This document shows positions 1-64,000 of a stretch of DNA of 64,000 nt, one piece after another (the stretch's first letter is position 1; each line of letters starts with the position of its first letter). The position numbers were made by a program, and so were the translations under genes. Origin of the DNA: Planctomycetaceae bacterium (GTDB lineage: Bacteria; Planctomycetota; Planctomycetia; Planctomycetales; Planctomycetaceae); assembly GCA_020426325.1 (NCBI GenBank), contig JAGQQG010000010.1, positions 27,086 through 91,085 on the forward strand, given 5' to 3'. The notes beneath the pieces were generated by a model that did not search any database, was not told the origin of the DNA, and saw only the letters and a list, made by a program, of their open reading frames with translations.

Positions 1-87
1 GCAGCTGAAAAGGCCGCAGAGAGAAAGTGTTATCATAGCCACAACAGCCAATTGTCGACCGATTGAAATAAAAGTGCACCTGGTCAT
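1..87 (-). CDS. 5' end of a probable lipoprotein gene (partial)
   Basis: On the minus strand an open frame starts with ATG at 87 and runs off the window start after 29 codons. The visible residues form a plausible lipoprotein signal peptide: a short polar start with Arg3 and Arg11, a hydrophobic stretch LAVVAMITLSLCGLF, then Cys29 preceded by L-F-S. An AGGAT lies about 6 bases before the ATG as a possible ribosome binding site. The frame is also open upstream to an ATG at 232, but that longer start would bury the signal peptide. It lies downstream of the sigma-54 activator on the same strand. Nothing of the mature protein is visible, so function is unknown. Confidence 0.35.
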   Translation of the reverse strand, partial: MTRCTFISIGRQLAVVAMITLSLCGLFSC

Positions 88-307
88 TGGAGATCCTGAA
101 AGCAAAGAAGCATCAGTTATCTTTCCGTCCCCGAGCAGCCACCGTGCCAAAGCTCCAAAAAGATTCGTCAGAATCTGAACTGGGTTTCCCGACATCCTGG
201 CAGCGGATACCAGACCTTCGAGAGGTTGAACCATTCCGATGGTAGATGAGCTTCCAGTCAGTTTGGTCGCTCAGAGTTCAATCTCGGGCGGAGAGCACAT
301 TCCTAAA

Positions 308-1789
308 TTAGCGGTGATTGTCCGGCTCGATTTCGACATTCGTATCCAACGAGATGCCAAAAGCAGCAATGCGATCGCGAATCTTACCTCGTGTAATCCC
401 CAGGATCACAGCTGCCTTTGACTGGTTGCCCGCGGTCTCCTGCAATACGCGTGTGATCAGATACCGCTCCATAAATTCCAGGGTCTTGGCATAAAGATCT
501 GTGTCCCCAGAACTCAAAGCGGGTTCGACAACTTCCGCCAGATTTTCCCCCGATCGATTTCGCTGGCGATGCTCATCTGGTTCAGGACGCGACCGTTTTG
601 CTTCACCACGAATCTCCGGCGGGAGGAAATCCGGAACAATCACTGGCCCGGTCGTATTCAGGACCGCTTGTCGAATCACAGCACGGAGTTCCCGAACATT
701 GCCCGGCCAGGCGTGAAGCAGCAGCATCTCGAGTGTTTCCGGCGCCAGCCCTTCAATCTGTGGTTTCTTCAGGTCACGAACGGCTCCCGCCAAAAAGTGC
801 TGTGCCAAGAGCCGCAGATCGTCACCGCGTTCGCGGAGAGGCGGCAGGTCAATCGTCACTCCATTCAAACGGTAGATCAAATCGGCACGAAACGTCCCTT
901 CCTTAACCATCGACTCCAATGGTTGATTCGTTGCTGAAATGATCCTGACGTTTGTCTCGATCGTTTCGTTCCCACCAACACGTTCGAATCGTTGCTCCTG
1001 AAGCAGCCTCAGAACCTTCGCCTGAACGACAGGGGCCATGTCCCCAACCTCATCGAGGAAGATCGTCCCGTCGTTGCACTGCTCGAACTTTCCGATCCGT
1101 CTCTGCTCCGCTCCGGTGAAGGCTCCTTTCTCATGGCCAAACAATTCACTCTCTAAAAGCGAGTCTGGCAGGGCCGCACAATTGACCTCCATGAAGCACT
1201 GTTCTTCCCGCTGGCTGTGCTGGTAGATTGCGCGAGCAACAAGCTCCTTTCCGGTTCCGCTCTCTCCACGAATAAGCACAGGCACATCCTGTCGTGCGAC
1301 CCGACCGATCGCCTTAAAGACTTCCAACATGGCCGGACTGCGTCCAATGAAGGCAAGTTGATCGCCATTTTCGCGCGTCAGTGGCTCAGAACCCAACGCA
1401 ACCGGAACACTCATCAGCTGTCGAGTCTTGATGGCTCTTGCAGTGACAGTTCGGAGGTGTGCCAGGTCAAGCGGCTTCGGGATGTAGTCAAATCCTCCCA
1501 GTTGAATCGCATCAATGGCTGTCTCACTGTCAGCAGTTGCTGTGATGAACACGACCGGCAACTTCACATCGATCTCGCGAATCGAAGAAAACAGCTCCAG
1601 GCCATTTGTTTCCTGAAGCATAATGTCCAGCAGCACAACAGCCGGTCGCTGGTCCTGGATCGCAGCAAGCCCTTCAGAGGCCGTTTCGTAGGTGGCGACT
1701 TCATACCCTTCTTCGCCGAGTGCCCGTTCGACGAGCATCAGAACAGAACGGTCGTCGTCAATGGCAATGACAATCGGTGCTTTGGACAT
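308..1789 (-). CDS. sigma-54-dependent response regulator (NtrC family)
   Basis: A cytoplasmic transcriptional activator that would be phosphorylated by a histidine kinase and drive sigma-54 promoters. Domains in order: receiver (about 3-120) with acidic pocket Asp11-13, phospho-acceptor Asp55 (VVLLDIML), Thr83 and Lys105; AAA+ domain with Walker A GESGTGKE (175-182), the sigma-54 loop GAFTGA (222-227) and Walker B GTIFLDEVGD; and a C-terminal Fis-type helix-turn-helix (QSKAAVILGITRGKIRDRI). The frame extends to a TTG at 1828, but ATG 1789 places the receiver at the normal distance from the N terminus. No clear Shine-Dalgarno is seen for either start. No partner kinase is in the window. Family assignment is secure; target genes are unknown. 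Confidence 0.95.
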   Translation of the reverse strand: MSKAPIVIAIDDDRSVLMLVERALGEEGYEVATYETASEGLAAIQDQRPAVVLLDIMLQETNGLELFSSIREIDVKLPVVFITATADSETAIDAIQLGGFDYIPKPLDLAHLRTVTARAIKTRQLMSVPVALGSEPLTRENGDQLAFIGRSPAMLEVFKAIGRVARQDVPVLIRGESGTGKELVARAIYQHSQREEQCFMEVNCAALPDSLLESELFGHEKGAFTGAEQRRIGKFEQCNDGTIFLDEVGDMAPVVQAKVLRLLQEQRFERVGGNETIETNVRIISATNQPLESMVKEGTFRADLIYRLNGVTIDLPPLRERGDDLRLLAQHFLAGAVRDLKKPQIEGLAPETLEMLLLHAWPGNVRELRAVIRQAVLNTTGPVIVPDFLPPEIRGEAKRSRPEPDEHRQRNRSGENLAEVVEPALSSGDTDLYAKTLEFMERYLITRVLQETAGNQSKAAVILGITRGKIRDRIAAFGISLDTNVEIEPDNHR

Positions 1790-2135
1790 GTCGTGAATCG
1801 ATCGATCGTTGTTGGAGGCTAAGCTCAATCACATCTCATTTCCCCAAGAATAGCTTCGATCGACGAACACCACTACGCGCAGAATCTCAGTATTTTTGGC
1901 CACACTCGTGTAAGGTTTATCCTGACAGGTCGGGCAGATGTTCCGGCCCAATTCAGCCCCATTTGCCAAACCTGTTGATCGCCACCATCTGTTGCCAAGA
2001 GCCACGCAATGGTGGGGATACATGCGACATAGCGTTCGTCACGATCCCGTGATGCTTTGGAGAGATGGAAGTAATCACTCACCGAAGAGGCGGAGTGGGT
2101 GGCTACCAGAAGGTCACTTCAGTTTACCATTAACA
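1790..2135. other. intergenic, no supported gene
   Basis: Two overlapping minus-strand frames of about 65 residues exist here in different phases, but neither has a ribosome binding site or recognisable domain. I see no hairpin or repeat. Confidence 0.4.
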
Positions 2136-2315
2136 TTAAACGGACTCCCAATCTGAGGGAGCAGATACCGGATCGACTGTGAACTGGTAACGAAGTCCGA
2201 GTATGAATAACCCGCCAAAGCTCCCACTCAATTGCTGGCAGATGATGCCGGTCAGGGCCAACAATGCTCCGACCGACTGCTGATTCTCCTGTTTTTCAGA
2301 GACAGATGAAGTCAT
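2136..2315 (-). CDS. possible small hydrophobic protein (59 aa)
   Basis: A minus-strand frame from ATG 2315 to TAA 2136 encodes 59 residues. Residues 1-14 are polar (MTSSVSEKQENQQS), residues about 15-42 are hydrophobic and Gly/Leu-rich and could form one membrane segment, and the tail is acidic. An in-frame TGA lies five codons upstream, so ATG 2315 is the only ATG start. AGG directly precedes the start codon, which is too close for a good ribosome binding site. It sits between the sigma-54 activator and the insertion sequence. I do not recognise a family; the frame could be fortuitous. Confidence 0.3.
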   Translation of the reverse strand: MTSSVSEKQENQQSVGALLALTGIICQQLSGSFGGLFILGLRYQFTVDPVSAPSDWESV

Positions 2316-2440
2316 CCTGGAATCCGGTCAAGCAGTTCGAGTCCGATGCCATCATCATTCCATATCGATGTGTCCGGTGCGACTGAAAGATGCTCGGCTC
2401 GACATTGGGAATCATGAACGTGACAATCGCGGCAAGCCCC

Positions 2441-3720
2441 CACGGCAATCGCACGTTGAGTTTGTGTTTGGTCTCAGGATTGCATCTTCGGTGTGGAAGT
2501 CAACTGGCTGTGGTGGCCAGTGTTGGTTTTTCGCACGGAGGAGAGCAGCATGGTGGGACCGGCGAGAAATGTACAACGGCATTTTGTAAACGTGACAGAC
2601 CCGCGAGTTGATCGGGGGCACAATCACGATCTGCTGGAGATGGTGTTTATGGCGTTGACCGCGACCATTTGCGGAGCGGACGGCTGGGTCGATGTCGAGC
2701 GGTTCGCCAAGTCGAAGTGGGAATGGTTCCGGCAGTACATCGAGTTACCGCACGGGGTGCCCTCGCATGACACGTTCGGTCGTGTGTTTGCGAGGCTCGA
2801 CACGGGCGAGTTCCTCACCGCCATGCATCAGTGGGTTGATCAGTTCGCTGGATCGCTACGGGACCGGGGGATTGCGATTGACGGAAAGACGCTGAAAGGC
2901 TCGTTTGATCGGGCTGCTGACCAGTCGCCGCTGCACACGATCACCGCCTTCGCCACCGACACGCGACTGGTGTTGCGGCAACTGTCGGTGGATGAGAAGT
3001 CGAATGAGATCCCGGCCGTGCCCGTGCTGCTGAAGCTGCTCGAACTGGAAGGAGCCATCGTCACGCTGGACGCCATGCACACGCAGGTCGAGACGGCCAG
3101 GGCGATCGTCAAATCGCAGGCGGACTACGTGATGACCGTCAAGCAGAACCAGCCGCAACTGCATCAGCGACTGTCCGAATTGTTCGAGCAGTACGCACAG
3201 CAAGACTACCAGGTGCAGGGGCTCCGCAAGCAGATCGGCCAGCAGCAGCGCTCACACGGCCGCATCGAACAGCGGTCCTGTTACGTCATTGATGTGCCGA
3301 AGGGCGACAAGGTGCTTTCGCGCTGGCCGTCGCTGCGATCAATCGGCCTGCTCTACCGGCACAGCACGTCCACTGACAAGCAGGGCGAAACGAAAGAGTC
3401 GCACGATGTGGCGTTCTTCATCATCAGCCTGCCACCCCGCGTTCGAAGGCTGAACCAACCGCTGAGAGATCACTGGTCGATCGAAAACAGCGAGCACTAC
3501 GTTCTGGATGTCGTTTTGACAGAGGACGCCAGCCGCATCCGGACCGGCTCGGCCCCGGAGGTAGCCGCCGCGTTCCGCCGACTTTCTCTCAACATTCTTC
3601 AGCAGGACAGGTCCCTCAAAGAGAACATCCGCGGCAAACGCCTCCGAGCCGGCTGGGACGAAGCCGCCCTCGACGGCATCGACACCGCATTTCAAGCCGC
3701 CTGAACATGCGATTGCCGTG
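2441..3720 (+). mobile_element. ISAs1-family insertion sequence with 20-bp terminal inverted repeats
   Basis: The single transposase gene is bounded by inverted repeats: the left arm at 2441-2460 matches the reverse complement of 3701-3720 at 18 of 20 bases (core CACGGCAATCGCA). The right arm overlaps the transposase stop codon. The 1,280-bp length suits ISAs1 elements. I do not see a convincing target duplication outside the arms, which fits an old insertion or a rearranged flank. The right end touches the remains of a recombinase gene whose 5' end is missing. Confidence 0.8.
2550..3704 (+). CDS. ISAs1-family DDE transposase
   Basis: Moves the surrounding insertion sequence. The start ATG 2550 is preceded by CGGAGGAGAG; the frame is open further upstream but without a better start. 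The 384-residue protein has the ISAs1 layout: an N-terminal associated domain (DPRVDRGHNHDLLEMVFMAL), then a DDE nuclease domain with the first Asp in IAIDGKTLKG, the second in IVTLDAMHTQ and the Glu region in HWSIENSEHYVLDVV followed by TEDASRIRTG. No frameshift or internal stop is present, so the enzyme may be functional. Its stop codon lies inside the right terminal repeat. Confidence 0.93.
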   Translation: MVGPARNVQRHFVNVTDPRVDRGHNHDLLEMVFMALTATICGADGWVDVERFAKSKWEWFRQYIELPHGVPSHDTFGRVFARLDTGEFLTAMHQWVDQFAGSLRDRGIAIDGKTLKGSFDRAADQSPLHTITAFATDTRLVLRQLSVDEKSNEIPAVPVLLKLLELEGAIVTLDAMHTQVETARAIVKSQADYVMTVKQNQPQLHQRLSELFEQYAQQDYQVQGLRKQIGQQQRSHGRIEQRSCYVIDVPKGDKVLSRWPSLRSIGLLYRHSTSTDKQGETKESHDVAFFIISLPPRVRRLNQPLRDHWSIENSEHYVLDVVLTEDASRIRTGSAPEVAAAFRRLSLNILQQDRSLKENIRGKRLRAGWDEAALDGIDTAFQAA

Positions 3721-4612
3721 CATAGCTGGCCGCATGAACTATCTGGGGAAGAATGGATCAGCGGCCAGCAAAGATGCCTACGATCACGTGATTCTGCAGT
3801 GGCGGCGAGACAGGGACGTCACCGGCAAACACTCTCTCACGGTCTCTCAACTGTGACTGACCTTCATTGAACATGCAGAATGCTATTATCGAAAACCTGA
3901 TGGCACCCCCACCGGTGAAACGCAGAATTTTCGCGACGCCTTGAGCCCGCTCTCTCAGTTGTATCGAGCTCTCGTTGCTGCCGAATTTGGACCTCTCAAG
4001 TTGAAACAGGTTCTCGAACGGATGATCGCCGAAGGAATTGTCAGGAGTTCTGTGAACAAACGCATTGCTCGTGTGAAGCAGGTTTTCAAGTGGGGTGTCG
4101 AGAATGAACACGTGCCACCTCACCTGCAAACCTGCTTGTCGACTGTCCGAGGTCTGAAGGCGGGCCGATCAAAATCTCTGGAATCGAATCCGGTCACGCC
4201 AGTCCCTCAGAGGGATCTAGAAGAGACGATCAAGCATCTGACGACTACGCTCGCTGACCTTTTTCGAGTCCAATTGCTAACGGGGATGCGTCCAAGCGAG
4301 GAGCGTCTCATGCTGATTGGCGACTTGGACACAAGCCGAGACGTTTGGTTGTATTGTCCAGATCAGCACAAGACCCGAGATCACGGTAAACGTCGAATGA
4401 TCTGGATCGGCCCTCAGGCTCAGGCAATCATCCAGAAGCACCTCTCAAACGATCGCAGACGATATGTGTTTCCGTCGTGCCGTCGGCGCCAGAATCAACC
4501 ATACACGCTCAATGGCTACCTGAGCAGCATACGAAAGGCTTGCATCAGAGCAGGAGTACCTGTTTGGACACCCGGTCAATTGAGACACAACGCTGCATTC
4601 AAGATCCGCTCG
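3719..4612 (+). pseudogene. decayed tyrosine recombinase/integrase
   Basis: Remnant of a phage-type integrase. In one frame one can read NYLGKNGSAASKDAYDHVI, then an in-frame TGA at 3854-3856, then FIEHAECYYRKPDGTPTGE and SPLSQLYRALVAAEFGPL, which are typical of planctomycete integrases. The catalytic domain follows with box I Arg in LTGMRPSEE and the second box in TPGQLRHNAA. The expected C-terminal stretch with the tyrosine nucleophile is absent: homology stops near 4600 and another frame takes over. The 5' end is missing where the insertion sequence begins. Three lesions (lost start, nonsense codon, lost Tyr) make it non-functional. A fragment from TTG 3941 to 4711 is open but would lack the nucleophile. 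Confidence 0.8.
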
Positions 4613-4761
4613 CATTACCGATCATCAAGACGTATGCTGCATGGCTCGGCCTGCGCAGCCACGACAAACTGCGGATTGTCCTGTTCGTGCTTGGAACACT
4701 TTTCGCGCTGATCATGGCGACCGGCGTGATCACCTCGACATTCCTCATGGGATTCGACTGA
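4602..4761 (+). pseudogene. remnant of a membrane protein C terminus
   Basis: Directly after the integrase homology, frame +1 reads into PIIKTYAAWLGLRSHDKLRI and then the hydrophobic LFVLGTLFALIMATGVI ending in FLMGFD and TGA. This looks like the last transmembrane helix and C terminus of an unrelated membrane protein. No start codon with a ribosome binding site lies in this frame. I read it as a deletion junction that joined the integrase to the tail of another gene. The parent family is not identifiable from this short piece. Confidence 0.4.
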
Positions 4762-5153
4762 ACTTTCGATGACCCCGCAAGCGCGTACAAGGGAGCTATC
4801 AGTCAATTGGCTCAACATGCAGACTCTCCAAGCCGCTAGCACCGGTTGTCACAACTGGTGCCACGTCAGCGGACAGAAGTATCTGTGAAAACGACCTGCC
4901 ACCTCGAATTGTGGATTCCTCGAAATGCTTTTCGTTGCTTCGCGACACGGGTTGGGACAACCGGTGCTACCCGCTGGCATGTTCTCACGCTGACAGGCGG
5001 AAGAACATGCGCTGCTCCACCTGTGCAGATGGCGACCCGGCATTCGACGTGACGCCATGCAACCCATCCGCTGCCTTGCCACAACCGTGACACGCCTACG
5101 ACAGCAACGGAAGTGCAGTGCAAGTGATCTCTTGTCCGTCCCGGCTACACACT
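4762..5153. other. intergenic, no supported gene
   Basis: Between the recombinase scar and the sulfatase stop. Overlapping short frames occur on both strands without domain signals or ribosome binding sites. No strong hairpin is seen. Confidence 0.4.
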
Positions 5154-7670
5154 TTATTCGCTTGCCTTGTTGTTCCGCATGGCCGATTCAAGTTTCTTGA
5201 TATCGTCCGGCGACAATTGAGGACGGTCGACGTTGATCGTCAGTTTGTTGAGCGTGGCCATTAATGGGAACGGTGGTTGGTAATCCGCGTCATTCACCCC
5301 AGTGAGTGTATCTGAGCCGATATCGAAGCTCTCGTCCCACTGCAGGATCATGGGAATCGTTTGCTTTATCTTCTTGGTGTCGACCACCTTTCCATCCACT
5401 TTGAGCGTACCGGTCCCCGGGCGGCCCAGTCCGCTCATGTTGTTGAATGCCAATGTGCCGACGCCGAGACCTTCATAGTCGAAGTCAAACTCGATTGTAT
5501 GTTTGCCCGGTGCGAGTGCGTCTTTCCCTTCCCATTTGATCCGCTCCAGATCGAGCAGGTTCCAGAGGAAGACCGGCTTCCCCTTCAACAGGTAGAAGCC
5601 GTAGCCCGTGAAGCGGCCACCCGACGTCAGGATCATGCCCTCGCCTCCCCCTTCCGGGACGGTGATGTCAGCTGTGATCTTGTAAGAACTATTGAGCAGA
5701 AACGGCGAATCCCCCTGCGGGAGGCCAACCATCGGATGAGTGTAGACGAACTCGGTGCGTCCCGCGGTGATGTTCGGACGCGGTGCGACAATGCGGGCAG
5801 CCACCGATGCATCGAGCGGCAACACCTGATACTTCTTTGCCTCTTCCAAAAACATCTCACGCATTTCCTTTACTTTGTCAGGATGCTGCATGGCGATGTC
5901 ATCGGACTGGTTCCAGCTCGTGCTCAGGTCGTAGAGTTGGAAGACCTGATTGTTCAGCGGGTCCGGGTTTGCTGGGCCGAAGGCTTCCCACGGCGCGCGG
6001 TTGACTTTGGTGCTGAGCAGCCAGCCATCGTGATACAGAGCCCACTGGCCCATCATCTCAAAGTACTGGGTTGTGTGCTTCGTTGGTGCAGTCGCATTCT
6101 CTGCATCGAATGTGTATGCGAAGCTGGTCCCTTCGATGGGTTTTTGCGGGATGCCGTCCACTTCTTCAGGGGCCGGGATCCCGGTGACTTCGAGGATCGT
6201 CGGGACCACGTCAATGACATGCATAAACTGCTCACGAAGTCCGCCCTTATCCTTAATGCGTGTCGGCCACGAAACCACCATGTTCTGGTTCACGCCGCCG
6301 AGCCGCGACGCATTCTGCTTGAACCAGTCGAACGGGGTGTCGAATGCCCATGACCAGCCTGCCGACATGTGGTTGTAGGTCTCCTCGGTGCCCCAGACGT
6401 CATACCATTTCATCTGTTCCTCGACGGGCATCATGTTGACGCCGTTGAAGAACGCAACTTCATTAGGGGTCCCCAGCGGGCCGCCTTCGGCACTCGTACC
6501 GTTGTCACCGTTGATATAAATAATCAGCGTATTGTCGAGCCTCCCCAAGTCTTCGAATGCCTGAACCACGCGACCGATCTCATGATCATTGTAGGCAACG
6601 TAGGCGGCGAAGATCTCCACCTGCTTGATGAACAGCTTCTGTTCCTGAGCAGACAGCTGATCCCAGGGCTTAATGTGTTCATCGGGCCAGGACGTCAGCT
6701 CCAGATCCTTGGGAATCACACCGAGCCGCTTTTGGTTGGCGAAGATGGTTTCTCGCAACTTGTTGTAGCCGTCATCGAAGAGGTGCATGTCGTGGATCTT
6801 CTTGACCCACTCCTTGGTCGGATGATGTGGTGCATGCGAACAGCCAGGTGCGTATTTGATGAAGAGGGGCTTGCTGGGGTCGGTCTGGTGCATCCGCATC
6901 GTCCAGTCGATAGCGTCGTCCGCCATCCCGGTGATCAGGTTCCAGTCCGGTTTGCCTTCGAAGGGGTAGATCTGCGTTGTGTTACGGAACAGGTTCGGTT
7001 GCCACTGGTTCGCGTCTCCCCCCACGAAGCCGTAGAAGTACTCAAAGCCCATACCGGTCGGCCACTGGTCGAAGGGTCCGACCTGGCTCGCGGCAAACGC
7101 GGGCGTATTATGGTCCTTGCCGAACCACGAGGTCGCGTAGCCGTTGTCGAGCAGTATGCGGCCGATCGTCGCTTTGTCCTCAGCAATGATACTGTTGTAA
7201 CCCGGGAAGCCTGTGGACTGCTCGGAGATCACACCGAAGCCGGCAGAGTGATGGTTACGACCCGTGATCAATGCGGCACGCGTTGGAGAGCAGAGCGCTG
7301 TGGAGCAGATGCGGTTGTAGCGCAGGCCTTCATTGGCAAGTCGGTCCATGGTCGGCGTCGGGATGACGCCCCCGAAGGTGCTCGGGACACCGAAGCCTGC
7401 ATCATCCGTCATGATCAGCAAGATGTTGGGAGCATCCTTGGGAGGAACGATTCGCGGTGCCCACCAGGGCTTCGAACTGAGGGCATCGTTCTTGATCACA
7501 CCGCCGAATTGGGGATCCGGTGCGGGAAGTTGTTTTCCATCAATGGATGTGGTGGCGCTCGGCGAACCAGGAGTTCCCTTGACTGTTTGGGCGATTGCGG
7601 TAACCGGTGAGGCCATCAAGACGGTGGCAACTACTCCGTGCAGAATGATGAACCAGCAGGTTGCTTTCAT
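5154..7670 (-). CDS. secreted arylsulfatase (formylglycine-dependent)
   Basis: Hydrolyses sulfate esters outside the cytoplasm. A signal peptide covers about residues 1-28 (hydrophobic ILHGVVATVLMA, then TAIAQ). The type I sulfatase core begins with NILLIMTDDAGFG (metal-binding Asp89-Asp90) and carries the maturation motif C127-S-P-T-R131, where Cys becomes formylglycine, followed by ALITGRNHH. Further calcium/active-site residues appear in IYINGDNGTSAEGG. A C-terminal region of about 200 residues (from about 640) is beta-rich and LamG-like, as in other long (over 750 aa) arylsulfatases. The formylglycine-generating enzyme needed for maturation is not in the window. The substrate cannot be inferred. 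Confidence 0.93.
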   Translation of the reverse strand: MKATCWFIILHGVVATVLMASPVTAIAQTVKGTPGSPSATTSIDGKQLPAPDPQFGGVIKNDALSSKPWWAPRIVPPKDAPNILLIMTDDAGFGVPSTFGGVIPTPTMDRLANEGLRYNRICSTALCSPTRAALITGRNHHSAGFGVISEQSTGFPGYNSIIAEDKATIGRILLDNGYATSWFGKDHNTPAFAASQVGPFDQWPTGMGFEYFYGFVGGDANQWQPNLFRNTTQIYPFEGKPDWNLITGMADDAIDWTMRMHQTDPSKPLFIKYAPGCSHAPHHPTKEWVKKIHDMHLFDDGYNKLRETIFANQKRLGVIPKDLELTSWPDEHIKPWDQLSAQEQKLFIKQVEIFAAYVAYNDHEIGRVVQAFEDLGRLDNTLIIYINGDNGTSAEGGPLGTPNEVAFFNGVNMMPVEEQMKWYDVWGTEETYNHMSAGWSWAFDTPFDWFKQNASRLGGVNQNMVVSWPTRIKDKGGLREQFMHVIDVVPTILEVTGIPAPEEVDGIPQKPIEGTSFAYTFDAENATAPTKHTTQYFEMMGQWALYHDGWLLSTKVNRAPWEAFGPANPDPLNNQVFQLYDLSTSWNQSDDIAMQHPDKVKEMREMFLEEAKKYQVLPLDASVAARIVAPRPNITAGRTEFVYTHPMVGLPQGDSPFLLNSSYKITADITVPEGGGEGMILTSGGRFTGYGFYLLKGKPVFLWNLLDLERIKWEGKDALAPGKHTIEFDFDYEGLGVGTLAFNNMSGLGRPGTGTLKVDGKVVDTKKIKQTIPMILQWDESFDIGSDTLTGVNDADYQPPFPLMATLNKLTINVDRPQLSPDDIKKLESAMRNNKASE

Positions 7671-7852
7671 GGAATCGTCCTTTGGGATTGTCTGTGAGAT
7701 TGTACTCAGGCAGATTGGCAGATCTCGTCGAGTTTAGATTCAGGCGTGCTGTGTTCCGACCGCGAATCTTGATTATGCATCGTCAATGGAACTGAACCAT
7801 TCAACGATGTCTTCGGAGGAAGCCAACCCTCAACGCCTCGCCATTCACGTGG

Positions 7853-8608
7853 TCACCCAGCAGAGGCCTTTTGAGGAGACTTCAGGATGCCCACACCAAG
7901 TGCGCCGTCCGTGTACCATTCATCTCCCCCGCCATTGCGGCCCTTCTTCTCTGAGTGAAAGTTCTCAATTCGATAGAAGTCCGACAAGTCACCGGTTTGC
8001 TTGAGGTTCTTGAAAAGATGATCCCGTTCCGCATCGACGTCTGCCGAGATGTGATGTGTAATCTGCCCCGTTGTGTGACTGAGTCCAACTCGCTCGTCAT
8101 AGGAAGCAGAGCCGATCCAGATATGCCGACCTTCGTTTGTCAGTTTGGGAGTCTTCCAGAAACGGACATGATTTCGCTGGCGGGGGTTATCACCGACCGG
8201 TTGCTCAAAGGCCAGATCTTCTTTGCGACCGAATAAAAACAGATTGCTGACCGGAGCCTCATCATCGGGACGTTTGAAGACGGTATCCTCAGCAATCTCC
8301 AGATCACTTTTGATTCCCAAGGCTTTGGCCGGATACCAGTCAGCAGCCTTCATGATGTCTTGGATTTCCGCTTCGGTTCCAATCAGTGCAACATTCAGTG
8401 GATCGCCGGGATGATCGTCCCCTGTTCTGGTGATCCGAGGATTGTCGTCGAAGCTGGGGCGTTCGTGAGCATACGATTCCCAAGCGAAGGGAATCACCAA
8501 GTAGGCCATCACGATGTAGGCGACCAGCAGAAGGGCCACCACGTGTAGCCAACCACGTCGCCGGGATGGCAAACGCGCATCTTCTTCGGCCAAGTCAACC
8601 TGACTCAT
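7853..8608 (-). CDS. membrane-anchored LssY C-terminal domain protein
   Basis: A 251-residue protein with a basic N terminus (PSRRRGW), one membrane helix at about 21-45 (LHVVALLLVAYIVMAYLVI) and an extracytoplasmic LssY_C-like domain. Visible landmarks of that domain are DPLNVALIGTEAEI, a central VSNLFLFGRKEDLAFE, RNHVRFWKT and HHISADVDAERDHLF. ATG 8608 has GGTGAG just upstream; the frame starts earlier at TTG 8620 without such support. It follows the Gly/Tyr-rich coiled-coil gene on the same strand. Function of the domain is not established; the call rests on the linear motif pattern. Confidence 0.75.
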   Translation of the reverse strand: MSQVDLAEEDARLPSRRRGWLHVVALLLVAYIVMAYLVIPFAWESYAHERPSFDDNPRITRTGDDHPGDPLNVALIGTEAEIQDIMKAADWYPAKALGIKSDLEIAEDTVFKRPDDEAPVSNLFLFGRKEDLAFEQPVGDNPRQRNHVRFWKTPKLTNEGRHIWIGSASYDERVGLSHTTGQITHHISADVDAERDHLFKNLKQTGDLSDFYRIENFHSEKKGRNGGGDEWYTDGALGVGILKSPQKASAG

Positions 8609-8657
8609 GGCTCTCACCAATCGATCAATGCAGGGGACACCATTGCAGGCGAAGGGC

Positions 8658-9452
8658 CTACTTCGCGGGCTTCACCTTGAAACCAGCTTCATATTCAACA
8701 CTGGAGATAAAGTGTTTTGCAGTCACGAAGTCATTGACAGGGAGTCCGCTGCGCACCTCGGCGTTCACGATCTTCTGCATTTCCTGGCATGCGTTTTGGA
8801 TTTGATCGTAACCACTGGAATCTTTCCCGCTGTCTTCGGGAGTTCGAGCATCCCAGAGCTGATCGATCGATTCACGAAGTTGGCTGTATTGAGAACCACG
8901 GAGGCAGAAGGGCCAATGCAGATTCCCCGATCCCACATCCATTTGCTCAGCGGTCAAACGATGAGCCGCACTCATCTGTTCTAAGGTCTTTTGATAGAGG
9001 GCCACTTGCGCTTTGATTTTGGCCTTGGTTGCATCGTCATATTCCTGTGTGGCCTGAGCTTTTTTGGCGGACGTTTCCAGCGCGGTGTCTTGAGCCAGTT
9101 GGAGATTTTGCAGGTACTGTGTTGTCGCCTGCTGATGGGCCTCTTGCGCCTGAGCATTCGACAGATTCATCTGTCCCACGCCCTGTGCCAACTGACCGGC
9201 TCCGGCCAAAGCCTGACCTGCTGATCCCGCTGCCGTCGTTGCTCCACCATAGCCATAACCGCCGTACGCCCCATAGCCGAGCCCGTAGGCCCCCGCGGCC
9301 GGGACATACCCATGATCCGGATGGTAGGTATGGCGATAATTATCGAGTCCACCTGCATAAACTTGCGCCGAACATTGGCTCATTCCGAAAGCTGCATGAA
9401 AGAGTAGGATGGTTGCCAGGTAACAGGCGGAGCGATCGAGTTGCGTTCTCAT
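8658..9452 (-). CDS. secreted Gly/Tyr-rich coiled-coil protein, unknown function
   Basis: I do not recognise the family. ATG 9452 opens a 264-residue protein with a signal peptide (LATILLFHAAFGMSQCSAQ), then a low-complexity Gly/Tyr/Ala stretch at about 50-75 (GAYGLGYGAYGGYGYGG), then a long Ala/Gln-rich helical region at about 80-175 (AQAQEAHQQATTQYLQNLQ) predicted as coiled coil, and a compact C-terminal part. Planctomycetes have many such surface proteins. The longer frame to 9557 would hide the signal peptide. It precedes the LssY_C gene on the same strand by 49 bp, so the two may be cotranscribed. Confidence 0.75.
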   Translation of the reverse strand: MRTQLDRSACYLATILLFHAAFGMSQCSAQVYAGGLDNYRHTYHPDHGYVPAAGAYGLGYGAYGGYGYGGATTAAGSAGQALAGAGQLAQGVGQMNLSNAQAQEAHQQATTQYLQNLQLAQDTALETSAKKAQATQEYDDATKAKIKAQVALYQKTLEQMSAAHRLTAEQMDVGSGNLHWPFCLRGSQYSQLRESIDQLWDARTPEDSGKDSSGYDQIQNACQEMQKIVNAEVRSGLPVNDFVTAKHFISSVEYEAGFKVKPAK

Positions 9453-9864
9453 GGTCAGGGCTTTCTGTGGTGGTCCGGATGAACGAGTGGGGCTGATGAC
9501 CCTCAAGCACACTGGTTCGGTGTGCACATTCGAGTATCCCAGCCGCGAGGCAGGCAAACAAGGATCAAGTTGAGAAGATTCGACGAACTCCGTTTCGACG
9601 ATCCTCTGGAAGCATCACACTCCTTGTTCCGACACCTGATGATTATTTGCGACAAGAACAATCCAATTCAGATCGTCTGAAGTTTCATGAATGTTTCTGT
9701 GTGTAAGGCAACAGAGTTCGAGAGGATGCCGGTCGGCACCGCCGATTCGACTGTGTTGCCAAGACGACAGACGCTCAATGTTGTAGACTCAAGTCTACTG
9801 AAGATACTCCGATCGGATGGTTCGCCATTTCATGTTTCGCCTTACGTTCATCAGGAGAGTCGGC
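9453..9864. other. divergent intergenic region, no gene seen
   Basis: Separates two divergently transcribed genes and should hold both promoters. I see no repeat, hairpin or convincing small frame. Confidence 0.4.
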
Positions 9865-11016
9865 ATGCTCCGAGAGTTGACTGCAATGACTGTTTTGTTG
9901 ATCTCATCAACCATCGCTACGGCAGACCACCCGCTGCCGTTCACCGTCAAGCTGCTCACCGTTGATGCCAACGAGGGGTGTGACATTGCGGACGTGGACA
10001 ATGATGGCAAGCTGGATGTTATTGCGGGGCGGAACTGGTTTCGGAATGGGGAGTGGGTCGCGCGGCCAGTGCGGCAGATCAATGACTGGAACGGATACGT
10101 CGAATCGAATGGCGACTTTGCGTATGACGTGAACGGTGACGGGTGGGTTGATGTGATTGCAGGGATGTTCATTCCGACGAAGGTGCACTGGTATCAGAAT
10201 CCGGGTGCGGAGGGCCTCAAGCTCGGACAGATGTGGCAGGAGCATGAACTGGTGGATACCGGACTGTCACAGAACGAGGCGAGCTTTCTGCGTGACTTTG
10301 ACGGCGATGGCAAGCCGGAATGGATCAGCGACTCGTGGAACAAGGACAACCCGCTCTATGTTTGGACTCTCAAGACGGGTGATGAAGCCGAGTTAGTGCG
10401 GCATCTTATCGGGGAGAAGGGCAACGGACACGGCATGGGCTTTGGCGACATCAACAACGATGGACGCGAGGACATCCTCGTCGGCAATGGTTGGCACGAG
10501 CGACCGGAAGGCAACCCGTTCGAGGAGCCGTGGATATTTCATGCTGACTGGGAACTGCATGCGAGCTGTCCGGTGCATGTGCGGGACGTCGATGGCGACG
10601 GAGTGAACGACCTCGTCTGGGGCAAGGGGCATGATTACGGCTTGATGCTCTGGCGGGGTCGCGGGTCAGCTGAGGATGGCAAGCTGCAGTTCGAGGAGCA
10701 GCTCATTGATGACTCCTTCTCACAGCCGCACGCGGTCGAGTTCGCTGACCTGAATGGCGATGGCCAGGACGAGTTGATCACCGGCAAACGCGTGCGTGCC
10801 CACAACGGCGGCGACCCCGGTGGGGCGGAACCGCCGATTGTCTGTTACTACACATGGAATGCCGATCAAGACAGGTACGATCGGCACGTCATCGAAGATG
10901 GACACGTCGGCATCGGCCTGCAGATTCGCACGGCTGACATCGACGGCGATGGAGACACGGACATCGTCGTGGCGGGCAAGGACGGAACTCAGGTTCTGTT
11001 CAACGGATTGAAGTAA
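9865..11016 (+). CDS. secreted FG-GAP/VCBS beta-propeller protein
   Basis: A 383-residue exported protein built of repeated calcium-binding blades. ATG 9865 has AGGAG 7 bases upstream and opens directly into a signal peptide (LTAMTVLLISSTIATA). The mature part carries at least seven D-x-[DN]-x-D-G motifs: DVDNDGKLDVIAG, DVNGDGWVDVIAG, DFDGDGKPEW, DINNDGREDILVG, DVDGDGVNDLVWG, DLNGDGQDELITG and DIDGDGDTDIVVAG. This predicts a seven-bladed propeller. No catalytic domain is visible; the likely role is ligand or surface binding. It precedes apbE by 141 bp with an inverted repeat between. Confidence 0.88.
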   Translation: MLRELTAMTVLLISSTIATADHPLPFTVKLLTVDANEGCDIADVDNDGKLDVIAGRNWFRNGEWVARPVRQINDWNGYVESNGDFAYDVNGDGWVDVIAGMFIPTKVHWYQNPGAEGLKLGQMWQEHELVDTGLSQNEASFLRDFDGDGKPEWISDSWNKDNPLYVWTLKTGDEAELVRHLIGEKGNGHGMGFGDINNDGREDILVGNGWHERPEGNPFEEPWIFHADWELHASCPVHVRDVDGDGVNDLVWGKGHDYGLMLWRGRGSAEDGKLQFEEQLIDDSFSQPHAVEFADLNGDGQDELITGKRVRAHNGGDPGGAEPPIVCYYTWNADQDRYDRHVIEDGHVGIGLQIRTADIDGDGDTDIVVAGKDGTQVLFNGLK

Positions 11017-11020
11017 GTCC

Positions 11021-11151
11021 GGCGAGCGGGGGACGTGAGTCCCCTGTCGGTTGGGCGTACCTCTGTGAACTCATCGATATGGGGTGAGTGTTGGTCTCCG
11101 GAATCTCAATGAGCAACCAGTGAAACAAGGGACTGACGTCCCCCGCTCGCC
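11021..11151. repeat. intergenic inverted repeat (26-bp arms)
   Basis: Arm 11021-11046 (GGCGAGCGGGGGACGT core) and arm 11126-11151 are reverse complements with two mismatches in 26 bases and a 79-base spacer. The element exactly fills the gap between the FG-GAP gene and apbE. It has no T-tract, so it is not a classical terminator. Confidence 0.85.
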
Positions 11152-11157
11152 AATCTT

Positions 11158-12264
11158 ATGACCTCGCCTTCTTCCAACCGGCGTGAATTTCTGACCGGAC
11201 GTGCTGTGCGGCAGCAGGTTGAGGCGGCGGGGGATGTGCTCGCCGATGCGATCGTGGAAGCAGGTGAGCATCGACCCGAGCCGGTCGGTCACGACACGAT
11301 CCGCCTCGAAACGCATGCGATGGGCTGCCCATGGTCCGTCGTCATGAATCCGGGGCAGCCGCGGCAGGTGATGACGGCCAGCGAAGCACTCGACATTGTC
11401 CATCAACTCGAAGACCAGATGACGGTCTACCGGGACGACAGTGAATTGCAGCGAATCAACTTCGCAGCACATGAGTCGCCACAGTCGGTCGAAGCTGAAT
11501 TGTACAAACTGCTCAAGCAATGCATGGCCATCAGCGCGGCGACCGAGGGGGCATTTGACCCCACCTCAGGTCCTCTCATTCGGCTGTGGAAGGCCTGTCG
11601 TAACGAGGCCCGCGTACCGACGGATGAGGAAGTGTGCGACACGATGAAACGCGTCGGCATGGGACGTGTTATGTTTGATGACGCGACTGAGAGTGTGTCA
11701 TTTCCTTCCGAGGGATACGGATTCGATCTGGGGGCGATCGGCAAGGGGTACGCCATCGACCGGGCAGCGCAGCATCTACGTCGGGAGGGGATCGATGATT
11801 TCCTGATTCACGGGGGATTCAGCAGTTTACGAGCCGTGGGTGATCATCATGGTCAGGGAGGCTGGCCGGTCGGGATCAAGAATCCATTGTTCACCGAAAA
11901 GCGATACGCGACCGTGCTGCTGGCCGATCAGGCCATGTCGACAAGCGGCTCAAACATTCAGTACTTCCGTCACGAGGGAAGACGGTATGGCCATATTCTC
12001 GATCCACGAACCGGCTGGCCGGCGGAAGGACTGCTTTCCGTGACGGTCCTCGCCCCCACGGCTGCGGAAGCGGATGCCCTCTCGACCGCTTTCTATGTCA
12101 TGGGACTCGAAAAGGCTGCCGAGTATTGCCATAATCGACCAGAGATCGGTGCGATCCTCGTTCCGATACCACAAGGCGGGGCCAAGCTCGCCCCAGTGGT
12201 GTTGAACATACCACGAGATCGCCTGTTCTTCGTCGATCCGCCGGTTACGACCGATCAGGTCTGA
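11158..12264 (+). CDS. apbE: FAD:protein FMN transferase
   Basis: Transfers FMN from FAD to a Thr/Ser of target flavoproteins, normally on the outer face of the membrane. Family landmarks in order: ETHAMGCPWSVVM (N-terminal strand), YRDDSELQRIN, GAFDPTSGPL, FDLGAIGKGYAID, LIHGGFSS, MSTSGSNIQYF (metal site), HILDPRTGWP, and AEADALSTAFYVMG. Length 368 is normal. The N terminus has a twin-Arg-like NRREFLTGRA, but the hydrophobic core that should follow is missing, so Tat export is doubtful. No obvious acceptor flavoprotein (RNF or NQR subunit) is in the window. Confidence 0.93.
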   Translation: MTSPSSNRREFLTGRAVRQQVEAAGDVLADAIVEAGEHRPEPVGHDTIRLETHAMGCPWSVVMNPGQPRQVMTASEALDIVHQLEDQMTVYRDDSELQRINFAAHESPQSVEAELYKLLKQCMAISAATEGAFDPTSGPLIRLWKACRNEARVPTDEEVCDTMKRVGMGRVMFDDATESVSFPSEGYGFDLGAIGKGYAIDRAAQHLRREGIDDFLIHGGFSSLRAVGDHHGQGGWPVGIKNPLFTEKRYATVLLADQAMSTSGSNIQYFRHEGRRYGHILDPRTGWPAEGLLSVTVLAPTAAEADALSTAFYVMGLEKAAEYCHNRPEIGAILVPIPQGGAKLAPVVLNIPRDRLFFVDPPVTTDQV

Positions 12265-12306
12265 CCCCTCCCACTCCAACCTCGTCTGCCTCCCAAGGAT
12301 TTGTCT

Positions 12307-13596
12307 GTGAGAGACCTGCGTCACGTTTCGATTGTTGCCGTCCTGCTGCTCGTGCTGCTGCGGATCTCCATTGGCTGGCAGTTTCTTTACGAAGGCCTCT
12401 GGAAGTATCAGACGCTGAGTACGCCCAAGCCATGGACGGCTGAGGGATATCTCAGAAATGCTCAAGGGCCTTTCCGGGATCACTTTCGAGGGATGACGGG
12501 CGACCCCGATGACCTCAACTGGTTGGATTATGATCGGATGAGCGAGCGATGGGACCGCTGGCGCGATCAGTTCGCATTCCACTATGGACTCAACGAGGAT
12601 CAATTGAAACGGGTCAATGGTCTGCTGGACGGTCCGTCACGGCATGCCGAGAAGCTCGACGCCCTACCGGCCAGCGTGCCCCTCAATGATCCTCAAACCA
12701 GTATTGATAAACAGCTGGCCAACATTGTCTCTTACGATGCAGAGAAGCAACTGCTCCTCGCTGATGCCAGTACGCCTCTGCTACCGTCCGAAGTGGACGA
12801 ACTGCTTGCATACGTGCCGACGAAACGGGACAGCTCCGGGGAGCTTGAAGGAGGCACTGAGGAAGAACAGGCCTATTTTGTCGCTGTCGAAAAGCTGGCA
12901 CAACGCTCGCAAAAACTGAGTGCCCGTCAAAAGTTGAAGGCCCTGCTGCTGGGTGACCCGGAACGACTCGGAGCGACAGGCATTCAACGGGAGAATACAG
13001 ATATCTATGTGCCTGAAATGGGGACGATCGTTGACGACGACGATTCAACAGTTCTCCTCAAGTACGGCGAAGTCCAGCGTTACAAGGACATGCTGGCTGA
13101 GTATGAAGCACAACTCGCCGAGGCGACCACCGATTATCAGCGTGACCACCTGGCGAGAGTCTGGGGCGTGATTCAACAGAAGCGGGCACAACTCGTGCAA
13201 CCGGTCATTGCCCTTGAGAAGGAACTGCAATCCGATGCCACAGAACTGTTGACTCCGGACCAGCTCGCAGCCGGTGACCTGAACTGGGACAACGCCCCGA
13301 TCCATCGGATCAATCAGATGACGATCTGGTCGCTGCTGATCCTCGGCGGGCTGCTGATCGTCGGGCTGTTCACCCCGCTCGCTGCGATTGCCGGTGCAGG
13401 CATGCTGATGATGTTCTATCTCGCAATGCCTCCCTTCCCCGGAGTTCCGGAAACTCCCGGACCTGAACACTCGCTGATCGTGAACAAGAATCTCATCGAA
13501 GCGGTCGCATTGCTTGCGATCGCCTTCATCCCGACCGGTCGCTGGTTCGGCCTCGATGGTCTCTACTCGCGAATCTTCGGCGGCGACTACGATTGA
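12307..13596 (+). CDS. DoxX/DoxD-family membrane protein with large internal insertion
   Basis: Start chosen at GTG 12307, which lies 7 bases after AAGGA; TTG 12301 is in frame but only one base from it. The first membrane helix (VAVLLLVLLRISIGWQFLYEG) is typical of DoxX/DoxD, and the remaining helices occur near the C terminus (MTIWSLLILGGLLIVGLF, AAIAGAGMLMMFYLAM, IEAVALLAIAFIPTGRWFGLD). Between them lies a hydrophilic insertion of about 300 residues rich in charged helix (ALEKELQSDATELLT), probably facing the periplasm. Common DoxX proteins are 130-180 residues; this has 429. It follows apbE by 42 bp and is probably in the same operon. Role unknown, possibly redox-linked. Confidence 0.8.
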   Translation: MRDLRHVSIVAVLLLVLLRISIGWQFLYEGLWKYQTLSTPKPWTAEGYLRNAQGPFRDHFRGMTGDPDDLNWLDYDRMSERWDRWRDQFAFHYGLNEDQLKRVNGLLDGPSRHAEKLDALPASVPLNDPQTSIDKQLANIVSYDAEKQLLLADASTPLLPSEVDELLAYVPTKRDSSGELEGGTEEEQAYFVAVEKLAQRSQKLSARQKLKALLLGDPERLGATGIQRENTDIYVPEMGTIVDDDDSTVLLKYGEVQRYKDMLAEYEAQLAEATTDYQRDHLARVWGVIQQKRAQLVQPVIALEKELQSDATELLTPDQLAAGDLNWDNAPIHRINQMTIWSLLILGGLLIVGLFTPLAAIAGAGMLMMFYLAMPPFPGVPETPGPEHSLIVNKNLIEAVALLAIAFIPTGRWFGLDGLYSRIFGGDYD

Positions 13597-13697
13597 CACA
13601 AAAGCAAGGCCTCGACCGAGTGCTCTCCGGCGCTATAGTGGAAATATCGGGATCGTTCTTTTCCCCTGTTTTCCCCACTATTCTTATGGAGATCACT

Positions 13698-14324
13698 ATG
13701 TCTCGAATCTTCCTCTGGGGTCTCGTGACCCTGATGACAACTGCATCCGTGGCTTTCGCCGAGAGCGTTCAGCTCAGCAATGGCGACGTGCTTCAAGGCC
13801 AAGTCGTTTCTCTCGATGATCAGCGGCTCGTTCTCAAAAGCGATGTTCTGGGCGAACTGACGATCAAGCGATCAGAGGTCGAAAGCATTCACCTGGGAAA
13901 CAGTCACACCCCGTTTCAAACTCCCCAAACTGGAACGGAAAGCAAGCCGCTAATCGATCAGCAGGAAGGCAACACCAATCTGCCCCCCGTTTCTGATCTT
14001 GCTTTGCTCTCGCTGAAGCTGGACGACACTTCGTCGCTACTGAATCAACTCCCGAAACTCATGCCCCTTCTCGAGAATCCGGACGTGCAGAAGCACTTTC
14101 AGAGAAACCTTGAAGGCATCCTCTCCGGTGAATTGGATCTTCAAGACATCCAAAAGCAGGCACAGGACGCTCGCGATCTGATGCGTGGCTACGAGAAAGA
14201 GCTCGGCCCGAATGCCGAGGTCGTCGAGGGTTACCTGGACATTCTGGACAGTTTCATCAACCAGGCGGGACGTCCAGGGCAGACTCTACCAGAAGTCGAA
14301 TCTGGATCTGATCAGGTGCAGTAG
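13698..14324 (+). CDS. small secreted protein with SH3-like N-terminal domain, unknown function
   Basis: ATG 13698 has GGAG 6 bases upstream and begins a signal peptide (RIFLWGLVTLMTTASVAFA). The mature N-terminal part (about 22-62, QLSNGDVLQGQVVSLDDQRL and LTIKRSEVESIHLG) resembles a small beta-barrel of the kind that recurs in planctomycete exported proteins. The remaining 140 residues are helical and charged. It starts about 100 bp after the DoxX-type gene in the same direction. No enzyme motif is visible. Confidence 0.75.
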   Translation: MSRIFLWGLVTLMTTASVAFAESVQLSNGDVLQGQVVSLDDQRLVLKSDVLGELTIKRSEVESIHLGNSHTPFQTPQTGTESKPLIDQQEGNTNLPPVSDLALLSLKLDDTSSLLNQLPKLMPLLENPDVQKHFQRNLEGILSGELDLQDIQKQAQDARDLMRGYEKELGPNAEVVEGYLDILDSFINQAGRPGQTLPEVESGSDQVQ

Positions 14325-14500
14325 CCTCCGACCTCGCTTTGTTTTCTGAAAAGCTGCTGATGGAAAGTCGCGTGGCGTACACGTGACGGACTTGTCAACG
14401 CCTGCGACAATCATCACCATCCACAGCCCTCGGAGTTTTGCCCGGGGGCTGTCGGTCTTCCCGAGCAGACAGATTCAGAAAAATCGAGGCGGAATTCATC

Positions 14501-15532
14501 ATGCGGATCGGCATCGTAGGTTACCAGGGAACCGGTAAAAGCACGGTCTTCGAATTGTTAACCGGGGTGAAGCCGGACATCGCGAAGGCCCATCAGGGAC
14601 AGGTGGGCATTGCCATCGTGCCGGATGAACGGTTCGACAAACTGGTTGAGCTTTACCACCCGAAGAAAGAAACGCCGGCCCGCATCGAACTCTTCGACAC
14701 ACCGGGCCTCAGCCGCGATGACCAAAGCAGCAACGCTCAACGTCTGGGGGTGATCCGCGAGTCGGCTGCCCTCGTACAGGTTGTGGGGGCATTTTCCGGT
14801 CGAGATCCTGTCTCCGAGGTCGATGCGTTTGTGACGGATCTTGTCCTCGCCGATCTTCAGGTCGTGTCCAACCGGATTGAACGGCTGAAGAAGGACATCA
14901 CCAAACCACTCCCCAATCGTGACGAACTGAAGGCCGAGTTGGAGAGTCTGCAACCTCTGGAAGCTCGATTGTCTGAAGGCGAAACACTTCACGACATGGA
15001 GTTCACTGAGGTCCAGAAGAAAGCGACGCGGTCCTTCTCGCTGCTCTCTCGCAAGCCGCACCTGGTGCTGTTAAACACGGCTGATGCAGATGTAGACACG
15101 AAGGTCGTCTCAACGCTCGAAGCCAAGGGAATGGCCGTGATTGCCGGCCCCCTCGGCCTCGAACTTGAAGTCGCACAACTCGCGGAGGATGAACGAGAGC
15201 TGTTCGCAGAAGAGATGGGACTCGGTGAACCCTCACGCGAACGGGTGCTTCGTGCCATCTTTGAACTCACCGACATGATCACCTTCTACACATGTGACGA
15301 GAAGGAAGTGCACGCGTGGCTGCTCAAGAAGGGTTCGGACGCGGTCGAAGCAGCCGGCAGCATTCACTCAGACCTGGCACGCGGATTCATTCGCGCGGAG
15401 GTGCAGCAAGTCGCTGATCTACTGCGCCTCGGCTCAGAACGTGAGGTCAAAGCGGCCGGCCTGCATCGCACGGAAGGAAAGGACTACATCGTTCAGGACG
15501 GGGATGAACTCGTGATCCGCTTCAACGTGTGA
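14501..15532 (+). CDS. YchF-like GTPase/ATPase with DUF933 (TGS-like) C terminus
   Basis: Start ATG 14501 follows AGGCGGA; the frame is open to 14438 but without a better site. The 343-residue protein follows YchF along its length: P-loop G7-YQGTGKST, VPDERFDKLVELYHPKK, G3-like ELFDTPG, a coiled-coil insertion (IERLKKDI), DDE-rich AEDERELFAEEMGL, and a C-terminal TGS/DUF933 part ending GKDYIVQDGDELVIRFNV. It differs from canonical YchF in G1 (GTGKST for NVGKST) and at the usual NVNE motif (here LLNTADAD), so it is probably a divergent paralogue. Cytoplasmic; ribosome association is likely by family. Confidence 0.85.
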   Translation: MRIGIVGYQGTGKSTVFELLTGVKPDIAKAHQGQVGIAIVPDERFDKLVELYHPKKETPARIELFDTPGLSRDDQSSNAQRLGVIRESAALVQVVGAFSGRDPVSEVDAFVTDLVLADLQVVSNRIERLKKDITKPLPNRDELKAELESLQPLEARLSEGETLHDMEFTEVQKKATRSFSLLSRKPHLVLLNTADADVDTKVVSTLEAKGMAVIAGPLGLELEVAQLAEDERELFAEEMGLGEPSRERVLRAIFELTDMITFYTCDEKEVHAWLLKKGSDAVEAAGSIHSDLARGFIRAEVQQVADLLRLGSEREVKAAGLHRTEGKDYIVQDGDELVIRFNV

Positions 15533-15535
15533 CGG

Positions 15536-17377
15536 CTATGCGGCGACGACGAGTGGCTTGGGCTTCAACGTCAAACCGGCCACTACAAGGGCCAGACAGC
15601 AGGCTGCACACACGGCCGCAAACCAGTCTCCCCAGAGGACATACAGGCTTCCTCGAGGATCGAGCGGGACAGCACCCACCATCGCGCAGTTGAGTTGCTT
15701 ATAGAATCTGCCCGTCTCAGGGTCACGCATGGACGTTCGCGGGTTGCCTTCCGTCAGTCCGTCGAAATCGATGAATGCCTCGGGCTCCACGACGAGTCCG
15801 TCGCCGTCGATGATCGCAGAGATCCCCGTGTTGACCGCTCGCACCATCGGCGTCCGCGTTTCGATCGTGCGGAAGCGTGCGGTGATGAGATGCTGATCCA
15901 ACTCACTCGATCCGTGGAACCAGCCGTCGTTGGTGAGGTTGACCAGGACGTCTGCGGGAGCCCCATTGCGACCGGAAACCTCGACGACTTGCCGGACGAG
16001 GTGGGGCACCGTGTCCTCGAAGCAGATGAGCGGTGCGTATCGCCATTCGCCATCGTCGAAGAACTTCATCGACTCGCCTGCCTGGATCCCGAAGTCGTCC
16101 CCGAACGGGGTCAAGCTCTGGAGCCAGGGAAGCGACTCACGCAACGGGATGTACTCGCCAAAGGGCACGCGATGCACTTTGTCGTATCGTGAAGTGATCC
16201 CGTTTTCCGGGACGATGAAGGCTGCCGAGTTGTAATGCGAAAGCGAGCCCGGCTGCGCCTCGATCGCATCCAGTCCGATGATGGCCGCTGCATTCGCCTC
16301 TTCAGCAAGATCGCCAAGGACTTCCACCACCTGCCGGTCGTGCCAGCTGGCCAGGGGAATCTCAGGATGGACCTGCTTCAACTGTTCGTCCGTCATGCCA
16401 GCAGCATGTTGAAACAGCCGATAGCGGAACATGGTCTCCGGCCAGACGACAAGATCGGGCTGATGCTTGACAGCCTGCCCCGTGAGGTAGCGGTGCATTT
16501 TGAAGATCTCTCCCCACTGATCGGGATCATGCTTGAGAGATGTCGTGTAGTTCCCCTGAATCAGGGCAACTCGTGGTCCCGTCGTGAACTCGGCCTGCCC
16601 CCGCCTGACAAAGCCATACGTGAGTGTTGCGATCAGCAGAGAAAGACAGACGACGACCTGCTTCCGCTGCTGCAGAAACGTGACGCTGTAGCGCTGAGGC
16701 GTGCGTTTGTCGTCAGTCGACAGGAGATGGAGCTTTGCCAGCCAATGCGAGGGCACGAGGCCTGCGATGACTGCGGATGTCAGCATCAACAGAAAGCTCA
16801 CACCATACGTCCCGAACAGATCCGCAATCTGAATCAACTCGGCCCAATGATGCTGAGTGTGACCGAGGAAGTACCAGGGAAAGCCGGTCATCAGATGAGC
16901 GCGGAGAAACTCCAGCCCGGTCCACACGACGGGGGCAGAAAGCATCAGTGGCACATGCAACCGATGCACCGCAACCCGCGTCAATCCGACGAATACAGGA
17001 AGGGAGATCCCCAGATAGGCAGCGAGCGCAATCCACGCCGGGACCATCGCCGGATCCCCCAGACGCATCCACTGCAGAGTCGCAACCCAGCCGAGAAAGC
17101 TGGTGACCGTGAGGGCGGTGTACATCCAGCGAGTCTTACGTTCGATACGGACCAGCAGCAGGACCGGCACCAGACTGATCCAGCCGAGTGGTCCCCAGTC
17201 CAAGGGTGTGAATGAGGCCCAGCAAAGCAAGGCCGTGAGGAGTGACAGACCCCATGCTCCGCGACTTCCGGCCGGGGCGGACCGCCCTGCCCCAATGATG
17301 TCCTGCACCGACCGCTCCGGTCGAATGGACGAAGTCGACAGACGAGCCACCTTGGTTTCCATCAGCGTTGTTGTCAT
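15536..17377 (-). CDS. lnt: apolipoprotein N-acyltransferase
   Basis: Adds the third acyl chain to the N-terminal Cys of lipoproteins at the outer face of the cytoplasmic membrane. The N-terminal 260 residues form about seven to eight membrane helices (LLTALLCWASFTPLDWGPLG, LGWISLVPVLLL and onward). The nitrilase-like domain has the full triad: Glu314 in VVWPETMFRYR, Lys400 in RYDKVHRVPFGEY and Cys452 in LICFEDTVPH. Also visible are LVNLTNDGWF and a final C-terminal helix. At 613 residues it is longer than the E. coli enzyme because of an N-terminal extension of about 40 residues. It ends 3 bp from the convergent YchF-like gene and follows moeA by 37 bp. Confidence 0.95.
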   Translation of the reverse strand: MTTTLMETKVARLSTSSIRPERSVQDIIGAGRSAPAGSRGAWGLSLLTALLCWASFTPLDWGPLGWISLVPVLLLVRIERKTRWMYTALTVTSFLGWVATLQWMRLGDPAMVPAWIALAAYLGISLPVFVGLTRVAVHRLHVPLMLSAPVVWTGLEFLRAHLMTGFPWYFLGHTQHHWAELIQIADLFGTYGVSFLLMLTSAVIAGLVPSHWLAKLHLLSTDDKRTPQRYSVTFLQQRKQVVVCLSLLIATLTYGFVRRGQAEFTTGPRVALIQGNYTTSLKHDPDQWGEIFKMHRYLTGQAVKHQPDLVVWPETMFRYRLFQHAAGMTDEQLKQVHPEIPLASWHDRQVVEVLGDLAEEANAAAIIGLDAIEAQPGSLSHYNSAAFIVPENGITSRYDKVHRVPFGEYIPLRESLPWLQSLTPFGDDFGIQAGESMKFFDDGEWRYAPLICFEDTVPHLVRQVVEVSGRNGAPADVLVNLTNDGWFHGSSELDQHLITARFRTIETRTPMVRAVNTGISAIIDGDGLVVEPEAFIDFDGLTEGNPRTSMRDPETGRFYKQLNCAMVGAVPLDPRGSLYVLWGDWFAAVCAACCLALVVAGLTLKPKPLVVAA

Positions 17378-17414
17378 CAGCGTTCCATCCTTGGAACCAA
17401 CCGGTCGAGGACTC

Positions 17415-18635
17415 TCACCACGGGATCACATCTACCTGTTCTCCCGCAGCGAATTTCCGGTCGCCTGCAGGAAACAGAATCATCGCATTCGCATTCGCCG
17501 TTGCCCGCAAGTCAAACGATCCCTGCCAGTTCGCTGGCCGAACACACGCACAGGTATCCGTCCATTGGAGATTGGCCGGGAGGTAAGTTGGCCGGTCTCC
17601 TCGTGTCGTGTGTGCCGACTCCAGCCGGGCTTTGACTGGCTGCGGATCGGCTGGGGTGATTCCCATCAACTTCCGCAGGGCAGTCCTGACGAATAACTCG
17701 AAGCAAACCATACTGCTGACTGGATTTCCGGGCAACCCGAATATCCAGCGAGGTCGACCGTCAGGGGATCGTTCAGCGTCCAGTCGACCATACCAGACCG
17801 GCTTGCCTGGCTTCATGTTGACCTTATGAAAGACCTGCCGGACGCCCGCAGCCACTAACTCCGAGGGAACCAGATCGAGCTTACCTGCTGAGACTCCCCC
17901 GGAAAGACAGAGGATGTCGCATTCTAACCCCTGTGCAATCAGTGCCTTGAGATGTTCTCGCTCGTCTCGGGCGATCCCGAGTGGCCGCGTATCAGCTCCT
18001 GCCTGGGCAACTTGGGCGACCAGCATCGTCTGGTTCGAGTTGCGAATCTGCCCCGGTCCCGGCGACACATCTACGGGTACCAACTCGTCGCCGGTCGCGA
18101 GGATGCCAACCGTCGGTCGCGGCAAGACAGAGACTCGTGCCTGGCCTAATTCGGCCAGGAGCCCCATTGACGCAGCCGACAGCTGGGTGCCTGCAACGAG
18201 GACTGTTTCCCCCTTCGCCATGGAGGTCCCTTGTTGAACGATGCAGGCTCCCGGCTCAGACGACGACTGCACCGTGACGCAGTTCGCTCCCTCCTGAAAA
18301 TCACACTGCTCGATCGGTACGACCGTATCTGCCCCCTCCGGCATCGGCGCGCCGGTCATGATGCGGCTCGCCTGCCCCGGCACCACCACTCGCTCCGGCA
18401 CGCTGCCAGCTGTCACCTCCTCGATGACTTGCAACGTTGCCGGGACGTGCAAAGTGTCTTCTGCCCGCACCGCAAAGCCATCCATCTGCGACTTATCAAA
18501 CGGCGGAGAATCGACGTCGCTCGCAACGTCGACCGCCAACACAAGACCACGCGCCTCAGCCAGCGACACCTCAACCATCGGTCGTGGTTCGACTTCTTGC
18601 AGAATCGCAGCGATGGCTTGGTCAACAGAAAGCAT
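17415..18635 (-). CDS. moeA: molybdopterin molybdenumtransferase
   Basis: Inserts molybdate into adenylated molybdopterin in molybdenum cofactor synthesis. Landmarks: N-terminal SLAEARGLVLAVDV, PPFDKSQMDGFAVRAEDT, GQASRIMTGAPMPEGADTVV, the molybdopterin-binding domain with VGILATGDELVPV, GQIRNSNQTML, LSGGVSAGKLDLVP, FHKVNMKPGKPVWYG and IFGLPGNPVSSMV. The C-terminal domain IV follows. Length 406 is typical. No other cofactor-synthesis gene is adjacent; the next gene downstream is lnt, 37 bp away on the same strand. Confidence 0.95.
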   Translation of the reverse strand: MLSVDQAIAAILQEVEPRPMVEVSLAEARGLVLAVDVASDVDSPPFDKSQMDGFAVRAEDTLHVPATLQVIEEVTAGSVPERVVVPGQASRIMTGAPMPEGADTVVPIEQCDFQEGANCVTVQSSSEPGACIVQQGTSMAKGETVLVAGTQLSAASMGLLAELGQARVSVLPRPTVGILATGDELVPVDVSPGPGQIRNSNQTMLVAQVAQAGADTRPLGIARDEREHLKALIAQGLECDILCLSGGVSAGKLDLVPSELVAAGVRQVFHKVNMKPGKPVWYGRLDAERSPDGRPRWIFGLPGNPVSSMVCFELFVRTALRKLMGITPADPQPVKARLESAHTTRGDRPTYLPANLQWTDTCACVRPANWQGSFDLRATANANAMILFPAGDRKFAAGEQVDVIPW

Positions 18636-18663
18636 TGAGTGGACTTTCGTACGTCATGTGTCT

Positions 18664-18769
18664 CACCACGGAGGCACTGAGACACGGAGGTTTTCGGTTG
18701 GAAAGCATACCTCATCCACTCGTGCCCCAACCACGGTCCACCACTCCGTGCCTCCGCGTCTCCGTGGTG
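18664..18769. repeat. intergenic inverted repeat (26-bp imperfect arms)
   Basis: Arm 18664-18689 (CACCACGGAGGCACTGAGAC start) pairs imperfectly with arm 18744-18769 (ending TCTCCGTGGTG). The element lies between the amidotransferase stop and the moeA start, which are on the same strand. No T-tract follows either arm. Confidence 0.8.
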
Positions 18770-18771
18770 AA

Positions 18772-19380
18772 CTACACTGTGCCAACTGCGGACGGCAGGC
18801 GTAGGAAGTTCTTCAGCAACGTCACGCCTGCGTTGCAGAGGAAGCTTTCCGGGTGGAACTGGACGCCGTGGATGGGGTAGTCGCGGTGGCGGACGGCCAT
18901 GAGTTCGGGTTCGCGGCCTGCGTCCCGGACCCAGGCACAGGGGATCAACTCTTCGGGCAGGGTGCCTTCCGGCACGACCAGACTGTGATAGCGGGTCGCT
19001 TCGAAAGGATTGGGGAGTCCGGCGAACACACCTTTGCCGTCATGTTCGATCATGGACGTCTTGCCGTGCATCAGCCGATCTGCTCGGACCACTTTGGCTC
19101 CATAGACCTCTGAAATGCACTGATGCCCAAGACAGACCCCAAGCACGGGAATCTGCGGACCGAAGTGGTCGATGATCTCCTTTGACAGCCCCGCCTCAGC
19201 CGGCGTACACGGGCCTGGCGAGATAATGATCCGCTCTGGTTGCATGGCCTCGATTTGTTCAATCGTGACCTGATCATTCCGCCCCACTTCGATGGCTAGA
19301 GAGGAATCAATCTCCCCCAACCGCTGCACCAGGTTGTAGGTGAACGAGTCGTAGTTATCGAGAACGAAGATCACTGTCAC
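18772..19380 (-). CDS. pabA: aminodeoxychorismate/anthranilate synthase component II (glutamine amidotransferase)
   Basis: Releases ammonia from glutamine for chorismate amination in folate or tryptophan synthesis. Start GTG 19380 has AAGGAG 5 bases upstream and gives the usual N terminus MTVIFVLDNYDSFTYN; the frame to 19401 lacks such support. Class I amidotransferase triad: Cys83 in VLGVCLGHQ, His176 and Glu178 in GVQFHPES. The oxyanion motif ISPGPCTP is also present. The partner synthase (pabB or trpE) is not adjacent, so pabA versus trpG cannot be decided; the enzyme may serve both. Confidence 0.93.
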   Translation of the reverse strand: MTVIFVLDNYDSFTYNLVQRLGEIDSSLAIEVGRNDQVTIEQIEAMQPERIIISPGPCTPAEAGLSKEIIDHFGPQIPVLGVCLGHQCISEVYGAKVVRADRLMHGKTSMIEHDGKGVFAGLPNPFEATRYHSLVVPEGTLPEELIPCAWVRDAGREPELMAVRHRDYPIHGVQFHPESFLCNAGVTLLKNFLRLPSAVGTV

Positions 19381-19543
19381 GTAACTCCTTACAGCATTCA
19401 AACTTCACCCGAACAGGACATCCTACGCTGGACATCGACAATCGTCAAAACAGGGGCTTCGATGCCCTTGTGGCAGACAGCGGACCATTTTACACTATCC
19501 GATTCCAGACAATTCCATCCCAAGCGATGTTCGACACAAACTC

Positions 19544-19810
19544 ATGAAAGACGGCATTCATCCCGATTATCATCCGGTGGTCTTTATCGACCGCGGGGCT
19601 GACTTCAAATTTCTCACCCGTTCCACGTTGACCTCGAAAGAGACCATCAAGTGGGAGGACGGGAACGAATACCCGTTGATCCCGATCGACATCAGCTCTG
19701 CCTCACACCCGTTTTACACCGGCAAGATGAAATACGTCGATACCGCTGGACGCGTCGAGAAGTTCCAGAAGAAGTACAACTGGGGCAAAAAAGACGGTGG
19801 CGAAGGCTAG
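19544..19810 (+). CDS. rpmE2: 50S ribosomal protein L31 type B
   Basis: A ribosomal protein of the large subunit. The 88 residues start with [16 protein letters not shown] and contain [28 protein letters not shown] and [14 protein letters not shown], the classic type B pattern. The zinc-binding cysteines of the type A form are absent, so this is the zinc-independent paralogue. It is followed by an inverted repeat and then prfA in the same direction, as in many bacteria where L31 and RF1 are linked. Confidence 0.95.
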
Positions 19811-19823
19811 CGCAGCTTGAGGC

Positions 19824-19877
19824 GTAGGGTGGGCTCTGCCCATCATCACTCCTTTTGGTGGGCGCAGCCCACCCTAC
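19824..19877. repeat. intergenic inverted repeat / hairpin
   Basis: GTAGGGTGGGCTCTGCCCAT at 19824-19843 pairs with GGTGGGCGCAGCCCACCCTA at 19857-19876, with a short loop. It lies between rpmE2 and prfA. It could attenuate transcription, but no T-run follows. Confidence 0.8.
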
Positions 19878-19896
19878 CCCCTCTGGCGCAAGTGTC

Positions 19897-20976
19897 ATGT
19901 TTCCCAGCTTGGAAACGAAGTATCGGCGATTCCTCGAATTGGAGCAGCAACTTCAGGATCCTGAAGTCCTCGCGAACACCGACAAGCTCCTCGAAGTGAA
20001 TCGTGAATACGGCGGCCTCAAGAAAGTGGCGGACTCGGTCCGTCGCTTTCATAAGCTCGAAGAGGAAATCGCCACTGCTCGTGAGATGCTTGAGGACGAA
20101 GCAGACGAGGAAACGCGAGAATACGCTCAAGGCGAACTGGACGAATTGCAGTCCAGATTTGATGTCTTGAAAGAGGAACTGGAAGACCTCGCGACCGCTG
20201 GCGACTCGATCACGCGTGGCGGAATGATCATGGAAATCCGGGCGGGGACCGGAGGAGACGAAGCGGCCATCTTCGCAGGCAATCTGTTCGAGATGTACTC
20301 CCGCTGGATCGAGGCCCGTGGCTGGAAGATGGAAGTCATCGATGCTTCTCCCTCCGAAATGGGAGGTTTCAAGGAAATTACCTTCTCCGTGACGGGCGAA
20401 GGCGCTTACCACGAGTTGCAGTTTGAAAGCGGCGGGCACCGGGTCCAGCGTGTGCCGGAAACGGAGTCGCAGGGGCGCATTCATACCTCCGCAGCGACGG
20501 TAGCCGTGATGCCCGAGGCAACAGCTGTCGAAGTCGACATCAAGCCGGATGACCTGCAGGTCGATACCATGCGGGCCGGCGGGCCAGGTGGGCAGAAGGT
20601 CAATAAGACAGAGTCAGCCGTTCGGATTACGCATCTTCCGAGCGGAATTGTCGTCAAGTGTCAGGACGAAAAGAGCCAGCACAAAAATCGGGACAAAGCG
20701 ATGCGGGTTCTCCGCAGCCGATTGCTGGAACACAAACAGCAGGAAGCCCATCGACAGAGAGCGGAGACACGTCGCACGCTCATCGGCTCGGGGGACCGGA
20801 GCGAACGGATTCGGACATACAACTTCCCCCAGGGCCGGGTCACCGATCACCGCATCGGACTCACCTTGTACAAGCTCGATCAGGTCATGCAGGGCAATCT
20901 GGAGGAGTTGATTCAGGCAATGCTCGAATTTGATCGACAGGAACGGTTGCAAGCAAATGACGTTCGCTCCAACTGA
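19897..20976 (+). CDS. prfA: peptide chain release factor 1
   Basis: Terminates translation at UAA and UAG. ATG 19897 gives [19 protein letters not shown], the normal RF1 N terminus; an upstream frame start at 19855 lies inside the preceding hairpin and is rejected. The stop-codon recognition tripeptide region reads [15 protein letters not shown] (PET where E. coli has PAT). The peptidyl-transferase motif is intact in [19 protein letters not shown]. Length 359 is standard. prmC, whose product methylates the GGQ glutamine, follows after one small gene. Confidence 0.97.
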
Positions 20977-21039
20977 GGCTAAGATTCATGGTCAGATTCA
21001 ACAGCTGAGACAGGACATCCCACTACCATTGAATGAGCC

Positions 21040-21417
21040 ATGAGTGATCCCCGACCACCCAAGCGTGATCCTTACGAGTCTCCCTGGGCTGACCTCAAGT
21101 ACCCGGATGAGGAAGAGATCGCCAAGTTGCCGGACTACGTGCATCCGGCGACACGGTTCTCATTGGGGGTGATCTGCCTCGTTGCCGGCGGGATTGCATC
21201 TGTCACGGGTCTGACACGGATTCTGGGTGGAGAAGTTGAAGCCTTGCCAGGGGCGCCTCCGATCGATCCCTCGAGCCTGCCAGCTGCCTGGGTGGGATTG
21301 GTGAGCGGCTTGTGCTGGTTGATGGCGGGCGTATCGATCTCAGCAGGCCGTGTGACGGCGACAGGTATCTGGTTTCTGTTAGGGATTGTCACAGGGGTCA
21401 TTGTGACTATCCTGTGA
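21040..21417 (+). CDS. small membrane protein, unknown function
   Basis: 125 residues with a polar, Pro-rich cytoplasmic N terminus (SDPRPPKRDPYESPW) and three predicted membrane helices: SLGVICLVAGGIASVTGL, WVGLVSGLCWLMAGVSI and TGIWFLLGIVTGVIVTIL. It lies between prfA and prmC, in the same direction and with short gaps, so it is probably cotranscribed with them. I do not recognise a family. Confidence 0.75.
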   Translation: MSDPRPPKRDPYESPWADLKYPDEEEIAKLPDYVHPATRFSLGVICLVAGGIASVTGLTRILGGEVEALPGAPPIDPSSLPAAWVGLVSGLCWLMAGVSISAGRVTATGIWFLLGIVTGVIVTIL

Positions 21418-21472
21418 TATGAACCTCCGTCGGAACGGATGTCCGCACGCTGCTTGACGCTTGGAGCCCTCG

Positions 21473-22363
21473 TTGTCCGCGAACGCCACCAACCCTGCTG
21501 ACACATGGACGATTCGCCGCGTCCTGGAATGGACCACGGGCTACTTGTCAGAACATGGCAGCGAGTCACCCCGGCTTGAGGCGGAGATTTTGCTCGCTTA
21601 CGCAAAACAGTGTCCTCGTATTCAGCTTTACACTCACTTCGATGATGAACTGAGTGACGAGGTCCGTGGCCGGATGCGAGCCTTGGTCAAGCGACGCGCG
21701 GACTTGGAACCGGTCGCCTATCTCGTCGGCCATCGAGAGTTTTTCAGTCTCGACTTCGAAGTCAATCGCGATGTCCTCATCCCGCGACCGGAAACGGAAC
21801 TGCTGGTGATGGAAGCGCTGGAGGCACTCAAAGCAGCAGAGGTCTCCGGTAGAGTGCTCGACATCGGAACCGGATCCGGATGTATTGCGATCGCGATTGC
21901 CCATCGTGCCCCGACAGCAGCGGTCACAGCCGTCGACATCAGTGAGTCCGCTCTTGTGGTCGCCCGGCGAAACGCGGAGCGTCACAATGTGGCCGATCGT
22001 GTGTCGTTCCTCCAGGGAGACCTGTTCGCGCCTTTAGGCGCAGGTGAGGAGTTTGATGTGATCGTCAGCAATCCGCCGTATGTCTCCACGGATGACCAAA
22101 CCGGACTCGAACAGGATGTCGTGCGACACGAACCACACGGAGCACTCTTCGCGGGTCGAGATGGCCTGGATGTCATTCGCCGCATCATCGACACCGCCCC
22201 TCAACACCTGCGAGCGGGAGGGTCACTGTTTCTCGAATTCAGCCCGGAGCAAGCGGACTCGATCGTCGCATTGCTTCATGCGTCAGGACAATTCGAGGGA
22301 ATAAACATCCTGCGTGACACATCGCATCAACAGCGAGCCGTCCGAGCGAAACGAGTCGACTAA
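21473..22363 (+). CDS. prmC: release factor glutamine methyltransferase
   Basis: Methylates the Gln of the GGQ motif of RF1/RF2 using S-adenosylmethionine. Start TTG 21473 is placed 6 bases after GGAG; TTG 21461 is in frame but overlaps that site. The N-terminal helical domain ([33 protein letters not shown]) precedes the SAM fold with [24 protein letters not shown], and the substrate-binding NPPY in [10 protein letters not shown]. Length of about 296 is normal. It sits two genes after prfA and immediately before murA (17 bp gap). Confidence 0.94.
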
Positions 22364-22380
22364 CCCCGGAGAGACCACGG

Positions 22381-23847
22381 ATGGATATGTTCATCATTCG
22401 CGGCGGTCGGAAGCTGTCCGGTGAAGTGACGGTCAGTGGAGCCAAGAACGCGGCCCTCCCCATCATGGCAGCAACGCTAGCGGTTGATGGTCCCTGTCGG
22501 CTTCGGAACGTGCCGGATCTGGTGGACGTCCGCACGTTATCGAACCTGCTGAGCGAACTCGGTACGAGCGTCACACGCCAGATCAATGGTGATCTCGTTC
22601 TCACAACCGACAACGACACCTCCTATGTCGCGGAGTATGAACAGGTCCGCCGCATGCGTGCAAGCATTTGCGTGCTTGGTCCGCTCCTCGGGCGACGCAA
22701 ACGAGCGTGCGTCTCGCTCCCCGGCGGCTGCAACATCGGCCATCGTCCCATCGACCTGCACCTCAAGGGACTGGCTGCCTTGGGGGCGGACATTCGCGTC
22801 GAGCGAGGATATGTCGTCGCAGAGGCGGATCGACTCCAGGGGGCGAATATCTATCTGGGGGGCCCGTTCGGGAGCACTGTCACTGGTACGTGCAATGTGA
22901 TGTCCGCAGCGGTGTTCGCAGAAGGAACAACGACCATCGAAGCGGCTGCCTGCGAACCCGAAGTGGTCGATCTGGGAAATTTCCTGAACGCGACGGGGGC
23001 TCAGATCTCGGGATTGGGGACGCCCTTTCTGCGCATCGTGGGCGTTGACCGCTTGACCGGCAGCGAGCACACAGTCATTCCGGATCGGATTGAGGCGGCC
23101 ACTCTCGCGATGGCGGCAGCCATCACGGGCGGGGAAATCACACTCAACGCCGTGCGGGTCGATCACATGACGGCGATCGTCGAGAAACTCCGCGAGATCG
23201 GTGTCACCATTGATGTCCACGGATGCCAAATGCGAATTCGCAGTGAGCAGCTACTTCGCTCGACCGATTGCATCGCCCTTCCCTATCCGGGCATTCCGAC
23301 GGATGTGCAGGCTCAGTTGACCGCCCTGCTCTCGACCATTGCGGGCGTCAGCATCGTCACAGACAAGGTCTTTCCCGACCGCTTCATGCATGTCTCCGAA
23401 CTCCTGCGAATGGGAGCACACATCCGCCGCGAAGGGAACAACTCGATCATCAGCGGCTCACCGAAGCTCAGCGGTGCGAACGTCATGGCATCCGACCTGC
23501 GAGCGAGTGCAGCGCTCATTCTCGCTGCTCTCGCAGCCGACGGCGATTCGGTCGTCCGCCGCATCTATCACCTGGATCGTGGATATGAACGGCTTGAGGA
23601 GAAACTTCGCCAGCTTGGTGCAGACGTCAGACGTGTGAAAGACGAACCATCCAATGTGCCACGGTCGTTGTTGCCAGAACAGGAAACAACAGGACCCTGC
23701 CTCCGTCCGCCACACTTTGCGAAAACGAACTCAGTCACACGCGCGTTGAGCGATGGTCCTTCGACTGAGTCGCGTGCTGTCGTCCGGGCTTGCGACGATG
23801 CTGCAGGGCAAACAGAAACCACTCCCAGGAAAACCTCATCCTCTTGA
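22381..23847 (+). CDS. murA: UDP-N-acetylglucosamine 1-carboxyvinyltransferase
   Basis: First committed step of peptidoglycan synthesis, adding enolpyruvyl to UDP-GlcNAc. Visible landmarks: Lys22-Asn23 in [15 protein letters not shown], Arg-rich [15 protein letters not shown], catalytic Cys117 in [59 protein letters not shown] and [17 protein letters not shown]. The enzyme fold ends near residue 420. A further 65 or so low-complexity residues run to the stop and overlap the convergent glycosyltransferase gene by 113 bp. Presence of the gene fits the view that planctomycetes make peptidoglycan. Confidence 0.95.
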
Positions 23848-24598
23848 GCAGGCCCAACCGTTTCGGAGCGTGACGACTGACTGTGCGCGTGGTCGGCACC
23901 TCTGCCATCGGTTCGCCACGTGCCGCAAACTTGGCAGTCAGTTCGAGAGCCACGGTGCAGCCGTGACGACTCTCGATTCCAACCTCGTTCACGATGCCTG
24001 CGTCGTAGAGTCGAAAGCTGTTCGTCGCATCGCTGACGGGAATCGCAGCCAATTTGCGAAGTGTCCAGGACGCCCAGCGGCTCAGCCAGCGACGCAGCAA
24101 AGGGGCTCCCAACTGAGCCCCTCCGGGCGAGTACCGGGATGCGGCCACCAGATGATTTCCGTCCGTGTAAAGCCGACGCATCTCAGAGAGGTTGTGCAGA
24201 TCATCCGCGCCATCGGCAGCCACGACGACGACGGGTCCGGTTCGCGCCTTCGTGAAGCCGGTTCGCAATGCATGCGCCAGCCCGACTCGTTCATTCCGAA
24301 CGAGTTCCAGCCACGGACGTGATTTGGCAAACTCCCGGGCGAGACTCGCTGTTGTGTCACGGTCCGCATCGTAGACCAGCAACAGCCGAAACGGCGGGGC
24401 AACATACCGTTCGACGTCTCTGATCAACTGAGGGAACGATTCCGCCTCGTTGAACACAGGCACGATCAACGTCAAGGTATTGGGCAGAACGAAAGTCGCC
24501 GACCGCGGAGGTGTCGTCGCGAGCGTCGATCCATCCAGTGCAAGCTCTGTCTCGGACTCAATTAAAGAGCCGCCGGAATCTTCGGCTCGGGGATCCAT
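23735..24598 (-). CDS. family 2 glycosyltransferase (dolichol-phosphate-mannosyltransferase-like)
   Basis: A 287-residue GT-A enzyme. Conserved parts: [50 protein letters not shown], the acidic nucleotide-sugar/metal site [23 protein letters not shown], and [14 protein letters not shown]. There is no C-terminal membrane domain, so it would act at the cytoplasmic face on a lipid-linked acceptor. The first 38 residues are a polar extension. The 3' end overlaps murA on the opposite strand by 113 bp. Acceptor and sugar are not predictable. Confidence 0.88.
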
Positions 24599-24629
24599 GG
24601 GAGTTTCTCAACGAAAGAGGGGACTATCC

Positions 24630-24758
24630 TTAATTCTCATCTCGTGAGATTGGTTTGCCAACCCTGAGGACAAGAATTCCACCCGGCACTCGCATGACCG
24701 CGAGTACAGCACTGGCGTCCTTTCGTTCAACTCGGATAATGAATGGCTGCTCGGACAT
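24630..24758 (-). CDS. possible small protein (42 aa)
   Basis: A minus-strand frame from ATG 24758 to TAA 24630, starting MSEQPFIIRVERKDASAVLA and ending KPISRDEN. GGAGAG lies 9 bases upstream of the ATG. It ends about 31 bp before the glycosyltransferase start on the same strand, so it could be the first gene of that transcript. The sequence alternates charged and aliphatic residues as in a small beta-domain. I know no family; support is position and ribosome binding site only. Confidence 0.35.
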   Translation of the reverse strand: MSEQPFIIRVERKDASAVLAVMRVPGGILVLRVGKPISRDEN

Positions 24759-24805
24759 GCACGTAAACTCTCCAGGGCTCATTGTTTTCGGATGAGCCAC
24801 GTCTC

Positions 24806-26572
24806 ATGACAGATTCCGTCGAGAACGATTCAGTTGATCCGGTCGAGGTCGAACCAACTCAGGATTCGGACGCACTCATCGCCGACCTGTTGCAACAGCT
24901 CCTCGAACAGGCTCGCTCGGGAAAGGAAGTGGACATCCGTGCGACCTGTCGCATCTATCCGGAACTGGAATTGGAAATTCGCGAGCTGTGGGCAACGGTG
25001 ATGGTCGCCGAGGACCTGGCGAGTTCACCCGAAAACTTTGCCAGCTCTGCCTTAGCATCCGCTCCTCGTGACCGTGGACCAACTCTCGGATCACTGACAC
25101 AACCTCGCACGGTCGGAGATTTCGAGTTGCTCGCAGAGCTGGGGCGAGGCGGAATGGGAATCGTCTATCGGGCCCATCAGCTAAGCCTCAACCGCCCCGT
25201 CGCCATCAAAATGATCCTTCGTGGCGAACTCGCAAGCCCGGCCGATCTGGCCCGTTTTCGCGCAGAGGCAGAGGCTGTCGCCCGACTGGAGCATCCGCAC
25301 ATCGTCCGCGTGTATGACGTCGGTGAACTGGATGGACAACCCTACTTCAGCATGCAGTACGTCGAGGGAGTCACACTTGCACAAAAACTGATGAATGGTC
25401 CGTTGACCCCGCGGGATGCGGCGAACATCCTTGCGCCGATCTGTCGTGCCATTGCTCATGCTCATCGACAGGGCGTGCTCCACCGCGATCTCAAACCCTC
25501 AAACGTGCTCATCGACCAGGAAGGACGCCCCTACGTCACCGACTTCGGCCTCGCGAAACGCGTGACACCCGCGGAGCCTTCAGCATCAATCGCCCCGAAA
25601 GGATCATCAAACCGCGAGCAAAATGTCCCCGCATCAATCTCCGGACTTACCCAGAGCGGAGCCATACTCGGCACGCCGGGCTATATGGCTCCCGAACAGG
25701 CGGTCGGCTTCCGGGGTGAGGTCAGGCCCACGACTGACGTCTACAGTCTGGGAGCGATTCTGTATGCCATGCTCACGGGCCGCGCCCCCTTTCAGTCTGC
25801 CTCTCCCGTCGACACTGTGCTGATGGTTCTCGAGCAGGACCCGCCTCCGCCCAGGATCATTAACCCCAAGGCCGATGTCGATCTGGAAATGATTGCTCTC
25901 AAGGCACTGCAGAAGCCAGCCGACTTACGATACGAATCGGCGGACGCGATGGCAGACGATCTGGAGGCATTCCTGGCGGGTGAGCCGGTCTCCGCCCGCT
26001 CATCGCACTTCTCTCAGATCCTCAGTCGTGCATTTCGTCCGACGCATCATGTCAACATCATGCAGAACTGGGGACTGCTGTGGATGTGGCACGCCCTTGT
26101 CCTGCTGGTGCTTTGTGTCGTGACCAACCTCATCCAGTGGCAAGGCGTGACGTCACGCATCCCGTATCTGCTTCTCTGGACCGTCGGCCTGGGGACCTGG
26201 GCAGTGATCTTCTGGAATCTGCGCAGACGTTCTGGACCGGTCACATTTGTGGAACGCCAGATTGCACACGTCTGGGCCGCAAGCATGGCCTGCTCAACCC
26301 TGCTGTTCGGAGTAGAGGCCCTACTTGGCCTCGCGCCACTCAGCCTTTCCCCCGTGCTCGCTCTCCTCGCGGGAGCCGTGTTTGTCGCCAAAGCGGGAAT
26401 TCTCTCGGGAGAATTCTACATTCCCGCTGTGGTTCTGTTCGCGACGTGTGTCCCGATGGCCTTGTTCCCGACCTTCGGACTCACGATCTTCGGTATCGCC
26501 AGCGCCCTGGCCTTCGCAATTCCCGGTGCAAAGTTTTACTGGCAACGCCAGCAACAAGTTCAAGAGAGTTGA
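24806..26572 (+). CDS. membrane-anchored Ser/Thr protein kinase (Hanks type)
   Basis: Start ATG 24806 chosen; TTG 24782 is also possible. After an acidic N-terminal region (1-100) comes a complete kinase domain: Gly loop ELGRGGMGIVYRA (111-123), Lys135 in PVAIKMI, HRDLKPSN with catalytic Asp228, DFG Asp246, and GTPGYMAPEQA. The substrate lobe ends near 400 (KALQKPADLRYESADAMADD). About 180 residues follow with five or six membrane helices (LWMWHALVLLVLCVVTNLI and onward). All catalytic residues are present, so it should be active. Such kinases are numerous in planctomycetes; no partner phosphatase or substrate is seen nearby. Confidence 0.95.
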   Translation: MTDSVENDSVDPVEVEPTQDSDALIADLLQQLLEQARSGKEVDIRATCRIYPELELEIRELWATVMVAEDLASSPENFASSALASAPRDRGPTLGSLTQPRTVGDFELLAELGRGGMGIVYRAHQLSLNRPVAIKMILRGELASPADLARFRAEAEAVARLEHPHIVRVYDVGELDGQPYFSMQYVEGVTLAQKLMNGPLTPRDAANILAPICRAIAHAHRQGVLHRDLKPSNVLIDQEGRPYVTDFGLAKRVTPAEPSASIAPKGSSNREQNVPASISGLTQSGAILGTPGYMAPEQAVGFRGEVRPTTDVYSLGAILYAMLTGRAPFQSASPVDTVLMVLEQDPPPPRIINPKADVDLEMIALKALQKPADLRYESADAMADDLEAFLAGEPVSARSSHFSQILSRAFRPTHHVNIMQNWGLLWMWHALVLLVLCVVTNLIQWQGVTSRIPYLLLWTVGLGTWAVIFWNLRRRSGPVTFVERQIAHVWAASMACSTLLFGVEALLGLAPLSLSPVLALLAGAVFVAKAGILSGEFYIPAVVLFATCVPMALFPTFGLTIFGIASALAFAIPGAKFYWQRQQQVQES

Positions 26573-26601
26573 GCCACCTTAGGAGGACAGGTCACGGAAT
26601 C

Positions 26602-27849
26602 TCAGATCGTAAAGTCTCCGGTGCGAACGGGAAGCTCGCGTTCATTGGTGAGTATCAATGCGGTCCGCAACAGAATGCGGGTGCCAATGGCGATGGCCCG
26701 CTCATCGATATCAAAATCGGGAGCATGTAAAAACGGCGCTGAGAAACCGGGCGGAGCAACCCCCAAACGGAGCAACGCTCCTGGCACGCGTGTCAGATAA
26801 CCGGAGAAGTCCTCCCCCCCCATGCTGGGCTGCGTGATTAACTTGATCCCCTCGTCCCCGAGCACACTACGAGACGCCAGCTCCAACGCAGCCGTCACAC
26901 GCGGATCGTTATCGACGGCGTCGATCGGCGTCAGGAATCGCAGATGCATCATTGTCCGGCTCAGTTCTTTCACCCCATGGACGATTTCCTCGATGCGAGT
27001 CTTGAGCGTCTCGCGCGTCTCGGTGCTGAGTGTTCGTAACGATCCTCGGATCTCCACACGATCCGGAATGACGTTGGGCAAGGTGCCACCAGCGATCTTG
27101 CCCACGGAAAAGACCGACGCACTCCGCGAATCGACTGATCGTGGCAGAAACTCGTACAGCGAGGAAACGAGCTTGGCAGCTGCTGCGATCGGGTCAAGGG
27201 TGTGATGTGGTCGTGCGGAGTGTCCTCCTTTTCCTTCGATTATGATTTCGATCTCGTCACAGTTGGCCGTCAGCGTGCCATAGCGGATGCCGACCGTCCC
27301 AAGAGCCCGTTCCGGGTCGACATGAATGCCCAGGATCGAATCGACCCCGTCAACGGCTCCCTGTTCGACAAGCCAACGTGCCCCGTCAGACGTTTCTTCC
27401 GCCGGTTGGAACAGGAACCGCAGTCGGGCTCCCGGCGCATCAAGATCGTGGTTCAAGGACATCGCTGCAAACAATGCGGCCCCCAATACGATGGTTGCAT
27501 GGACATCGTGACCACACGCATGGCACAGTCCCGCATGCTGAGATGCATAAGACGTCGTCTTGGTGTCCTGAATTCTCAGCGCATCGAGGTCAGCCCGGAT
27601 TGCAATCAATGGGGCATCCTCTTCCGGTTCACCCAGAGTGGCGTCGGCGATGACTCCCAATCCGTCACGACACAGTTTCGACGTCAACCCGGCATCATTG
27701 AGCTGTTCGACGAGATACTTCGATGTCTCCCGCTCCTCTTTGCTGGGCTCCGGATGCGCGTGCAGATGCCGCCGAATCTCAATCAGCCTCGCCTCTAATC
27801 CGGCTACCTGTTGGTCAATCACCGGCTCCCATTGTTTCAGCACACCCAC
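26602..27849 (-). CDS. M20-family amidohydrolase (aminoacylase/hippurate hydrolase type)
   Basis: A dinuclear metal peptidase-like hydrolase acting on N-acyl amino acids. Landmarks: N-terminal IEIRRHLHAHPEPSKEE, IAIRADLDALRIQD, metal site LCHACGHDVHATIVLGAA (Cys, His, His), LFQPAEETSDGARWLVEQGA with the catalytic/metal Glu pair, HVDPERALGTVGIR, dimerisation insert IIEGKGGHSARPHHTLDPI, and near the end ITQPSMGGEDFSGYL. Length 415 is normal. It is convergent with the kinase gene (29 bp apart). Substrate not determined; peptidoglycan-derived or acyl amino acids are possible. Confidence 0.92.
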   Translation of the reverse strand: MGVLKQWEPVIDQQVAGLEARLIEIRRHLHAHPEPSKEERETSKYLVEQLNDAGLTSKLCRDGLGVIADATLGEPEEDAPLIAIRADLDALRIQDTKTTSYASQHAGLCHACGHDVHATIVLGAALFAAMSLNHDLDAPGARLRFLFQPAEETSDGARWLVEQGAVDGVDSILGIHVDPERALGTVGIRYGTLTANCDEIEIIIEGKGGHSARPHHTLDPIAAAAKLVSSLYEFLPRSVDSRSASVFSVGKIAGGTLPNVIPDRVEIRGSLRTLSTETRETLKTRIEEIVHGVKELSRTMMHLRFLTPIDAVDNDPRVTAALELASRSVLGDEGIKLITQPSMGGEDFSGYLTRVPGALLRLGVAPPGFSAPFLHAPDFDIDERAIAIGTRILLRTALILTNERELPVRTGDFTI

Positions 27850-28089
27850 TGACTCTCCTGTTCATTTCTCAAGGCTTGCACTGTCTCATTTGATCTAGTC
27901 TGTCTCATCCCCACTCTATCGCGCCAATGATGACGAGCACAGACCGAAGCGACCGTTGACAGTCTGCCAACGACCACGGTGCTGTCGTTCAGCCAAAAGT
28001 TTATGGCCGATCCGTTGAGCCTTGAGCAGGGATTCGGCAACTCCATACGAAGCTTCATGACGTCAAACGCCGTCCTCTTAGGAAATGAC

Positions 28090-30153
28090 TCACACCTTCG
28101 GTCCCCGGGGATCAAGTTGAACCAGCCCTTTCGATTCCAGCACCCTGTAGCAATCCGGCAGATCCAGTTGATTCAACACATTTGGGGTCAGCGATGACAA
28201 GGGCCAATCGTACTCGTCCGCATGTGCGACGTCGTGATAGGACGTGAGCGCGTTTTTCAGTGTGACATTCGAGACACCGTCGTGCAGCACGGCTGCGTAA
28301 GTCGCCGGGATGGTTCCCCAGCCTTTGGCCATCAGATGCACCTCGGCATGTCCCAGACTGCCGAGCCAGTTGAGGACGCACAGGAGGTCGCGAGTCCTCT
28401 GAGCCGGATACGGATCATCGAGCATGATTCCGTGAGCCGCATAGAAAAAGTCGCTTCCGTAGGGCGAGAGGTACGAGTCCGGATTCGTCGTGTCGGGCTG
28501 CGACTCACCCATTCCCCGAAGATCGACCGTGTAAACGGGTAGATCCCTCGCTGCTTCGATCGCTTCTCGCAGCATCGGCTCCTCACGCAACTCAGCGTCG
28601 CTCGAACGGTGAGAGACGTAGAGCAGCGCCTGCTTACTGCCCGATGTGGGGCGTGAGTAGTGCCGCTCGTCGTACAGTCGATAGACGACCGCCTGAATAC
28701 CGGGCTCCGTCTCAACCAGATACGGCACGATATACTTCCGGGGAGCCTGTCGATCCGAACGGGCTCGCAGGATACGCACACGCGGAGACATCGATACTTC
28801 TTTGAGTTGCAGTAGCTCACGAAGGCGACGGGGGAGTTCCTCAGTTGCAACGTCGCCTCTCTGTTGCTTCAGCCGGTCAGCCTGTTCGCGTGTGAAGTCC
28901 ATCACGGTCCTGGAACCTTCGGCGCTCACCTGTCCGGTGGGAGTACACCACAAGGTTTTGTCTTCTTCGATGATCAGTTCGGGTTCGTCAGCAGCAGCAT
29001 TCGTGCCAGTCGCCCGATGAAACCACCCGTACATCGCCTCGCGGTTTTCCTGCGTATACCCGTGATACGTTGGACCAACGAACAAGGCAATATTCTCTTC
29101 GGCTCCAAGCAACCCATACAGACGTTTGAGACGTTCGAACGCTGCCTCGCTGCCACGCACGTCGAAGTAGTCCTTCTCCTTTGCCAGAATGATCACCGGC
29201 TTGGGTGCCATCGCGGCCAGGAAGTCTTCGTGCTCAAGCCCGAGAGCGAGAGCCTTTGGTGGACACTGCTCGGTGTCTGCGGGGAGTTCGTTCTCGAGAT
29301 TGCGACGAAACTCGGTGACGAAACAAGACGGAGCCCCCATCGTCCAGCGCGGCTCGACACCACACAACCAGGTCGTCATTGTGCCGCCTCCGGAGTTCCC
29401 CGTGACGCCGACCCGCTGCGGGTCCACCTCATCCCGAGTAAGCAGATAGTCCAGCGCCCTGATGCCGTCCCAGGCACGCCACGCTCCGAGGAATTCACCG
29501 ACGAGGTACTGTTGATTGCCTGCCATGAGATGTTCAGCAACACCCGGTCCGACGTGTGACTTGCCGTGCTCGTCCGGGTACTGAAATCGCTCTCCCTGCC
29601 CGATCGGGTCATAGATGAGGACCACATACCCTTGGCGTGCGAGGCCCTGCGCGAACGACTGATAGTCGGCTGCCGCTTTACCGTTGTGGGAATGACCACA
29701 CGTGCCGACAACGCCCGGGCGTGGACCATCCTGACTCGTTGGTATGTAGAGATTGGCCGTCACCAGAAACCCCGGACGACTCTCGAAAATCACGTTCTCG
29801 ATTCGGTACGTATCACGTTCGACGACACTCGTGATTCGCGCATTGAGCGGGGTCCGCTCCGGCTCCGGTCCGAAACTCTCACGAATCCTCCCACGCACGG
29901 ATTGCACATACGCCTCAGCATCGGCTTTCGTGCTGAGTGCATTCAACCTCGCAATCCGCTGTTCAGAAATCTCGCGGATGCGGTCAACGTAATACTCCTG
30001 CATCATCCGCGGAAAACGATTCAATGCCGAAATCTTCGGTTCAGCATCAGCCCAAGTGTGCGCGGACCACAACTGCTGGGCAATGACCATCCCCAGCGAC
30101 TGACTGCCCACAGCTTGCAACACTCGTCGACGTGATACTCGGGAGGATGGCAT
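28090..30153 (-). CDS. Tat-exported two-module alpha/beta hydrolase (acetyl xylan esterase-like)
   Basis: Start ATG 30153 follows GGAG by 5 bases and opens a twin-arginine signal (VSRRRVLQAVGSQSLGMVIA). The frame to 30270 would mask it. Module 1 has an alpha/beta-hydrolase fold: GVVGTCGHSHNGKAA (oxyanion), IYDPIGQGERF and nucleophile Ser254 in GVTGNSGGGTMTTWL, with YHGYTQENREAMYGWF near its end. Module 2 (about 430-680) repeats a hydrolase pattern (VYTVDLRGMGES), but the nucleophile elbow reads LMAKGWGTI without Ser. So module 2 is probably inactive or structural. Likely cleaves acyl groups from polysaccharide outside the cytoplasm. Confidence 0.85.
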   Translation of the reverse strand: MPSSRVSRRRVLQAVGSQSLGMVIAQQLWSAHTWADAEPKISALNRFPRMMQEYYVDRIREISEQRIARLNALSTKADAEAYVQSVRGRIRESFGPEPERTPLNARITSVVERDTYRIENVIFESRPGFLVTANLYIPTSQDGPRPGVVGTCGHSHNGKAAADYQSFAQGLARQGYVVLIYDPIGQGERFQYPDEHGKSHVGPGVAEHLMAGNQQYLVGEFLGAWRAWDGIRALDYLLTRDEVDPQRVGVTGNSGGGTMTTWLCGVEPRWTMGAPSCFVTEFRRNLENELPADTEQCPPKALALGLEHEDFLAAMAPKPVIILAKEKDYFDVRGSEAAFERLKRLYGLLGAEENIALFVGPTYHGYTQENREAMYGWFHRATGTNAAADEPELIIEEDKTLWCTPTGQVSAEGSRTVMDFTREQADRLKQQRGDVATEELPRRLRELLQLKEVSMSPRVRILRARSDRQAPRKYIVPYLVETEPGIQAVVYRLYDERHYSRPTSGSKQALLYVSHRSSDAELREEPMLREAIEAARDLPVYTVDLRGMGESQPDTTNPDSYLSPYGSDFFYAAHGIMLDDPYPAQRTRDLLCVLNWLGSLGHAEVHLMAKGWGTIPATYAAVLHDGVSNVTLKNALTSYHDVAHADEYDWPLSSLTPNVLNQLDLPDCYRVLESKGLVQLDPRGPKV

Positions 30154-30254
30154 GTTGACTCCATATGGTGATGATTGGGTGATTTTCGATCCTATTCGCT
30201 GTACATTCCTGGTCAACTGACCGAAAGACAGCGAGACAGCGAGAGGAAAAACGA

Positions 30255-31115
30255 ATGGATGATTCTTCACACGTGATTGATGTCACGACAGAGACGTTTG
30301 AGCAGGACGTCATCGAGCGGTCGGCAGAGGTGCCGGTCGTTGTCGACTTCTGGGCTGAGTGGTGTGGTCCCTGTCGGCAACTGGCTCCCTTGCTGGAAAA
30401 CCTGGCCGAAGAACAGGCAGGCAGGTTCGTGCTGGCAAAGGTGAATATCGAAGCCGAGCAGCAGCTGGCAGCCGCGTTTCGCGTGCAGAGCATTCCACAC
30501 GTCATCGCCCTGCGGGACAAGCAACTGGTCGACCAGTTCATGGGACTGCTCCCCGAGGCTCAATTGCGCACTTGGCTCGAACGTATACTCCCATCTCCGG
30601 CTGATGAACTGGTCAGGGCCGCTGAAAAGCTTGAAGCGACTGACCCATCAACAGCCGAAGCGAAGCTGCGAGAAGCCTTGAAGCTGTCGCCCGATTTGCC
30701 GTTTGCCAAGATTGCACTCGCACGCATGCTGCATGATCGCGGAGAGTCCGGAGAGGCCAAAGAGTTGATCGAAGCACTCGCTAAGCGTGGCTTTCTTGAA
30801 CCGGAAGCGGCACGCCTCAAGTCCCTTCTGGAAGTAGAGTCTGTCGCTGAAGCCAGTGGCGGGATCGAGGAAGCTCAGAAGGCTGTCGAAGAACATCCGG
30901 ATGACCTGTCCCTTCGGATCCCGCTCGCAGATGCACTCGCTGCTGGCGGCCAGTATCAGGCTGCCCTCGAAGTCTGCCTGAATGTCATACATCTCGACAA
31001 GACCGGAGTCGGCGTACAGGCAAAGGAAACGATGCTCAACATCTTGAACCTGCTGGACGCAGAATCCGATCTGGTCAGTGTCTATCGGCGTAAGCTCGCA
31101 ACGGCTCTTTACTGA
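30255..31115 (+). CDS. cnoX: thioredoxin-TPR protein (CnoX/YbbN-like co-chaperone)
   Basis: A 286-residue cytoplasmic protein with an N-terminal thioredoxin fold (1-110) and C-terminal TPR helices (115-286). The redox site is Cys37-Gly-Pro-Cys40 in FWAEWCGPCRQLAP, and the cis-Pro lies in VQSIPHVIAL. TPR units include AKLREALKLSPDLPFAKIAL and the Gly-Tyr-Ala-like GGQYQAALEVCL. Domain order and length match YbbN/CnoX, which links GroEL to oxidative folding; unlike the E. coli form the CXXC is complete. It is divergent from the esterase gene with a 101-bp promoter gap. Confidence 0.9.
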   Translation: MDDSSHVIDVTTETFEQDVIERSAEVPVVVDFWAEWCGPCRQLAPLLENLAEEQAGRFVLAKVNIEAEQQLAAAFRVQSIPHVIALRDKQLVDQFMGLLPEAQLRTWLERILPSPADELVRAAEKLEATDPSTAEAKLREALKLSPDLPFAKIALARMLHDRGESGEAKELIEALAKRGFLEPEAARLKSLLEVESVAEASGGIEEAQKAVEEHPDDLSLRIPLADALAAGGQYQAALEVCLNVIHLDKTGVGVQAKETMLNILNLLDAESDLVSVYRRKLATALY

Positions 31116-31120
31116 TGGCC

Positions 31121-31154
31121 AAACAAAAAACCCGGCTTCCAGAAAGAAGCCGGG
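31121..31154 (-). terminator. rho-independent terminator for the Gly/Tyr-rich gene
   Basis: Read on the minus strand, a 9-bp GC-rich stem CCCGGCTTC (31146-31154 against 31131-31139) with a 6-base loop is followed by TTTTTTGTTT. On the plus strand the same stem is preceded by the A-run, so it probably also slows transcription from the CnoX-like gene. Confidence 0.88.
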
Positions 31155-31182
31155 CCTGTTGCTTCGGAGGAAGCGGGCGTTC

Positions 31183-31479
31183 TCAGCGGTAGTAACCGAA
31201 GCTGAATCCCGGGCTGCTGTAGTAGATACCAGGACGTCCGTATCCATAACCACCGTAGCCATAGCCACCGTATCCGCCATATCCGCCGCGGTAGTAGTTA
31301 CCATAGCCACCACCGTAGCCACCATAGTACGAACGTGAGTACGACGGGTATCCACCACCGTATCCGTAACCGCCGTAGTATCCACCTCCGTGCCTGCAGC
31401 CGCCTGCCTCAGCAGAGTCTGCCATTCCCGCCATTGCGAAGGCTGCTGCCATCGTGCAGATTGTCAAGAACGTCTTCAT
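31183..31479 (-). CDS. small secreted Gly/Tyr-rich protein
   Basis: ATG 31479 has GAGG 8 bases upstream and opens a signal peptide (FLTICTMAAAFAMAGMADSA). The mature 70 residues are almost entirely Gly, Tyr, Arg and Ser in GGYGYGG-type repeats (YGGYGGGYGNYYRGGYGGYG). Such proteins are common in planctomycetes and are presumably surface or matrix components. Only one Cys is present, near the predicted cleavage site. A strong terminator lies downstream. No enzymatic function is expected. Confidence 0.8.
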   Translation of the reverse strand: MKTFLTICTMAAAFAMAGMADSAEAGGCRHGGGYYGGYGYGGGYPSYSRSYYGGYGGGYGNYYRGGYGGYGGYGYGGYGYGRPGIYYSSPGFSFGYYR

Positions 31480-32166
31480 TGTGTGTTCCTCAGTCAAAAT
31501 GGGGTTGAACGAGAAGAGAGTCTGGCACGGCAGTTGTGCGGTTTGTGGTAGCGTGGACAGCCCGGCCCGAATCCATGAGGCGCGCTTCGTATTGACGTCC
31601 GATCCACATTTGCTTGTTCGCCATATTTCGCAGGGGGGAACTGCCGAGCTTTGCGGGACTGGAATGCCTTTCAGCGATTCCTCGTTTCAGGGATCGTCTC
31701 GCCCGATTGATCCCGATCCGCGACAGGCAGAATCTGCAGGAACTGTGCCGAAGTATCCGGCCCAGCAAGCGATTCTTCACACAAATCCATACTTCAAAAT
31801 GAGTTGTGTACAACCAGCTCATCCAGCGCATCTGCTGGAGAGACTTAGACACTTGTCGCAAGATTGCGAATGGTGCCGTCCTTCTGATGACACCGCGCAC
31901 GGAAAGCGGTCAGCCGTGGTCAGTCATAAAACAGATTGACCTGCCAGGCTTCACTGATCGACAACGTCGACAGTGTCCAGATCTGCACAGAATTTCCTGC
32001 AAGATGCAATCTTTTTCCGAATTCGGTCGAATGCCAAAATCGCTCCTGAGTCTTTCTCAATTCACGAACTCACAGCTCGAATCAGTCAGTGAGGATCGGT
32101 ACGGCCAAGTGAAAGTCAGAACTTCGCCCATGTAGTCGTGACTTCACCCACTTAGTCGTGCCCGCG
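31480..32166. other. intergenic, no supported gene
   Basis: About 690 bp upstream of the Gly/Tyr-rich gene and downstream of the gene at 32167. Frames of 60-160 residues exist on both strands but overlap each other and lack domain signals or ribosome binding sites. Base composition is slightly more AT-rich than in the neighbours. Only a 40-bp tandem repeat at its right end stands out. Confidence 0.45.
32121..32160. repeat. 20-bp direct tandem repeat (two copies)
   Basis: ACTTCGCCCATGTAGTCGTG (32121-32140) is followed directly by ACTTCACCCACTTAGTCGTG, three mismatches in 20. It lies just beyond the 3' end of the membrane protein gene. Confidence 0.7.
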
Positions 32167-33189
32167 TCAGTCGTTGAGGCTGTGTTTACCGAAGACGATT
32201 TCGAGTTTCTGATTCTCCTTAAGAAGCTTCGACTTCACGTGGATCGTGTCTTTGACCAACGCCTCAGCTCCTGGAACACGGATGATGATCTGCACAACAC
32301 CATCGATGATTGGGAGTTGTCGTCCGAGTTTGGCCCGGACCATCCGTCCCTGTTCGTCTTGAAAGTAGGCCTGCAGGGGAAGCACCTGAACGTACCCATC
32401 AGTGCCGATGACTTTGCCTGAGAGGTCAGCAATGTTGTACGAGTTACGGTTGGCGGGCATCCTGACCTGAATCACGATGTGATAATCCTGGCCTGGACGA
32501 GGGCTGTCACCGGCAGTCGTTTTCTCTCCAGGAATCTCTGCGATCGGGATGGTCCAAGCGGTGAAACTGCCAGCTTTTACGGCATTTTTCGGTTCAAGTA
32601 ACCGAAATCCTCCGCTGCCGATCCCACTCGATCCGCCGTCTCCTTGGGTGTCGGAAGCGGTCACATCTTTCAGGAACTTGGTTTCGAGCGTGCTGAGGTC
32701 CGCAGCTTCAATCACCTCCGTCAATTGTGGGACGACCACTTCCTCGCTCCCCGCGGGCTTTTCAAGGTGGACGTCATCCATCGCGTCGAAGGGTTGCAAC
32801 TCCTCGGTCTCGCTCTGGACGACGGTGGTGATACTCATCGCCTCCTTGATCTGCGGGAAGAACCACAGGGCCATCAACAGGAGTATCAGGCCATGCAGGA
32901 GGAGCGAGAGTCCGTATCCGGCGGCTGCCGCCGTTTTGAACCAGTTGTTCAGGCGTTCTTTTGTTGAAAACGCCTGTTCTTCCTCAGACGCATCTGAGTC
33001 GGAAATCACGAGCCTCGATTGTCTGTCGCGAGTGTCGGGAGGCTTCGATTCGGCAGAGTTTGACTCCTGCCGCATCCAGGATGGTCGTGGAGCAACTGTC
33101 TCCGTCGGATTCCCATTCCCCAGGAATCCTTCCGGCGCAGTTTCATCCGGGAGCAGTGAGGAGACTGGGATCTTGGTACTGTCGGCCAT
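32167..33189 (-). CDS. single-pass membrane protein, unknown function
   Basis: 340 residues. A polar, Pro/Ser-rich cytoplasmic N terminus (1-85) is followed by a membrane helix at about 92-112 (GLSLLLHGLILLLMALWFF), an acidic linker (TEELQPFDAMDDVHLEKP), a Gly-rich hinge (DGGSSGIGSGGFRLL) and a beta-rich C-terminal domain (DYHIVIQVRMPANRNSY, YVQVLPLQAYFQ). The layout resembles TonB-like or scaffold proteins seen in planctomycetes, but no TonB motif is visible. ATG 33189 has no clear ribosome binding site. Divergent from hisF. Confidence 0.75.
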   Translation of the reverse strand: MADSTKIPVSSLLPDETAPEGFLGNGNPTETVAPRPSWMRQESNSAESKPPDTRDRQSRLVISDSDASEEEQAFSTKERLNNWFKTAAAAGYGLSLLLHGLILLLMALWFFPQIKEAMSITTVVQSETEELQPFDAMDDVHLEKPAGSEEVVVPQLTEVIEAADLSTLETKFLKDVTASDTQGDGGSSGIGSGGFRLLEPKNAVKAGSFTAWTIPIAEIPGEKTTAGDSPRPGQDYHIVIQVRMPANRNSYNIADLSGKVIGTDGYVQVLPLQAYFQDEQGRMVRAKLGRQLPIIDGVVQIIIRVPGAEALVKDTIHVKSKLLKENQKLEIVFGKHSLND

Positions 33190-33441
33190 AAAACTCGGCC
33201 TTAGACGTGACTTGTGCTGCCGGAGACACCTTCACAACGTATCCCTGCCAGAGTGTCAGATCGTGTCGGCGCGCGGCGGCATTCAATCGGCTGATACCCT
33301 ATCATACGGAGAGGGAACGAGCCAATCTTCAGGTTCTCCCGCAGAAACTCGCGATTTGGAGCGAGAAAGACGATTGGACATGCCTCAATTGGGCTGCAAA
33401 TGTGCAGTTTGAGGCTCAATGGGTTTTGGAAAGATCAGACC

Positions 33442-34317
33442 GTGCTTGCGAAGCGGATTATCCCCTGTTTGGACGTGCATGCAGGGCGTGTAGTCAAGGG
33501 TGTCAACTTTCTCAACTTGCGTGATGCGGGGGACCCCGTTGATATCGCTGCCCGATACGAGCAGGAGGGGGCGGACGAACTGGTGTTTCTGGACATCACG
33601 GCCAGTCACGAACAGCGGGACATCATGCTGGACGTCGTCCAGCGGACGAGCGAAGTCTGCTTCATGCCGCTCACCGTGGGAGGGGGCATTCGCACGTTGG
33701 AGGACATTCGTGAGCTGCTGAAAGCCGGTTGTGACAAAGTCTCGATCAACAGTGCCGCCGTGAAGGACCCGGACTTCATCCGCGAAGCCGCACTGCGATT
33801 CGGCAGCCAGTGCATCGTGGTGAACATCGATCCACGGCGAGTTGCGAGTGGAGAGCCATCAAAGTTTCCCGAACACCTTCGCGTGGTTCCGCGAGCCCTT
33901 CCAGAAAAAGAATCCTTCGCCAAGGGACTTTCAATTCTGGACTCTCAACCCTCTACGTGCTTCTGGGACGTGCACATCAACGGGGGACGAGTCCCAACAG
34001 GATTAGACGCTGTCGCCTGGGCACTGGAGGTCGAACGGCTGGGAGCTGGCGAGATCGTGCTGACTTCGATGGATGCGGACGGTACGAAGGACGGTTTTGA
34101 CCTCGAAATCACAAAAGCGGTCGCAGAAGTAGTAGAGATTCCTGTTGTCGCCAGCGGGGGGGCCGGTTCACCTCAACACCTTTGCGAAGCCGTCACCGAG
34201 GGACAAGCGAGTGCCGCTCTCGCTGCAAGTATTTTTCACTACGGGGAATACACCATTGCAGAGGCCAAACGTTACATGGCCGAACAGGGTGTCCCGGTAC
34301 GCATGACGTCGACGTAG
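33442..34317 (+). CDS. hisF: imidazole glycerol phosphate synthase subunit HisF
   Basis: Cyclase half of the histidine and AICAR-producing step; works with HisH, which is not in the window. GTG 33442 gives the canonical [20 protein letters not shown]; the longer frame from 33400 adds unrelated residues. Catalytic Asp11 (PCLDV) and Asp130 (VVNIDPRRV) are present, as are [15 protein letters not shown], and [15 protein letters not shown]. Between IDPRRV and [16 protein letters not shown] there is an insertion of roughly 35-40 residues, making the protein 291 rather than about 253 residues. The gene stands alone. Confidence 0.95.
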
Positions 34318-34650
34318 GATCGCGATCTCATCAGCCAAAATTCTCTGTGCTGAAGATTTCTCAACAAGAGTTACCAATCTGTTTGGATTGCTGCTGCTCG
34401 CGCGAAGCTCTGCAAATCATCGCGACAGTTTTGGTTCTCTGATCGCTGGAATGCGTTGAACTTTGCGGGTCACGTGATTTCAGACGGTTATTCCAGAATG
34501 GCAGTTCTGGTCGACCGATCGTTCGGCATGCCTTCTATCGACCATGCCGAGAGCACCTATCGATCATCTCGTGTGGGTTAATCCGCCGATAGTTGAGATG
34601 ACCTTTGGAACGGATTTGCAGCCCGCAAAGCAGATCCGTTACCCCGCCTG
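34318..34650. other. intergenic, no gene seen
   Basis: No convincing frame, repeat or terminator hairpin. It must contain the promoter of the TolC-family gene. Confidence 0.4.
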
Positions 34651-34680
34651 ATGCGACAACACATTGACCCAGCGGCGGTT

Positions 34681-37143
34681 ATGACTCGAAACACACTCTC
34701 AAAGCTGTTCTGCCCAGTCCTGCGCGTGATTCGCGAGATCGCGCGGCCTAACACGTTCAGTCGATCGGTGCTTGCTGCCGCCGTCCTGACCAGTGGCTGC
34801 GTGACTCGCGATGACCCGCTGGATTATCCGCATGATGAACCGGTGCAATTCTACCGCGATCATGCCGAGCAGATTGACTATCCCGACGTCTATACGGAAA
34901 CGCCGGAGGAGATCGCTCTCTCTGACGAACCGCATACTGTTCTCAGCCGGGAACGGTCCGAGCCGTGGGATATGGCGCTCGGCGAGGCCGTCTCGATCGC
35001 GCTGCACAACAGCCGTGTGATCCGAAGTGCGGGCCAGTTCCTGAATCCGGGGAACGTGCTGCTGAACAATGGGACCGTCGTCGACTCTGCCTATGACCCG
35101 GCGATTCAAGAGACAGGAGTCCTGTTCGGAGGACGAGGCGTCGAGGCCGCTTTGGCATCATTCGATACGAACTTCACGACCAGCATGACCTGGGGCCGCA
35201 ATGAACAGGTGCAGAACAACCAGTTCTTCGGTGGTGGACTCAATCCCGGAGCGACTCTTGTTAACGAGACAGCCGCGTTCCAGGCGAATCTCAGCAAACA
35301 ATTCGGTTATGGCGGTCAGCTTCAAGTGGGACACCAGGTCAACTATCTCTGGTCGAACTCACCCGGCCAGCTGTTTCCCTCGACATACACCGGCAACATC
35401 AACGCACAGTATCGGCAACCACTGTTAGCCGGTGCGGGGACTGAATACACCCGCATTGCCGGTCCGATCGGCCAAAGCTTTGGCGGCATCAGCGGTGTGA
35501 CGCAGGGTGTCGTGATCGCGCGGATCAACAACGACATCACAATCGCAGAGTTTCAAGCAGCTGTCCGCAACCTCGTCAAAGATGTCGAGGACACTTACTG
35601 GGATCTCTACCTGACCTATCGTCTGTTCGATACTGCGATCACCGCTCGTAGTGCAGCACTGGCGACGTGGCGGTTTGCCAAAATCCGCGTCGATCTTGGT
35701 GGCGACATTGATGTTGCAGCCGAGTCACAGGCCCGTGACCAATACTGGGCAGCACAAGCCGCAGTCAACAATTCTCGCAACGGAATCTTCGCAGCGGAGA
35801 CGCGGTTGAGACGACTGCTCGGACTGCCCATCAATGAGGGGAAAGTCATCCGACCGCTCGATGAACCGGTCACGGTCGAGTATTTGCCGGACTGGCATCT
35901 CAGTTTGTCAGAGGCACTCACCCAACGCGTTGAACTCCGCAAACAGAAGTGGAACATCAAGAGTCTCGAACTCCAGTTGATCGCTGCTCGCAGTCTCACG
36001 AGACCACGGCTTGACTTCGTGGGTGGTTACTCGGTCAACGGTTTTGGAGACGATCTCTTGCGGTACAGTGACCGCGACAGTGCGGGTACAGCTCAGGGCC
36101 TGAACAGCTTCTACGAGACCATCACACAAGGAAACCAGACTGGATGGGGACTCGGACTCGAATTGTCGATGCCGATCGGATTCCGTCAGGCCCACGCCCA
36201 GGTCCGGAATATCGAACTCCGACTTGCAAAGGCTCAGGAAGTCCTCTACGTCCAGGAGATGGAAGTCGGGCACGAAATGGCTGCTGCCTTCCAGGAACTC
36301 ACGCGTTCCTACGCTGCGGCCCAGTCACAGTTCAGCCGTCGCGATGCGGCCATCGACAACGTGAGAACCGTCCAGCTTCAGCAGGAAGGGGAAATCATCA
36401 CGATTGACGAAGTGTTGCGAGCTCAAGAGCGACGCGCACAAGCGGAGGCCGCGTTCTTCTCGACCATCGTCGAATACAACAAGGCCCTGACGAACCTGCA
36501 ATTCCGTAAAGGAACTCTCCTTGCTGAAGCCAATGTGCACCTGCTTGAAGACGACTGGGATCCGGATGCCTACGTGGATGCCTATCGTCGTGCTCAGTGC
36601 AGGACAGGAGCCATCGAAGCTTCTCACAAGCACACGGAACCGCCCGCCTTCGCCATGGATGCTCCCATCGGTCGTGTCGAGTTCGCTCATCCACCTATGG
36701 AGTCCTATCCCGCTGGCTTTGAGGAGGCGATGCCCTTCGATCCGACGATCGAAGATCAGGAACCGATGTCACCGGAAAGTGAAGACCTGCCGATTGAAGA
36801 GCTGAATCCGTTTGAATCTGTCCCGGAAGCACCTTCCGCAGACGCTCCACCGGCCGATGTGTTGGGTCGGTCATCGGCTCTCTCTCCCATCTGGGATCTG
36901 AACCCGAACGGACAACGATCATCCGCGTTGGGGATGGTTGATCAAATCCCAACAGTAGCACCCGATTCGCAGACGAGTGACACCTCCGAGATCTCTCGCA
37001 TCAACCATTCGTCATGGTCAGACGTCACTGAACATGACAACCAACGGCTGGAGTCGCGCCCGCCAAAAACGCCACGAACATCTTTTGATGACTACTTCGG
37101 CAGCTTTAAAGCCCCTGCCGGAGGCTGGGACTCGACGGAGTAA
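34681..37143 (+). CDS. TolC-family outer-membrane efflux lipoprotein
   Basis: An outer-membrane factor for type I secretion or RND/MFP efflux. From ATG 34681 (34651 is an alternative) the N terminus leads to a lipobox LTSG-Cys40 (VLAAAVLTSGC). Two OEP repeats follow: the first contains FQANLSKQFGYGGQLQVGHQ, AAVRNLVKDVEDTYWDLYL and LGLPINEGKV; the second LELSMPIGFRQAHAQVRNIE and LAKAQEVLYVQEMEVGHEMA, ending NKALTNLQFRKGTLL. After residue 640 comes an acidic, Pro-rich tail of about 180 residues with no fold, unusual for TolC proteins. No adaptor or pump gene is adjacent. Confidence 0.9.
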   Translation: MTRNTLSKLFCPVLRVIREIARPNTFSRSVLAAAVLTSGCVTRDDPLDYPHDEPVQFYRDHAEQIDYPDVYTETPEEIALSDEPHTVLSRERSEPWDMALGEAVSIALHNSRVIRSAGQFLNPGNVLLNNGTVVDSAYDPAIQETGVLFGGRGVEAALASFDTNFTTSMTWGRNEQVQNNQFFGGGLNPGATLVNETAAFQANLSKQFGYGGQLQVGHQVNYLWSNSPGQLFPSTYTGNINAQYRQPLLAGAGTEYTRIAGPIGQSFGGISGVTQGVVIARINNDITIAEFQAAVRNLVKDVEDTYWDLYLTYRLFDTAITARSAALATWRFAKIRVDLGGDIDVAAESQARDQYWAAQAAVNNSRNGIFAAETRLRRLLGLPINEGKVIRPLDEPVTVEYLPDWHLSLSEALTQRVELRKQKWNIKSLELQLIAARSLTRPRLDFVGGYSVNGFGDDLLRYSDRDSAGTAQGLNSFYETITQGNQTGWGLGLELSMPIGFRQAHAQVRNIELRLAKAQEVLYVQEMEVGHEMAAAFQELTRSYAAAQSQFSRRDAAIDNVRTVQLQQEGEIITIDEVLRAQERRAQAEAAFFSTIVEYNKALTNLQFRKGTLLAEANVHLLEDDWDPDAYVDAYRRAQCRTGAIEASHKHTEPPAFAMDAPIGRVEFAHPPMESYPAGFEEAMPFDPTIEDQEPMSPESEDLPIEELNPFESVPEAPSADAPPADVLGRSSALSPIWDLNPNGQRSSALGMVDQIPTVAPDSQTSDTSEISRINHSSWSDVTEHDNQRLESRPPKTPRTSFDDYFGSFKAPAGGWDSTE

Positions 37144-37237
37144 CACGAGGGGGTTTCTATCGAGTTGCCATCGGAGATGCTTCAGGAAACTGGAGCGAAG
37201 CGTTCAAGCCAAACGATATTTCCTGTCACCCAGTCGA

Positions 37238-38128
37238 TTATTCACTCTCAGCCTTCGCGGGAGCAGGACCTTCGCCGATGGGCCAGAGTTCCCAGCGACG
37301 GACGAAGACCTCTGCAAGTTCGGTTTGCAATTGCAGCCGCCCGAACGTCGGTGAAGAGTCGAAGGCTTCGTTCACTTTCACGCCGTTGACGTACACGCGG
37401 ATGTGACCTCCTTCTGCGAAGGTATCAATCCGAGTCCACTGGCCGTCGGGGCTCTCGACATCTTCGCGTCCACGGAAGCCGATGACGTCTTCCCAGTCGG
37501 GGTCGCGTCCATACCAGTTGATCCGTTTGCGGTTGTTCTCGTCAAATCGTTCGCGCGGATGGGCGTCCTGCCAGATGACCTCGCCGTCACGGTCACGACC
37601 AACCTCGCACGTCACCGCCAGTGGAACTTCTTTGCCTGTGGTGTCCTGTCCGCTGACCAGGATGAAGTCGCCGCATCCACCCTCGATAATCTGAACTTCG
37701 ATCGAAGGCATCCAGATGCCCCCGTACGAGCCGTCCGCCCCCTGAGCGTGAATCAACAAGCCCGAGTCCTTCGTGCGATCGACCCGGTTCTCCCACGTCT
37801 TCTCACCCCATTTGAACTCCAGCACGCAATGATAGTCCCGGTACTCGGTCTTTGTGAGCAGCCCGCCGAGACCATCCCCGGTGACGTGCAGTATGCCATC
37901 GGTGACGCGGAACACCTGACGTGGGTCCTCGTACTGAGTGTCCTTCATCCAGGTGTAAAACCCGTCGAGTGATTCGCCGTCAAACAGACGGATCACCTCG
38001 GTCGGCTGTGTTGCTTCCGGTCGGCGAGCCGGGTCAAACGTGGTTCCTCCGGGTTCGTCCGCGGGCACGCTTTCTGAATTTGTGGCGAGAATGAGTGTGG
38101 CAAGCAGAATACAAAGTCGGTCGTTCAT
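37238..38128 (-). CDS. secreted DUF1080 protein (3-keto-disaccharide hydrolase-like)
   Basis: Start ATG 38128 follows GGAG by 8 bases and opens a signal peptide (LCILLATLILATNSESVPA). The frame to 38224 is rejected. The mature part is a concanavalin-like jelly roll of the DUF1080 family: VIRLFDGESLDGFYTWMKD, VTDGILHVTGDGLGGLLT, YRDYHCVLEFKWGEKTW, the typical KDSGLLIHAQG, SIEVQIIEGGCGDFIL, and GGHIRVYVNGVKVNEAFDSS. Members act on oxidised disaccharides or bind glycans. It is divergent from a second DUF1080 gene, with an inverted repeat between them. Confidence 0.9.
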   Translation of the reverse strand: MNDRLCILLATLILATNSESVPADEPGGTTFDPARRPEATQPTEVIRLFDGESLDGFYTWMKDTQYEDPRQVFRVTDGILHVTGDGLGGLLTKTEYRDYHCVLEFKWGEKTWENRVDRTKDSGLLIHAQGADGSYGGIWMPSIEVQIIEGGCGDFILVSGQDTTGKEVPLAVTCEVGRDRDGEVIWQDAHPRERFDENNRKRINWYGRDPDWEDVIGFRGREDVESPDGQWTRIDTFAEGGHIRVYVNGVKVNEAFDSSPTFGRLQLQTELAEVFVRRWELWPIGEGPAPAKAESE

Positions 38129-38240
38129 CAGTTCACTCCGGTCAACAGTCGTGGTAAGGGACATCAGTATGACGGGTGCCGAGACGATTTCCCACACACC
38201 CGGTGATGAGACCTCAATCAACAAACGTAGTGGGATTTCT

Positions 38241-38393
38241 CGCAGAGACGCGGAGTCGCAGAGGGCTTGCTCGAACCTGTCACGAACTCTCGTCCGTGCG
38301 ACTGCATTCCTATTGCAAGTTGATCTCTCGGGTCAATTGCCCTTCCCCGTTCTGTACACCTCCCGTCTCTCTGCGGCTCCGCGTCTCTGCGAG
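38241..38393. repeat. intergenic inverted repeat (25-bp arms)
   Basis: Arm 38241-38265 (CTCGCAGAGACGCGGAGTCG) pairs with arm 38369-38393 at 24 of 25 positions, spacer 103 bases. It lies between two divergent DUF1080 genes, so it cannot be a terminator of either. Confidence 0.88.
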
Positions 38394-38525
38394 AGAATTC
38401 TTCAGATAGGTGATATACGCAGAACGGATCAGGCAGCCTTGGCTTGCGAGTTGTCTCGCAGTGGCCAACAATCAGGACTTCTCACCTGCTGACTTCACGA
38501 AGTCCCACCTTTGGAGCACGCCAAG

Positions 38526-39227
38526 ATGCGAAGCCGAACACTGACTGTACTCCCGATTCTTGCAACCGTCTTTCTCCTCTGTGCCTCACAAGTCAGCGCC
38601 CAGGGAAACCCACCTGAGGGGTTCGTCTCGCTATTCAACGGCAAGGACCTCTCCGGTTGGAAGGGACTTGTCGGTAATCCGAAGTCACGAGCAGAGATGT
38701 CTCCCGAGGATCTGGCAGCGGCTCAGGAGAAGGCCGATGATGAGATGCGGGCTCACTGGTCGGTTGTGGACGGCGAACTTGTGTTCGATGGCAAAGGGCA
38801 AAGCCTGTGCACCGCCAAGGACTACGGCAATTTCGAGATGTATGTTGACTGGAAGATCCTCGAAGGGGGCGACAGCGGCATCTATCTCCGTGGCACTCCT
38901 CAGGTTCAAATCTGGGACACAGAGTACAAAGACTATGAGAAGCATGGTGCCCACAAGGGGAGCGGGGCACTCTGGAACAACCAGAAACACGAGAGATTCC
39001 CGCTCGTGAAAGCGGACAACCCGGTCGGTGAGTGGAACACGTTCTACATCAAAATGGTTGGTGACAAAGTCACGATCAAGCTGAACGGTCAACTGGTGGT
39101 CGACAACACAGTTCTCGAAAACTTCTGGGAGCGTGACAAGCCGCTTTACCCAACCGGTCAGATCGAACTCCAGAATCACGGTAATACCCTCTGGTTTCGC
39201 AATCTCTACATCCGGGAACTCGACTGA
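38526..39227 (+). CDS. secreted DUF1080 protein
   Basis: ATG 38526 follows GGAG and opens a signal peptide (LPILATVFLLCASQVSAQ). The 233-residue protein is a minimal DUF1080 jelly roll: GFVSLFNGKDLSGWKGL, WSVVDGELVFDGKGQSL, YGNFEMYVDWKILEGGDSGI, YLRGTPQVQIWD, GSGALWNNQ, WNTFYIKMVGDKVTIKLNG and IELQNHGNTLWFRNLYIREL. This GDSGIYLRG/LQNHG pattern is the most common planctomycete form. The stop codon overlaps the next start (TGATG), so it is translationally coupled to the four-module esterase gene. Confidence 0.93.
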   Translation: MRSRTLTVLPILATVFLLCASQVSAQGNPPEGFVSLFNGKDLSGWKGLVGNPKSRAEMSPEDLAAAQEKADDEMRAHWSVVDGELVFDGKGQSLCTAKDYGNFEMYVDWKILEGGDSGIYLRGTPQVQIWDTEYKDYEKHGAHKGSGALWNNQKHERFPLVKADNPVGEWNTFYIKMVGDKVTIKLNGQLVVDNTVLENFWERDKPLYPTGQIELQNHGNTLWFRNLYIRELD

Positions 39228-42088
39228 TGTATCGACGACAGGTGTTGCTGACGCTGCTGTTCACGTGCATCGGCGTCCAAACCACGATCGCAGAAGATGA
39301 ACCGCTGACGATCGTCACATTGGGCGATTCGATCACGAAGGGCATCCGTACGGGTGTCACGGCTGACGAAACGTTCGCTTCTCTGACTGAAGCATCGCTC
39401 GTGGCTGAGGGGATGAGTTGCAAGGTCATCAATGTCGGGATCGGCGGAGAACGAACGGATCAGGCGCTGCGGCGATTGGATGAGATCATCGCGCTCAAGC
39501 CCCAAGTCGTCACCGTGATGTATGGAACGAATGACAGTTACGTCGATCCGGGGAGGGTCGCCAGTCGCATCACAGTCGAGGAGTACACATCGAATCTGCA
39601 GGAGATCGTGACGCGACTGCTGCTCGCCGGCATTCAACCCATCCTCATGACGGAGCCACGCTGGGCCGCGGACGCAGGGCTTAACGGCCTCGATGAGCAT
39701 CCCGATCTGCGACTCGCACATTACGTCGATGCCTGTCGCGATGTCGCGGATCAACTCGGCGTGCCACTGGTCGATCACTTCGCACACTGGACCGTGGCAG
39801 AGTCACAAGGGCAGACGCTGCGTGATTGGACGACGGATGGGTGTCACCCGAACCCAATCGGTCACCGTGAACTGACTCAGGTCATGCTGCCCATTCTGAA
39901 GGTGGCAGTCTCGCAAACTGGAGAACAGAGACCGGCTGTTTCTGAAGTAGCATCGACGCTTTTATCAGGCAGCGAGCCTGTCCGCGTCGTCTGTTTCGGC
40001 GACAGTGTGACCGGGCTGTACTATCACACCGGTGGACGCCGGGCGTACACCGATCTGCTGGGGATCGCCCTGCGTCGCCTCTGTCCGCGAGCAGTGATCA
40101 CGACCATCAACGCAGGCATCAGCGGTCACACCACCCGCGACGCATTGGCCCGCATCGACAAGGATGTGTTGGATCAGAAGCCGTCGCTGGTGACGGTCAT
40201 GTTCGGTCTCAACGACATGACACGTGTGCCGCTTGATGAATACCGCACCAATCTGAAAACCATCATCGAGAAGTGCAGAGGTGTTGGCGCCAAGGTCGTG
40301 CTTTGCACGCCGAATTCTGTCATCACGACCGACAGTCGACCGGTCGAGAAACTGGAACAATACTGCGACATCGTCCGTGAGGTGGCAGCGGAAAAGAACG
40401 TGCCTTTGTGTGACACATACGCTGCATATCAGGCGTTGCGTGAGCAGGACCCACTCGCATGGCGACTGTTGATGAGCGACGAGATTCACCCGAATCACGA
40501 TGGCCACAAGGTCATCGCTGAGCACATCGCCCAGACGATCACAGGTCGGAAGACCTCACTCGCACGTGTCGCTCCCCTGCGGCCGGCGACGCCACACACA
40601 TTTGCCAAACTGCGGGCGGGTGAGCCGATCAAGGTGCTGGCGATGCCGCCGTTTGATCAGTCCGTCAGCGAGACAATCCAACAGATTGCACCGGACGCAT
40701 CCGTTGAAGTTGTGCCGTGGAATGTCGACGGGAAGTCGGTCCGGGATTTGGAGCAGGATGCCAATTCGCAAGTACGAGCACTTAAGCCGGACCTGGTCGT
40801 CATTGCGGTTCCGCGATCAGCGAGCGCAGCCTCGGAGGAAGAATTCATCAGATCCTTTGCCTGGATTATGAACTGGTCGCTCAGCTTCGGACGTCAGGAG
40901 TGGGACGTGCTTGTCGTGCATCTGGATGTGGTTGAGCCAGCTGAGGGTGAGCATGATGATCTTATTCGAAAGCTGGTCGCGGCACAGGATCTGACGCTGA
41001 TCGACCGATCGCAAGATAACGAGGCGGATGCTGCGACGATCTTCAGTGACTGGCTGCGTCAGGAATGGCCCGTGTTGCCGGAGGTGAATGGAGCTGTCGA
41101 GATCCCCGCGCAGGAATGGCCCCGGCGTCCCGGTCCACGAAACGTGCGGACTCTCATCCACTATCCGGGAGGCCGACTCGACAATGTGAATGAGCAGACC
41201 GGGCTGATGCTCACGCTGCACAACTGGGGCGGCACCGATTGTGTGGGCACGGCTGATCCGACACGACTGGCTGATGAACTGAACGTCGTCGCCATCTGTG
41301 TGAACTACCTGCAGAGCGGGCGGCAAGCCTCGATCGAAGACCCGGAGCCGTACGATTGTGGCTATCTGCAGGCCCTCGACGCCCTGCGGGCTTTGCACTT
41401 TGTGTTCGATCGACTCCAACAGGCCCAGCGACCCTTTCACGCGGGACGCATTTACGCCACCGGTGGATCGGGCGGCGGGAACGTGTCGCTGATGGCCAAC
41501 AAGCTGGCCCCGACAACGTTCGCCTGTATCATCGACATGTGCGGCATGGCCAGGCTCACAGACGACATCGCCTACGACCTCCCTGGAGGCAGTCCCCTCA
41601 ACGCCCGCTGGAGTCGCAACCCGGAAAGTCCGAACTATCTCGCGACGGATGCTCAGGAGATTCGCTTCATCGGCAACCCGTCGCATTTGTCCGTGATGGA
41701 AGAGCACGGATCGACGAGTCGCATTGTCGTCGTGCATGGTGAGGACGATGCCATGTGTCTGCCGGAGGACAAGCGGGAAATGGTCGCCAACATGCAGACC
41801 GCCAGGTTGACTGTCGAACCACACTGGATCACGACTGACGATGTCGACGGTACCGTCTTCACCACGTCCGGTCACTCGCTCGGCGATCGCACGGCCATCG
41901 TGTTTCAGGTCGCGGGAAAGTACCTCCGTCCCGACAGCCCCGATGCGATCGTGCGACCCGGCCCGACGAACTTCGAGACGCGAGACGTGGCCGTTCATTA
42001 TCCGACAACGAACGGCGAATACGTCATCTCATACCAGCAAGGTTATCCGACCGGCAGGTTCCAGAGTCGTGCGAGCACACGAAACTAA
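39227..42088 (+). CDS. multi-module secreted esterase: two SGNH hydrolases, a degenerate module and an alpha/beta hydrolase
   Basis: A 953-residue exported protein (signal about 1-22, VLLTLLFTCIGVQTTIA). Module 1 (26-235) is an SGNH/GDSL esterase with Ser35 in LGDSITKG, MYGTNDSY, and Asp204/His207 in DGCHPNP. Module 2 (250-440) repeats this with Ser260 in CFGDSVTGL, MFGLNDMT, and Asp418/His421 in DEIHPNHDGH. Module 3 (about 465-615) keeps an SGNH-like alternation but no GDS or DxxH. Module 4 (640-930) is an alpha/beta hydrolase with nucleophile Ser748 in ATGGSGGGNVSL, acid in VVVHGEDDAMCLP and His in TTSGHSLGD. Its start codon overlaps the upstream DUF1080 stop. Probably deacylates polysaccharides. 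Confidence 0.88.
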   Translation: MYRRQVLLTLLFTCIGVQTTIAEDEPLTIVTLGDSITKGIRTGVTADETFASLTEASLVAEGMSCKVINVGIGGERTDQALRRLDEIIALKPQVVTVMYGTNDSYVDPGRVASRITVEEYTSNLQEIVTRLLLAGIQPILMTEPRWAADAGLNGLDEHPDLRLAHYVDACRDVADQLGVPLVDHFAHWTVAESQGQTLRDWTTDGCHPNPIGHRELTQVMLPILKVAVSQTGEQRPAVSEVASTLLSGSEPVRVVCFGDSVTGLYYHTGGRRAYTDLLGIALRRLCPRAVITTINAGISGHTTRDALARIDKDVLDQKPSLVTVMFGLNDMTRVPLDEYRTNLKTIIEKCRGVGAKVVLCTPNSVITTDSRPVEKLEQYCDIVREVAAEKNVPLCDTYAAYQALREQDPLAWRLLMSDEIHPNHDGHKVIAEHIAQTITGRKTSLARVAPLRPATPHTFAKLRAGEPIKVLAMPPFDQSVSETIQQIAPDASVEVVPWNVDGKSVRDLEQDANSQVRALKPDLVVIAVPRSASAASEEEFIRSFAWIMNWSLSFGRQEWDVLVVHLDVVEPAEGEHDDLIRKLVAAQDLTLIDRSQDNEADAATIFSDWLRQEWPVLPEVNGAVEIPAQEWPRRPGPRNVRTLIHYPGGRLDNVNEQTGLMLTLHNWGGTDCVGTADPTRLADELNVVAICVNYLQSGRQASIEDPEPYDCGYLQALDALRALHFVFDRLQQAQRPFHAGRIYATGGSGGGNVSLMANKLAPTTFACIIDMCGMARLTDDIAYDLPGGSPLNARWSRNPESPNYLATDAQEIRFIGNPSHLSVMEEHGSTSRIVVVHGEDDAMCLPEDKREMVANMQTARLTVEPHWITTDDVDGTVFTTSGHSLGDRTAIVFQVAGKYLRPDSPDAIVRPGPTNFETRDVAVHYPTTNGEYVISYQQGYPTGRFQSRASTRN

Positions 42089-42135
42089 TGATCGACTATG
42101 CAGTCTGACACTTCGCAATCCTGAGGACATGTTGA

Positions 42136-43794
42136 ATGAAGACCGCACTTCTGTGTCTGACTCTGCTGCTCGTGTCAATTCCTCTCGTGGCAGACGATCA
42201 GCTCGACCTTGGTGACGTCACCGAGCGCCATGTGATGATCCCGATGCGAGACGGCAAGCACTTGTCGGCTTACCTGTATTCGCCGCCGGGTGAGGGGCCG
42301 TGGCCGGTCATCTTCGAGCAGCGGTATGCATCCCTTCGTGGGGAGTCGACGCGGCGGTGGGCAGCCGATTTTGCCCGCAAAGGGTTCGTCGTGGCGATGG
42401 TCAACTATCGCGGCACGCATCTGTCCGAGGGGACATGGGTCGGCTACCGGGCGTTGCAGTGGGGCGAACTTCAGGATGGATTCGACACGTGCGAATGGCT
42501 GGCCGAGCAGGAGTGGAGCACGGGCAAGGTCGGCACGTTCGGCAGTTCGCAGGGCGGATATGCTCAGAACTATCTGGCCGTCACCCAGCCGCCTCACCTC
42601 GTCTGTCAGTACATGACCGACACCGGTCTGAGCCTGTTTGGAGAAGGGTATCGTATTGGAGGCACCACTCGACCTGTGCGATTCAAGAGTCTGGAAGATG
42701 TTTGTCGAAACCCGGAAGACAACCGGCATCTGCTCGAGGAGTGGTTTGAACATCCGCACTACGACGAATACTGGCAGGCGGAGGACTGCACGCTGCACTT
42801 TGACAGAATGAACGTCCCCTGCTTCACCATCGGCAGCTGGTATGATTTCATGAATCAGGGATCGATCGCCAGCTTTCAGGGCCGTCAGCAGCACGGCGGT
42901 CCGAACTCTCGTGGACAGCAGCAACTCCTCATCGGTCCCTGGCTGCATGGACGGTTGAACAAGGGTAACAAGGTTGGCGACCTCTCATATCCGGACAACG
43001 CAGCCTGGCCTGTCGAAGAGCACATGGTGCGCTGGTTCAATCACTATCTCAAGGGCGAAGACAACGGCGTCGAGAGTGATCCCCCGGTGCGGTACTACGT
43101 GATGGGTGCAGTCGACGAGGAAAACGCTCCCGGCAACTTCTGGAGAGAGGCTGAGGACTTCCCTCCCCCGGCTGATGAGACATCGTTCTATCTGCGAGCC
43201 GGTGGCGACCTCTCACAGGACAAGCCGGAAGACTTCGCGAGCACAACGAGCTACACGAGCGATCCGTTTCACCCGATGGAGATCCCCGGTCAATCGTTCC
43301 CGGGAGCGAAGGACGCGCGAGTCTTCGAGCAGCAGTCGGAAGTTCTGACCTTCACGACTGAACCTCTCTCAGAACCCGTTGAGTGGACCGGGCGTGCCCA
43401 TGCGGAGTTGTTTCTCTCCTCAACGGCGAAGGACACGGACGTGATCGTTCGAGTGTCGGATGTGTACCCGGATGGCAGATCGATCCTGATTGTCGACTAT
43501 CCGTGGCGAGTGCGGTATCGCGAAGGATTTGGTCATGAAACGTTGATGGAGCCGGGACAGGTCTATCGAGTTGCTTTCCCGGTCGGATGGATGAGTCAGA
43601 TCTTCAACGCGGGACATCGCATCCGCTTGACCGTCGCCAGCACCGGGGCACCGCTGTACGAGCCGAATCCCCAAACCGGCGAGCCGCTGACGATCGAGTT
43701 TCCAGAAGACGCGGTCTCTGCCGTGAACACGATTCATCACGAACGTGAACACGCCTCACGGATCATCGCACCTGTGCTGAGGAGATTACCTTAA
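42136..43794 (+). CDS. secreted CocE/NonD-family serine hydrolase
   Basis: A 552-residue exported hydrolase; start ATG 42136 has GAGGAC upstream and a signal peptide (LCLTLLLVSIPLVA). The alpha/beta domain carries MIPMRDGKHLSAYLY, VAMVNYRGTHLSEGTW and nucleophile Ser138 in GTFGSSQGGYAQNY. The acid Asp is in TIGSWYDFMNQG and the His in LLIGPWLHGRLNKG. The C-terminal jelly roll of the X-Pro dipeptidyl-peptidase type follows (EWTGRAHAELFLSSTAKDTD, FNAGHRIRLTVASTGAP). It follows the multi-module esterase by 47 bp in the same direction. Substrate unknown (esters or peptides). Confidence 0.9.
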   Translation: MKTALLCLTLLLVSIPLVADDQLDLGDVTERHVMIPMRDGKHLSAYLYSPPGEGPWPVIFEQRYASLRGESTRRWAADFARKGFVVAMVNYRGTHLSEGTWVGYRALQWGELQDGFDTCEWLAEQEWSTGKVGTFGSSQGGYAQNYLAVTQPPHLVCQYMTDTGLSLFGEGYRIGGTTRPVRFKSLEDVCRNPEDNRHLLEEWFEHPHYDEYWQAEDCTLHFDRMNVPCFTIGSWYDFMNQGSIASFQGRQQHGGPNSRGQQQLLIGPWLHGRLNKGNKVGDLSYPDNAAWPVEEHMVRWFNHYLKGEDNGVESDPPVRYYVMGAVDEENAPGNFWREAEDFPPPADETSFYLRAGGDLSQDKPEDFASTTSYTSDPFHPMEIPGQSFPGAKDARVFEQQSEVLTFTTEPLSEPVEWTGRAHAELFLSSTAKDTDVIVRVSDVYPDGRSILIVDYPWRVRYREGFGHETLMEPGQVYRVAFPVGWMSQIFNAGHRIRLTVASTGAPLYEPNPQTGEPLTIEFPEDAVSAVNTIHHEREHASRIIAPVLRRLP

Positions 43795-43999
43795 CAGACA
43801 CACGCTCTTTGGCGAGGTGCCTGGCCCCTTGCACTCTCCGATGTGCACACATCCAGAAACTCCTTGGCCAAAGTGTCGTTCGGACAACAATGATCTATAC
43901 TCAACCCTTCAACAGGGACCACCAAGTCGTCCGCAGCCCCGCTGATTTTGACAGTTCTCGTTCCGAATAAACACCAGTTACCCAGCTTGGAGCGATGAT

Positions 44000-44733
44000 T
44001 TGACGTGCAAAAACTGTGGGTCAGTGAAAACAATCAAGGCACACCTCGTTCCACGTGTTTTTTGTGTCCAGGTTCAAACTGGAAAAGCGCACGCTGCACT
44101 TGTTACGCAAAATGGGAACTTCAGAATCTCTCAGTCCGGAATCTGGGATCGCGATATTCTCTGCGGCCCGTGTGATGGCATGCTCGGCAAATATGAGAAC
44201 TACGCCCATCAAGTAGCGAATGTGATTAGAGAGTCTGGCTCGACCAAATTGGTAAGTGCAAGATCGTTGATGGCGTGGACACGAATCAGATTCTTCGGTT
44301 TTGCGCAGGCGTTCTCTACAAATACAGTCTAACAACAAAGGATTATGGACGGATCGAACTCAATCGTTATCAGGAAGTCTTGCGAATGTTTCTTTTTGAC
44401 AAAAACGCAATAACCCCAGATGAACTTGATGCATTTGTCTTTCGACCCTTGACTTACCCCTCCGACAATGGCGTGTTCGCTTACCGAGCGCCTAAACCCG
44501 ACAAACAATATGGCGCCAACATTTATCGAATGATGATGGGCGGGTTGATGTTCTTCATCAAACTGGATCGCAGAAGCTTCCCTGAGGGAGCCGTATCCAA
44601 AATTCTTATGAAAAACGCGAATGGATTGCCATACCTAACCACACCGGTTGTCGGATTGGAAGAGTTTGAGATGGCCCGAGAGTCATTTCAGAAGAATCAG
44701 GGGCTCTCGGAATACTTGGACAAGAACCCGTGA
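44000..44733 (+). pseudogene. HNH-like zinc protein gene, split by a frameshift
   Basis: Two overlapping frames appear to be one gene. Frame 1 starts at TTG 44000 (GGAG 7 bases upstream) and gives C3-KNC6, AHLVPR and CGPCDGMLGKYENY, a zinc-ribbon/HNH-like layout. Near 44240-44260 the sense passes into frame 2 (DTNQILRFCAGVLYKYSL) and runs to 44733. A single missing base around TTGGTAAGTGC explains the shift. The merged protein would be about 243 residues. The gene is visibly more AT-rich than its neighbours, suggesting transfer. Alternatives are a sequencing error or two separate products. The family resembles defence or nuclease-associated HNH proteins, but no function is assigned. Confidence 0.6.
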
Positions 44734-44851
44734 TCGCTGGATAACTTCTGCATGTCCTTTGAAGTCAAGCAGTCACGTAAGGCGCATGCAGCAGCTGGGA
44801 ATGCACCAAGTTTGAGGTGCATTCCACTTCGTTTCATGCACGCTACCTCAC

Positions 44852-46273
44852 TCAGAACAACTCAGTGATGGGAGCACCTTCGGCGAGCAAGTTGTACGGC
44901 CGTCCTTCGAGGTCGGTCGCTTCGAGGTCGTGGATGCCCATCGCGTGATAGACGGTCTTGGTGACGTCTGCGGGTGTGACCGGTTTGTCGGCCGGGTACT
45001 CGCCCAGCTTGTCGCTGGAGCCGTATGCCTGTCCGCCTTGCACGCCTCCGCCGACGAGCAAATCGGTGAGGCAGTGTGTCCAGTGATCGCGTCCGGCTCC
45101 CGAGACGCCGCCCGATCGGGGGTCGCCGATCTTGGGGGTGCGGCCCATCTCGCTGGTGACCATCAGCAGCGTCTCGTCCAGGAGTCCTCGTTCGGACAGG
45201 TCTGCAATGAGAGCCGAGAAGCACTGGTCGAACTCGGGCAGCAGATGATCTTTCAGGCAGTCGAAGTTGCTGCCATGCGTATCCCAGCTGCCGGCACTCT
45301 TGCATTTCTTGGCGACCGCAGAGCCCGCACCTTCGCCCAGCCAGAAGACCGTGATGAACGGAACTTCCGCTTCGACCAATCGTCGTGCGAGCAGCAGACT
45401 CATCGCGTTCACCGAGTTGCCATATCGTTGTCGCACAGACTCCGTCTCACCCGAGATGTCGAAGGCCTCAGTGGTCTTGGATGACGAAAGCAGAGAGAGT
45501 GCCCGATCGGTCTGGCGGTTCCACGTCTGTGCTGAGCCGACGGCGTCGAACTCTCGTCGGGCATCGTCGAACGCGGTCAGCAGCTCACTTCGAGAAGCGA
45601 TGCGACCGGAGGTGACATTTTGTTGGAGTTCGAGGGACGGCGCTTTGAACTTCAGCGGCTCGTCACGACTGCCGTTGAGGTACAGCGGGTCGTACTCGAC
45701 CCCCAGTCGGGCAGCGAACTGACCGGGCCGCGTGTACGGTTTGCGGCTCGGCATGTGCGGCAGGGAGATCGCGTTCGGCAGGTACGGATGAGCCGGTCGC
45801 TTGGCCGCGACGACCGTCCCCATATAGGGCCAGTCATCCGGATACGGCGTGCGATCATTCCCCTTGGTCTTGAACGTCACATCCGGCACATGGCCGGTCA
45901 GATTGTAATAGTACCCGGCGTGGTGGTCATTCGTATTGACCGTTCCACTAACCGAGCGAATGGCCGCCAGATGATGAGCCTGCTCCGCCAGCAAGGGGAG
46001 ATGCTCACACAAAGTGAGGCCCGGCGCGGACGTTGAGATAGGCTCGAACGGCCCACGATACTCAGCCGGGGCGTGAGGCTTCATGTCCCACGTATCAATG
46101 TGCGAAGCCCCGCCACACAGAAAGAACAGGATCGTCGACTTCGCCTTGCCTCCCGTCGTTTGAGCATCCGCATTCGCCAGCATCCGCTGCGGACGTCCAA
46201 ATGTCACGCCTCCCAGACCCAGCCCGGAGGCGACGAGAAACGTGCGACGGTTCAGGCGGGAAGTGGCTGGCAT
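44852..46273 (-). CDS. Tat-exported DUF1501 protein
   Basis: A sulfatase/phosphatase-superfamily-like protein of unknown activity that is expanded in planctomycetes. It begins with a twin-arginine signal (LNRRTFLVASGLGLGGVTFG). Conserved DUF1501 segments: TILFFLCGGASHIDTWDMKP, APAEYRGPFEPISTSAPGL, EHLPLLAEQAHHLAAIRS, DDWPYMGTVVAAKRP, SLLLARRLVEAEVPFITVFW, SWDTHGSNFDCLKDHLLP and MVTSEMGRTPKIG, then GRDHWTHCLTDLLVGGGVQGG. It usually pairs with a DUF1549/DUF1553 cytochrome gene; none is present here, so it is an orphan. Confidence 0.95.
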   Translation of the reverse strand: MPATSRLNRRTFLVASGLGLGGVTFGRPQRMLANADAQTTGGKAKSTILFFLCGGASHIDTWDMKPHAPAEYRGPFEPISTSAPGLTLCEHLPLLAEQAHHLAAIRSVSGTVNTNDHHAGYYYNLTGHVPDVTFKTKGNDRTPYPDDWPYMGTVVAAKRPAHPYLPNAISLPHMPSRKPYTRPGQFAARLGVEYDPLYLNGSRDEPLKFKAPSLELQQNVTSGRIASRSELLTAFDDARREFDAVGSAQTWNRQTDRALSLLSSSKTTEAFDISGETESVRQRYGNSVNAMSLLLARRLVEAEVPFITVFWLGEGAGSAVAKKCKSAGSWDTHGSNFDCLKDHLLPEFDQCFSALIADLSERGLLDETLLMVTSEMGRTPKIGDPRSGGVSGAGRDHWTHCLTDLLVGGGVQGGQAYGSSDKLGEYPADKPVTPADVTKTVYHAMGIHDLEATDLEGRPYNLLAEGAPITELF

Positions 46274-46355
46274 CAGAGGCTTCCAATGTCAAAGGTGGGA
46301 CAAACTCCCATTGTCACCAGATCACCGCCGACTGCAAGAGCAGCCTTAGATGATA

Positions 46356-46443
46356 GAACACTGATGACACGGATCTGGCGGATGAACATGGATCTCATGT
46401 TGTCGATCCGTGACAATCAGCAAGATCCGCGTCATCTGCGTTC
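46356..46443. repeat. intergenic inverted repeat (26-bp imperfect arms)
   Basis: Arm 46356-46381 (GAACACTGATGACACGGATC start) pairs imperfectly with arm 46418-46443 (ending CATCTGCGTTC). It fills the gap between the DUF1501 start and the stop of the oxidoreductase gene, both on the minus strand. Confidence 0.75.
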
Positions 46444-46445
46444 CA

Positions 46446-47486
46446 TCAACGATTTAACACGACGGTCCGTCCCAACTCAGCCGATTTGTAGATCCCATGC
46501 ACCGTGCGGAGGGCTCGCAGGCTGTCGGCGCTGGTGATCGGTGGGTCCGTCATGTCGGTACAGGCCTGAATGGCGGCCTGCACGAATGGGGTGTAGCCGC
46601 GAGGTTCTTTGGGACCATCCCAGGTCTGAACCTCGCCCGCGCTGTCACCCGAGTTGACGTACCAGGTGAGCGGGCGGTCCTGCATTGGTTCGAGGTTGAC
46701 CCAGCCGTTCGAGCCCCAGAAGCGGAGGTGTGAGTGATAGCTTTTGTCGAGGTAGTAACCGGAGGTCATGGTGCCGAGCATGCCATTGCTGAAATGCAGG
46801 GCTGCGGTGGCGGAGTCTTCGACGTTGAGTGGTTGGCCGCCGATGTTGGTTGTGAAGCCGGCGACCTGATCGATACTGCTGCCGCTGAGGTGCATCGTGA
46901 GGTCGATCCAGTGAATGCCCAGCCAGATGAGATGTCCGCCGCCAGCCCGGGTTTTGTCAGCGTACCACTGCTTGTGATAGGACGATCGCGTCAGGCGAGT
47001 CTGGTCAGCGATGATGTGAGCTTCGACTCCGTACAGCTTGCCGATCTTGCCACTGGTGATCAGTTCGCGCGCCTTGAGCATCTCCGGGTTGGTACGATTG
47101 GCGAGCGCCAGCATCAGGTAGCGATGTTTGCTGTCCGCCTTCTCGACCAGCGGCTCGAAATCGGCCACTCGCACACAAGCCGGCTTCTCAGCGAAGACAT
47201 GACAGTCGGCTTCGAGGGCCGCGTCGATCACAGGTGGTGCGACCTTCGCCTCCATCGAGATGAGTGCCAACTTGGGCTGCTCGACGTCGAGTAACTGCGG
47301 CACATCGCGGTAGACATTCGTGAGTTTGTCGCCCAGTTTCTCGCGGCACTCGGCCTCCCAACGGCCGTCCGGGTCCCCCAACACCACACTGCCGCACGCC
47401 TCGGTCTCCGCCAGTGCAGAGAGATAAGCCCCTACATGAGCTCCGCCAGCGTGCGACAGCAATGCAACTTTGATCGGTTCTGACAT
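46446..47486 (-). CDS. Gfo/Idh/MocA-family NAD(P)-dependent oxidoreductase
   Basis: A 346-residue cytoplasmic dehydrogenase of sugars, inositols or their derivatives. The N-terminal Rossmann fold is somewhat altered (VALLSHAGGAHVGAYLSAL in place of the usual GxGxxG), but the family signature is clear in CHVFAEKPAC with the catalytic Lys, LMLALANRTNPEMLKARELI, KLYGVEAHI, GGGHLIWLGIHWIDLTMHL and VEDSATAALHFSNGMLGT. It has no signal peptide. In planctomycetes such enzymes work with DUF1080 proteins on oxidised sugars, which fits the neighbourhood. Confidence 0.92.
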   Translation of the reverse strand: MSEPIKVALLSHAGGAHVGAYLSALAETEACGSVVLGDPDGRWEAECREKLGDKLTNVYRDVPQLLDVEQPKLALISMEAKVAPPVIDAALEADCHVFAEKPACVRVADFEPLVEKADSKHRYLMLALANRTNPEMLKARELITSGKIGKLYGVEAHIIADQTRLTRSSYHKQWYADKTRAGGGHLIWLGIHWIDLTMHLSGSSIDQVAGFTTNIGGQPLNVEDSATAALHFSNGMLGTMTSGYYLDKSYHSHLRFWGSNGWVNLEPMQDRPLTWYVNSGDSAGEVQTWDGPKEPRGYTPFVQAAIQACTDMTDPPITSADSLRALRTVHGIYKSAELGRTVVLNR

Positions 47487-47578
47487 GGGCGACCTCGGAG
47501 CAATGAAGCAATCAGACGGATGTACTGACTCAGGCTGTCAGCATACGCCGCACGTTGAGCACGCTCAACAGAGACTCA

Positions 47579-47643
47579 ATCCGTGCCATCCGTGAAATCT
47601 GTGGTTAAATGATCTGACCACGGATTTCACGGATGACACGGAT
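47579..47643. repeat. intergenic hairpin (27-bp arms)
   Basis: Arm 47579-47605 pairs with arm 47617-47643 with two mismatches in 27 and an 11-base loop. Core CACGGATTTCACGGATGACA. It lies between divergent genes, so it is not a terminator of either. Confidence 0.88.
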
Positions 47644-47774
47644 ATGACAGCACGACCGATCCCTCAAGAACAGTCGCGTGACCAAACAGACTGCAACCTG
47701 CACAGGTCAACACGCATGATCTGGTATGCTGTTTGATCACGGGACAAACTGATTCTGACATGCCGGGTGAGATT

Positions 47775-50237
47775 ATGGTGGAGATCGGAAGCTGTTGGTG
47801 GTTCGCAGTGATGCTCGCGGTGATGTCTGTGGCGGTCGCCCGTGCAGATGCGGCTGACATGCCTTGGGCGGGGAAGGGCTTGTACCGGTTGCTGGTCGAG
47901 ATGGGACCTGATGATCAGCAGACGGTCGAACAGGACGAACGTCCGGCGGAGTTGCTGATCGACATTTCTGCACAGCTGAGTTCGATCGGTGTGCAGCGGA
48001 CGCCCGACCTTTCGACGTTGCAGGTGATCGAACATGACGCTGAGTCCGGACAGCCGGTCGAGTCGGACTCGTACGCGTACGCACTGTCCGACTTTGATCT
48101 GCCGTTTCGCTGGTATGACGCTGCGATCCCGTACGATTTTCCGGAGATGGCCGATGCCGTCTCGCGGACGAAGGGCCGCATTGTGAGGGAACCGCACACA
48201 CGAGGCGGGTACTTCTATAATGTGCTGGGTGACTGGCAACGCGGACGGCTTGTTTGGCTAGCCAAGACGAGACGGAACGCCGCATCGACCTACGGCATCT
48301 ACTTCGATCTGTTGCCGGAGGGGGCGCAGCCGGATCTTCTGCCGCCCCGGTCTTGGGTGGGGGATGGCACGCAGCGCTGCGACAAGGTCGGAACGTCGAC
48401 GATGGGTGTCGAGCACACGCGGATCGATCTTGACGACTGGAACGGCGACGGCCTGATCGACATCATCGCGGGCGAGAGCTACGGGCACATCTTCGTCTGG
48501 CCCAATCTGGGCACGCGCGAGCAGCCGGAGTTTCGCTTCAGTCGATTCGCCATGAATACTGATGGGCAACCACTGGATGCGGGGACAGGTTCGGCTCCCA
48601 AGGTCGTCGACTGGGACGGTGACGGACATCGCGATCTGCTCGTGGGCACGCACTGGAACCGACTGCTGTTCTATCGCAATGTCGGCACGAACGAAGACCG
48701 ACGCTTCAATTGCGAGGGGCTCGTGAAGATCGACGGCGAACCGCTGGAGGTGCCTTTCAAGCCGCTCGCACGGGGGAGTGAAGGCGTGTTCAAGCGTGAC
48801 TATTACCCGGTGCCGGAAACGGTCGACTGGGATGGTGATGGCGACATTGACCTGTTACTCGGCGGCTATGTCACCGGGAGAGTGTTCTTCTACGAGAACA
48901 CGGGGCGGGAAGATGATGGCACGCCGGTACTCACATTTCGTGGACCGCTGGAAGCAGACGAGCAGCCGCTCAACGTCGGGCATTGGTGTGCAGCTCCGTG
49001 CATCGTGGATATCAACGGCGACGGGCATCTCGATCTGATGTCGGGCAACATGCCGATGCACCTGCAACCGGGTGAGAGCGAAATGCACAAGGACACATTC
49101 CTGCAGCTCTATGCCGGGGACTCTTCGAACACGACTGCAACATCAGGACCGGCTCTGCACCTGACGGCGTTCCCAAGTGAGGGGACGTTCCCGCACGGTC
49201 GGTTGGCGACGCCGCGCACAGCCGACTGGGATGCGGATGGTGATCTCGATCTGGTCGTGAGCACGGGGGCCGATATCTACCTGATGGAGAACACGGGTAC
49301 AGCGAGTGCGCCGTTGTTTCAGGTGGACGTGCAGCCGATCCAAGTGCCGTGGGGGAATGCGTGGGTCGCAGCCGACCAATTCCGAGACTGGAATGCGGAC
49401 GGACATCTCGACATCATCCGCAACTACACCGTCCGGCTGAACGCAGGTGACGGCAACCCGTTTCACTGGGACAAGGCAGAGAGCGTGTTGCCACCTGGTG
49501 AGTACATCGAGCATCCCTCGCACGTGGGCGATGACTGGTTCTGGCCATTCCTTGATGACTTCGATCAGGACGGGCAGTTGGACGTGCTGTTCGGCGACTG
49601 GTTCGGGCACATCTGGTTCCATCGCAATCTGTCGACCGATGATGAACGACACTTTGATGTCGAGGGGGTCCGGTTCGCTCACACCGATGGTGAGTTGATC
49701 AAGGTTGGTCCGGTCAACAAGGACATGGAGAACGACTTCGACGCACTGCAGGGCGCCCGGACGGTGTTCACAGTCGATGACTTCGATCGGGACGGGCAGC
49801 GGGATCTGGTGGTCGGTGACACATACGGCATCATCCGTTACTTCCAGAGCCTGGGATCAGCGAACGAGGAGTCGCAGGTTCCGGTCTTCGAGACACCCGT
49901 CGAGATTGGCAACCTGGGCATTCGAGGACTGGTGGATGTGACCGACTGGAACCATGATGGCTGGCCGGACGTCATCGCCAGTGCAGCGAACGGTCGCGTG
50001 CAGGTGTTCCTCAACACGGGTGAGAAGGGAGCCTCTCGATTCGCTCCCGGGCAGGAGGTCGAGTTGCCGCCCATCATTCAGCCGCGCACGATTATGGCCG
50101 ACCTGAATGGCGACGGCGACGAGGATCTGTACCTCCCCAGCACCCAGGGAGCCTGCTTCGTCGAACGCTCATTCCTCGAACGAGGCTACGCTTCTGCGAC
50201 TCTGACGACGATCGAAAAGTCGCCGAAGGTGGAGTAA
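47775..50237 (+). CDS. large secreted VCBS/FG-GAP repeat protein
   Basis: A probable 820-residue exported protein. ATG 47775 (GGTGAG upstream) opens a signal peptide (CWWFAVMLAVMSVAVARADA). After a 170-residue N-terminal region there are about ten D-x-[DN]-x-D-G calcium motifs, such as DDWNGDGLIDIIAGESYG, DWDGDGHRDLLVG, DWDGDGDIDLLLGG, DINGDGHLDLMSG, DWDADGDLDLVVS, DFDQDGQLDVLFGDWFG, DDFDRDGQRDLVVGDTYG and DLNGDGDEDLYLP. They predict one or two beta-propellers. No catalytic domain is visible; the protein may bind surface glycans. Confidence 0.88.
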   Translation: MVEIGSCWWFAVMLAVMSVAVARADAADMPWAGKGLYRLLVEMGPDDQQTVEQDERPAELLIDISAQLSSIGVQRTPDLSTLQVIEHDAESGQPVESDSYAYALSDFDLPFRWYDAAIPYDFPEMADAVSRTKGRIVREPHTRGGYFYNVLGDWQRGRLVWLAKTRRNAASTYGIYFDLLPEGAQPDLLPPRSWVGDGTQRCDKVGTSTMGVEHTRIDLDDWNGDGLIDIIAGESYGHIFVWPNLGTREQPEFRFSRFAMNTDGQPLDAGTGSAPKVVDWDGDGHRDLLVGTHWNRLLFYRNVGTNEDRRFNCEGLVKIDGEPLEVPFKPLARGSEGVFKRDYYPVPETVDWDGDGDIDLLLGGYVTGRVFFYENTGREDDGTPVLTFRGPLEADEQPLNVGHWCAAPCIVDINGDGHLDLMSGNMPMHLQPGESEMHKDTFLQLYAGDSSNTTATSGPALHLTAFPSEGTFPHGRLATPRTADWDADGDLDLVVSTGADIYLMENTGTASAPLFQVDVQPIQVPWGNAWVAADQFRDWNADGHLDIIRNYTVRLNAGDGNPFHWDKAESVLPPGEYIEHPSHVGDDWFWPFLDDFDQDGQLDVLFGDWFGHIWFHRNLSTDDERHFDVEGVRFAHTDGELIKVGPVNKDMENDFDALQGARTVFTVDDFDRDGQRDLVVGDTYGIIRYFQSLGSANEESQVPVFETPVEIGNLGIRGLVDVTDWNHDGWPDVIASAANGRVQVFLNTGEKGASRFAPGQEVELPPIIQPRTIMADLNGDGDEDLYLPSTQGACFVERSFLERGYASATLTTIEKSPKVE

Positions 50238-50303
50238 CGGGCCGTGTCGGTGTATCGTGGGGAGCAACAATTCACAGAAACAATCATCACTGAAAGACAA
50301 CCG

Positions 50304-50741
50304 ATGAGTGCAGAAGCACGTGCGAAGAATCTCGGTATCGAATTCCCGGAGCAGACGCCGGGATATCTCAACCTGTGTATCAAGAGTGGCAATCAACTCA
50401 TCACGTCCGGTCACACGAGTGACCTCAAAGGCGTGTTGGGGAGCGGGCTGACGGTCGAACAGGGTTACGAGGCCGCGAAGGACTGTGCGACCAAGATCCT
50501 GCGATCCGTCCACAACACTCACGGCACGCTCGATGGATTGAAGGTCGTCAAGCTGCTCGGCTGTGTTTACTCGGCTCCCGACTTCACCGATCAGCACCTC
50601 GTGATCAACGGCGCCTCTGATCTCTTGCACGAGATTTTCGGCAAGGAGGGGGACGGCTATCACGCCCGCAGCGCCCTGGGCTTCGCCGCCCTGCCGACCG
50701 GTGCCGCCGTCGAAGTCGAGGCGATCTTCGAAATCAAATGA
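50304..50741 (+). CDS. RidA-family enamine/imine deaminase
   Basis: A 145-residue protein of the YjgF/UK114 family, which hydrolyses reactive imines from amino-acid metabolism. Start ATG 50304 gives MSAEARAKNLGIEFPEQTPG; the frame to 50244 is rejected for lack of homology. Landmarks: LITSGHTSDLKG, GYEAAKDCATKILRSVHNTH, KVVKLLGCVYSAPDFTDQHL and the C-terminal active-site Arg in HARSALGFAALPTGAAVEVE. This is the slightly longer form with GASDLLHEIFG. It follows the VCBS gene closely and precedes an inverted repeat. Confidence 0.92.
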   Translation: MSAEARAKNLGIEFPEQTPGYLNLCIKSGNQLITSGHTSDLKGVLGSGLTVEQGYEAAKDCATKILRSVHNTHGTLDGLKVVKLLGCVYSAPDFTDQHLVINGASDLLHEIFGKEGDGYHARSALGFAALPTGAAVEVEAIFEIK

Positions 50742-50747
50742 CCCGGC

Positions 50748-50887
50748 GTTAGCCGCGAGCCAGCGGCGAGCGCCATCGACGGCATCATCCCTCATTTCGC
50801 GTGCGTTCAACGAAGTGCAAACGAAGTCGGATACGAACAAGCCATTGCGTGATCAACCGGGGCGCTCGGCGTTGCCTCGCGGCTAAC
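50748..50887. repeat. intergenic inverted repeat (27-bp arms)
   Basis: Arm 50748-50774 (GTTAGCCGCGAGC start) pairs with arm 50861-50887 (ending TCGCGGCTAAC) with four mismatches and an 86-base spacer. It fills the gap between the RidA gene and the PQQ-propeller gene. Confidence 0.85.
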
Positions 50888-50915
50888 CTGGTAAACATTT
50901 TTTCTGGAGTCGAAC

Positions 50916-52385
50916 ATGTCTCGATTGACCGGATTGATCTTCCTCGTTCTGTCCACATCATTTCCCCTGCATGCGGAGGACTGGCCGCAGTTCCGCGGGC
51001 CGAATTGCGCGGGAGTTTCTGAGACGTCGACCAATCTGCCGGTCGAGTTCTCGGAGACGGACAACGTCGCGTGGTCGGTCGATCTGGGGGACGGCATCGG
51101 CTGTCCGGTTGTCGCGGACGGACGCGTGTTCACGTCAGCCATGGTCGGCGATGATGACATCGCTCTGTACGCGTTCGACGCTCAGACCGGAGACGAACTC
51201 TGGATGCGAAAGTGGCCCATCGGCGACCGGGACGAGATTCACCTCACCAACTCGCACGCGGCGACGACCCCCTGTGCGGACGATGAACGGGTCTACTTCT
51301 ACTTCAGCACACTCGGCATGGTGGCTCTCGATGCGCAGACGGGCAAGGACGTCTGGCGCAAGGAACTGCCGGTGCCTTACTTCGTGTTCAAGTGGGGAGC
51401 CGGCATGTCCCCCATCCTCTACAAGGACCTGTTGGTCTTCTGTCAGGACGACGACCTCAACCCGGCCATCTATGCGTGGGACAAGCGAACGGGTGACCTC
51501 CGTTGGAAGGACGAGCGCCGCGACATGGCGGTCAACTACTCGCACCCGGTCATCTGCGAGACTGACTCGGGTGACGAAATTGTGGTCGGCGGCACTGGCA
51601 TTCTTGTCGGCTACGATCCGCAGACGGGCGAGCGACTCTGGAAGGCGAAGACGCTGCTCCGCAACATCAAGACAACGCCCGTCTCACGCGACGGCATCAT
51701 CTACATCTCACTGCAAAGTGGAGGCATCGCCAATCAATGGCTCGTCTCGGTCGATCAGGCGGAGACGGGCAACAGCGACGGTCGGCTGACGAAGGAGGAA
51801 GTGCAGGGGTTCGTTGGAGAGCGCAAAGTTCCCGAGGAATTCTTCGAGAAGACGTTCGGCAGGGGCGACAAGGATGGTGACGGAGCACTCGTCGGTGAGG
51901 AACTCGACCTCGCGTTCCTCAGTCCTGACAACTTCGCGGGCGCGTCATACGATTCGACCGATCCTGCGGACGAGTTCATCATCGCGGTCAAAGGAGGCGG
52001 ACGCGGCGATGTGACCGACACGCACGTTCTCTGGAAACACGAGACCAAGTACACGGATCACATCGTCTCTCCCCTCGTGGTCGACGGTCGTATGCTGCTG
52101 ATCAAGGAGGGGGGCATCGCAACCTGCTTCGATGTCAGCGATGGGGAATTACTTTATGGCCCCCAACGGATCAAGAACGCGGGCGAATACTTCGCCTCAC
52201 CCGTCTACGGGGATGGCAAGATCTACATCGCAGGAGCGAACGGCAAGGTGGTCGTCCTGCGGAGTGCACCCGAGCTGGAAGTGCTCGCGGTGAACGACAT
52301 GGGATCATCGGTTCTCGGTTCGCCCGCGATTGCAGACAATGCACTCTTCATCCGCACCCGCACCGCTCTCAAGTGCATTCGCTGA
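50916..52385 (+). CDS. secreted PQQ-like beta-propeller protein with an EF-hand insertion
   Basis: A 489-residue exported protein (signal LTGLIFLVLSTSFPLHA), then the planctomycete signature DWPQFRGPNCAGVSET. Propeller repeats are seen as LYAFDAQTGDELWMRKW, MVALDAQTGKDVWRKELP, IYAWDKRTGDLRWKDE, LVGYDPQTGERLWKAK and VDGRMLLIKEGGIATCFDVS. Between blades, about residues 275-345, is an EF-hand-like segment (GNSDGRLTKEEVQGF, then GRGDKDGDGALVGEELDLAF) that should bind calcium. No PQQ-binding catalytic residues are evident, so it is likely a binding or assembly protein. Its ribosome binding site is weak. Confidence 0.9.
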   Translation: MSRLTGLIFLVLSTSFPLHAEDWPQFRGPNCAGVSETSTNLPVEFSETDNVAWSVDLGDGIGCPVVADGRVFTSAMVGDDDIALYAFDAQTGDELWMRKWPIGDRDEIHLTNSHAATTPCADDERVYFYFSTLGMVALDAQTGKDVWRKELPVPYFVFKWGAGMSPILYKDLLVFCQDDDLNPAIYAWDKRTGDLRWKDERRDMAVNYSHPVICETDSGDEIVVGGTGILVGYDPQTGERLWKAKTLLRNIKTTPVSRDGIIYISLQSGGIANQWLVSVDQAETGNSDGRLTKEEVQGFVGERKVPEEFFEKTFGRGDKDGDGALVGEELDLAFLSPDNFAGASYDSTDPADEFIIAVKGGGRGDVTDTHVLWKHETKYTDHIVSPLVVDGRMLLIKEGGIATCFDVSDGELLYGPQRIKNAGEYFASPVYGDGKIYIAGANGKVVVLRSAPELEVLAVNDMGSSVLGSPAIADNALFIRTRTALKCIR

Positions 52386-52496
52386 TTGCCAAGCTGATGT
52401 GTTCAGGTATCACGTCTGCGGGTGATGAATGCCGGTCAGCTGGAGATGCGACAAACACTTACTCCCCGCAGGTCCATCATCTCACCTGACGAAACC

Positions 52497-53258
52497 TCAG
52501 CCAGGGAGCATGACTCGTCCACCACTCGCCACGACGGACTGACCCGTCATGAAGCTCGACTCGTCACTAATCAGGAACCGAATCACGCTGGCAATCTCTT
52601 CCGGCTGGCCCATTCGCTTCATGGGCGTGTTGGCGACGATGTTCTTGTGGGCCTCGGGAGAGAGGGTGTAGGCCATCTCCGTGTCGATCAGCCCGGGGCA
52701 GATGGCGTTGATGCGAATGTTATGCGGCGCCCACGCCTGAGCCAGACAGCGGGTCATGGCGATGACAGCTGCTTTTGACGCCGAGTAGTGCACCTGATTC
52801 TCTCGTTCCCGCAGCCCCGCGATCGACGAGAGGAGTACGATCCGTCCAAATCCGCGTGCGATCATCTCGTCCTTGAGGGCATAGACCACATGGAACGTCC
52901 CATCCAGATTGACGTCCATCGTCCGACGCCAGGTTTCCCAAGTCACATCGGTCGCATGCTCCACAATGCTGAGCCCGGCCGAGTGCACAAGGATATCGAT
53001 CGGCCCCAATGCATCCCGAACTTCCGCAGCCATCCGCTGCACTTCATCACGATCAGCCACATTGGCCTGCACCGTAATCGCAGGATTCCCCTGCGTTTTC
53101 AGTTCAGCAAGCGTGTCTTCTGCCTGCTTCTGATTGGCATGGTAGTTCACGGCAATCCGCGCCCCTTCAGCCGCTAACCGCAACGCGGTCGCCCGCCCAA
53201 TCCCTCGCGTCCCCCCGGTGACCAGCACCGTCTTCCCGGCAAATGCCTGTTCAGCCAT
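52497..53258 (-). CDS. short-chain dehydrogenase/reductase (FabG-like)
   Basis: A 253-residue NAD(P)H-dependent oxidoreductase of the classical SDR type. Landmarks: TGGTRGIGRATALRLAAEGA (nucleotide binding), VQANVADRDEVQRM, ILVHSAGLSIVEHATD (NAG variant SAG), catalytic Ser in IVLLSSIAGLRERE, YxxxK in VHYSASKAAVIAMTRCLAQ, INAICPGLIDTEM and the C-terminal TGQSVVASGGRVM. It is close to 3-oxoacyl-ACP reductases, but outside a fatty-acid cluster the substrate is open. The gene stands alone, before the IS630 element. Confidence 0.93.
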   Translation of the reverse strand: MAEQAFAGKTVLVTGGTRGIGRATALRLAAEGARIAVNYHANQKQAEDTLAELKTQGNPAITVQANVADRDEVQRMAAEVRDALGPIDILVHSAGLSIVEHATDVTWETWRRTMDVNLDGTFHVVYALKDEMIARGFGRIVLLSSIAGLRERENQVHYSASKAAVIAMTRCLAQAWAPHNIRINAICPGLIDTEMAYTLSPEAHKNIVANTPMKRMGQPEEIASVIRFLISDESSFMTGQSVVASGGRVMLPG

Positions 53259-53542
53259 GTGTCAGCTCCTTTCCGTCGTGGTGAATCACATGGAATGTAC
53301 ACGCAGCAGCCATCCACCACGAGCGACAGGCAGTAGGTCTACTCATACATGCCGAACAGTAAGAGATTCTGCGTTCATCGCACTCATCATTTCACCAGAT
53401 ACTGATCGATCACTACGCAGAAAACGGCTTGTCGACGTCATCAGGCGGAAGGTCCAAAAGCACTCATCAATGGTTTTCGGTGTGAATGTTTGGTCGCTCT
53501 AGTCGAGGTAGGATCGGAACTCTCCACGACGGTACACGTCTA

Positions 53543-54761
53543 ATGGTCTGTCAGTCGACGATTTTCGGGTAGAGTGATTTGAGTTTGATGCGGGCGTCGG
53601 CTGTTGTGAATTGCCAGTCGAAGCCGGTCTGTTGGTCGTTGCGAGCGGTCGTCCAGCCGGTCGCTTCGGTGCGGACGTGATTGATGTCGGGAAGTCGCCG
53701 ACCCAGACACTGACGACTCAACACGCTCAGTTCGCTTTCGGACGTGTTGAGCCAGCTGCCGTGCTTGGGGGTGTGGACCAGGTCGAGCTTGCCTGCCAGC
53801 CGGTGAGCCTCGTCGGGTTCGAAAGCTTTGTCGAACGAGGCCAGCTCGTGGGTGTTGAGTTGGTCGCACACCAGCGTGATCCGCCGGGCCTGTGCGAAGC
53901 GAGGGGCATCGACCAGATCTCGCACCTGCTGTGCCCAGTCGATGGCTGTCCTCCGCTCGCTCACGCGGACGTCGCGCCAGCCACCCAGCGGCTCGTTGAA
54001 CATCCACACGCAGCAGCAGCCATGACGGATGTATTCGTGGTCCTGCCGCGCGGGACGACCCGGACGGATCGGCAGCGGAGTCCGTCGTTCTTCGATCAGT
54101 TGTTTGGGCTGCTCATCCATGCACACTACCGGGTGCTGCGGATCATACGGGCGCTGGCACACATCCAGCACCCCTTCCATGTCGGCCACGAAGGCCGCGT
54201 CCGCCTGTGGAGGAATGCACCAATGCTCCTTCAGCCACGGTTTCACATCGTTTTTTTGAGCGTCTGCCGAACTGTCTCGTGACAGACCGACTCGACGATG
54301 TCCAGAGTCACCAGTTGATCGGCCAGCAGCCGCAGACTCCACCGCGAGCGTCCTTCCGGCGGTGTCGAACAGGCCAGCTTGACCAGTTCCGCTTCCGCTC
54401 GACCGTCGATCAGCGGTTCGAACTTCCGTTTCTGCGGTCGATGCGAGAGCGACTCCCTCGGCCCCACTTCACAGGCACGTTTCCGCCAGTTCTCAATACT
54501 CCGCGACGTCACCCCACCGACTCGGCCACATCGACATCCGCCCAGGCCGGTCCCTCTTCCCCCTGATCGGTCAACAACAGAGCCCGAGCACGCCGACACC
54601 TCACCGCCTTGTCCGCTCCTTTGCTCGCGATCGATTCCAATTCCACACGTTCTTCCGAGCTCAGCATCAACAAATACTTTTTGTTCACGGTTGCCCTCCC
54701 TGGACAAATCAAGTTCCTCCCCGGACTATAGCAACTCGAAAGAACACCACTGACAGACCAC
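53543..54761 (-). mobile_element. IS630-family insertion sequence with TA target duplication
   Basis: The transposase remnant is bounded by terminal repeats: ATGGTCTGTCAGT at 53543-53555 and its counterpart at 54749-54761 (12 of 13 bases match). Each end is flanked by TA (53541-53542 and 54762-54763), the target duplication characteristic of IS630/Tc1-type transposition. The total is 1,219 bp. The element separates the SDR gene from the HTH and recombinase genes. Confidence 0.9.
53551..54685 (-). pseudogene. IS630-family transposase, interrupted by two frame changes
   Basis: Three frames together give a complete IS630 transposase. The N-terminal part starts at GTG 54685 (GGAGGG upstream): NKKYLLMLSSEERVELES and CRRARALLLTDQGEEGPAW. 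Near a GGGG run (about 54515-54525) the sense moves by -1 into SIENWRKRACEVGPRESLSH and onward to HETVRQTLKK. At an A7 run (about 54251-54257) it moves by -1 again into NDVKPWLKEHWCIPP. The DDE residues are intact: VVCMDEQ, LVCDQLNTH and NTSESELS. The A7 shift could be programmed, as in some IS630 members; the G-run shift looks like a true mutation. The stop lies inside the terminal repeat. Confidence 0.85.
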
Positions 54762-54788
54762 TAGAAGTAAACCGATCGTCCCGTAGGT

Positions 54789-55280
54789 TTACTCGTCACA
54801 GTTCTCGTCATCGACCGTCCCGTTATCGATCATCCCCCGACACTGTTCGGGATCGTGCTTCGCCTCGGCAATGCGATAGACCTGATCCAGATTCGAGGCT
54901 CTCTCGGGGCGAAGGGCTTGCTTCGTCACTCCGAGCATTCGAGCGATCTCAGTCTTCGTAGGAGTCGAGTCTTGTAGGAACAACGCACGGGCTTGCTCGT
55001 CCGTACTGAGTTTGACGTCCTTCTGGGGCTTCACCGGCTTCTGCTCGGCTTCCACGATCCAGAGTTCGCCGTTTCCGGAGATGCCTCCCGACGAAAACAT
55101 CGACTGTGCCTTGAGGTCCACGAGTTCGCAGTCGGGATTGTACATGATGCCCCGCCATTTTTCGTACCAGACGGCGATCTTCTCCGGCATCTCGCATTGC
55201 TGGCCCTCGTGCTCTTTCCTCCACTTCAGAACTTCAGCAATCTCGCTCACCACTTGCGGCGGATAGTTCTCGGTCAACAT
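54789..55280 (-). CDS. helix-turn-helix protein of an integrative element, unknown function
   Basis: ATG 55280 has AAGGA 7 bases upstream. The 163 residues begin with a helical part (PPQVVSEIAEVLKWRKEHEG), a middle beta-like part (NGELWIVEAEQKPVKP) and a C-terminal helix-turn-helix (TKTEIARMLGVTKQALRPER). The last residues are acidic. It lies between the IS630 element and a broken recombinase, on the same strand as the latter. Position and HTH suggest a regulator of the element, but I do not recognise the family. Confidence 0.65.
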   Translation of the reverse strand: MLTENYPPQVVSEIAEVLKWRKEHEGQQCEMPEKIAVWYEKWRGIMYNPDCELVDLKAQSMFSSGGISGNGELWIVEAEQKPVKPQKDVKLSTDEQARALFLQDSTPTKTEIARMLGVTKQALRPERASNLDQVYRIAEAKHDPEQCRGMIDNGTVDDENCDE

Positions 55281-55304
55281 ATCTTCATCCTTTCAAGGGC
55301 CAGC

Positions 55305-55344
55305 CCTCAGCGCTCGGGCGATGATGTTTCCCGAATCGCTGAGG
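55305..55344. repeat. short intergenic hairpin
   Basis: CCTCAGCGCTCGGG (55305-55318) pairs with CCCGAATCGCTGAGG (55330-55344) with a small bulge. It lies between the HTH gene start and the recombinase 3' end. No T-run follows. Confidence 0.5.
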
Positions 55345-55390
55345 ACTGACGGCGGGGATCAGCCGCCTACCCTGTTTAGCCTGCGAAGAG

Positions 55391-56262
55391 TTAGAGAGAC
55401 GGAACGTCGTGGGCTTCCAGTTCGGTTGCCGGTATCTTGGTTGAATCGTCGCTGAGATCGTCCTTATCGGTCGAATCTCCATCGGAGAACAACCACGAAC
55501 GGACGTGATCCGTCACGCCAACCAATCGCTTCGTCTGAATGATTTCGCGATAGTGACCGGTCATACTCGAATCGGTATGACCCATGATGAGAGCAGCCGC
55601 CACCGGGTCGAGGACTTCTTCTGCAACCGTCCAGAAGGAATGCCGGAGGGCATAGAATCCGATCCCCGGACGTTTGAGATCGAGCTTGTTGAGGAGCTTT
55701 GCGAACTCCTGCCCAACTCCATCCGTACCTACTCGCTAATGAGATCGTTGACGTGAGCGTGTCGGAAGAACGACCGACATCGTTGCATCTCATTCCTGAG
55801 GGAGACAGCTTGCCGGGTCTTGGCGAGATAGGTCTTGAGCTTCGCGAAGTCGTCTGGACGAAGCGTTGAGACCTGCTTTGTCTTCCCCAAAGCCTTCACG
55901 AGATTCTCGCACGTGGCGTGCATCCCTAGGAATGTTCGCAGGCTGATCTCCCCGGCATCCCGTCTTCGTTCCTGATGAGTCAGGTACTCATTGACGAGTC
56001 CTTTGAGGGAGATGCTATCCGAGTCTCTGGCACCAGGTTCTCGCGCGGCGTAAAGGTCATCCCTGACTCGGTTCCATTCTTTCTCAGCCTCGACCCCCTT
56101 GGGATCGTCTTCGACCTTCCCGAAGTAATGGACCTTGCCCCGAATCTTCTTACACCAATGACCCGATCCCTTATTGATTCCCGGCGGAAAATCTGGACGG
56201 GGTTTCTTGGGGACGGCCCGGTGAGATTTACGGGGCGTACGAGAGGGAGTATGATTCGTCAC
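55391..56262 (-). pseudogene. tyrosine recombinase with an internal deletion
   Basis: GTG 56262 (AGGAG 8 bases upstream) starts an intact N-terminal part: a planctomycete integrase DNA-binding region (FPPGINKGSGHWCKKIRGKV, HYFGKVEDDPKG) and a core-binding domain (LKGLVNEYLTHQERR) ending at a TAG after HVNDLISE. In other frames downstream one reads QEFAKLLNKLDL, GFYALRHSFWTVAEE and MGHTDSSMTGHYREII with the Tyr nucleophile, ending at 55391. About 120 residues between these parts, carrying the first catalytic box, are missing, and the frame changes. The gene is inactive. It lies next to tRNA-Arg, the likely former integration target. Confidence 0.8.
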
Positions 56263-56433
56263 GGCAACATCTCCTGTCCAAAGGGTTAGATGTTGTCTCG
56301 GCTCTCGTTCGGTGCAACGAACGGGGGCAATTTCTTACACCCTTCATAATATCACATCCGGCGTATAACCGGGCGTAAAGAGACAAGCCGCAAGTGAAAG
56401 AAAACGGCGTAATCCCTTAATAGATAAACACTT

Positions 56434-56507
<74 letters not shown>

Positions 56508-56512
56508 TTATT

Positions 56513-56535
56513 AGCCCCCTCACGGGGGCTTTATT
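56513..56535 (+). terminator. rho-independent terminator of tRNA-Arg
   Basis: Perfect 7-bp stem AGCCCCC / GGGGGCT with loop TCAC, followed by TTATT, six bases after the tRNA. Confidence 0.85.
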
Positions 56536-56633
56536 CATGCCCGGAATGGCGGTGCATGTGTCTATTACTATAGCATTTGTGGGATAAACGGCGGATTTTG
56601 GGCTGGACGCCGCTTGGGGCGTGGGGCTACAAA

Positions 56634-56667
56634 TGGGGCAACTAGTGGGGCAATTTGGGGCAACTAA
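56634..56667. repeat. three TGGGGCAA direct repeats upstream of the recombinase gene
   Basis: TGGGGCAACTAG (56634), TGGGGCAATT (56646) and TGGGGCAACTAA (56656) are tandem, 12 and 10 bases apart, between the tRNA terminator and the recombinase start. The spacing of about one helical turn suggests a protein-binding array, for instance recombinase arm sites. The run also has repeated G-tracts. Confidence 0.65.
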
Positions 56668-56703
56668 CGCCCCTTCCCACAGGTCGTAGCCTCCCACGTC
56701 GCC

Positions 56704-58299
56704 ATGTCCCGTATCCGCAACCACCCACTGCCCAAACCTGATAAACGAGGGCGTGTCAGGCCGCATGTCGGTGTCCGTTTAGACGGCTCGAAGGCCCGCA
56801 TCGACGTTGGGAACATCAAGACCGACGGGACGGCTGAGATGGAACGTCGGCTGCGACTCATCCGTCAGCTATACGAAAGGCTGAGTGAGCGAACTGCGGA
56901 AATCCAGCGTCGAGAGGGTATGCCTGAGAATGCGGCGTGGACAAAGTGGGCCTTTGAGATCGCCAAAAGGATTGGTCGTGGTGAACAGGTCACCGATGCA
57001 TTCGTCTCAGACCAGTTTTCTTCGCCGGTCGAATCTCCCACGTACACTGCGACGACCGTAGCTGGCGTCATCACTCAGCTCCGCTCTTGGGGTATCCCCG
57101 TGGTTGAAGGGGACAGCTACCAGCAAGGGCTGATTAACAATCATCAGCAAATCGAGCAGTTGGTCGCCGAGACGGTTCAGCGGCAACTAGCCGACCTGCG
57201 TTCACAACGGGGTGCGATTGTTGATCAGATTGCCCTTCCAGATCCAATGAATCTGGTGGAGGCCGCCACCTTCCACGACGCTATTGACGCCTTCAGCAAG
57301 TATCTCAAGGACACCGGCAAGAAGAACTCAGAAGGTAAGCTCACCAACACCATCTACACGAAGATTGATCTGGCTCAATCCATGAAGCGGCGGTATGAGG
57401 ATTTCCCGTTGCGTCATTTGACTCTCCCGAAATGGGAAGAACTGATCGCCTACTGGAGAAACCGGCCGCTCACGAAACGAAACACCCGTGGCAAGAAGGG
57501 CTGGTGTGAGGATGGGATCAAACTGCTGTTTAAGATGATCCGGTGGCTCGATACCAACCCGCATTTCAAATGGAAGAAGCCGAACGGGTTTGAGGACGTT
57601 GACCGCAAGATCATCGTCTTGCCAGAAGACCAGTTGCCGGAAGTCTTCCAGACGATTCGCAAGAAGACGTACTCACCGGAACAACTCGCAATCATCATGG
57701 GACACGTTGACGGCTATTGGAAAGCCATCATCGCCCTTTGTGTCAATTGTGCATTTGGTCAATCGGAGATCGGACAATGGAGGACATCTCACGTTGTCTT
57801 GCGGACGCCACATCCTCATGCCGAAAAGATCAATTGGAACACGAGCACCAACGATAGCTGGGTGGTCGGACCACGCCCCAAGACCGGTACTTATGGCGAG
57901 CATTTATTATGGAGCGAAGTCGCAGACTCCATCGAGCCACACCTGAGAGACCGAGAGTTTGTATTCGTCAACGGCGAGGAAAACCCGATGTGGATGACAC
58001 ACGCCAAGCGTCCGCAATCTCAGATCGACAATCGCTGGACAAACCTAATTAAGCGAATCCAGAAGGATGATCCAGACTTCCCGGCCCTCCCATTCGGAAG
58101 CCTGCGTGATGTTCTCCCGGACGTGCTACGTCGGGAGTACAGTGACGACATCGCCTCACTAGCGTTGCAGCACGGCACGTATTCCGAGGACAAACTACTG
58201 AAGTGCTATGCCAATTTTCCCTTCGCCCGTTTGTTTGAGAAGACGGTGGAGTTGCGGGATCACTTCCAACCAATGCTGGATGCGCTGGCTCGACCGTAA
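56704..58299 (+). CDS. tyrosine recombinase-like protein with variant active site
   Basis: A 531-residue protein related to planctomycete integrases. N-terminal: PDKRGRVRPHVGVRLDG and an extended helical region with LYERLSERTAEIQRR; core-binding domain about 180-300 (FHDAIDAFSKYLKDTGKK); catalytic domain about 310-531. The box I region reads N348-CAFGQSEIGQW with no Arg at the usual place; next comes GPRPKTGTYGEHLLW; box II has Arg468 in GSLRDVLPDVLRR with no His before it; Tyr502 in LLKCYANFPF is the candidate nucleophile. The frame is intact and starts 197 bp after tRNA-Arg, pointing away from it. It may be an active but divergent integrase, or an inactive relative. Confidence 0.7.
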   Translation: MSRIRNHPLPKPDKRGRVRPHVGVRLDGSKARIDVGNIKTDGTAEMERRLRLIRQLYERLSERTAEIQRREGMPENAAWTKWAFEIAKRIGRGEQVTDAFVSDQFSSPVESPTYTATTVAGVITQLRSWGIPVVEGDSYQQGLINNHQQIEQLVAETVQRQLADLRSQRGAIVDQIALPDPMNLVEAATFHDAIDAFSKYLKDTGKKNSEGKLTNTIYTKIDLAQSMKRRYEDFPLRHLTLPKWEELIAYWRNRPLTKRNTRGKKGWCEDGIKLLFKMIRWLDTNPHFKWKKPNGFEDVDRKIIVLPEDQLPEVFQTIRKKTYSPEQLAIIMGHVDGYWKAIIALCVNCAFGQSEIGQWRTSHVVLRTPHPHAEKINWNTSTNDSWVVGPRPKTGTYGEHLLWSEVADSIEPHLRDREFVFVNGEENPMWMTHAKRPQSQIDNRWTNLIKRIQKDDPDFPALPFGSLRDVLPDVLRREYSDDIASLALQHGTYSEDKLLKCYANFPFARLFEKTVELRDHFQPMLDALARP

Positions 58300-58693
58300 G
58301 CGTTTCTCGCCCGACGATCGGCTACCACTACGACCGTCCATCAATCGCCCGTTCCCCGGAACGTCTGATAAGCCCTCTTGCCCGCCCGGACGCACCACGG
58401 GCGAAATGGTGCGATCCTACGGCAGGATGCGGGCGACGATCCGCCCGCCGTCATGCCTGCGGGCAGGGGTGGGGCATCTGTATTCGTGTTTGAGATCGAT
58501 TTTCGGGGCAACGGTGTCGGCTTACCGATATTGTGCGAACAAAATGGGAGGGGGTGGGGGTCGGCGGGTATCCTCAAGCCCGCTAATGCAAACCGTATCG
58601 GTTTGTTGAACCATCGTGTTAGCATGACCAGTCATCGGTGATCGGAGTCACGAACGGTCCCGACCTACTCGAAGTGATCCGTGGAATTGGTAG
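58300..58693. other. intergenic with a G-quadruplex motif, no gene seen
   Basis: No supported frame. At 58546-58568 four G-tracts (GGG, GGGGG, GGGGG, GGG) with loops of 1, 1 and 5 bases fit the intramolecular G-quadruplex consensus. It is about 125 bp before the acetyltransferase gene. Confidence 0.5.
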
Positions 58694-59137
58694 ATGAGCG
58701 TTAAGGTCGTCAAAGTGACAAGTGAGTATCACGGCGAGTGGCTGCGTCTGCGAAACGCTGTCTACACGGGGATCGGCCGGACGTTTCATGAGCAGGAAAT
58801 GGTGTTGTATCTACGGGACGACACCAAGGAGTGCTTTCTGGCCATTAGTGAGAACGGAGATGCCTGTGGGATGATCGAAGTGTCGCTGCGCAATGTCGTG
58901 GACGGCTGCTTGACCAGCCCGGTGGGGTACGTTGAGGGCATCTACGTCGATCCTGAATATCGTGGATCGAGTCTAGCTCGGCGGCTACTTGAGCGTGCAG
59001 AGAGTTGGTGCCGCTCCAAAGGTTGCTCCGAAGTCGCCACCGATGCTGAACTCGACAATCAGGATGCTCAGCGATTCCACGAGCGGATGGGCTTCGAGGA
59101 AACGTACCGGATCGTCGAATACCGTAAGGAACTCTAA
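58694..59137 (+). CDS. GNAT acetyltransferase resembling aminoglycoside 6'-N-acetyltransferases
   Basis: A 147-residue acetyl-CoA-dependent N-acetyltransferase. The linear pattern follows AAC(6')-I enzymes closely: EWLRLRNAVY, CGMIEVSLRNVVDGC, TSPVGYVEGIYVDPEYRGSS (acetyl-CoA strand and P-loop), RRLLERAESWCRSKGCSEVA, TDAELDNQDAQRFHERMGFE and the ending ETYRIVEYRKEL. Chromosomal relatives may act on other amines, so resistance is an inference. No clear ribosome binding site precedes ATG 58694. It lies in the accessory region between the recombinase and the helicase gene. Confidence 0.8.
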   Translation: MSVKVVKVTSEYHGEWLRLRNAVYTGIGRTFHEQEMVLYLRDDTKECFLAISENGDACGMIEVSLRNVVDGCLTSPVGYVEGIYVDPEYRGSSLARRLLERAESWCRSKGCSEVATDAELDNQDAQRFHERMGFEETYRIVEYRKEL

Positions 59138-59142
59138 CTTGG

Positions 59143-59901
59143 TCAATTGGCCCTGCCGAAGTAGAAAACGTACCCGTAGCTGCTACCGTGTTCACGCCAC
59201 ACATTGACCTCGTGTTGCAGGGTTTCGGCCAGCGACTGAGCCTCGGCACTCGCCGGATACTTTGACCGGAAAGTAGCGAGGTGAGATTCGAGAGGACCGT
59301 AATAGTTCTCCCAGTCTTGATTGGGTATGACGAAATACCCAAACGTCTCGAAGCCTGCTGAACGGACTTTGGAGAGATTATCGTCGATAGTTGTCATCGC
59401 CGGGTATTCTGCTTGCCAAAATTCCACGGCATCTAGGGGTGGGTGTTGAGTCAGCCAAGTGACTTCCGAGACAACGACGTACCCACCAATCGGCACGAGT
59501 CGTCGCCATCGCTTCAGGCCCTCCTCAAACCCGATGTTGTAGACGGCAGACTCGCACCAGAGCAGGTCAAAGGCCTGATCTGGAAATGGAGGATCGTCCA
59601 TGTCTGCTCGAACCGTCAGGATACGATCCGCCAGCCCATCACGGTCAGCAATGTTCTGAAGTTCATCGAGAAATGGCTGGTGAAGTTCCACCGCCGTCAC
59701 AGTGCAATCTATCGCCTGTGCCAATACGAGCGATGCCACACCTGAGCCACAGCCGAAATCGACGATTCGAGGACTCGGTGGCAGGTCATCCAGCATCGAG
59801 AGGGCCTTGAGCGTAGACTCTTCGCTGCCCGGTCCCTTTCGGAAGACGTCCTCAAAGAAAGAGAACATCAGTGCCATCTGTGATTCAGTTGGTTCAGTCA
59901 T
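59143..59901 (-). CDS. class I SAM-dependent methyltransferase
   Basis: Start ATG 59901 gives MTEPTESQMALMFSFFEDVF; the frame to 59964 overlaps the cupin gene and is rejected. Motif I is IVDFGCGSGVASLVLA, the acidic end of strand 2 is TVTAVELHQPFLDEL, motif II/III DLLWCESAVYNIGFEEGLKR and VVVSEVTWLT. The 252-residue size and the C-terminal cap (YYGPLESHLATFRSKYPAS) suggest a small-molecule methylase of the UbiE/YrrT type. It is 13 bp downstream of the cupin gene on the same strand, probably one transcript with it and the small hydrolase. Confidence 0.88.
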   Translation of the reverse strand: MTEPTESQMALMFSFFEDVFRKGPGSEESTLKALSMLDDLPPSPRIVDFGCGSGVASLVLAQAIDCTVTAVELHQPFLDELQNIADRDGLADRILTVRADMDDPPFPDQAFDLLWCESAVYNIGFEEGLKRWRRLVPIGGYVVVSEVTWLTQHPPLDAVEFWQAEYPAMTTIDDNLSKVRSAGFETFGYFVIPNQDWENYYGPLESHLATFRSKYPASAEAQSLAETLQHEVNVWREHGSSYGYVFYFGRAN

Positions 59902-59914
59902 GTGTTGTTCGTCT

Positions 59915-60394
59915 CTACTCGTGCGGCATCTTGATCTCGACACCGTATCGAGGCGCAGCTTCAAGCAGTTTCTCGATGTCGACCAGACTCGGCGGTGGTG
60001 CAGTCTCTACGTCGTCGGCGAGTGGCTGTCCTACTTCAAAGAACATCTTCTCCAGCCCGGCAGGTGCCACGGAGATGAGCAGACGAGCGGTCTGGTCGCT
60101 CTCATTCTTGAAACAGTGCAGGCTGCCGACCGGCATGTTCAGGAACGTCCCTTCGCCAGCGACGATTCGCTCTTCGCCGAGTTGAAACGTCATCTCGCCT
60201 TCAAGAACGAGGAACGACTCTTCCTCTCGGCTGTGGATATGCGGGGGAGGACCGCTACCCGGAGGGACGATGGCCTCGAATGTGGCGTACTTGCCGTTCG
60301 TCTCCTCTCCGGTGGCGAGAAATCGGTACAAGTCGCCGACGATGCCGATGCGACGGCCTTCGCCGGGCTTTCGGATGGTTGCTAGGTCGTTCAT
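59915..60394 (-). CDS. cupin-domain protein
   Basis: A 159-residue single-domain cupin. Motif 1 is PPHIHSREEESFLVLEGEM, which supplies two His and one Glu metal ligands; motif 2 is NMPVGSLHCFKNES with the last His. The rest is a short helical tail (PPPSLVDIEKLLEAAPRYGV). Cupins of this type are dioxygenases, isomerases or storage-type binders, so no reaction is assigned. It sits between the small hydrolase and the methyltransferase genes on the same strand. Confidence 0.88.
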   Translation of the reverse strand: MNDLATIRKPGEGRRIGIVGDLYRFLATGEETNGKYATFEAIVPPGSGPPPHIHSREEESFLVLEGEMTFQLGEERIVAGEGTFLNMPVGSLHCFKNESDQTARLLISVAPAGLEKMFFEVGQPLADDVETAPPPSLVDIEKLLEAAPRYGVEIKMPHE

Positions 60395-60424
60395 GGTTAA
60401 TGTCTCTTATTCTGCGAGTTGTAA

Positions 60425-60892
60425 TCAATTTTGCGCCAGCCGCTCACACGCCTCAAGCATGGCTCGAAGTGGCTCAGGGTCGGCAAGTCGATGATCGTTT
60501 CCTACTTCAATCAGCGTCTCCGGTGGCAGGCCACTGTTGGCTACAAGTTCCTCGGAGTCGGCGAAGGGGATCACATCGTCTTGGCGTGAGTGGAGGATGA
60601 CGGTGTTTGATTTGACCGTCGTGGCCGTGCCCCAGTTATTCCATGCAGGACAGAGCAGAATAAGTGGTGTATCACCCGACTCGATGTTCATGGCGACTGC
60701 CCCGCCACGGGATGAACCGACGATGACGTCAGGCAGGTGCTGATCGTATTCGACTTGGGCGGTTTGAATGGCTGCATCAAAGTCCACGTCATCGAGGGCG
60801 GGATTGATGATAGTGTAGCCGTGGTCTTTGAGGTAGGTCGGCTTTAGGCCACCGGGGACGGAGTGCCAGCCGTGGAGGAAGAGGATGGTCAT
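60425..60892 (-). CDS. small alpha/beta hydrolase (YqiA/RBBP9-like)
   Basis: A minimal 155-residue serine hydrolase without a cap domain. Oxyanion strand TILFLHGWHSVPGGLKP, nucleophile elbow VIVGSSRGGAVAMNIE, acid ILHSRQDDVIPFADSEEL, and catalytic His in EVGNDHRLADPEPL. All triad residues are present. The first gene of a probable three-gene minus-strand unit with the cupin and methyltransferase. It is divergent from the helicase gene with a 132-bp gap. Substrate unknown. Confidence 0.88.
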   Translation of the reverse strand: MTILFLHGWHSVPGGLKPTYLKDHGYTIINPALDDVDFDAAIQTAQVEYDQHLPDVIVGSSRGGAVAMNIESGDTPLILLCPAWNNWGTATTVKSNTVILHSRQDDVIPFADSEELVANSGLPPETLIEVGNDHRLADPEPLRAMLEACERLAQN

Positions 60893-61024
60893 CGGATCGG
60901 CATGTACTTATGCGTTGTGTGGCTGAGTGTAATCCGACAGAGATTGACGGTACCTTAGTGATTCACGTCTCGCACTACATTCCTGATCACTCGTTCGCTT
61001 CTCCTGCGTGCTCAAGGGCCATCC

Positions 61025-64000
61025 ATGACAACGACGACGCTTAGCGTGCCGGAGCAAGGTCAATTGGTTCAGGTGCGCTCCCGGCAGTGGGTCGTCAACA
61101 ACGTCAAACCCAGCAGTTTGCCATCGGACCCCCTGAAGCCCGAGATTGCTGGTCCACAGAATTTGCTCACCCTATCTTCGGTTGAAGACGACGGTCTCGG
61201 CGAAGAGCTACAGGTTGTCTGGGAGATCGAACCCGGTGCCCGAGTCATTGAGAAGGTCGCTCTGCCCGAACCGACTAGCTTTGACGACCCAGACAAGCTC
61301 GACGCCTTCCTCGATGCTGTTCGTTGGGGTGCAGCGTCCACCGCCGATCTGAAGAACATCCAGTCTCCTTTCCGCAGTGGTATCGAGATTGAAGACTACC
61401 AACTCGATCCCGTGGTTCGTGCGATCCAGATGCCGAGGGTCAACCTGCTGATCGCCGACGACGTGGGCCTCGGCAAGACCATCGAGGCGGGAATGGTCAC
61501 TCTTGAACTCATCATCCGGCACCGGGCCAGAAAGATTTTGATTGTTGTCCCGTCATCGCTTCAGATTCAGTGGCGGGACCAGATGCGTGACAAGTTTGGG
61601 CTGGAGTTCCGCATCGTAGACTCCGAACTGATGAGGGAACTCAGGCGGCGACGTGGCATCCATGTCAATCCGTGGAGCCATTTCCCTCGGCTTATCACCA
61701 GCATCGACTTTCTAAAGAGAGAGCGTCCACTTCGTTTGTTTCGTGAAACGCTACCTGCGCTGGGCGAGCCAATCTATCCACGCAAGTACGACCTCCTGAT
61801 TTGTGACGAGGCGCACAACTCTGCTCCATCGGGCCGAGGCAAGTATGCCACGGACTCGCTCCGTACCCAAGCTCTGAGGGAACTCGCCCCGCACTTCGAG
61901 CATAAGCTCTTCCTGACTGCCACGCCCCATAACGGCTACCGGGAGAGTTTCAGTGCCCTATTGGAACTGCTCGACAATCAGCGGTTTTCCCGTGGCACCG
62001 ATCCAGATCGCAAACAGCTTGAAGCGATCATGGTTCGTCGACTGAAGACTGATCCAACTTTCGCTAAGAAGTGGGACGGGACACCTCGCTTTCCGCCCCG
62101 TATTCTTGAATCCATCGAGGTGCCGTATACGGATGAGGAACGGGAAATTCATGCCGCACTTCGCCAGTATACGAAGCTGCGATCCGAACGGGCCGCAGAC
62201 AACACCGAGCGGTTCGCCACGGAGTTTGTGCTGAAGACGTTGAAAAAGCGGCTCTTCTCCAGCCCCGCTGCATTCCTCACCACGCTAGAACGTCATGAGG
62301 TGTCGCTGCGTTCTGCGAAGAAGAAGGTGGTTTCCAAGCCATCCATGAGCGTGCTTCAGCGTGAGTTCGACCGAATGGAAGAGGAGTACGCCGACGACTT
62401 CGAGTACGACGAGGCGACCGCCGACGCTCTCGACTCGGCCACCCGCCTGTTCGTTGAACCGACCGAACAGGAAACTGCGTTGGTGAAACAGATGAAACAA
62501 TGGGCCGACCGTGCCCGTGCCCAGCAGGACTCGAAGGCCAAGCAATTGATTCAATGGCTCAAAGAGAACGTAAAGCCGGGAGGCAAATGGTCGAACGAGC
62601 GGGTCATTATCTTCACTGAATACCGGGCCACGCAGAACTGGCTGCAAGAGGTGCTGGCCACGGAGGGTTTCAGCGGTGGCGATCGACTGCTGACGATGTA
62701 TGGTGGAATGGACAGTGACCAGCGAGAGGCGGTCAAGGCGGCCTTCCAGACATCACCAGATGTCAGCCCTGTCCGCATCCTGCTGGCGACGGATGCCGCT
62801 TCTGAAGGTCTCGACTTCCAGAACTTCTGTTCCCGGCTTATCCACTACGAGATTCCGTGGAATCCCAACCGGATGGAGCAGCGCAACGGTCGTGTTGACC
62901 GCCACGGTCAGAAGGCAGACAAGGTTCTCGTCTATCACTTCGTTGGCGACGGCTACAGGGAACGGGCAAATCGGCAGTTCAGCGGCCACGCCTCGGATAT
63001 GGAGGCCGACCTTGAGTTCCTGATGCGAGTCGCCCAAAAGATTGAGACGATTCGTGAGGACCTTGGGAAAGTCGGGCCAGTCATCGCCCAGCAGGTTGAA
63101 GAGGCCATGCTGGGCCGACGCACGACCCTGCACACCGAAGACGCCGAGCTGGAAGCCCAGCCGATCCGCAAGATGCTCCGGTTCGAGAGAGATCTGCAAA
63201 AACAGGTGCAGGCGCTCATGGAGCAGTATCGGGAAACACGTCGGGAACTGCGGCTCTCCCCGGACAACATTACAAAGGTTGTTACGGTTGCACTCGGGTT
63301 GGCCGGACAACCTGCACTCATCCCGGCCAAGACCGAGGATGGCAAAACCTGTTTCCAGTTGCCTCCGCTTCGTGGAAGCTGGGCGGCGTGCGCCGAGGGA
63401 CTTGAGCATCCCCATACCAAAGAGATTCGCCCGATCACTTTCAACGAGTCGGTCAGCAAAGGCCGAGACGACGTAGTTCTGGTCCATCTCAATCATCGCC
63501 TGCCCCAGATGTGCCTACGGCTATTGCGTGCCGAGGTGTGGGCCGAGAAGGGTCGGTCGAAGCTACAGAGGGTGGCGGCCCGAGTCATTCCCAACGACAT
63601 CATCGATACGCCAGCGATCATCGCCCATGCCCGACTCGTTGTGATCGGGGGCGACAGCTATCGACTCCACGAAGAGATCATCGCTGCCGGTGGCCTCGTC
63701 AAAGAAGGCAAGTGGGGCAGCCGTCTGAACGTGGGGCAGATCGATGCGGCGCTGGCGGCGGCAACAGATCAAGAGCCGTCGTCGTCTGTGAAGGTCAAAC
63801 TACTGGAACTTTATGCCAACCTTGTGCCGTCGCTCGCCTCCGCTCTCGAAGCACGCATGAAGGATCGTGTTGGTGGCTTAGAGAAGCGACTGGCTGAACG
63901 TGCCGACAAGGAAGCCAAGGACATCACGGCGATTCTGACCGAACTCAAAAAGGCCATCGAGTCAGAACTAGACTCTCCGTACTACCAGCAATTGACCCTG
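61025..64000 (+). CDS. drmD: DISARM class 1 SNF2-like helicase DrmD (3' end outside window)
   Basis: Anti-phage defence helicase; the frame is open for 992 codons from ATG 61025 to the window edge. The N-terminal part reads GQLVQVRSRQWVVNNVKP and LSSVEDDGLGEELQVVWEIE, characteristic of DrmD. SNF2 motifs: Walker A DDVGLGKT with Lys151, DEAH at 261-264, motif III LTATPHNG. After a charged insertion the second RecA domain follows: VIIFTEYRATQNWL, LLATDAASEGLDFQ and motif VI QRNGRVDRHGQ (619 onward). A C-terminal helical region rich in Glu/Arg (EKRLAERADKEAKDI) runs off the end. In class 1 systems drmD is grouped with drmMI, drmA, drmB and drmC; none is visible here. It lies in a recombinase-bounded accessory region. 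Confidence 0.82.
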   Translation, partial: MTTTTLSVPEQGQLVQVRSRQWVVNNVKPSSLPSDPLKPEIAGPQNLLTLSSVEDDGLGEELQVVWEIEPGARVIEKVALPEPTSFDDPDKLDAFLDAVRWGAASTADLKNIQSPFRSGIEIEDYQLDPVVRAIQMPRVNLLIADDVGLGKTIEAGMVTLELIIRHRARKILIVVPSSLQIQWRDQMRDKFGLEFRIVDSELMRELRRRRGIHVNPWSHFPRLITSIDFLKRERPLRLFRETLPALGEPIYPRKYDLLICDEAHNSAPSGRGKYATDSLRTQALRELAPHFEHKLFLTATPHNGYRESFSALLELLDNQRFSRGTDPDRKQLEAIMVRRLKTDPTFAKKWDGTPRFPPRILESIEVPYTDEEREIHAALRQYTKLRSERAADNTERFATEFVLKTLKKRLFSSPAAFLTTLERHEVSLRSAKKKVVSKPSMSVLQREFDRMEEEYADDFEYDEATADALDSATRLFVEPTEQETALVKQMKQWADRARAQQDSKAKQLIQWLKENVKPGGKWSNERVIIFTEYRATQNWLQEVLATEGFSGGDRLLTMYGGMDSDQREAVKAAFQTSPDVSPVRILLATDAASEGLDFQNFCSRLIHYEIPWNPNRMEQRNGRVDRHGQKADKVLVYHFVGDGYRERANRQFSGHASDMEADLEFLMRVAQKIETIREDLGKVGPVIAQQVEEAMLGRRTTLHTEDAELEAQPIRKMLRFERDLQKQVQALMEQYRETRRELRLSPDNITKVVTVALGLAGQPALIPAKTEDGKTCFQLPPLRGSWAACAEGLEHPHTKEIRPITFNESVSKGRDDVVLVHLNHRLPQMCLRLLRAEVWAEKGRSKLQRVAARVIPNDIIDTPAIIAHARLVVIGGDSYRLHEEIIAAGGLVKEGKWGSRLNVGQIDAALAAATDQEPSSSVKVKLLELYANLVPSLASALEARMKDRVGGLEKRLAERADKEAKDITAILTELKKAIESELDSPYYQQLTL

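Follow-up and report, generated by a model that had tools for sequence, protein, structure and literature searches.

The window, by which we mean the whole stretch of 64,000 nucleotides that was analysed, ends within drmD of a likely class 1 DISARM operon, the rest of which probably lies on a separate 3,512-bp contig of the same genome (C143; locus L106), where a predicted nuclease and its partner would cut DNA. We give this reading as a whole roughly even chances. The presence of class 1 DISARM in the genome is in itself well supported, because the helicase gene matches the DrmD profile above its cut-off and the ends of drmMI and drmA are found on C143. The features of the window to which we refer are:

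56433-56508: tRNA-Arg gene
56704-58299, + strand: gene for a 531-aa protein, adjoining tRNA-Arg
61025-64000, + strand: drmD, class 1 DISARM SNF2-family helicase; 992 codons visible, truncated at the 3′ side where the contig stops
61460-61480, + strand: ATP-binding motif DVGLGKT of DrmD, residue 146 (motif search)
61805-61816, + strand: DEAH motif of DrmD, residue 261 (motif search)
62882-62911, + strand: C-terminal helicase motif RNGRVDRHGQ of DrmD, residue 620 (motif search)

Reading of ORFs revealed a stop-free + frame from the ATG at 61025 to the last base of the window, which confirms the uninterrupted SNF2 helicase frame that a first-pass annotation had placed in the last 3 kb. The residues quoted in that annotation are present, and the helicase motifs include LTATPHN at residue 297 and IFTEYRA at residue 529 in addition to those given above. 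The window corresponds to positions 27086-91085 of contig C11, which is 91,085 bases long, and the frame breaks off at 64000 only because this contig ends there; in comparison with relatives of 1,049-1,054 aa, approximately 60 DrmD residues are missing.

The same annotation had identified the product as DrmD rather than RapA, and comparison of the 992 residues with the profiles bears this out: NCBIfam model NF038317 (DISARM_DrmD; cut-off 610) gave 1291.8 bits over profile positions 2-961 of 1021. RapA (160.3 bits, cut-off of its own model 576) and DpdE (189.7 bits, cut-off 500; both NCBIfam) were rejected. In PADLOC, the DrmD model PDLC02621 gave 1352.6 bits, with the BREX helicase models far below at 263.3 bits. 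The runner-up in PADLOC, PDLC02572 (1175.4 bits), is labelled DrmA; we take it to be a DrmD-type model, since the DrmA of the related locus L008 is recognised by ten other models that PADLOC labels DrmA, but not by this one.

The genome studied is probably that of a planctomycete, judging from its nearest relatives. The DrmD cut-off was passed by 30 of 392 sampled genomes of the phylum. The best 80 of 206 related DrmD loci, which originate from planctomycetes, cyanobacteria, Chloroflexi and others, share 58-87% identity with our protein in the best segment. The genome studied has one full-length DrmD match of this type and three other, weak matches (the one listed is short, E 3.9e-6). In the four other genomes of the same genus all DrmD matches are distant (the best, E 3.5e-67 with 37% identity, is in a genome that is 72% complete), and this distribution of sequences suggests that drmD was acquired horizontally.

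The proposal that the helicase gene belongs to a defence island following a tRNA-anchored recombinase proved weak. Four genes intervene between the 531-aa gene and drmD: those for an acetyltransferase, a methyltransferase and a cupin, and one that is hydrolase-like, with a score slightly below its cut-off. For the 531-aa protein itself, Pfam, NCBIfam, PADLOC and the PDB sequences yielded nothing. When the window was searched for an integration repeat, the final 12 to 30 bases of tRNA-Arg did not recur in any exact copy, and the repeat scan returned short two-copy families only. PADLOC, applied to two of the five genes upstream of drmD and to one gene farther upstream, gave no match. On the side of drmD that lies within the window, a defence island is not supported. 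By eye, the C-terminal part of the 531-aa protein resembles a degenerate tyrosine recombinase. Farther upstream, on the − strand at 53551-54707, HTH_32 and DDE_3 domains occur in a pair of overlapping ORFs that resemble an IS630-type transposase gene divided between two frames.

Contig C143 was located with DrmMI and DrmA queries from L008, an 85%-identical relative whose genes were named by PADLOC. Each query had a single match in the genome: the drmMI end (80% identity) and the drmA start (73% identity) of C143, which begins within the former gene and stops within the latter. Its gene order is as follows:

C143 2-304: end of drmMI, last 100 residues
C143 406-828: p140, predicted tandem winged-helix protein
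C143 866-1666: predicted PD-(D/E)xK-type nuclease, 266 aa, PADLOC candidate PDC-M15A
C143 1659-2219: 186-aa partner
C143 2212-3510: start of drmA, first ~430 residues

The partner gene shares 8 bp with each of its neighbours, the nuclease gene on one side and drmA on the other. The DrmMI piece, which comprises the last 100 residues only, matches PADLOC DrmMI with E 3.1e-28, and the catalytic part of this protein is absent from the assembly; the DrmA piece matches PADLOC DrmA (E 1.6e-76) and the solved DrmA of Serratia (7s9v; E 4.7e-72). These findings support the start of a class 1 DISARM locus that had been proposed at the window edge. Of the further components expected downstream, the methylase and drmA are thus represented by gene ends on C143, unjoined to the window, whereas searches of the assembly, which breaks before drmB, detected neither DrmB nor DrmC (nearest to DrmC is a PLD protein on contig C99, 25% identical). 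In relatives drmB and drmC follow drmA, with drmC after drmB in L108, L179 and L181.

We infer that the 266-aa protein is a PD-(D/E)xK-type nuclease in fold and activity. An acidic residue at position 88 (D/E), E106 and K108 are conserved in 110 of 110 aligned proteins, and their spacing is what we take to be the motif of the PD-(D/E)xK superfamily. The protein weakly matches component A of PADLOC PDC-M15 (E 2.3e-6), and its family has no relative among PDB sequences at E up to 1. As a Foldseek search returned nothing below E 0.001, the fold assignment is based on the motifs, PADLOC and a second structural look. No PADLOC model recognises the 186-aa partner at E up to 1; the partner's own profile matches the gene adjoining the nuclease of L121 (E 8.2e-19) and, weakly, the gene adjoining the nuclease of L118 (E 3.3e-5). 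Relatives of the nuclease occur in eight further genomes of the 392, where the flanks examined showed none of the DISARM core genes, and stand-alone relatives likewise match PDC-M15 component A weakly. As a separate observation, in 7/8 of the genomes without flanking DISARM genes (L116-L122) an ORF of 189-245 aa on the same strand comes after the PDC-M15A-like nuclease, a combination which is a candidate stand-alone two-gene defence unit.

The p140 frame on C143 (L106 286-408) is open from base 286, ahead of the drmMI stop at 302-304, and p140 homologues often carry an N-terminal stretch similar to the DrmMI tail; it is uncertain where p140 starts, and C143 may encode a fused DrmMI-p140 product. 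A frameshift fusing the two was considered on this ground and is not claimed. The p140 gene is rare: matches with E 0.001 or better were detected in 22 of 392 genomes, mostly as weak ones within long frames, and among genomes of the family the count at E 1e-6 was 7/170. Two p140-like genes, in G354 (adjoining an Eco57I/TaqI_C methylase) and in G093, lie in stretches where no DISARM core gene was seen.

Comparison of relatives revealed that the place between drmMI and drmA, hereafter the slot, is occupied by different genes. Besides the genome studied here, p140 stands beside DISARM genes in four others. In Rhodopirellula sp. SM50 (L004/L110) the order is drmMI, p140, an Mrr-type nuclease (E 1.2e-8), a 400-aa protein and drmA. 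In G032 (L179) the end of p140 is followed by a DUF6602 protein (E 4.8e-18), drmA, drmB (MZB, E 2.1e-10) and drmC (PLDc_2, E 2.5e-20), while the G508 locus (L178) comprises the drmD end, drmMI and p140, and then the contig ends. In MAG OFTM264 (G061; L181), p140 is fused to DrmMI as the C-terminal portion of a single frame, and an AAA_15/AAA_21 protein, drmA, drmB and drmC come after this fusion; the OLD-like TOPRIM match of the AAA protein is below threshold (19.4 bits, cut-off 23.2). The gene after p140 therefore differs in all four readable loci (PDC-M15A pair, Mrr nuclease, DUF6602 protein, OLD-like ATPase), and in all four it is nuclease or nuclease-like, less certainly so for the DUF6602 and OLD-like proteins. 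In our own reading the DUF6602 protein carries a motif, EIDLLVID ... AIIEVK, that appears nuclease-like; a literature search on DUF6602 found no paper. The slot may also be filled without p140, as in L074, where cargo lies ahead of drmA. L008 has no insertion before drmA and has genes for 135-aa and 227-aa proteins between drmD and drmMI. The rarity of p140, the two p140-like genes with no DISARM core gene in view, L074 and L008 all weigh against the pattern.

Three other features of the relatives were recorded. In L040 and L041, drmMI is located ~4 kb upstream of drmD, and drmA and drmB are close behind drmD, which constitutes a different operon order. In OFTM264, a second SNF2 helicase gene follows drmC (L181 9362-12478), its product being ~33% identical to DrmD in the helicase parts. 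In L037 and L067 the drmMI match is in two pieces ~400-500 bp apart, possibly owing to an insertion or an inserted domain.

A census of intergenic gaps was made in the best 80 of the 206 DrmD loci, from one scan. Gaps were measured where both genes were within the fetched stretch, i.e. in 61 loci for drmD-drmMI, 20 for drmMI-drmA (a count that omits 14 loci with complete drmMI but no drmA in reach) and 13 for drmA-drmB. Gaps of more than 250 bp were found in 36/61, 13/20 and 0/13 cases, respectively (Fisher p-values 7.4e-5 and 1.6e-4, calculated with shared ancestry ignored). Loci with a sense gap ORF of 100 aa or more are fewer than those with such gaps (31/61 for drmD-drmMI and 10/20 for drmMI-drmA). 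Since gaps and ORFs are frequent on both sides of drmMI and the drmA-drmB pair has none of these gaps in 13 loci, insertion is tied to the drmMI flanks and not to the drmA-drmB pair, shared ancestry being uncorrected. The products of the latter pair are described as forming a complex (PMC9142583).

The Pfam families among the matches listed for the drmD-drmMI gap (25 of 44) include PLDc_2, NgoFVII, PDDEXK_3, Exo_endo_phos, GmrSD, YhaV, Fic, nSTAND1, CHAT and Peptidase_U49, and those among the matches listed for the drmMI-drmA gap (25 of 53) include Mrr, XisH, UvrD, AAA_21, DUF4365, Macro, ParE and an IS200-type transposase. The tallies cover the first 25 families in each case, with their members unspecified.

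Taken together with published work on the Serratia system, the gene content suggests the following scheme. DrmMI would mark host DNA by adenine methylation and thereby protect it, and the DrmA-DrmB complex, judging from its Serratia counterpart (PMC9142583), would load on unmarked DNA ends and unwind them, with DrmD likely assisting as a second motor. The p140 protein would likely keep the exchangeable enzyme encoded in the slot close to DNA or to the methylase, and this enzyme, placed via p140 and possibly the partner, would be expected to cut DNA. We read the arrangement as a variant form of class 1 DISARM, in which the operon would be a chassis for exchangeable effectors; ShdA in DISARM-like operons of Pseudomonas offers a precedent. 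A more far-reaching proposal, which we put forward tentatively and regard as doubtful, is that class 1 DISARM is modular, p140 being a tandem winged-helix adaptor at the methylase end, in some cases fused to it, that docks exchangeable nucleases from a fixed slot before drmA, and that these enzymes, not DrmC, are its missing DNA-degrading effectors.

Other explanations of the slot have to be considered. The drmMI flanks may simply be a tolerated insertion spot, in which case the slot genes would be independent defence modules that share the transcript and have no role in DISARM. We consider this possible, if on the unlikely side. The cargo of the census is very mixed, with toxin-type, peptidase, STAND and IS200-transposase families, and its 65 sense ORFs fall into 49 sequence clusters; the nuclease has the relatives described above in genomes where no DISARM core gene was detected nearby, and L008 lacks an insertion before drmA. 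However, the C143 cassette is coupled to drmA through the 8-bp overlap, and gap ORFs of 120 aa or more are mostly in the sense orientation (40 sense to 5 antisense in the drmD-drmMI gap, 25 to 6 in the drmMI-drmA gap). The fusion of p140 to DrmMI in L181 and the nuclease or nuclease-like nature of the gene after p140 in each readable locus also argue against mere passengers.

Much less probable is a guard arrangement, in which the nested nuclease pair would be silent while DISARM works and would act, perhaps against the host, once a phage blocks DISARM. PrrC, located within a type I restriction system, provides a parallel for such an arrangement. Slot genes of an abortive type occur in some relatives (the OLD-like AAA/TOPRIM protein of L181; Fic, YhaV, nSTAND1 and CHAT in the census gaps), and the 186-aa second component could conceivably restrain the nuclease; against this, no regulatory or inhibitory feature was seen, and nothing tested ties the pair to inhibition of DISARM. 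It is highly improbable that C143 derives from another locus or organism through a binning error, so that the window would contain drmD only, with its continuation elsewhere. C11 and C143 have no physical link (the last 200 bases of the window gave a self match only), and the assembly consists of 424 contigs with 3.3% estimated contamination, but the genome contains a single full-length DrmD match of this type and a single fragment each of DrmMI and DrmA, every one of them interrupted by a contig end, and the tetranucleotide correlation between C143 and the window (0.852) is within the range for equal-sized pieces of the window (0.769-0.951). We infer that the two contigs belong to one operon, and retain the reading in which the slot nuclease and its partner would act with DISARM.

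The interest of this reading lies in the step at which phage DNA is destroyed. The Serratia DrmAB complex is reported to be activated by 5′-overhang DNA, with higher ATPase activity on unmethylated DNA, while DrmC is described as dispensable, often missing and not co-purifying; the same report calls the recruitment of a nuclease a mystery and proposes mix-and-match with other components (PMC9142583). A 2026 review places DISARM among the systems with an unknown restriction mechanism, and its table gives DNA cleavage (PMC12904381). A slot with varied nuclease-type genes beside the methylase would supply named candidates for this step, and would be an example of one defence operon acting as a platform on which others are carried. 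Should these genes be passengers only, the drmMI flanks would still be a productive place in which to look for new defence genes.

Among known systems, the operon most resembles class 1 DISARM (DrmD, DrmMI, DrmA, DrmB, DrmC; e.g. Serratia sp. SCBI): its DrmD agrees with the family model, as do the terminal piece of DrmMI and the initial piece of DrmA, and the last also matches the solved Serratia protein. It differs in the winged-helix gene, the PD-(D/E)xK-type nuclease and the partner located between drmMI and drmA, and in that this assembly yielded neither drmB nor drmC. The nuclease resembles PDC-M15 of PADLOC in its weak match to component A, which its stand-alone relatives share; the pair differs from PDC-M15 in the partner, which has no PADLOC match, and in its location inside a DISARM operon.

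Two published reports describe related arrangements. Approximately 70 homologues of ShdA, an RmuC-domain protein, are reported within DISARM-like operons of Pseudomonas (PMC10270631), and this is likewise a defence gene with stand-alone relatives inside such an operon; as described, however, that report concerns Pseudomonas only and one gene family, whereas here varied families, marked by p140, precede drmA. ARMADA, BRIGADE and TALON are YprA-type helicase systems, some with PD-(D/E)xK nucleases, and ARMADA has a BrxHII/RapA-like helicase and a methylase in common with class 1 DISARM (PMC12458937). In those systems, according to the authors, the nuclease may be a fusion with the helicase, or be encoded downstream of it or nearby, whereas here it is directly upstream of a DISARM-type drmA. 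The same preprint assigns DrmC to DISARM, and its main text makes no mention of DrmD, DrmMI or the word "accessory" (PMC12458937). What the present analysis adds to the ShdA and YprA-family reports is a recurring slot beside the methylase gene, a p140 marker that can be fused to DrmMI, and a variety of effector-type genes that occupy this slot.
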